A stretch of 24,286 nucleotides of DNA. It comes from a virus. This document shows, in pieces, positions 1 to 24,286 of this stretch (within the stretch, counting starts at the first letter, position 1; every line of letters begins with the position of its first letter). The notes under the pieces are model-generated. The model saw nothing but the letters and a program-made list of their open reading frames with translations, had not been told where the DNA came from and searched no databases. Position numbers and translations under genes: made by a program. The DNA is taken from positions 1 to 24,286 of the IMG/VR virus record IMGVR_UViG_3300034103_000972. The stretch is one strand, 5' to 3'.

Positions 1-1
1 A

Positions 2-121
2 GAACCATCTGATACTGATTGGGATGATTGCGGTGCAACTGCTCAATATTACTGGCCGCAAAAGAAAGTTGATGCAGGTAAATTTTGGGGCGATGTCAAA
101 TCGGAGTTGCAGTCTTTGTAA
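2..121 (+). CDS. 3' end of an unidentified gene (partial)
   Basis: An open frame enters from the left edge and stops at TAA 119-121, giving 39 C-terminal residues. They are rich in Asp, Trp and Tyr: a DTDWDDCGATAQYYWPQ-type stretch followed by a Lys-rich end. The codon use looks more GC-rich than in the following ORFs. I do not recognise the family and cannot see its start. A TATAACG-containing segment follows the stop at about 129. The frame has no internal stop, but the fragment is short, so confidence that it is coding is moderate. Confidence 0.55.
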   Translation, partial: EPSDTDWDDCGATAQYYWPQKKVDAGKFWGDVKSELQSL

Positions 122-186
122 GGTTGCGTATAACGATACTCAGATATATTTAGGTTTTCTTTTTAATATATACACTAAAATAAAAT

Positions 187-423
187 ATGAAGATGAAAGA
201 TAATAAACACATACAAAGTTTCAACGAACATCAAGAAAACTTGAATATATCTGATGTTAGTGGTAGTATTTCTACCGATAAATTAATTTCTTTTGTTGAA
301 TGGGTATCTCTATCTAATTGGAATTATAATGGAAATACTAAAACTTGGTATAATCATACAGAAACAATTTTTCCTTCAACAAAAGAATTAATAGATTTAT
401 ATTTTCAGAAATATTACCACTAA
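187..423 (+). CDS. Small hypothetical protein with N-terminal FNEH tag
   Basis: This encodes a 78-residue acidic/polar protein with no membrane segment and no family I recognise. Residues 1-20 carry an MKxKDNKHIQSFNEH-type start that resembles the start of the next ORF at 583 (RRLIDTFNQH). The C-terminal half is rich in Trp, Tyr and Asn. The start ATG at 187 is preceded by an A/T-rich leader containing ATATACACTAAAAT, nearly repeated upstream of 583. The stop TAA at 421-423 lies inside the left arm of the attC-like hairpin at 418-472, which is how integron cassette genes often end. Function is unknown. Confidence 0.6.
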   Translation: MKMKDNKHIQSFNEHQENLNISDVSGSISTDKLISFVEWVSLSNWNYNGNTKTWYNHTETIFPSTKELIDLYFQKYYH

Positions 424-472
424 CGTCCGATGATAAACAATCGTTTTAATGTTGTTTATCATTTGTTATGTG
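418..472 (+). other. attC-like imperfect hairpin (candidate recombination site)
   Basis: The central stem is perfect over 11 bp: ATGATAAACAA (430-440) pairs with TTGTTTATCAT (452-462) around an 11-nt loop. After an asymmetric spacer (GTCCG 425-429 against TT 463-464), an outer stem forms. There CAC-TAAC (418-424) pairs with GTTA-T-GTG (465-472), leaving T469 extrahelical. An outer box pair, an unpaired spacer, an inner stem and an extrahelical base are the layout of folded integron attC sites. The boxes only partly fit the R''/R' consensus. There is no U-tract after the stem, so an intrinsic terminator is less likely. Confidence 0.45.
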
Positions 473-536
473 TAGGTGTGGATTACTCACCACTAAACTT
501 CATTCAAAGAACTGAACAAAAATTTTAAAAGAAAAA
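465..536 (+). repeat. Left arm of imperfect inverted repeat around the 583-1053 gene
   Basis: The outer end GTTATGTGTAGGTG (465-478) is matched in reverse complement, 13 of 14 bases, at 1114-1127. The inner end AAAATTTTAAAAGAAAAA (519-536) is matched perfectly in reverse complement at 1063-1080. The middle of the arm is diverged. The arm begins inside the right half of the attC-like hairpin. Confidence 0.6.
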
Positions 537-551
537 GTGGGTGGGAATTTT
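536..551 (+). repeat. Direct repeat AGTGGGTGGGAATTTT, copy 1
   Basis: This copy is matched at 1052-1067 by AGTGGGTGGGATTTTT in the same orientation, so the gene at 583-1053 sits between two near-identical 16-mers. Both copies follow an A-run. The G-rich core stands out in this AT-rich region. Confidence 0.55.
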
Positions 552-582
552 AAATCTTAATATTTATATATAAACTAAAATT

Positions 583-1053
583 ATGAGTAAAGAAATGAGA
601 AGATTAATTGATACATTTAATCAACATATTATAAAAGAAAGTAAGAAGACAAAATACCAGTTATCTGTTGATAAGGAAAATGACAGATTACTAAATCTAT
701 ATCCTAATTTAAAATTTTCACCAAAATGGAACAACGAGTTTATTCCAAGATATATGGAAACTGACAATTTAACATTTGAAGAAGAATATAATAAATGGAA
801 GATATACTACACTAAACAATTATTAGAACCATTTATAAAATTTTACAACGAATACAAACCATATTCATATCCAAAAAGATTTGGTAATTATGAAATGTAT
901 TATAGTGATGATGTAAAAGAACAATTTGATAAAATAGTAAAAGGTGAGTTGTATGTTGATGAAGAGTTTCAAATACCAGATTCACCAATACGAAATTATA
1001 TGAAAATATATCATTTTGATAAAACAAACATTGACAATTATAATAAAAAATAG
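583..1053 (+). CDS. Hypothetical protein inside an inverted-repeat-bounded segment
   Basis: This encodes a 156-residue Lys/Tyr/Asn-rich soluble protein with no recognised domain, signal peptide or membrane segment. It starts with MSKEMRRLIDTFNQH, echoing the N-terminal tag of the protein encoded at 187. The middle is rich in aromatic residues. The ATG at 583 follows a TTAATATTTATATATAAACT-type leader shared with the gene at 187. The gene is flanked by inverted repeats (465-536 and 1063-1127) and by direct AGTGGGTGGGA repeats (536 and 1052), the second overlapping the TAG stop. The arrangement suggests a mobile cassette unit. The antisense frame at 833-1201 is a low-complexity shadow of this gene. 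Confidence 0.65.
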   Translation: MSKEMRRLIDTFNQHIIKESKKTKYQLSVDKENDRLLNLYPNLKFSPKWNNEFIPRYMETDNLTFEEEYNKWKIYYTKQLLEPFIKFYNEYKPYSYPKRFGNYEMYYSDDVKEQFDKIVKGELYVDEEFQIPDSPIRNYMKIYHFDKTNIDNYNKK

Positions 1054-1067
1054 TGGGTGGGATTTTT
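1052..1067 (+). repeat. Direct repeat AGTGGGTGGGATTTTT, copy 2
   Basis: This is the second copy of the G-rich 16-mer at 536-551. It overlaps the TAG stop (1051-1053) of the gene at 583. Its inner part runs into the right inverted-repeat arm. Confidence 0.55.
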
Positions 1068-1127
1068 CTTTTAAAATTTTCAACTGAAATGTTAATTAGA
1101 ACGATTAACGGAACACTTACACATAAC
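1063..1127 (+). repeat. Right arm of imperfect inverted repeat
   Basis: TTTTTCTTTTAAAATTTT (1063-1080) is the exact reverse complement of 519-536. CACTTACACATAAC (1114-1127) is the reverse complement of 465-478 with one mismatch. A short dyad, CGGAAC (1109-1114) with GTTCCG (1128-1133), places the ACATAAC box in its loop. The CACATAACGTTCCG string at 1120-1133 resembles CACTAACGTCCG at 418-429, so this arm may also be a degenerate attC-like site. Confidence 0.55.
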
Positions 1128-1192
1128 GTTCCGCAAACTTGCGAAGGCAAGGACTTAGAAATAAAAATTTTTAACTTAAAACAAATGTAAAT

Positions 1193-1414
1193 ATGAAACA
1201 CAATTTTTCAATTACCGCCTTAACCCTTGCTTTTGCAAGTTTGTTGTTAGTGGCTGGCTGTTCATCAGATGTTGGTGAAGTAAAATCAGGTGAAATAAAA
1301 TTCATTCCATTCACGTCAAATTATGCAATAGGTACAGATAGCACTATTGTAATAATTGACAGAGAAAGTGGTAAAACGCTAAATGTTATTGGTCGGCACT
1401 CAGCTTGCCACTAA
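1193..1414 (+). CDS. Small predicted lipoprotein
   Basis: This encodes 73 residues that begin with a typical lipoprotein signal. Basic MKHN is followed by a hydrophobic stretch (about residues 6-21) and a lipobox LVAGC with Cys23 as the predicted lipidated residue, then SS. The mature part is about 50 residues and has an Ile/Asp/Ser-rich stretch. The last residues (GRHSACH) are encoded where the next structured element begins, and the TAA stop lies in CACTAACTCCCCG. The ATG at 1193 is preceded by an AAATTTTTAACTT leader also seen before 1523. A surface lipoprotein encoded by one small cassette is typical of accessory gene arrays. Its specific function is unknown. Confidence 0.65.
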   Translation: MKHNFSITALTLAFASLLLVAGCSSDVGEVKSGEIKFIPFTSNYAIGTDSTIVIIDRESGKTLNVIGRHSACH

Positions 1415-1473
1415 CTCCCCGCTAAGTCTCGCTTAATCATCCATAACATTCCAATACGGTTATTATGGATGAT
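1409..1473 (+). other. Box-plus-hairpin element after the lipoprotein gene
   Basis: CACTAACTCCCCG (1409-1421) resembles CACTAACGTCCG at 418 and overlaps the lipoprotein stop codon. It is followed by an 11-bp perfect stem, ATCATCCATAA (1436-1446) with TTATGGATGAT (1463-1473), around a 16-nt loop. No U-tract follows, so this is not a clear intrinsic terminator. No GTTATGTG partner box is visible on the right, so the attC-like reading is weaker here than at 418. Confidence 0.4.
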
Positions 1474-1522
1474 AAATGGCTACCTAAACCAAAGCACTAA
1501 TAAATTTTTTAACTTTTAACCA

Positions 1523-1741
1523 ATGACATGTGGACTATATAAGCATAAGAAAAAAATAGCAACCCACTATGTTGGTTGTACAGGTAATGAATATTCAATA
1601 GATGAATACTGTAATCACGGTAAAAAAGGTATTTACAGAGGATTCAAAGATTTACCAAAAGATGAATATCCATACACAATTAAGTATAAAACAGAACCCT
1701 TATTTGAATGTTGTAAAACATGCTCATGTAATAAAAACTAA
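1523..1741 (+). CDS. Small cysteine-rich protein
   Basis: This encodes 72 residues with seven Cys, including a CC-x2-C-x-C cluster at the C-terminus (CCKTCSCNK). That suggests metal binding or disulfides, but there is no match to a family I know. It has no signal peptide. The ATG at 1523 ends the AAATTTTTTAACTT leader motif (1502-1525), also found before the lipoprotein gene. The stop is followed 9 nt later by the lysin gene, so the two may be co-transcribed. It marks the transition from the spaced cassette-like region to the tightly packed phage operon. Confidence 0.55.
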   Translation: MTCGLYKHKKKIATHYVGCTGNEYSIDEYCNHGKKGIYRGFKDLPKDEYPYTIKYKTEPLFECCKTCSCNKN

Positions 1742-1752
1742 TCTAAAAATAA

Positions 1753-2232
1753 ATGAGTAAACTAGCATTTTTCTTTATTATAATGATTGTTATAGGTATT
1801 ATCGGTATTACTGGTAATATCATGTACAAAACATCAACTTATGTACCTGATGAATATTCAGGGGATTTTACGAATGATATTATTTGTAAAACAGACTCTA
1901 TTAAAAGCATTAAACCAGAACTTACAGTAGATAATGTACTTAAGTATATTATTAAATTAGATATTAAGCACCCTTTAATTGTACTTAAACAAGCTGTATA
2001 TGAAACAGGTTGGTTTAAATGTATAAACTGTAGTTTAGATGAAAACAATCTATTTGGATTTAGACGTACTAAAGATTATCTAAAATTTAATCATTGGACT
2101 GAATCAGTAGAATTTTACAAAGAGTGGCAGTCTAAATACTATAAAGAAGGTGATTATTATCAATTTATAACTAAAATAGGCTATGCTGAAGACAGTAATT
2201 ATATTAATAGACTTAAATCAATAAAATTGTAG
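1753..2232 (+). CDS. Membrane-anchored glucosaminidase-like lysin
   Basis: This is probably a peptidoglycan hydrolase of the glucosaminidase (GH73-like, FlgJ/Bax-type) fold, cleaving glycan strands for lysis or DNA entry. An N-terminal hydrophobic segment at residues 5-24 looks like a signal anchor. The domain spans about residues 57-159: LKQAVYETGWF (78-88) carries the likely catalytic Glu84, and ENNLFGFR (97-104) is the family's second landmark. At 159 residues the protein is short and the domain is minimal. Cys90 and Cys93 near the active site are unusual. It sits 11 nt after the Cys-rich gene and 2 nt before the next gene. The hydrolase call is good; glycosidase specificity is inferred. 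Confidence 0.75.
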   Translation: MSKLAFFFIIMIVIGIIGITGNIMYKTSTYVPDEYSGDFTNDIICKTDSIKSIKPELTVDNVLKYIIKLDIKHPLIVLKQAVYETGWFKCINCSLDENNLFGFRRTKDYLKFNHWTESVEFYKEWQSKYYKEGDYYQFITKIGYAEDSNYINRLKSIKL

Positions 2233-2234
2233 TT

Positions 2235-2645
2235 ATGTGTTTCTATATTCACCCATTACATTGCCAACCTAAAACTACTACTAGAGATATGTTAGTATAT
2301 AAAATGCTTAATGCTAGTTATATAACTTATAATTATGAAACTCCTTTTACCTATTCAATTATAAAGTTAAATAAGCTAGTCATTGCTCGTCCTGTGTTGA
2401 AAAGTATTGATTTAGCTGTTAAATCCAAGTTTGGATATATAGATACAATAGAACAGGGGTGTATACATTCATTTAGTAGTATTAAAACAGCAAAAGATGC
2501 AGTTATATTCTACAATCGTTCATACAGAACCTTAGAGGTTTTTGAAGCTTATATACCAGCAGGAACGGATTATTTTTTCAATCCAAAAGATAAACAAATA
2601 GCTTCTTCTAGACTATTTATAACAGATAAAAAAGTAATATTTTGA
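2235..2645 (+). CDS. Conserved phage/bacterial protein of unknown function
   Basis: This encodes 136 residues. The pattern is MCFYI, then TTRDMLVYKML (about 16-26), a YETPFTY-type segment, GCIHSFSS (about 75-82), a FEAYIPAGTDYFF stretch (about 98-110) and a terminal IASSRLFI. I recall the same order of features (M-C-hydrophobic start, D-x-VYK, HSF, IPxGTxYY) from uncharacterised proteins in many phages and bacteria. No function can be assigned. The N-terminal Cys2 and the conserved His suggest a possible active or metal site, but that is speculation. The TGA stop overlaps the TTG start of polA, indicating translational coupling. Confidence 0.65.
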   Translation: MCFYIHPLHCQPKTTTRDMLVYKMLNASYITYNYETPFTYSIIKLNKLVIARPVLKSIDLAVKSKFGYIDTIEQGCIHSFSSIKTAKDAVIFYNRSYRTLEVFEAYIPAGTDYFFNPKDKQIASSRLFITDKKVIF

Positions 2646-4047
2646 TTTATTTAGTAACCGATCAATTAACTGCTTTTAACACTGAAGAATATAAAGTCCT
2701 TAATTCAGAACAATTTATTAAGGACTTTAATCTGACAGGAGAAATAGGAGTTGATACTGAAACTCAGGGATTCGATCCCTTTAAAAAGAAAATACTTACA
2801 CTACAATTAGGAAATTTTGATACTCAATATGTTATTGATGTTAACTGTATTAATCAAAAAGTAAACGAATTCATTGCAAAGGTTTTTAAAAGTACAGATT
2901 CAACTTTCTTATTTCAAAATGCTAAATTTGATTTAAGGTTCCTGATGCTAAAGAACTGGTGGCCTAAAAATGTATATGACACTTATTTAGTAGAATCAAT
3001 TCTGTATCATGGATTAAAATGGGAAGATTATCCTAAGTCTTTAGAGCATTTAGCTATGAAATACTGTAATGCCAAACTAAATAAAGATATAAGAGGAAAC
3101 ATACATTATCTAGGACTTACTACTGAAGTTATAAAGTATGCTGCAGATGACGTAAAATACCTTTCTTTGATAAAAGAGGCTCAAATGATTAAAGTCAATG
3201 AAGACAGACTAAATAATACTGTTTTAATTGAAAATGAATTTGTAAAATGCCTTTCTTATATTGAAATGTGTGGAATGCAAATTGACCCTGTTGCTTGGAA
3301 GACTAGAATGGAACATGATAAAGAGCAGTTAGTAAAATCTCTAGATACTTTAAATAACTTTATTTTAGACAATCCTAGTACTTTCTATAAATACATACAT
3401 AATCAACTTGACTTGTTTTCTGAAGGTCTTAAAGTAAGTATAAATTGGAATTCTCCTACACAAGTAGTTAATTTCTTTAAAGACCTAGGACTTAATCTTC
3501 TTACAAAAGATAAAAAGACAGGTAAGATGAAGTATTCTGTAGATGCAAAAGTGTTAACTCCTCAAGCAAATATAAATCCTGTAGTTAACATTTACTTAGA
3601 CTATAAAAGTCAAGAAAAACTTTTAGGTACTTATGGACAAAACTGGTTAGATTCAATTAATCCTAGTACAGGACGAATTCACACTCAGTTTAAACAAATG
3701 CTAGACACTGCAAGACTTAGTTCAGGAGGGAAAGACAAAAAGAATAGAGTAGAATATATTAACTTTTTAAACATTCCTCAAGATAACTCTATAAGAAACT
3801 GTATTGTTCCTAAGTCAGGTTATGTTTTTATTGATTCAGACTACAGTTCTCAGGAGCAAGTAGTTCTTGCAAATTTCTCTAAAGAACCTAAATTACTAGA
3901 ATTTTATGAAAAGAATTTGGAAGGTGGAGATATGCACACTTTTATTTGTAAAAAACTCTGGCCTGAGTTAGAACCTCTTCCTGTAGAAGAAATAAAAACT
4001 AAACATAAAGACAAAAGACACATGGCTAAGATTGCTGGGTTTTCGAT
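2642..4047 (+). CDS. polA: Family A DNA polymerase, exon 1 (3'-5' exonuclease and start of palm)
   Basis: This is the first part of the replicative DNA polymerase I-type enzyme. A DEDDy proofreading domain is complete: GVDTETQGFD (36-45) gives D38 and E40, NAKFDLRFL (93-101) gives D97, and YAADD (166-170) gives the Tyr and final Asp. The palm begins with motif A, FIDSDYSSQEQVVLA (396-410; metal ligand Asp in DYS). Motif B begins with RHMAK (459-463) and is cut by the intron inside codon 469. The start is TTG 2642 overlapping the previous stop; no in-frame ATG lies upstream of the exonuclease motifs. There is no 5'-3' exonuclease domain, as is usual for phage enzymes. Without splicing the frame stops at 4054. 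Confidence 0.93.
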
Positions 4048-4069
4048 AAACTAAATTTTAAATTTTTCG

Positions 4070-4091
4070 TATAAATAATAAAAAATTATTT
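4070..4091 (+). promoter_or_regulatory. TATAAATA box and start-proximal hairpin before the endonuclease gene
   Basis: TATAAATA (4070-4077) is identical to the T4 late promoter core. It overlaps a 7-bp hairpin, AAATAAT (4073-4079) with ATTATTT (4085-4091), ending just before the ATG at 4093. T4 intron endonuclease genes use a late promoter plus a hairpin to restrict expression. In DNA this AT-rich both signals may arise by chance. Confidence 0.25.
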
Positions 4092-4092
4092 T

Positions 4093-4827
4093 ATGCGATA
4101 TACACAAGAGACAGAGTTACATACACTTGAGCTTTATAGACAAGGTACTCCTATTAAAGAAATTTGTAAAATACTTGGAGTCTGGAAAGACTATCCATCT
4201 TTAATAGCTAAAAAACACGGAATTCAAAGAGGCTCTGGTAAATCTTTTAAGATAAAAGCTGAAAAGTTTTCTCAAAGAACTGCTGAAGCTGATTATTGGT
4301 TAGGCTACCTAATAAGTGATGGTAATCTTTCAACGAAAGGATATAGAATTTCAATAGCTTCAATAGATGACGAAGTTATCCATAAATTTATGAGATTTTT
4401 AGAGTTTGCTTCTATATTCGATAGAGGATACTTAAAAGAAGTCTATTTCTCTTCAAAACCTTTACACAAATATCTATGCTCTTTAGGAATAACTCCTAAG
4501 AAATCCCACACAATTAATCTAAAAGTTCCATTAAATAGGCACATTCTTAGAGGTATTATAGATGGAGATGGCAGTATTCACAATAAAAGAAAAGTAGTTA
4601 AAATAACTACAGGTTCAGTTGCATTAGGGAACCAAATTGTAGACTTTTTAAGAACTGTTAAAATATTTTCTTGTATAAGAAAAAGAGGAGCAGATAATTG
4701 TTGGGACGTTTGGATAGAAAGAAAAGAAGATTTCAAGAAGTTATTTGAATTACTATATAAAGATGTAAAATCTAGTGTGTATATGGAAAGAAAATTTAAT
4801 AAATTTGTCGCTTTACTAGGTAACTAG
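4093..4827 (+). CDS. LAGLIDADG homing endonuclease encoded in the polA intron
   Basis: This encodes a 244-residue site-specific endonuclease that would cut intronless polA and drive intron spread. An N-terminal helix-turn-helix (about residues 6-45) precedes two LAGLIDADG helices. The first is WLGYLISDG (69-77, acidic D76) and the second is HILRGIIDGDG (150-160, acidic D157/D159), so it is a single-chain, two-motif enzyme. The C-terminal part is basic. The ORF stands alone in the intron, starting 45 nt after the 5' splice site and ending about 20 nt before core-like sequence. Some LAGLIDADG proteins also act as maturases. Phage introns more often carry HNH or GIY-YIG enzymes. Confidence 0.9.
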   Translation: MRYTQETELHTLELYRQGTPIKEICKILGVWKDYPSLIAKKHGIQRGSGKSFKIKAEKFSQRTAEADYWLGYLISDGNLSTKGYRISIASIDDEVIHKFMRFLEFASIFDRGYLKEVYFSSKPLHKYLCSLGITPKKSHTINLKVPLNRHILRGIIDGDGSIHNKRKVVKITTGSVALGNQIVDFLRTVKIFSCIRKRGADNCWDVWIERKEDFKKLFELLYKDVKSSVYMERKFNKFVALLGN

Positions 4828-5054
4828 TATTGAAACATCGGGCAAAAACGGTGAAGGCTGGAATGCTAATACCGTGCTAATTTAATAGATAATACTATTA
4901 AACAGTGTAACGCATAGTGGATGAAACTTGTTAAAAGAATATAAACCACCAAGAGTGTCCGACATCCTAGATAGGATGAAAATGTATGCTGAACTTACAA
5001 GAAGTATTAATTGTAAGAACTGTAGGATAAAAAGCCTACAGGATAACAAAATTG

Positions 5055-5655
5055 AAACTACGGAGGGGTTGGAGCAACAATTGCTAAGAATCTCTCCATG
5101 TCTTTAGAAATAGGAAATCAAGTATATGAATCATATATGAAAGCTTTTCCTCAGTTAAGTGTCTATTTTACTAAACAAAAAACTAGAGCTCTTGCTAATG
5201 GTTATATATTAACTGATTTAATTACTGGGAGAAGAATTTATTTTAAAGACTACAAACGATATTTAGAACTAAAAGCGAGACTAACTCCAGAATTCTGGGA
5301 AGAATATAAAGCACTTGATAAACCTCCTCATTTAAGAAGTATTTTAAGAGAAATGCAACAACTTAAAGGAGAAATGGAAAGAGCTGCTTTAAATTATCCC
5401 ATTCAATCTGCAAGTGCCAGTATTACTAAATTAGCTTGTATATTTATATTTAAAGAAATTGAAGCAAGAGAGGCTTATTTTAAGATACTCTTTCCTAATG
5501 TAATACATGACCAAGTAATTTTAGAAGTCCCAGAAGATGAACAAGAGACTTGGTCTAAAATAGTAAAAGATTGTATGGAAAGGGCTGGAGAGCCTTTTTG
5601 TAAACTAGTAAAATTAAAAGCAGAACCTGAAATATTAAAACAATGGAAAAAGTAA
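5055..5655 (+). CDS. polA: Family A DNA polymerase, exon 2 (fingers and rest of palm)
   Basis: This completes the 668-residue polymerase (1406 + 601 nt = 669 codons with stop). It opens with the end of motif B, YGGVGATIAKNL, just after the intron. The conserved helical segment that follows includes FPQL and ALANGYILTDLTGRR-like residues (LITGRRIYF). Motif C is VIHDQVILEVPE, with the HD catalytic Asp for metal binding. An ATG at 5098 in this frame is internal and should not be taken as a separate gene start. The stop overlaps the ATG (5643) of the next gene by 13 nt, indicating translational coupling. Confidence 0.93.
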
Positions 5656-5933
5656 TAAAATTAAGCGACTTTATAGGGAAACATGTAGATTTACCTAGAG
5701 ACTGTTTTATTGGGTTACCTGTAAAAAGGATAGAAGCAGCAAATAAAGTTCCTAAAGGAGACTACAGATTACTCAGAGTATCTGATTATTTTAACGGAAC
5801 TGTATATCTTGCAGGATACCCTGAAACAAGTTGTACTGCAGGCTATTTTACAGTAAATATAGATGAAGCTGAAAGCTTTATTCAACAAGCACTTATGGAT
5901 AATAAAACTAATAAAATACTAGACTTAATATGA
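5643..5933 (+). CDS. Small hypothetical protein with C-terminal ILDLI tag
   Basis: This encodes 96 residues, soluble, with mixed alpha/beta character. A central segment, GDYRLLRVSDYFNGTVYLAGYP, looks like two beta strands. There is no recognised family. It overlaps the polA stop at the 5' end and shares ATGA with the next gene at the 3' end. Its last residues, NKILDLI, closely resemble the ends of the next two proteins (ISILDYIV and NYLDLIV), although the rest of the sequences differ. That suggests a common docking peptide. Its position directly after polA hints at an accessory replication role, which is inference. Confidence 0.7.
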   Translation: MEKVIKLSDFIGKHVDLPRDCFIGLPVKRIEAANKVPKGDYRLLRVSDYFNGTVYLAGYPETSCTAGYFTVNIDEAESFIQQALMDNKTNKILDLI

Positions 5934-6136
5934 AATTTAAAGTAGGAAATAAAGTAAGAAGAATTGCAGGCCCATCAGCACCTCTTACTATAGGAGAAGT
6001 ATACACTGTAAAAGAGGCTACTTTCTGTCATGTGGCATTAGTTGAAACTGGTGGGTGGTATATTGCGGACAATTTTGAATTAGCCCAAGATATTGTCGAG
6101 TCAAATCCAATAAGTATTTTAGATTATATTGTATGA
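5930..6136 (+). CDS. Small SH3-like/KOW-like protein with C-terminal ILDYIV tag
   Basis: This encodes 68 residues. The opening KFKVGNKVRRIAGPSAPLT, followed by GEVYTVKEA and ending in GGWYIADNFEL, is the strand pattern of small SH3-like beta-barrel proteins common in phages. They often bind protein or nucleic acid, but no specific function is known. The C-terminus ISILDYIV matches the tag on its two neighbours. The start overlaps the upstream stop (ATGA at 5930) and the end overlaps the next start, so the three genes form one translationally coupled set. Confidence 0.7.
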   Translation: MKFKVGNKVRRIAGPSAPLTIGEVYTVKEATFCHVALVETGGWYIADNFELAQDIVESNPISILDYIV

Positions 6137-6453
6137 CAAAAGAGTTATCTATAGAAGAGCTAAAACCAGGATATTGGTATGCGCATTTCTCGTTTGGTAG
6201 TGTGTATAAAAGTCATTATGTGTTATTTAAATTTGAATATTTAATTGGTCGTGTTATTTATTCAGACAGATATATAAATCTAAAAGAAGAGTTTGTAAAG
6301 CGAACTGATCTAACAAAGTTTGACTGGTATGCAGCCCCTTCAAGGTCTGTATCTTTGTATACTCCTACAGAAGAACAAATAAAACTTATAAATAAATACG
6401 ATAAATACGTTGACCCAAACTTTATAACAAATTACTTAGATCTTATAGTATGA
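6133..6453 (+). CDS. Small hypothetical protein with C-terminal NYLDLIV tag
   Basis: This encodes 106 residues rich in Tyr, Phe and Lys, with no recognised domain. The N-terminal half (ELKPGYWYAHFSFGS) looks like a beta-rich module. It is the third consecutive gene ending in (I/Y)LD(L/Y)IV. At DNA level its end, TTAGATCTTATAGTATGA, resembles TTAGATTATATTGTATGA at the end of the previous gene. It overlaps the helicase start (ATGA at 6450), so a partnership with the helicase or polymerase is possible. That is inferred only from position and the shared tail. Confidence 0.65.
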   Translation: MTKELSIEELKPGYWYAHFSFGSVYKSHYVLFKFEYLIGRVIYSDRYINLKEEFVKRTDLTKFDWYAAPSRSVSLYTPTEEQIKLINKYDKYVDPNFITNYLDLIV

Positions 6454-7604
6454 AAACCAGAGAAGAAATAATTGCTGAAGCTACAAAGGCTTGGTATGCA
6501 GCAAATAAAAAAGGAACAGTAGAGTTAATCACAGGTATGGGTAAAACTAAACTAGCTTTAGATATAGCCAGCACTTATGATAAATCTGCTAAGATTCTTT
6601 TTTTAGCTGAAACTACTCAAAGAGAGATAGATTTAGGATTAGAAATCCAAAAGTGGAATTACTCAGGCCCTGATATTGAATTTATGTGTTATCAATCTGC
6701 TTATAAATTGCAAAATGAAACATATGATTTAGTAATAGCTGATGAGATTCATGATTCTCTTACTGAGGTGTACTCTTCATTTTACTTCAATAATACGTGC
6801 AAATCAATTCTAGGATTATCTGCTACAGTAGATAAAAAAGCAAAAGTAACCGAAGATGGTTCTGTAAAAAAGGGAGATTTATTAAAGTTAATTGCTCCTG
6901 TTTGCTTTAAGTATACAGTAGATGATGGTCAAAAACACGGTACTGCAAGAAAATTAAAAATCTACCAGATTTGGCATACTTTAGACGCAGTCAATAAAAA
7001 TATGCCTGCTGGGACAAAAGAAAAACCCTTTCTAACAACTGAAAAGGATGGGTATACTTTCTACGATGATAGATTTAAAAGAGCTTTGTTTCTTCCAGAC
7101 GGAAAAGCTAAGACCTTTCAAATACAAAATGCTTCTCGTAAGAGAGCTGAAATTTTGTACAAAATTCAATCAAAAGTAGTTGCTACATCAGAATTAATTT
7201 CTAAATTAAATAGTCGGGCTATCTTATTTGGAAATGATTTAGATACATTAATGAAAATTACTCCTAATGTAGTTTGTTCTAGATATACTCCAAAACAGAA
7301 TGAAGAGCTTAGAAATAAGTTTGAATCTGGAGCAATTAATTTAATCGCTTCTTTTAAGCAATTAAAACAAGGAGCTAATCTAGGAGGATTACAAGATTGT
7401 ATTATTCATTCTTATTATTCTAAACAGAAGGATTTAATCCAAAGAATTGGAAGATTAAGAAATGATGGTACTTTAGGGAGAGTTTTTGTTTTTGTTACTC
7501 AACAAACAGTCGAGGAAAAGTGGTTTAAGTCTATGTTTGAAGATATAACAGCCTTTGAGGTTGTTCAATGTCACAATGTTGCTGACTGCTTAACTAAACT
7601 GTAA
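6450..7604 (+). CDS. SF2 DNA helicase
   Basis: This encodes a 384-residue superfamily 2 helicase that unwinds or remodels DNA with ATP, probably in replication or recombination-dependent restart like T4 UvsW. The motifs are in order: motif I TGMGKTK (28-34), motif II ADEIHD (97-102), motif III LGLSATV (121-127), a motif V-like region KQGANLGGLQD (306-316), and motif VI QRIGRLRNDG (331-340) with both Arg fingers. It is compact, with no extra N- or C-terminal domain. A coupled start follows the tagged small-protein gene. Family assignment is firm. Substrate and direction are not visible from sequence. Confidence 0.92.
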   Translation: MKTREEIIAEATKAWYAANKKGTVELITGMGKTKLALDIASTYDKSAKILFLAETTQREIDLGLEIQKWNYSGPDIEFMCYQSAYKLQNETYDLVIADEIHDSLTEVYSSFYFNNTCKSILGLSATVDKKAKVTEDGSVKKGDLLKLIAPVCFKYTVDDGQKHGTARKLKIYQIWHTLDAVNKNMPAGTKEKPFLTTEKDGYTFYDDRFKRALFLPDGKAKTFQIQNASRKRAEILYKIQSKVVATSELISKLNSRAILFGNDLDTLMKITPNVVCSRYTPKQNEELRNKFESGAINLIASFKQLKQGANLGGLQDCIIHSYYSKQKDLIQRIGRLRNDGTLGRVFVFVTQQTVEEKWFKSMFEDITAFEVVQCHNVADCLTKL

Positions 7605-7606
7605 TT

Positions 7607-7861
7607 ATGGAATTTAAAATGTGTATTGAAATCCAAGATGAGAAGCTTTCACGTAGTCAATTAGATACTCTAATTTCTATTCTAAAAGCTTCTCATAAAT
7701 TGGATAAAAAGTCTTCACTTAAAGACTATTCACGGGTATTAAAACTTGAATTTGATGTAGATGTACCTGAAGGTCAATTATTTGAGTATTTTCAACTTGA
7801 AATTGAACTTGAGGACTCTGCATTAATTGCAGAAACAGCTGGGTATGATCGTAGAAATTGA
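7607..7861 (+). CDS. Small hypothetical protein
   Basis: This encodes 84 acidic residues. A predicted helical segment, KLSRSQLDTLISILKAS (about 13-29), is followed by an acidic strand-rich C-terminal half (FEYFQLEIELED). No family is recognised. It starts 2 nt after the helicase stop, and its 3' end overlaps the next gene by 17 nt if that gene starts at ATG 7845. The acidic C-terminus could be a partner-binding surface, but this is only a guess. Confidence 0.6.
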   Translation: MEFKMCIEIQDEKLSRSQLDTLISILKASHKLDKKSSLKDYSRVLKLEFDVDVPEGQLFEYFQLEIELEDSALIAETAGYDRRN

Positions 7862-8405
7862 TACTGAATTTATTGTATCTCACAATTTAAGTCCAAATGA
7901 ATTTTGCTATTTGCATGCTTTATTTGCTAAAGATTATTTAGCTGGAGAGAGTGTTGCGGTTCTAAATGGTAAAGTTAATGTAGACCCTCATAAATTAGAA
8001 AAAGAGGGGTGGGTTAAGTTGTGTGGAGTTACGATTCAAGAAGTAGAGCTCAGACAAAAAGCTATTGACTTATTTTTAGTTGATACAGATAAGTTATGGA
8101 TGGAATTTTGTAATACTTTTCCTTATAAAACTGTAGATGGTAGAGTTTTAAGAACACTAGACCCTATGAAGTCTAGTAACGAAGCAGCTAAGAAGTTGTA
8201 CTTAAAAGCTACTAAAAATGGTAAACCCCTAATTCACAAAATTATTATGCAAGGATTAGACAATGAACTTGCAGCTAGAAGAGCTAATAACTCTTTAAGA
8301 TATATTAATAATTTAGAGACATGGTTAAGGAATAAAATGTGGGAAAAGTATCTCACTGAAGATTCTACAAGTAAGGATACAAATCATCGAGTACAAGGCG
8401 TATGA
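7845..8405 (+). CDS. Hypothetical protein upstream of DnaB-like helicase (possible winged-helix or loader)
   Basis: I chose ATG 7845 (MIVEIDTEF) over the TTG at 7827, which would only add six residues. The product is 186 residues. The stretch SHNLSPNEFCYLHALFAKD (about 12-30) looks like the first helices of a winged-helix domain such as those in phage replisome organisers. A Lys/Arg-rich helical C-terminal half follows. It ends in an ATGA overlap with the DnaB-like gene at 8402, the usual position for a helicase loader or initiator. Function is therefore inferred from weak similarity and position. Confidence 0.6.
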   Translation: MIVEIDTEFIVSHNLSPNEFCYLHALFAKDYLAGESVAVLNGKVNVDPHKLEKEGWVKLCGVTIQEVELRQKAIDLFLVDTDKLWMEFCNTFPYKTVDGRVLRTLDPMKSSNEAAKKLYLKATKNGKPLIHKIIMQGLDNELAARRANNSLRYINNLETWLRNKMWEKYLTEDSTSKDTNHRVQGV

Positions 8406-9466
8406 TTAAAGTTAACCAAACTATTGAACAAAGAATTCAAGACGGTTTAAATGGTAAATATCAAGGCTTAGCTAATGGATTTGACAGAATAAACAAATAT
8501 TTATTCGGTATTCAAAGATCAACTTACTATTTGTTAGGAGGAATGTCTGGAACATTTAAAACCACTTTAGCAGACTTTATGCTCCTGAACGCTTTGATGG
8601 ATGCTAAAGCTCAAGGTATTAAATGTACAGTATTCTATTACTCTTACGAGATTAGTGAAGTAAATAAGAAGTGTGATTGGATTAGTATGTTGATTTTCCA
8701 AAAACATGGTAAATTTGTTCCTAAAGAAGTTATTAAAGGTCTTGGGACTTTTAGATTGACAGTCGAACAACAAGACCTAGTAAATGACGTACTTCCTGAA
8801 GTAAATCGTTTATTTAGTGAAATAAACTTTAGGTTTTCTCCTACTAATCCTACTGGAATCTATAATGAACTTTGGACTCATGCAGAGAATAATGGTGTCT
8901 TTCATAAAGAGCCTATTCCTAATAAGCCAAATGAAACTATGGTCACTGGTTACACTCCTAATGATGAAAAAGAATATCGAATAGTTGTCTTAGATCATTT
9001 AGCTCTTCTAAAAAAGGAGAGAGGCTTTTCAACTAAGGAAATTATAGACAAATATTCTGAGTATTGTGTTACTTTAAGAAACATTTGTGGCTATTCGTTT
9101 ATAAACATCTCGCAATTCAATGATGGCCTGTCTTCTGTTGACAGAGCAAAATTTAAAGGTGTAGACTTATCTCCACAAATGACTGATTTTAAAGACACTA
9201 GAAATCCATATGCTGATGCTGATGTAGTAATAGGAACTATGTCTCCTTACAAATTAGACATGGACAATTACCTAGGTTATGATATTAGAAAATTGAGGCA
9301 CTATTTCTTAGCTATGAAAATAATTAAGAATAGATTATCTTCAGATAATATCGCAATAGGTCTCTTAGTAGAGCCTAAAGGAGGTGTATTTAAAGAGATG
9401 CCTAAATTATCAGATACCCAAGCTGTTTTTAATATTTACAAAAAAATTGAATCATTAAATGAGTGA
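8402..9466 (+). CDS. DnaB-like replicative DNA helicase (RecA-fold ATPase)
   Basis: This encodes a 354-residue hexameric-type helicase that would unwind the fork for the family A polymerase. The Walker A motif is GGMSGTFKTT (46-55). YYSYEIS (79-85) matches the DnaB SLEM-type motif with its Glu. The Walker B strand is RIVVLDHLALL (193-203), and NISQFN (235-240) matches the DnaB SQLNR sensor. It lacks the N-terminal DnaB domain, and no primase is fused; a separate primase gene lies at 12841. KaiC or Sak4-like ATPases are alternatives, but motif spacing favours DnaB. It overlaps both neighbours by a few nucleotides. Confidence 0.85.
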   Translation: MIKVNQTIEQRIQDGLNGKYQGLANGFDRINKYLFGIQRSTYYLLGGMSGTFKTTLADFMLLNALMDAKAQGIKCTVFYYSYEISEVNKKCDWISMLIFQKHGKFVPKEVIKGLGTFRLTVEQQDLVNDVLPEVNRLFSEINFRFSPTNPTGIYNELWTHAENNGVFHKEPIPNKPNETMVTGYTPNDEKEYRIVVLDHLALLKKERGFSTKEIIDKYSEYCVTLRNICGYSFINISQFNDGLSSVDRAKFKGVDLSPQMTDFKDTRNPYADADVVIGTMSPYKLDMDNYLGYDIRKLRHYFLAMKIIKNRLSSDNIAIGLLVEPKGGVFKEMPKLSDTQAVFNIYKKIESLNE

Positions 9467-9851
9467 AGCCTTAAGATACAATCAAGGAAAATTAAAATGG
9501 AGTCTTGTTGATTTTAATTCTCTAGAAGAAATGGTTAAAGTTCTTGAATATGGGGCTCATAAATACTCTGTATTTGAAGACAAAGACGGAAATCTTATTA
9601 AGGGAGTTGATATTTCAGTTGAAGAGGCCAAAACACTAAAATGTGTACGCTCAGGAGCTCACAATTGGAAATTAGGAATGAGTAAAGAAACTATTATGAA
9701 TTCTTTAATTAGACATATAGTAGCTCTTCAAAATGAAGATTCAGATTCTGAATCAAAATGTAATCACATGGGTCATGTGATGTGTAATGCAATGTTTTAT
9801 TTATTTTATCACAAAAAAGAATGTCAAGAAACAACAACTCAACAGAGTTAA
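9459..9851 (+). CDS. dATP/dGTP diphosphohydrolase-like (DUF5664-type) protein
   Basis: This encodes a 130-residue protein of the phage family often annotated as the dATP/dGTP diphosphohydrolase N-terminal domain (DUF5664), related in fold to all-alpha NTP pyrophosphatases. The landmarks are RYNQGKLKWSLVD (6-18), GAHKYS (32-37), GAHNWKLG (66-73), RHIVAL (85-90), an acidic NEDSDSES stretch (92-99) and HMGHVMCNAMF (103-113). The acidic residues plus His are probable metal ligands. It may adjust dNTP pools during replication, but activity is inferred. It overlaps the helicase gene upstream and the VWA gene downstream by 31 nt. Confidence 0.75.
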   Translation: MSEALRYNQGKLKWSLVDFNSLEEMVKVLEYGAHKYSVFEDKDGNLIKGVDISVEEAKTLKCVRSGAHNWKLGMSKETIMNSLIRHIVALQNEDSDSESKCNHMGHVMCNAMFYLFYHKKECQETTTQQS

Positions 9852-10630
9852 TTCAGAAGTTTAAAAAAGCTAATAAGCAAGCAAGAGAAAAAATTGCTGC
9901 TAAGCACGGCTTTAAGTCTGCTGATGAGTATTTAAACTCATTAGTAAAACCTTCAACTACTAAAAAGACTTCAAAACTTGTTACTAAAACATCTAAAAAT
10001 AAAATTGATACAGTAAAAAATATTATTATTGTAGATAACTCAGGTTCTATGATGGGTTCTAAAATTCATGCAGCAGTTTTAGGAGTAATGGAAGAACTTG
10101 CTATGTACAAAAAAGAAAAATCTAAACTAAATATACTTCATACAATCATTTCTTTTAGTAGAGTACATACTGTACATGTAAAAGAAGCTCCTATTGACAA
10201 AATAACTTATGTTCCTAATTGGAGAGGCACACATTCTACTAATCTTTATGGAACAATAGTAGTTGTTTTAAGTGAGTTGTTAGAAAATTTGAAACCGAAT
10301 GAAAGAGCTCTTGTGAAGATTTTTACAGACGGAGGAGATACAGACTCTAGCTTTGAAACAACAATAAAAGCAGCAGACCTTATAAAACAAGCTGAACAAA
10401 CAAGGACAACTGTGACTTTTGTTGGAACAGAAAACGATGTAAAAAATGTAGTAAATGTTTTAAAAATTCAAGCTTCTAATACTCTAGTTCACAATAATAC
10501 AGCAGAAGATGTTAAAAGAGCCTTTAGTACAACTACAGTTTCTACATCTACCTATTTAAGCTCAGTAGCTAAAGGAGCTTCCGAAGAGACATTAATTAAA
10601 GGATTTTATAAAAAACAAGGAAAATTATGA
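9821..10630 (+). CDS. von Willebrand factor A (VWA) domain protein
   Basis: This encodes 269 residues. A basic N-terminal helical segment (about 1-60) is followed by a VWA domain with an intact metal-dependent adhesion site: DNSGSM (72-77; D72, S74, S76), Thr140 in HSTNLYG, and Asp170 in FTDGGDTDSS. VWA domains mediate protein binding and often pair with ATPases. Here the next two genes include a P-loop ATPase (11172). There is no signal peptide, so it acts in the cytoplasm. The gene overlaps the previous one by 31 nt and the next by 4. Its partner and role are unknown. Confidence 0.85.
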   Translation: MSRNNNSTELIQKFKKANKQAREKIAAKHGFKSADEYLNSLVKPSTTKKTSKLVTKTSKNKIDTVKNIIIVDNSGSMMGSKIHAAVLGVMEELAMYKKEKSKLNILHTIISFSRVHTVHVKEAPIDKITYVPNWRGTHSTNLYGTIVVVLSELLENLKPNERALVKIFTDGGDTDSSFETTIKAADLIKQAEQTRTTVTFVGTENDVKNVVNVLKIQASNTLVHNNTAEDVKRAFSTTTVSTSTYLSSVAKGASEETLIKGFYKKQGKL

Positions 10631-11172
10631 GCACAAAGTTTTCAAATTTAAAAAAAGGAGAAGTTTTATCCGAGAGTCAATACTATACTGTAGAGAAAAT
10701 TCAAGGAGATAAAGTTCAATTATCCACAGACCAAGGTGAATCTGTAGTATTGGATAAAGGATATGTTGAATCTCTTCTTACTTCAGCAGAACAATTCTCT
10801 GAATCAGAAAATATTACAAAAACTGATGCAGCTGCAAAAATCCTTTCAGCAGCAGGAGTTGCTATGACAATTAACTTTAATAAGCAAGTAAAAGAAGCTG
10901 ATGTAACTAAAGAAGTTATGGCAGCTGTTACTGGAGCTTCTATTAAAGATATTGAAAAAGCAGTAAAAGCTGGAGTAAAGAAAGCTATTCAGGGTGAAGA
11001 ACGTACTATTGTTGGTAGACATCACGGAGATGTAACTGATTTAGGTCGTATTAATTTCATTGATATGAAACTAGATCGTGGAAATTCCAACTTTGATGCT
11101 AGATTAAGACAAGTAGACACTAGAACTGTCAATTGGTTTATTCTAAGAGGTAAAAAATACACAGTTAAGTAA
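10627..11172 (+). CDS. Conserved hypothetical protein between VWA and ATPase genes
   Basis: This encodes 181 residues. An N-terminal beta-rich part, LKKGEVLSESQYYTVEKIQ (about 8-26), reads like a small SH3-type barrel. It is followed by an Ala/Lys-rich helical region (about 63-130) and a C-terminal part ending in NWFILRGKKYTVK. I have seen similar proteins in Bacteroidetes phage early regions, with no established function. The tight overlaps (ATGA at 10627 and TAATG at 11172) suggest that it works with the VWA protein and the ATPase. Confidence 0.65.
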   Translation: MSTKFSNLKKGEVLSESQYYTVEKIQGDKVQLSTDQGESVVLDKGYVESLLTSAEQFSESENITKTDAAAKILSAAGVAMTINFNKQVKEADVTKEVMAAVTGASIKDIEKAVKAGVKKAIQGEERTIVGRHHGDVTDLGRINFIDMKLDRGNSNFDARLRQVDTRTVNWFILRGKKYTVK

Positions 11173-11870
11173 TGGCAAATTTAGTAGGTATCGTAGCTCC
11201 ATCAGGGAGTGGTAAATCGACTTCTATTTTTAAAAACGAAAAATTAAATATTAAAGGTCTTGATCCGTCCGAGACTATAATAATTAATGTTTCAGGTAAG
11301 CCCCTACCTGTAAAAGGAGGCAACACTCTATTTCCAATTAAAAGAATTTCTGAGGGTGGTCGTCAAGTAATTACTTCTGATGCTAAGCAAATAGCTGAAA
11401 TAATCAGACAAGTAAATGACAAAGTTCCAGAAATTAAAAATCTAGTTATTGATGATGCTCAGTATTTACAAGCCTTTGCTTTTATGAGTAAAGTAAGAGA
11501 AAAAGGTTATGATAAATTTTCTGAAATCGGAGAGATTGGATTTATTCCTGTTAGAGAAGCTTCTAAGTGTACAAGAACTGATTTAAATATCTTTTTCTTG
11601 TATCACGAAGAAACAGACAAAGCAGGAAACAAAAAGATCAAAACTGCTGGTAATATGATTGACCAGTATATTACTATGGAAGGTATGTTTACTGTTGTGT
11701 TATATGCCAAAGTAGAGTATGATCTTATTAAAAAAGAATCTAAGTATTATTTTATGACTAATACTGACGGTTCAAACACAGCAAAAAGCCCAGTAGGAAT
11801 GTTTGATGACCTCCTAATTCCTAATGATTTGGGTTATGTAAAAGACAAAATGGAGGAATATTACAACTAA
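11172..11870 (+). CDS. P-loop ATPase, Sak4/RecA-like
   Basis: This encodes a 232-residue RecA-fold ATPase. Walker A is APSGSGKST (9-17) and Walker B is NLVIDDAQYLQ (90-100). The following IFFLYHEE strand fits a sensor position. The family includes the Sak4 single-strand annealing/recombinase ATPases found beside phage SSB genes, and the SSB-like gene lies two genes downstream (12189), which supports this. The likely role is recombination or annealing on ssDNA. Short size and the lack of DNA-binding loops visible by eye leave other AAA-type roles open, including partnership with the upstream VWA protein. Confidence 0.78.
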   Translation: MANLVGIVAPSGSGKSTSIFKNEKLNIKGLDPSETIIINVSGKPLPVKGGNTLFPIKRISEGGRQVITSDAKQIAEIIRQVNDKVPEIKNLVIDDAQYLQAFAFMSKVREKGYDKFSEIGEIGFIPVREASKCTRTDLNIFFLYHEETDKAGNKKIKTAGNMIDQYITMEGMFTVVLYAKVEYDLIKKESKYYFMTNTDGSNTAKSPVGMFDDLLIPNDLGYVKDKMEEYYN

Positions 11871-11883
11871 TTAATTAATTATC

Positions 11884-12162
11884 ATGGAAGTAAAAGTTTC
11901 AAGAACACAACTCCAAGCTGACATTGAGGCTGGAATGAAAAAAGAAGCACTAGCTGCTAAGTACACACAAGGTAATAAATCAGCTTTGACTGGTTTGTTG
12001 AAAGACGCAGGATTGCGTATTAAACAGTTTCGTGTAAATAAACCTAAGTATACTTTGGTAGACACAATTGAAACTGCAGATATGACTGCTACAGTACAAT
12101 CAGAAGAAAATTCTTTTGAGAAACTGAAAGAAATTCAAGAGCGCAACAATTCAATGGCTTAA
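11884..12162 (+). CDS. Small HTH-like protein
   Basis: This encodes 92 residues. The N-terminal half (VSRTQLQADIEAGMKKEALA and onward, about 4-45) has the helix-turn-helix pattern of phage proteins that read A-A-x-Y/F then a recognition helix, here AAKYTQGNKSALTGLLK. It continues with a GLRIKQFR segment, so DNA binding is plausible. The C-terminus is acidic and helical. The gene has its own 13-nt A/T leader rather than an overlap. The minus-strand frame over the same bases is a shadow. Target and role are unknown. Confidence 0.6.
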   Translation: MEVKVSRTQLQADIEAGMKKEALAAKYTQGNKSALTGLLKDAGLRIKQFRVNKPKYTLVDTIETADMTATVQSEENSFEKLKEIQERNNSMA

Positions 12163-12188
12163 TTAAATTTTAAAAACACTACATCATT

Positions 12189-12794
12189 ATGTTTGGAAAT
12201 GACAAAGTAGAAGTCTCCGAAGGAGGAGGCTCAAAGTATCTTGGGTATGGTAATCATCTTGCTGCTATCACAGGGTTTGAAGTTAAAACTTCAAAAGCAG
12301 GAGATGCATGGCAAGTAATTTTACACATTGAAACCCCTACTATAACAGAAGAAGGTTTTAAAGCTGATGATTCTGCTGTTCGTGGAGGAAGAATTGGTAA
12401 AGTAAAACTTGCTGATACTTATTACAAAACTGAAGAACAAATCAGAAGTTTTGATGGACGTATGCAGCTTATTGCTAAAAAGCTAGGAGCTGAAGAAGCT
12501 CTTATTGCTGCTAAAGCAGGAGCTCAATCTATTGAAGAATACATGAATCGTGTACTTCCCGTAATTAAAAATAAAGACTTGTACTTACAATGCTGTGCAA
12601 AAGAATATATAAAACAAGATGGCAAAATTGGAACTACTCTTCACTTAGGTTTTAAAAAGTTCTGTGCGTCTCTTGCTGAAGGTGTATCTCATATGGATGC
12701 ATTCGATAAAGAAAACAAATACCATTATACTAAGGTGACTCCTGCTGAAGAAACTCCAGCTAATGAAACACCTACTAATAACAGTGTATTTTAA
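12189..12794 (+). CDS. Probable phage ssDNA-binding protein
   Basis: This encodes 201 residues. A Gly-rich start (SEGGGSKYLGYGNHLAAITGF) leads into an OB-like beta segment, AWQVILHIETP (about 37-47). The middle contains KVKLADTYYKTEEQI and a long helix. The tail is disordered, acidic and Thr/Pro-rich and ends in NNSVF, with the terminal Phe typical of SSB tails that recruit replication partners. It resembles phage SSB-like proteins encoded beside Sak4 ATPases (DUF669/DUF2815-like), but no signature is decisive. It has a 26-nt leader and is followed directly by a terminator-like hairpin, consistent with high expression. Confidence 0.65.
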   Translation: MFGNDKVEVSEGGGSKYLGYGNHLAAITGFEVKTSKAGDAWQVILHIETPTITEEGFKADDSAVRGGRIGKVKLADTYYKTEEQIRSFDGRMQLIAKKLGAEEALIAAKAGAQSIEEYMNRVLPVIKNKDLYLQCCAKEYIKQDGKIGTTLHLGFKKFCASLAEGVSHMDAFDKENKYHYTKVTPAEETPANETPTNNSVF

Positions 12795-12806
12795 TCATTA
12801 ATTTTT

Positions 12807-12832
12807 AAGGGTGGTAGAAATACCACCCTTTT
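12807..12832 (+). terminator. Strong intrinsic terminator-like hairpin
   Basis: AAGGGTGGTA (12807-12816) and TACCACCCTT (12821-12830) form a perfect 10-bp stem capped by a GAAA tetraloop. The downstream U-tract is short (TTTT overlapping the stem end). It lies 12 nt after the SSB-like stop and only 10 nt before the primase ATG at 12841, so the primase operon must depend on readthrough or on a promoter further upstream. A GTG inside the right half of the left arm is not a gene start. Confidence 0.85.
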
Positions 12833-12840
12833 ATATCACT

Positions 12841-13875
12841 ATGTTTCAAGCAGATCAGGTTTCGTTTCAAGAACTTTCAGTTGCTAATATAAATAAATTA
12901 GTAGACTCTGAACAAATCTTTGAATATTATATTGGGAGTTCATTTAAACAGTCTAAAAGAATAAGTAGTCCACTTAGAAAAGATAATACTCCTTCTTTTT
13001 CTGTATTTAAAAATCCTTATGGAAAATACTTATTTAAAGATTTTGCTACTGGACAATCAGGAGATTGGGTTACATTTATAAGACTTAAATATAACTGCAC
13101 GTTTCCAGAAGCCCTTCAAATTGTTAATAATGACTTTAATCTGAAATTAGGTCAGTTTCAAAAAACTATTAAAGTAGGCTCTACTGCAATAATATCTCAG
13201 TTTAATATAACTAAACCTAAAGAAACTGTAATAAGAATCTCTAAAAGAGATTGGAATCAACTTGATTTAAATTACTGGAATTCTTTTGGAGTCAGTATAG
13301 AGACTTTAAATAAATTCAATGTAGTTCCTGTGGATAAATATTGGCTTGAGGGACATGAATTTAATTGTAAAGAAATTACATATGCTTACATGTTTGGAGA
13401 CTTTAAATATAAAATCTATGCTCCTTTAGCTGAAAAGGCAGGATATAAATTTATTTTTAATGGTTCAGATCAAATTATACAAGGAATAAAAGAACTTCCA
13501 GAATACTGTTCTTGGTTAGTAATAACTAAAAGTATGAAAGATGTTTTGTTGTTTCATGATTTAGGAGTACCAGCAATTTCTCCTCATTCAGAGACTGTAG
13601 TACTTTCTGAAAATATAATGAATTACCTTTACTCTATCTCAGGAAGAATATTTTCTTTGTTTGATTATGATAATGCAGGAATTCATTTAGCTTGGCAGTA
13701 TAGAAAGCTGTATGGAATAAAACCGTTATTTTTATCAGAGGGAACATGGAAAAGAAAACTAGGATATAAATCTGCAAAAGATATTAGTGACTATTATAAA
13801 TTATATGGCAAAGAAGCAACCAAAGACCTTATCACAGAGAGAGCTTACAAAGAAAACATTAGGATTACTTTCTGA
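12841..13875 (+). CDS. DnaG-like primase with degenerate zinc-binding domain
   Basis: This encodes 344 residues from ATG 12841; a longer frame from GTG 12811 would begin inside the hairpin. The N-terminal domain (about 15-100) follows the DnaG zinc-domain pattern, SPLRKDNTPSFSVF (43-56) then FKDFATGQSGDWVTFI (65-80), but the Cys/His ligands are gone. The TOPRIM domain has VITKSMKD (227-234), where the usual Glu is replaced, then LFDYDNAG (273-280) and KDISDYY (313-319). It would prime the DnaB-like/PolA replisome. The 3' end overlaps the next gene by 71 nt. Confidence 0.85.
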   Translation: MFQADQVSFQELSVANINKLVDSEQIFEYYIGSSFKQSKRISSPLRKDNTPSFSVFKNPYGKYLFKDFATGQSGDWVTFIRLKYNCTFPEALQIVNNDFNLKLGQFQKTIKVGSTAIISQFNITKPKETVIRISKRDWNQLDLNYWNSFGVSIETLNKFNVVPVDKYWLEGHEFNCKEITYAYMFGDFKYKIYAPLAEKAGYKFIFNGSDQIIQGIKELPEYCSWLVITKSMKDVLLFHDLGVPAISPHSETVVLSENIMNYLYSISGRIFSLFDYDNAGIHLAWQYRKLYGIKPLFLSEGTWKRKLGYKSAKDISDYYKLYGKEATKDLITERAYKENIRITF

Positions 13876-14461
13876 TGAAGAGCTATTTTTCTATTATTAC
13901 TTAGAAGAATTAAAAGAAATAGGAGTAGTTAATAATTTTAATACTAAATGTAAATCTTTTCAACTAAGTCCACGTGTTGAGTATCCTTTTTATACTATAA
14001 AGAAAACAAAAAAAGGTACAACCTCCAAAGAAGAGTTCAAGACAGTACTAAATGAACACGTATATACTCCTGATTTTGAAGTAGATTGGAATTTTCGAAG
14101 TCCCTACATTCACTATTTTGTTTCAGGACGTTTAAATCAGCTAAGAAATCCATATACAACTTACCCTATAAATAAAGAAATTCCTTTTTATTCTCTGAGT
14201 CCTCAACCTTACATGTGTATTGAAGTAAAACCTGCTTTTGACCATCAAGGTATGCAAAGACTTTTTAGTGTTAACCAAAAATGGATTTATCATAATCACA
14301 AAATTTATGTTCAAAAGATTATTCCTCAGACTCTATTTGAAAAGACTTTTACGCCAAAGAAAGTTATAAATGACCCTGATATGATTTACAAAGTAGGTAA
14401 AAATATAGGTCAATCGAAAATTAAATGGCAAATTAAAACCTTAGAAGAGTTTATTAAATGA
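13805..14461 (+). CDS. PD-(D/E)XK nuclease-like protein
   Basis: This encodes 218 residues from ATG 13805; a GTG at 13787 would add six residues. The nuclease signature is YTPDFEVDW (87-95), giving the Asp, and CIEVKP (138-143), giving the E-x-K. A long loop and then QKWIYHNHKIYVQKI (158-172) follow, resembling the final strand and helix of restriction-like folds. It is probably a structure-specific or resection nuclease in phage recombination, though substrate is unknown. The 71-nt overlap with primase in another frame is long, so the true start may lie further in. It is coupled to rIIA by ATGA. Confidence 0.72.
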   Translation: MAKKQPKTLSQRELTKKTLGLLSDEELFFYYYLEELKEIGVVNNFNTKCKSFQLSPRVEYPFYTIKKTKKGTTSKEEFKTVLNEHVYTPDFEVDWNFRSPYIHYFVSGRLNQLRNPYTTYPINKEIPFYSLSPQPYMCIEVKPAFDHQGMQRLFSVNQKWIYHNHKIYVQKIIPQTLFEKTFTPKKVINDPDMIYKVGKNIGQSKIKWQIKTLEEFIK

Positions 14462-16890
14462 AAATTGAAAATGAAGAAATTTTAAAAACTGCAGGAGATA
14501 ACTTAGATTCTATTCAAGCAACTGTAGACTCTGAGAAGATGTCTAAGATGTTTTGGATGTTTTCTAATTTATACAAGGACGTACTAGGCTCTATAATAAG
14601 AGAGTATACTAGTAACTGTTTTGATTCTCATGCAGAAGCAAAAGTAGATGATCCAGTAGTCATAAAGCTTGTAGAAAGTTTAAATACTGGAGATTATTTT
14701 ATAAGCTTTATTGATGTAGGAGTAGGGCTTTCTCCCTATAGAGTACAAAATATCTTTATGAAGTATTTATCTTCTACAAAAGAAGATACAAATGACCAAA
14801 TTGGTGGTTGGGGTATGGGTTCAAAGTCTGGACTTGCTTATCAAGATAAAATCCATATTCAAACTATATTTGAAGGTACTGAATGGACATATATTTTACA
14901 CAAAGGAGAAACTGGAGTCCCTACTTTAGAAAAACTACTTGAAATTCCTACTACAAAAAGAAATGGTACTACAATTACTATAAAATTAAACAAATCAGAT
15001 TCATACAGTGTATATGCAAATTTGAAAACTCAGTTGAGGTATTTTGATAATGTATATGTAGACGATCAAATTCTGAAAGGTCTCTTTGAAAATAAGTATA
15101 CAATATACGAAGGTAAATATTTCAAGTTTAATACCGTTAATCAACCCACTCAGACAGAAATTGTTTTAGGTAAAGTTAGATATGCAATTGATTTTCTGCA
15201 ACTAGGTATAGAAACAAAGTATATACCTATTGCAATAAAATTTGACATAGGTGAACTTCAAGTTACTCCTTCAAGAGAAGATATTCTATATTCTGCTGTA
15301 GCTAAACAAAAAATTATTGACAGAATTAAAATGGCTGAAGATGAGTTAGTTGAACTTTTCAACAAAACATATAATCCAGTTATTTCAATAAAAGATTGGT
15401 ATGATAATAAATCTCAACAATATATACATGAGTTTCCGTGTGGAGCTACTATTAATTTAGAGAGGGTTTTAAAAGATCATCCAGAATTTACTCCAATCTA
15501 TTGTCCTGAAATTGTTGAAATAGGTAATGAATTCGGTGAACTTAAATCAAAAGCAATACTTAGAAATATACTTAGTTTTTCATTTGAAACTGTATATGCT
15601 CAAGTTGCTTTTGAATACAGATCTCTTCAAAATAAATTTATTCAAGCTCCTGGATATAACCAAGTTAAATACAAGTACTTTACAGAAAATTATCAAAGTA
15701 GTAATGTAACTTTTTTAAGACATGATCCTAATAACAATAAAGTAAATAGTAAATACACTAACTTATATGTTTCAGAGCTTATAAGGACAAGTCAAATTAC
15801 AATTCGAATTTCTATTATAAAACCTGCACCTCACAGATGGATTCTAAAAAATATAATAAAGTACATAAACCTTCAAATAGGTATTGTAGCTACAAATAGA
15901 AAAAACTCTAAAGGAAAAACTTTATATAGAAGGGTTTTTGAAATTTTACAGCTTTTATCTCCATTTGATCCAAGTACAATTAAACCTTATTCTACAATTG
16001 TACCCTCTGAAGCTTGGATAAAAGAATATAAAGAGAAAAATGCAGCAGTTGTACAGAAAAAAATAGATTCAACTTCTTACTTAAAAATAAATGTAAGTAA
16101 TGATTCCACTTATTTTCATAGTCATGGATGGTCATTAGATCATTGTACAGTTTCTCATGCTTTTATGAACTCAGCTAAAAAGCTAGTTATATTGGGAACA
16201 GAAGAATCATTAGCTACAAATTTCTTAACTCAACTTTATAATGATCATTACCATAAAATTTTAGGAAGACAACTTTCTAAAAAAGCAATAGCAAAATTAA
16301 AATTACATTTTCCGTTTTTGTATGGAATCGCTTCTCAGTCAGAAATAAAAGCACTAAAAAAGAACAATGTCAAATTTAAAACCCTTTCAGAGTACATGAC
16401 AACAGAATTTAGTTCTCCAGAGCTACTTAAATTTTTAAAATGGAGAAGACTTAAAAAAGCCTTCACAGAAGCTGATATAAGAATGTCACATACATTCCTA
16501 GAAACTATTAGAAAGGACTTAGGTGTAGGACTTTTATCTTTAAAAGATTTCTTAGAAAATAGAGCTTATTCTCCTCAAGTGCCGTCTTTTGTACAAGAAC
16601 TAATTGAAATTGCAGACAAAAAAGCTGAAGAAGCGGGTTATTTTAATAATCTAGATGAATTAAATTTAATATCAGAGCTAGTAAAAATACAAAAATCAGC
16701 TCCTATGTTAATGTTTATTCAAAGATTAGATTTTACAGATCAATTTGCATTAGATGCTTTAAGAGATTACTGCAAAAAATCACAGGTAAAAATGGACTCA
16801 CATCATTACATTATCAAAACCTCAGTACCTGAAAAGTCCTCTGAGGAAACAGAGATTTTAGAAACAATAGAAAATGAAGTAACTGAATGA
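14458..16890 (+). CDS. rIIA: rIIA-like protein (GHKL ATPase)
   Basis: This encodes 810 residues, close to the usual rIIA length. An N-terminal GHKL ATP-binding domain shows the N box IIREYTSNCFDSH (46-58, with E49 and N53), the G1 box FIDVGVGLS (84-92) and the G2 box GGWGMGSKSG (116-125). The rest is helical with an acidic C-terminus. T4 rIIA with rIIB blocks abortive infection by lambda RexAB and affects lysis timing and DNA metabolism. The pair is widespread in unrelated phages, and its biochemical activity is unsettled. rIIB follows directly (ATGA overlap at 16887). Confidence 0.88.
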   Translation: MKIENEEILKTAGDNLDSIQATVDSEKMSKMFWMFSNLYKDVLGSIIREYTSNCFDSHAEAKVDDPVVIKLVESLNTGDYFISFIDVGVGLSPYRVQNIFMKYLSSTKEDTNDQIGGWGMGSKSGLAYQDKIHIQTIFEGTEWTYILHKGETGVPTLEKLLEIPTTKRNGTTITIKLNKSDSYSVYANLKTQLRYFDNVYVDDQILKGLFENKYTIYEGKYFKFNTVNQPTQTEIVLGKVRYAIDFLQLGIETKYIPIAIKFDIGELQVTPSREDILYSAVAKQKIIDRIKMAEDELVELFNKTYNPVISIKDWYDNKSQQYIHEFPCGATINLERVLKDHPEFTPIYCPEIVEIGNEFGELKSKAILRNILSFSFETVYAQVAFEYRSLQNKFIQAPGYNQVKYKYFTENYQSSNVTFLRHDPNNNKVNSKYTNLYVSELIRTSQITIRISIIKPAPHRWILKNIIKYINLQIGIVATNRKNSKGKTLYRRVFEILQLLSPFDPSTIKPYSTIVPSEAWIKEYKEKNAAVVQKKIDSTSYLKINVSNDSTYFHSHGWSLDHCTVSHAFMNSAKKLVILGTEESLATNFLTQLYNDHYHKILGRQLSKKAIAKLKLHFPFLYGIASQSEIKALKKNNVKFKTLSEYMTTEFSSPELLKFLKWRRLKKAFTEADIRMSHTFLETIRKDLGVGLLSLKDFLENRAYSPQVPSFVQELIEIADKKAEEAGYFNNLDELNLISELVKIQKSAPMLMFIQRLDFTDQFALDALRDYCKKSQVKMDSHHYIIKTSVPEKSSEETEILETIENEVTE

Positions 16891-18089
16891 AAATTATCAC
16901 TAAATTAATTGGTGACACAGCCATTGTAGTGTTAGGAGAAGAAGTCCTAACAAGAGAAGTTTCTCCTACAGATTGGCTAGAACTAACTGCATTACAAGAT
17001 GAACAAGATGTTAGGGATTTTATGAATCCTATGGAAAAAGTAAGAAGGCTTCAAGCAGAAGCTGAAAGACTTTTACAACTTGAAAAAGACAGAGAACTTT
17101 ATTACAAAAACATTGTACGTTCAAGAAAAGCTAAAAGAATTGCGAGTATTTCAGGTATGTTCTATTATGACGAAGAAGGTCTTTGTTATTTGAATGACAC
17201 TACTATTCCTGTGCCTGAGTTACTGTGTGAAGCTCTATTAGATGCTAAATATAATCCAAATTCTAAATACACAGTAAATTCCTTGATTAATTTCTGGAAA
17301 TGGGCTTTATTGAATCCTAACCCAGAAGCTCGTCAAGATTTGTTTAGATGGTTTACAACAGGAGAATTTGCTATCACTGAAGAAGGCAATATAGTTGCTT
17401 ATCGTTGTGTTGATTTAAAGAAGAGTACTAGTCCTGAAGCATTGGAGTATCATAAATTTGTTACTTCTAGTTGGGCTAAAATTAAAAATCAAAAGAAATC
17501 TCCTAAGAACTTCTACATTACAAAAGAAAGAACCTTAACAAAAGAAGTTACAGACGTAAATTTAGATGCTGAATATTTTAAAGTCATAGACAATGAACAG
17601 TCTGAAGAAGCTCCTACATATACTGACCACCACACAGGAACAATGGAAATTAATATTGGGACTCCTGTTACTTTACCAAGAGAAAAATGTGATTCAAATA
17701 GAAACGCTGCTTGTAGCTCAGGTCTTCATTTTATGTCTTTAGCTTATAATTTAAGATATGGAGACCATCCTCTAATTGTGTTAGTCAATCCAAGAAATAT
17801 TGTAGCTTTTCCTGCTTATGACCACACAAAAGGGAGATGTTGTGAATATTTCCCTGTTGCTGTAGCTGAAACAGACAAGGCTGGAAGAATCATTCCAGTA
17901 AATAATGCTACTTTAGACATTGAATATTCAAAATATTCAAAAGAGGTTCTGGAGGATTTATTCAACAACTACTCTATTCAAGAACTTCAAGATTCAGGAG
18001 AGCTTCCTTCTGAAACTTCAGTTGAAGAAATTAAAGAAGTAGCTGCAAGTATTTCAGAAATTGTTAAACAAAGAGTAGTTAAGTTATAA
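16887..18089 (+). CDS. rIIB: rIIB-like protein
   Basis: This encodes 400 residues. An N-terminal beta-rich/helical part (1-80) is followed by the conserved rIIB core. This has a SLINFWKWALLNP segment (about 132-144), GNIVAYRCVDLK (167-178), RNAACSSGLHF (about 272-282), and late strands such as IVLVNPRNIVAFPAYD then KGRCCEYFPVAVAE. Several conserved Cys and His sit in the core. Being next to rIIA and translationally coupled to it supports the assignment. The C-terminal 50 residues are acidic and helical. Its role is as described for rIIA; direct activity is unknown. Confidence 0.87.
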   Translation: MKIITKLIGDTAIVVLGEEVLTREVSPTDWLELTALQDEQDVRDFMNPMEKVRRLQAEAERLLQLEKDRELYYKNIVRSRKAKRIASISGMFYYDEEGLCYLNDTTIPVPELLCEALLDAKYNPNSKYTVNSLINFWKWALLNPNPEARQDLFRWFTTGEFAITEEGNIVAYRCVDLKKSTSPEALEYHKFVTSSWAKIKNQKKSPKNFYITKERTLTKEVTDVNLDAEYFKVIDNEQSEEAPTYTDHHTGTMEINIGTPVTLPREKCDSNRNAACSSGLHFMSLAYNLRYGDHPLIVLVNPRNIVAFPAYDHTKGRCCEYFPVAVAETDKAGRIIPVNNATLDIEYSKYSKEVLEDLFNNYSIQELQDSGELPSETSVEEIKEVAASISEIVKQRVVKL

Positions 18090-19066
18090 TGACAGAGCTA
18101 GAGTATAGGCAACATCCTGCTTTAAACTACTCACTTTTAAAGACTTTAGATTTTAATCCAAAGTTAGTATTAAACAGAGCTCCACTAGAGTCAGACAGTT
18201 TACTAGCTGGCTCAGTGGTAGACTGTTTATTAACTGGAACAGAGGAAGAATTTAAAAGTAGATTTGTAGTATCAGACATAACTGCTACACCTACAGGTCA
18301 AGTGTTACAATTTACTGAAAAAATTGCTTCACTTGAGCAAGACACTGTAGAAGCTAGACAACAGATATACAAAGACTTAGGTATAAAATCACCTGCTACT
18401 TATGAGGGTTTTGTTAAAAAATGGGAAGAAAATCATGGCCCAGCTTACTTAAACTTTTTAAAAAACACAAAAGACAAAAAAGCTGTTAGTGCTTTGATGT
18501 ATTCAGATTGTAAGAATCTGGCTACCTCTTTAAAAGAACATGAATTTACTGCTCCTTATTTTAACTTAGGGCTTGATAGAGAATTTTTGAATCAATTTGC
18601 TATCATATTCAGGGTTGCTGATGTTGAGTGTAAAGCTTTACTAGATAAAGTAATAATTGACCATCTAGATAAAACTATCCAGCCCTTAGATATTAAAACC
18701 ACAAGTGAATATCAAAGTAACTGGTTGTATTCTTCTTTTATTAAGTATAGATATGATATACAAGGAGCTTTTTACACTAACGCAGTAGTAAGTTGGGCAA
18801 AAGAAAAATATCCAGACTATTCTGTGCTTCCTTTTAGGTTTTTAGTAGGAAGCTTTGTTCAAGTGAATACTCCTATGGTCTATCAAATGAGTGCTAAAGA
18901 TTTAATTGCTGGAGCTGAAGGAGGAACTTTGTCTTCTGGAAGAAAATTAAAAGGATATAAATCTCTTATAGAAGATTATAAGTGGCACTTAGAACAAGAT
19001 AAATGGGACTATCCAAGAGCAGTTTATCAGAATCGAGGTAAAATATTAACAGAGTTATATTTGTGA
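18089..19066 (+). CDS. RecB/exonuclease VIII-like PD-(D/E)XK exonuclease
   Basis: This encodes 325 residues. The start NYSLLKTL (13-20) and LAGSVVDCLLTG (39-50) match the N-terminal part of the exonuclease VIII/DUF3799 type. The catalytic core is CKALLDKVI (181-189, Asp186), then PLDIKTT (199-205, Asp201 and Lys203), then the conserved YDIQGAFYT (222-230). It would resect dsDNA ends to give ssDNA for annealing by the Sak4-like ATPase and the SSB-like protein. The TAATG overlap with rIIB and the GTG overlap with the next gene place it in the same transcript. Confidence 0.86.
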   Translation: MTELEYRQHPALNYSLLKTLDFNPKLVLNRAPLESDSLLAGSVVDCLLTGTEEEFKSRFVVSDITATPTGQVLQFTEKIASLEQDTVEARQQIYKDLGIKSPATYEGFVKKWEENHGPAYLNFLKNTKDKKAVSALMYSDCKNLATSLKEHEFTAPYFNLGLDREFLNQFAIIFRVADVECKALLDKVIIDHLDKTIQPLDIKTTSEYQSNWLYSSFIKYRYDIQGAFYTNAVVSWAKEKYPDYSVLPFRFLVGSFVQVNTPMVYQMSAKDLIAGAEGGTLSSGRKLKGYKSLIEDYKWHLEQDKWDYPRAVYQNRGKILTELYL

Positions 19067-19872
19067 GTTTATCAAGTTTAACAGTAGAAATTAATCCTAA
19101 TATAAAAGTGACTTACCACAATGCTAGAAGGTCTACTTTTATCTGTACTGACAGTTTTAGAACAGATATTTTAGTAGATAAAGATAGTATTATTCAACAA
19201 GTTAATGTAAATAAAATTACTTATTTAAAGTTGAATGCTGTTATTTCTATTAGGAATAAACCATTTAAAATTAGAAAAATTCTACTTAATACCTCTAATA
19301 AGATTACTGGGTTTTATTCGTTTGATCTTTTATTTGAAGAGATTAACTTTACTTCTATACTTATGAGTCCTTTACTTATAATAGGAGATAAAGTCACAAC
19401 TCAAAAGAAAGATTGGCTTTGGGACACCCATCTTGTGAACTTCTATTCTAATTGGGAAGGTAGTTCAGTAGACCATACTTTATTTGCATATTACAGATTT
19501 GACGGAAGTCGTGATATTGTTAAATTAGAAGAGTGGTTTCTGAACCATCAGTATTTTCAAGCAAGACATGACATAGATTCTTGTCATGTATTATATGAAT
19601 TTACTCTACCTGAAGAAGTTAGAGAAGAGTTTAAAAAATTCAAAGAAGGAAAATATTCTTATTTTTCTAGTGATTACATTTCTAAGTGCATTGCTTTTCA
19701 TTCTTGGACTCCAGACAGACATTGGTATAAAGTCTTGAAAAGAGATGAAACTTTAAGAAAAGAGCTAGAAAATAAGTATGAAGTTAAAATTCCTTCTTTT
19801 ATTGATTTAGAATCTAGACCTCGTCTTGACACAATAGAGTGTTTTAATTCTGATTTAATTATTACAAAGTGA
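19063..19872 (+). CDS. Conserved hypothetical protein
   Basis: This encodes 269 residues starting at GTG 19063, overlapping the previous stop; no ATG lies near the beginning. The N-terminal half is beta-rich. The C-terminal part contains FKKFKEGKYSYFSSDYISK and then WYKVLKRDETLRKELENKY, ending IPSFIDLESRPRLDTIE. A similar F-x-GKYS ... LR-x-LE ... E-x-R arrangement occurs in other phage proteins of unknown role. No catalytic motif is apparent. It lies between the exonuclease and UDG genes, so a DNA-metabolism role is possible but unproven. Confidence 0.65.
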   Translation: MSLSSLTVEINPNIKVTYHNARRSTFICTDSFRTDILVDKDSIIQQVNVNKITYLKLNAVISIRNKPFKIRKILLNTSNKITGFYSFDLLFEEINFTSILMSPLLIIGDKVTTQKKDWLWDTHLVNFYSNWEGSSVDHTLFAYYRFDGSRDIVKLEEWFLNHQYFQARHDIDSCHVLYEFTLPEEVREEFKKFKEGKYSYFSSDYISKCIAFHSWTPDRHWYKVLKRDETLRKELENKYEVKIPSFIDLESRPRLDTIECFNSDLIITK

Positions 19873-20612
19873 AAGAAATATTAATAGAAAAATTAGGCTT
19901 GGGTTGGTATAATCAGCTCAAGCCTTTTTTGGAAAGTGAAGAGTTCACTAAACTGAATGAGTTTATAAGAAGAAGAAGAAGTGCAGTTGCAGTTTATCCA
20001 GAGTCAGATAACGTTTTAAAAGCTTTTAAAATGACTCCATTTGAAGAAGTTAGAGTAGTGTTGTTAGGTATGGATCCTTACCCTAATCCTAATGAAGCTA
20101 TTGGATTATCTTTTGGAATTAACTGGCAAAAGGTAAGAACTATTCCACCAAGTTTAAGGAATATTCATCAAGAGCTAGAAAAAGATTTAAATGTTCTTGC
20201 TTTAGACTTTGATTACTCTCTAGAACATTGGGCAAAACAAGGAGTATTACTTTTAAATACTGCTTTAACTGTGGAGCATAAATCTCCTTCTTCTCATATT
20301 AGTCAGTGGGCTCCATTTAATACACAAGTTTTTAAAGCTCTAAATAACTTAAATGGAATAATTTATATTTTACTTGGAAGAGAGGCTCAAAAATTTGAAA
20401 GTATGATAAATGCTAAATCAAATTACATAATTAAAGCTCCTCATCCTGCTGCTGAATCTTATCAAGGAGGTAATGCAGGATTTTTTGGAAGTAAAATATT
20501 TAGTAGAACAAATGAGTTTATAAAAGGGCAAAACGGAGCTGATTACACAATTAATTGGTCTGGCCTTAGTGAAGTTGAAGTTAGTGATGATGGGTTGTAT
20601 GATCCATTTTAA
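19869..20612 (+). CDS. ung: Uracil-DNA glycosylase, family 1
   Basis: This encodes 247 residues that remove uracil from DNA by cleaving the N-glycosidic bond. The water-activating motif is VLLGMDPYP (64-72) with catalytic Asp69, against the usual GQDPYH. The uracil-recognition strand is GVLLLNTALTVE (125-136) with Asn130. The intercalation loop is HPAAES (192-197) with the catalytic His192, followed by GFFGSKIFSRTN. The Gln-to-Met and His-to-Pro changes in the first motif are notable. The start is GTG 19869, overlapping the upstream stop. It is the last gene before a structured intergenic region and terminator. Confidence 0.92.
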   Translation: MKEILIEKLGLGWYNQLKPFLESEEFTKLNEFIRRRRSAVAVYPESDNVLKAFKMTPFEEVRVVLLGMDPYPNPNEAIGLSFGINWQKVRTIPPSLRNIHQELEKDLNVLALDFDYSLEHWAKQGVLLLNTALTVEHKSPSSHISQWAPFNTQVFKALNNLNGIIYILLGREAQKFESMINAKSNYIIKAPHPAAESYQGGNAGFFGSKIFSRTNEFIKGQNGADYTINWSGLSEVEVSDDGLYDPF

Positions 20613-20615
20613 TTA

Positions 20616-20733
20616 GAAATTATTTGTTAGAAAGTTTGGAGGTTCGGAACAAATATTTCTTGTATTTTACAAGAAGTTAGTAAGTGTTAACTTAGTAAAG
20701 AGGGTAACTTCTCTTCACTAATAAGTTGTGTAG
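20616..20733 (+). ncRNA. Structured intergenic region (candidate RNA element)
   Basis: Three hairpins precede the terminator. Hairpin 1 is GAAATTATTTGTT (20616-20628) with AACAAATATTTC (20648-20659), 12 bp with one bulged T. Hairpin 2 is TTCTTGTA (20657-20664) with TACAAGAA (20668-20675). Hairpin 3 is TTAGT-A-AAGAG (20692-20702) with CTCTT-C-ACTAA (20711-20721), two 5-bp helices around a mismatch. The region has no ORF of note. With the terminator at 20734 it forms a unit of about 155 nt that could be a small RNA or a structured mRNA 3' end. It is not a tRNA. Confidence 0.4.
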
Positions 20734-20770
20734 AGTCTGGGTGTGAATCATTTTCCACCCAGACTTTTTT
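20734..20770 (+). terminator. Intrinsic terminator downstream of UDG
   Basis: AGTCTGGGTG (20734-20743) and CACCCAGACT (20756-20765) form a perfect 10-bp stem with a 12-nt loop, followed by five further Ts (20766-20770). This is the clearest intrinsic terminator in the window. The next start codon (20791) is only 20 nt downstream. Confidence 0.9.
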
Positions 20771-20790
20771 ATAAATCTTTAAAGACTCTA

Positions 20791-20991
20791 ATGAGTTACG
20801 AAACAAATTTAGAATTAAGAGAAAAAATTGATTTTTACCTAGAGAGTCTTGCAAAATTAGAGGCTACTCTTGGGACAGATAGTACAAAAGAAGAAATACA
20901 AAAAGTAAATACAGAGAAACAATCTATAATGCAGAAAATAAAAGAGCTTGATTCTGCTTTCTATTTAACTATAGCTCCTAACGACAAATAA
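20791..20991 (+). CDS. Small coiled-coil protein
   Basis: I chose ATG 20791 (MSYETNLELREK), because the longer frame from GTG 20743 starts inside the terminator loop. The product is 66 residues, nearly all helical. Heptad-like LREKIDFYLESLAKLEATL and then NTEKQSIMQKIKELDS suggest a two-helix coiled-coil hairpin. There is no known family and no charged motif of note. It begins a new gene group after the terminator and lies 5 nt before the membrane protein gene. Function is unknown. Confidence 0.6.
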   Translation: MSYETNLELREKIDFYLESLAKLEATLGTDSTKEEIQKVNTEKQSIMQKIKELDSAFYLTIAPNDK

Positions 20992-20996
20992 CTGAT

Positions 20997-21248
20997 ATGA
21001 TAAAACTGAAAGACTTCATCATTTGGTTTGTAAATTCTCCTGAGCTGCATCCGCCTGTTTTGAGATTTACACTCTTAATTATTGCTATCCAATACATTAT
21101 AAATTCTTTTTTCTATTCTTTAGGAGACTATTCAGCTGTTCTTTTTATCAAAGGACTTTTAACTGCTTTAAATGCTTATGTTTTTGCATTATTTATCAAT
21201 ACAATTATTCAAATGTACAAAGACGAAGATATATGGAAGAATCTGTAA
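20997..21248 (+). CDS. Small two-helix membrane protein
   Basis: This encodes 83 residues with two hydrophobic segments, about 21-38 (PVLRFTLLIIAIQYIINSFF region) and about 46-70 (SAVLFIKGLLTALNAYVFAL region), and a short charged C-terminal tail. The size and topology would fit a holin or a small inner-membrane modulator, but there is no family signature. It lies far from the lysin gene at 1753, which weakens the holin idea. The 3' end overlaps the next gene by 16 nt. Confidence 0.6.
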   Translation: MIKLKDFIIWFVNSPELHPPVLRFTLLIIAIQYIINSFFYSLGDYSAVLFIKGLLTALNAYVFALFINTIIQMYKDEDIWKNL

Positions 21249-21565
21249 AAGCTAGAGAATTGAAAATAGGAGAAGTTTACTTAGTTTGTGCTAAATATTA
21301 CGCAGATATATCTCCTGCTATTTATTTTGGTCAAAGTAATGCAAACTGGGAAAGAGTGAATAGACTGAAAAAGCAGTACTTTACAACAGCTAGATATGAA
21401 ATAAATCTGGTAATTACACAAGAACAGATAATGGATGTATATCCTCATGTGAGAAAGTTTTTACTTGAGAATGCTGATTGGATTGAAGCAATGAAAATTA
21501 AATACACTAAACAAAATGAAAAACGAAAAAGAAAACTTGAGTCAATTAGACGTTTTCCCAGATAA
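21233..21565 (+). CDS. Small basic hypothetical protein
   Basis: This encodes 110 residues. The N-terminal half, RELKIGEVYLVCAKYY, looks like a small beta-barrel start. The C-terminus is strongly basic (KYTKQNEKRKRKLESIRRFPR), which suggests nucleic-acid contact. No family is recognised. It overlaps the membrane protein gene upstream by 16 nt and the macrodomain gene downstream by 50 nt, an unusually long overlap that may mean the macrodomain protein starts later. Confidence 0.6.
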   Translation: MEESVKARELKIGEVYLVCAKYYADISPAIYFGQSNANWERVNRLKKQYFTTARYEINLVITQEQIMDVYPHVRKFLLENADWIEAMKIKYTKQNEKRKRKLESIRRFPR

Positions 21566-22076
21566 TATACAAATTATAAAAGGAGATTTAATTGAATTAG
21601 CTAAATCAAAAACGTTTGATGTAATTGCTCATGGATGTAATTGTCAATCTGTTATGGGTGCAGGTATAGCTCCTTTAATGGCAGACGCTTTTGGTTGTGA
21701 TCAGTATCCTTTAGAATTATTAGGGCCTAATGATTATAAATTAGGATTAATTGACTTTAAGCATATAATGATGATTTCAGGAGTAGCTGTAGTAATAGAA
21801 GCTCCCACTTATAAACACTTTACTGTAGTAAATGCTTATACTCAACTAAGTCCTAGAATTCCTGACCCAGAAACAGGTATACCTTTGAGCTATCGTGCTT
21901 TAAAGGAAGCACTTGCTTTGATTGAAAAATTATTAGGAGGTAAGGGAGTTAAGTTAGGACTACCTTGGATAGGCTGTGGACTTGCAAGAGGAGACAAAGC
22001 TCTTGTATTAGCAATTATAAAGGAAGTTTTTGAAAACTCTTTAACTGAAGTTTATATTGTAGAGTATGATAGATAA
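21516..22076 (+). CDS. Macrodomain protein (ADP-ribose-binding)
   Basis: This encodes 186 residues covering one macrodomain. IQIIKGDLIEL (18-28) is followed by the ADP-ribose loop FDVIAHGCNCQSVMGAGIA (34-52), with the Asn and GAGIA typical of the Poa1p/TARG1-like branch. The phosphate loop LPWIGCGLARGD (about 149-160) is near the end. Such domains hydrolyse ADP-ribose-1''-phosphate or remove ADP-ribose from protein or DNA. In a phage this could reverse a host ADP-ribosylating defence or support RNA repair with the ligase at 23141. The start at ATG 21516 gives a 50-nt overlap. Specificity is inferred. Confidence 0.88.
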   Translation: MKNEKENLSQLDVFPDNIQIIKGDLIELAKSKTFDVIAHGCNCQSVMGAGIAPLMADAFGCDQYPLELLGPNDYKLGLIDFKHIMMISGVAVVIEAPTYKHFTVVNAYTQLSPRIPDPETGIPLSYRALKEALALIEKLLGGKGVKLGLPWIGCGLARGDKALVLAIIKEVFENSLTEVYIVEYDR

Positions 22077-22665
22077 TTATGATTTAATTCTTCCTTTACT
22101 GGATTTTTCTAATGAAGATATGTTCTATCATATACAGATAATTAAAAGAAGAAAGGAAAATCCTGAGTTAGGTTCAAATAACTCTACTATTGTTCATTAC
22201 TACATAAACTCTGAAAAAAGTCTAGCTAATAGATACTCTGAAATGAAAAGTATAACTGTTGCTACAAACTCTAGATTGTGTATCAATTTAAATAGAAGAA
22301 GTTATGAAAAAATAGCCTATCATACGTTAGTAACTATGTCTAATCAAATGATGAATAGAGATTTTTATAATGTAAAAAAGGCATTTTCTAGAGCAGTAGG
22401 TCAATATCACCATGACAATAAAAAGAAATGGATACTGGATATTGATTTAAAAGATATTACATCTTTTGAATATCAAGAGTATACAAGACTTTTAGGGACA
22501 GTTAAAGCTCAAATTTATGCAACTTTACCTACTAAAAATGGTGAGCATTGGATTACATCTCCTTTTGATTTAAGTGATTTTCAACGATTAGCTGATTTAA
22601 CTAAAACTAGAGTATTACATGAGTCTATACAAAAAAATAACCCTACAATTTTATTTGTACCATGA
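22066..22665 (+). CDS. Conserved phage protein with possible primase/polymerase-like DxD and xGxH motifs
   Basis: This encodes 199 residues. A basic helical N-terminal half is followed by KKKWILDIDLKD (119-130) and later TLPTKNGEHWITSPFDLSDF (153-172). A hydrophobic-DhD strand followed by a G-x-H strand is the pattern of archaeo-eukaryotic primase-type nucleotidyltransferases, but a third Asp motif is not obvious, so this is tentative. I recall similar KWxxDID ... TKxGxH ... PF proteins in other phages annotated as hypothetical. It lies between the macrodomain and ligase genes with 11-nt and ATGA overlaps. RNA-end processing is another possibility. Confidence 0.6.
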   Translation: MIDNYDLILPLLDFSNEDMFYHIQIIKRRKENPELGSNNSTIVHYYINSEKSLANRYSEMKSITVATNSRLCINLNRRSYEKIAYHTLVTMSNQMMNRDFYNVKKAFSRAVGQYHHDNKKKWILDIDLKDITSFEYQEYTRLLGTVKAQIYATLPTKNGEHWITSPFDLSDFQRLADLTKTRVLHESIQKNNPTILFVP

Positions 22666-22940
22666 AAGTATTAACAGTAGTTCATTTTAGTTGGGGAGGA
22701 CAATTCCCTTATCAATCTACAGGAGTGATTTATAATCCCTTCTCTAATGAGTCTTATTATTTCTATTTTAGAGCAAGAAGTGGTTATATAAGCTTAGAAT
22801 TGTACACTAACTACAAAGACTGTGACACACTATGTAATCCCTTTAAAACTATTCAGATTTGTAGAGACTCTTTTATAAAAAATAAAGGAGAAGCTACTAA
22901 GCTTATTAAGATGTTATTTAAATTAAAAGAACATGTCTGA
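22662..22940 (+). CDS. Small hypothetical protein
   Basis: This encodes 92 residues. The N-terminal two thirds are beta-rich with many aromatics (KVLTVVHFSWGGQFPYQ, then SYYFYFRARSG). The C-terminus is a basic helix (GEATKLIKMLFKLKEHV). Four Cys are scattered without a metal motif. No family is recognised. Overlaps of 4 nt upstream and 8 nt downstream tie it to the same operon as the ligase. Confidence 0.6.
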   Translation: MKVLTVVHFSWGGQFPYQSTGVIYNPFSNESYYFYFRARSGYISLELYTNYKDCDTLCNPFKTIQICRDSFIKNKGEATKLIKMLFKLKEHV

Positions 22941-23151
22941 TATAACTAAATGTAAAGGATTAAAATGTCCACTAAAAAACTCTTGTTACAGATTTACAGT
23001 AGAAGGTCACGAACATCTTCAAGCTTATTTTACAGAGCTTCCATTTAATGAGTTTGATAACGATTGTGATTACTACATTCCTAACGATGAACAAGAAGAA
23101 AAAGATGAATTTATAAAAGATTTTAATAAACTTATGAACGATGAAAACTAA
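22933..23151 (+). CDS. Small four-cysteine protein (possible metal-binding)
   Basis: This encodes 72 residues. The pattern is CKGLKCPLKNSCYRF (7-21), then LQAYFTELPF and a last Cys in NDCDYY (about 45). The CxxxxCPLxxxCYRY ... QxYF ... P ... CxYY arrangement recurs in small phage and bacterial proteins and suggests one zinc or iron-sulphur site. The C-terminus is acidic. The minus-strand frame here is a shadow. It overlaps the ligase start by 11 nt. Function is unknown. Confidence 0.65.
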   Translation: MSDITKCKGLKCPLKNSCYRFTVEGHEHLQAYFTELPFNEFDNDCDYYIPNDEQEEKDEFIKDFNKLMNDEN

Positions 23152-24286
23152 TTTAGTTGTACTAGACAATTCAAAAAATTACACTTGTCAAGTAATTAAG
23201 CTACCTGTGAAACATACAGTAGAAGGACTTGATAATTTAGTAAAGGTCACTTACCAAGGTAACGACTGTTTAATCTCAAAAGACTCAAATCCTGATGAGT
23301 TGTATCTATTCTTTCCTGCAGAGTGTCAAATTGCTGATTGGTTTTTACGTGATAACAATCTTTACAGACATAAAGAAAAGAATTTTGATACTACAGTAGG
23401 AGGATTTTTTGAAGATAACCGTAGAGTAAAAGCAGTTAAATTCAAAGGAGTGATTAGCTCTGGTTTTGTAATTCCATTAAGAAGTCTTCATAGTAGATTT
23501 AAAGTAGTAGAAGAACTTCCTGTTCTTGGAGACGAGTTTAATACAATCAACGGAGTAGAAATCTGTTGTAAGTATGTAAATAAAACTCAAAAAAATAGAG
23601 ACGCTAGTAGTCCTAAGTCAAGAATTGTAGATTCTATTGTAGATTCCAAGATGGCTCCTGAGCATATGGATACAGAGCATCTTCTTAAAAATGTACATAA
23701 ATTTGATTTAAACACTCATATCTCTGTTACATATAAGTTGCATGGAACTTCGGCTAGATTTTTCAATACCTTAGTAAAACGTAAGTTAACTTGGTTAGAA
23801 AAAATAGCTAAATTCTTTGGAGCTAAAGTAGTTGAAGAAGACTATGAATATGTTTGTGCCTCAAGAAGGGTGACTAAGTCTGTAGGTTTTGAAGAACTGC
23901 CTAATAAAAATCATTACTTTAACTCAGGAGATTTATGGTCTGAGGTAGGTAAAGAGTTTTTTGAAGGACTTCTCCATAAAGGAGAGGCTGTCTATTGTGA
24001 GATTGTAGGTAAAACTTACAGTGGAGAAGCTATTCAAAAAGGTTATACTTACGGCTATTCATTACCTAATGTATTTATCTATAGAATTTCTAATATCAAC
24101 CCTCAAGGAATAGAAGTTGATTTACCTTTTAATCAAATGGTAAAAAGAGCAGAAGAATTGGGGCTTCCAGTCTGTCCAATTTATTTTGAAGGGAAGGTAC
24201 ATGAATTTGTGGATCTTCATACAGACAGAGAAGAATTCTTTGAGCACGACATGGAATGGTGGTTTAACCATATTTTCTATAATCAG
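23141..24286 (+). CDS. RNA ligase, DRB0094/Rnl5-like (partial, runs off window)
   Basis: An open frame from ATG 23141 runs to the window end (382 codons, no stop). An N-terminal OB-like region covers about 1-150, including VIPLRSLHSRFKVV (110-123). The nucleotidyltransferase domain has motif I KLHGTSARF (199-207) with Lys199 as the adenylated residue, then motif III YCEIVGKT (285-292) with Glu287 and an FIYRI strand (312-316). The order, OB domain before the ligase core, is that of Deinococcus DRB0094-type RNA ligases, which seal 3'-OH/5'-phosphate nicks in RNA. It may repair RNA cut by host defences. The C-terminus with motifs IV-V may lie beyond the edge. Confidence 0.85.
   Translation, partial: MKTNLVVLDNSKNYTCQVIKLPVKHTVEGLDNLVKVTYQGNDCLISKDSNPDELYLFFPAECQIADWFLRDNNLYRHKEKNFDTTVGGFFEDNRRVKAVKFKGVISSGFVIPLRSLHSRFKVVEELPVLGDEFNTINGVEICCKYVNKTQKNRDASSPKSRIVDSIVDSKMAPEHMDTEHLLKNVHKFDLNTHISVTYKLHGTSARFFNTLVKRKLTWLEKIAKFFGAKVVEEDYEYVCASRRVTKSVGFEELPNKNHYFNSGDLWSEVGKEFFEGLLHKGEAVYCEIVGKTYSGEAIQKGYTYGYSLPNVFIYRISNINPQGIEVDLPFNQMVKRAEELGLPVCPIYFEGKVHEFVDLHTDREEFFEHDMEWWFNHIFYNQ

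Follow-up and report, generated by a model that had tools for sequence, protein, structure and literature searches.

Three attC-like sites at the end of a phage contig

The window analysed here is a stretch of 24,286 nucleotides, the IMG/VR virus record IMGVR_UViG_3300034103_000972. It carries replication and lysis-control genes, including a family A DNA polymerase, a DnaB-like helicase, a primase and an rIIA-like protein. Positions 1-1415 contain three attC-like sites (cores 131-259, 421-468 and 1124-1249), which bound at least three cassettes (Table 1). The sites lie within 1.2 kb and no integrase accompanies them, which is the layout of a CALIN; the likeness is one of layout only, the sites not being canonical attC. 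No recombinase was found among the window ORFs examined, and neither a site nor the attI consensus was detected downstream of the terminal R'' box (array end 1412). The only relative of this phage that was found is one distant contig (28% in the helicase), and the left edge of the array is not extendable. The window probably holds the end of an array, with three cassettes, in a fragment of a lytic-type phage, and its recombinase might be encoded elsewhere in the genome or supplied by another phage. The polymerase gene of the window is in two parts (2642-4054 and 5098-5655) flanking an ORF with a LAGLIDADG domain (4093-4827); the region 2642-5655 may be read as a homing-endonuclease intron or a similar insertion.

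Table 1. Features of the window array and of two related arrays in huge phages
Feature	Position	Strand	Description
End of earlier cassette	1..130	+	ORF fragment ending in GKFWGDVKSELQSL, stop at about 119-121; truncated by the contig end; stops immediately 5' of the R'' box of site A
attC-like site A	131..259	+	TAAC...GTTA core; stem arms 140-161 / 233-254 (inverted repeat I3)
Cassette 1 ORF	187..423	+	78 aa, leader and body; C-terminus YYH; the stop codon is the TAA in the following R'' box
Site A R' arm, 5' end of cassette 1 body	249..273	+	Pairs with 407-431 (I1, 25 nt, 88%)
R'' arm closing cassette 1	407..431	+	Complement of 249-273 (I1)
attC-like site B, 5' end of cassette 2	421..468	+	418-472 including boxes; from the fold, the stem finder and model R1
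Site B R' arm	465..479	+	Complement of 1113-1127 (I11)
Cassette 2 ORF	583..1053	+	156 aa; N-terminus MSKEMRRLIDTFNQHIIKES
Cassette 2 3' untranslated stretch	1036..1128	+	Terminates in R'' box; common to other cassettes, homology stops at TAACG
attC-like site C	1124..1249	+	Stem arms 1134-1152 / 1225-1243 (I8)
Cassette 3 ORF	1193..1414	+	73 aa, lipoprotein-like; stop is the TAA of the terminal R'' box
Terminal R'' box of cassette 3	1401..1415	+	Partner 1246-1260 (I14); followed by TCCCCGCTAAG
Array in huge phage LR745206.1 (L110)	11095-12904		
Array in huge phage LR756500.1 (L111)	12541-15898		

The inverted repeats I1, I11 and I14 each join the start of one unit of the window to its own end. 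Site A contains the start codon of the cassette 1 gene and its leader (MKMKDNKHIQSFNEHQENLNISD followed by V), and the circular form of this site folds at -27.0 kcal/mol. Homologues of site A occur in 16 recombinase loci (see below), with the homology starting mostly at 129-131. Copies of site B were present in 33 of the fetched phage loci beside different genes, with core identity up to 100%; homology to it starts at 420-421 in most matches. The start codon at 1193 and the coding sequence of a lipoprotein signal peptide (MKHNFSITALTLAFASLL followed by LVAGC) lie inside site C, whose circular form folds at -30.4 kcal/mol. The cassette 1 ORF gave a single weak Pfam match below threshold; no family match was obtained for the cassette 2 ORF, and no Pfam match for that of cassette 3. 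The untranslated stretches of cassette 2 (480-600 and 1036-1128) recur in cassettes with other ORFs, as if ORFs might also be swapped within a constant frame.

Folded structure of site B

An earlier note on this DNA had described a folded 55-nt element at 418-472, and the structure was borne out. The single-stranded DNA fold of 408-482 has a free energy of -9.9 kcal/mol, compared with -4.8 +/- 2.0 in dinucleotide shuffles (z -2.5), and the RNA fold of the same segment gave z -2.85. The inner stem exists, with 12 bp (GATGATAAACAA/TTGTTTATCATT, one G.T included) and not the 11 bp first counted. The asymmetric spacer (3 unpaired nt on the 5' side only, then TAACG/TGTTA) and the overlap with the preceding stop codon (TAA at 421-423, the stop of ORF 187-423) were likewise found as described. 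The 'extrahelical base' in the outer stem CAC-TAAC/GTTA-T-GTG, however, proved to be an artefact of pairing boxes from two different cassettes. The true partner of GTTATGTGTAGGTGT (465-479) is ACACTTACACATAAC (1113-1127), which is complementary over 15 nt at 93%; refolding of site B with this partner gave -19.6 kcal/mol and an unbroken 16-bp outer arm.

A covariance model (R1) was trained on 44 other sites, none of them from the window. Across the whole 24-kb window it matched 415-472 at 35 bits (E 4e-8), and no other match was better than E 0.06. The weak match at 20003-20070 (14.3 bits, E 0.06) lies within an ORF and is probably due to chance. Sites A and C, which have long central loops, are missed by the model, and were detected by a stem finder and a repeat search. 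An Rfam scan of 1-2500 returned no relevant family.

Site arrays beside a tyrosine recombinase

A pattern scan revealed the identical element in two further phage contigs, each time behind a different gene, and in one of them (L004) a tyrosine recombinase gene is located 1.4 kb downstream (3112-3921). A large terminase gene adjoins this recombinase (3910-6120, minus strand) and, by sequence reading, appears to have an intein-like insertion near its N-terminus. A pattern scan of genome contigs gave 8 matches, none with the inner stem of the window; the match in another contig (L003) was rejected as chance, its centre being unrelated.

Relatives of the L004 recombinase were found in 178 IMG/VR stretches, and 80 of these loci, picked by recombinase similarity and including near-copies, were fetched and studied; for the main counts, only distinct contexts were used. 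The hairpin finder demanded only TAAC...GTTA and an inner stem, and left the outer flanks free. Because it was tuned on these loci, its counts are to be judged by the controls (downstream side, reverse strand and shuffles). There were 327 hairpins (0.67 per kb) upstream of the recombinase and on its strand. Downstream the number was 17 (0.025 per kb), the opposite strand had 9, and shuffled sequences gave 0. Where at least 3 kb of upstream sequence was available, 48 of 50 loci had sites and 46 had two or more; the densest array has up to 17 sites in 10 kb. Many copies with different ORFs between them support the proposal of the earlier note that the hairpin belongs to a divergent, unrecognised attC class in a phage region, and copies beside different genes rule out a lone structure that always accompanies the same gene.

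Structure of the sites and the signature of cassette circles

In integrons, the R' box before a cassette derives from that cassette, and its pairing partner is the R'' box of that same cassette rather than the apparent one in the hairpin. The phage arrays have the same relationship. Among 226 distinct consecutive pairs, the R' box of one site and the R'' box of the next were 69-87% complementary at positions 1-6 and 8-11 beyond the core; per position, complementarity was about 80% with the box at the cassette's own end, versus about 30% (background) with the adjacent hairpin. Position 7 is complementary in just 5% of the box pairs; the aligned boxes suggest a conserved G.T pair there, and the inner stem has another (columns 29/49, 35 of 44 sites). 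Such G.T pairs favour folding of the coding strand, which was the more stable one in 234 of 242 reconstructed circular sites (-22.6 vs -18.4 kcal/mol). Moreover, 16 of the 22 stem pairs showed two-sided compensatory change.

The sites are imperfect inverted repeat hairpins with R and L boxes and a variable centre, as attC sites are. Their core is NNMTAAC / GTTANNN, which differs from the integron R-box consensus RYYYAAC / GTTRRRY; the deviation of the boxes remarked on earlier for site B holds generally, GTTRRRY being present in 16 and RYYYAAC in 15 of 242 sites.

The mobile unit

Comparisons between loci indicate which neighbour a site belongs to. Pairs of sites with near-identical hairpins had a common downstream flank in 65 cases and a common upstream flank in 2. 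Of 16 pairs of homologous cassettes whose previous neighbours differ, 13 kept the same 5' site; among the pairs in which the two 3' sites were comparable, 6 shared the 5' site only, 2 both sites, 2 neither, and 0 the 3' site only. Cassettes up to 100% identical were found between unrelated neighbours, with breakpoints at TAAC. For example, the cassettes at L014 6614 and L080 2132 are identical in 309 of 309 bases with random flanks; those at L019 9011 and L034 583 agree in 955 of 956 bases, and those at L068 7996 and L090 7545 in 405 of 414. The shared flanks and exact transfers indicate that the mobile unit is a site plus the gene that follows it, bounded somewhere within TAAC. The classical polarity, in which a site belongs to the cassette of the preceding ORF as attC does at the 3' end of its gene, was therefore dropped; the assignment of the hairpin at 418-472 to the small ORF before it is contradicted by the flank and cassette comparisons, since the site travels with the downstream gene.

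The leader MKDNKHIxSFNxHQENLNISD is found nearly unchanged on unrelated bodies at L013 8268, L024 8052 and position 187 of the window. One leader on unrelated bodies means that exchange at the R' box, or inside the leader, must also occur, and recurrent leaders of this kind would be beyond the simple rule that site and body move as one.

Arrays could also be shuffled by ordinary homologous recombination between the repeated sites, with the recombinase as a bystander; phages recombine readily, copies of a site are often 90-100% identical, and the recurrence of leaders on unrelated bodies would fit. This explanation is very improbable. The boxes at the two ends of a cassette are complementary even where the hairpins differ, which is a mark of circle excision; the breakpoints fall at the 4-nt core and are not spread over the repeat; and the sites gather on a single side and strand of the recombinase, together with an attI-like site.

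Cassette genes and leaders

The loci yielded 323 units, of which 315 had a forward ORF of at least 40 aa; these fell into 240 clusters, 194 of them singletons. The longer ORF was on the plus strand in 303 of 323 units, and the cassette genes are directed toward the recombinase. Most belong to no known family. Among the matches obtained are several DNA methyltransferases, an RNA ligase, exonucleases and an acetyltransferase.

In 112 of 315 units (about a third) the start codon is within the site, and the last residues of an N-terminal leader are therefore encoded by the right arm of the hairpin (for instance NLNISD followed by V, QLNIGA followed by V, or AFAYV followed by LLVA). The core is read in phase 0 in 64 cases, in phase 2 in 28 and in phase 1 in 4; phase 1 would make GTTAG and GTTAA a stop. 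Some leaders look like lipoprotein signals, and others, on reading, seem similar to the sequences that target internal proteins of T4 to the capsid. Of 21 of these contigs, 7 have a prohead protease of T4 type. It might be hypothesized that the leaders target proteins.

The enclosed start codons also bear on whether the hairpins are ordinary gene-end structures, such as intrinsic terminators or RNA processing signals, conserved by happenstance. Hairpins of this type would be intergenic and stable as RNA, as these are; whereas a gene-end structure would not be expected to enclose the start codon of the next gene, to have arms that pair across cassettes instead of inside the visible hairpin, or to mark the breakpoints at which whole cassettes are exchanged, and no Rfam family was matched. 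A gene-end role is extremely unlikely.

The attI-like half-site and the recombinase

A half-site, TAACTATTATATAT, is conserved 5' of the recombinase gene, and NNNTAACTATTATATATAAACAAGT or a close variant lies at most about 100 nt before the recombinase start in most loci. It has the form NNNTA/AC-TATTAT-ATATAAACAAGT (slash, putative cut) and separates the last cassette from the start codon of the recombinase. To the right of its TAAC the sequence is conserved; the sequence to the left, the tail of the last cassette, varies. The conserved NNNTAACTATNATATAT beside the recombinase gene is accordingly a putative attI site. On the recombinase strand the order of box, spacer, second box and recombinase gene is that of integrons, and only the cassette genes run the other way. 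Since the cassette genes face attI and the recombinase, a Pc promoter located there could not drive them.

The earlier note had also named, as possible support, a nearby tyrosine recombinase with the integron-specific insert. The recombinase (PF00589) does stand beside the arrays of the related loci, though none is in the window, and the insert is missing. The protein has a Phage_integrase and an N-terminal SAM-like domain, and the XerA and integron integrase models match it below cut-off. R136, K161, H219, R222, H245 and Y254 are invariant. From KG(K/R)KDR to HTLRH there are 58-60 residues in 46 phage recombinases versus 107 in two IntI proteins, and the alignment with IntI4 splits in two at the position of the I2 insert. 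The best structural matches of an AlphaFold model (pLDDT 83.7) were XerA and IntI4. The phage recombinases form one clade (support 98/94) in a tree with long branches and unsettled bootstrap, in which the flavophage integrases (Cellulophaga phage Ingeline, Polaribacter phage Freya) are the sister group. These integrases and XerA or XerC-XerD have the same fold and length and also lack I2; however, the flavophage integrases share at most about 40% identity among full-length phage records, and no site arrays were found in the flavophage loci examined. The nearest plasmid matches, tyrosine recombinase loci associated with tet(X3) (about 49%), were rejected, no such sites being present.

Taken together, the hairpin is very probably the recombination site of mobile cassettes in an integron-like system of phages, whose hosts are probably Bacteroidota. 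In the related phages the array lies directly upstream of a XerA-like tyrosine recombinase, and each cassette consists of one site and then one gene, ending at the next R'' box. In the proposed mechanism, the recombinase would cut the coding strand of the folded sites between TA and AC; cassettes would leave as circles with perfectly paired arms and insert at attI or at other sites. A site 5' of a gene could bring with it a promoter, a ribosome-binding site, a start codon and an N-terminal leader, and with these signals a captured gene might be expressed at once as leader plus body.

The same shuffling might proceed by double-stranded recombination of the Xer/dif type, which differs from the above mechanism in its chemistry only and needs no folded single strands. 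The recombinase is nearest to XerA/Xer types and has no I2 insert, and the R box, spacer and L box of attI are like a two-box core site; on the other hand, the inner stems covary and are conserved as structure, and the conserved G.T pairs make the coding strand fold better. We regard the double-stranded route as unlikely.

Occurrence in huge phages and plasmids

Related arrays occur in two huge phages, LR745206.1 (634 kb, 4 sites) and LR756500.1 (462 kb, at least 8 sites). No adjacent recombinase was found in either of them, and only an 88-aa fragment was present, in LR756500, far from the array. By sequence reading, the L110 cassettes encode D12-type and C5-type DNA methyltransferases.

Arrays were also found on plasmids of Flavobacteriia. 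The Flagellimonas marinaquae plasmid NZ_CP092416.1 (L108 5892-8801) has two related sites that bound a gene of the dihydrofolate reductase family and erm(F), with an I2-less xerA gene immediately after them; the R' box GTTGGCATT pairs with AATGCCAAC, and GTTATGCGG pairs with CCGCATAAC. The erm(F) gene there has the appearance of a cassette in an integron-like array of Bacteroidota. The Chryseobacterium sp. SNU WT5 plasmid NZ_CP041688.1 (L106, L114 and L115) carries several sites beside an I2-less 'integron integrase', and its successive boxes are complementary; its cassette genes and sites are on different strands, which is also the arrangement of canonical integrons.

The huge phages and the window, in which arrays occur and no intact recombinase of this family was found, raise the question of whether phages are passive carriers of host attC cassettes (CALINs), which a host IntI with I2 recombines. 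Phages are known to carry canonical attC sites and CALINs, some of which IntI1 can recombine (PMC9892861). Yet elsewhere the arrays adjoin a phage recombinase that is dedicated to them and comes with an attI-like site of its own, few of their R boxes fit the consensus, and the sites are 5' of their genes; passive carriage is thus held to be highly unlikely.

Relationship to known systems

Integrons are known as gene-capture platforms of bacteria and, lately, of archaea. Compared with bacterial and archaeal integrons (PMC9668308), the phage system likewise has an array beside a tyrosine recombinase and an attI-like site upstream of its gene. The folded sites are of the R''-spacer-L''...L'-R' type, the cassette ends are complementary to their own R'', the cassettes are highly diverse, and both attI and the sites are ordered NNNTA/AC-spacer-L box on the recombinase strand. 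The phage system differs in having no I2 insert, R boxes off the consensus, genes facing the recombinase, and sites at the 5' end of the gene, often around the start codon and leader. Since the layout, the attI-like site, the circle signature and the diversity are those of integrons, whereas the I2 insert, R boxes and gene polarity are not, the system is, as judged from sequence, an integron variant and not an integron sensu stricto. No earlier description was found in a search of published papers, few of them from subscription journals.

The phage integrons and CALINs of Qi et al. 2023 (PMC9892861) also include arrays in lytic phages and DNA methyltransferase cassettes; they were found by canonical attC and IntI models, whereas the arrays described here have the phages' own I2-less recombinase and attI-like site. 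Single-strand recombination in integrons is attributed to the I2 helix, which is said to occur in no other protein and for which no intermediates are known (PMC7790495). CTX phage is a precedent for an I2-less Xer tyrosine recombinase acting on a folded single-stranded site; however, its genome integrates at dif, and cassettes, attI and arrays are absent (PMC7790495). A large natural integron-like family without I2 would make the origin of integrons directly testable, and phages would own a cassette-shuffling engine and not merely carry bacterial cassettes.

A more far-reaching idea, which we put forward tentatively and consider somewhat doubtful, is a second integron lineage in Bacteroidota phages and plasmids, with an I2-less enzyme that recombines folded single-stranded sites and with sites that provide both the start codon and a targeting leader. 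Candidates for such a leader are a secretion signal or a tag like the capsid-targeting sequence of T4. If so, phages could swap injected or exported proteins as ready-to-express cassettes. The cassette DNA methyltransferases could guard against host restriction; the other cassette genes are mostly of unknown kind. The Flavobacteriia plasmid arrays, one of them with erm(F), point to a way of capturing genes in Bacteroidota that models of canonical attC sites might miss.
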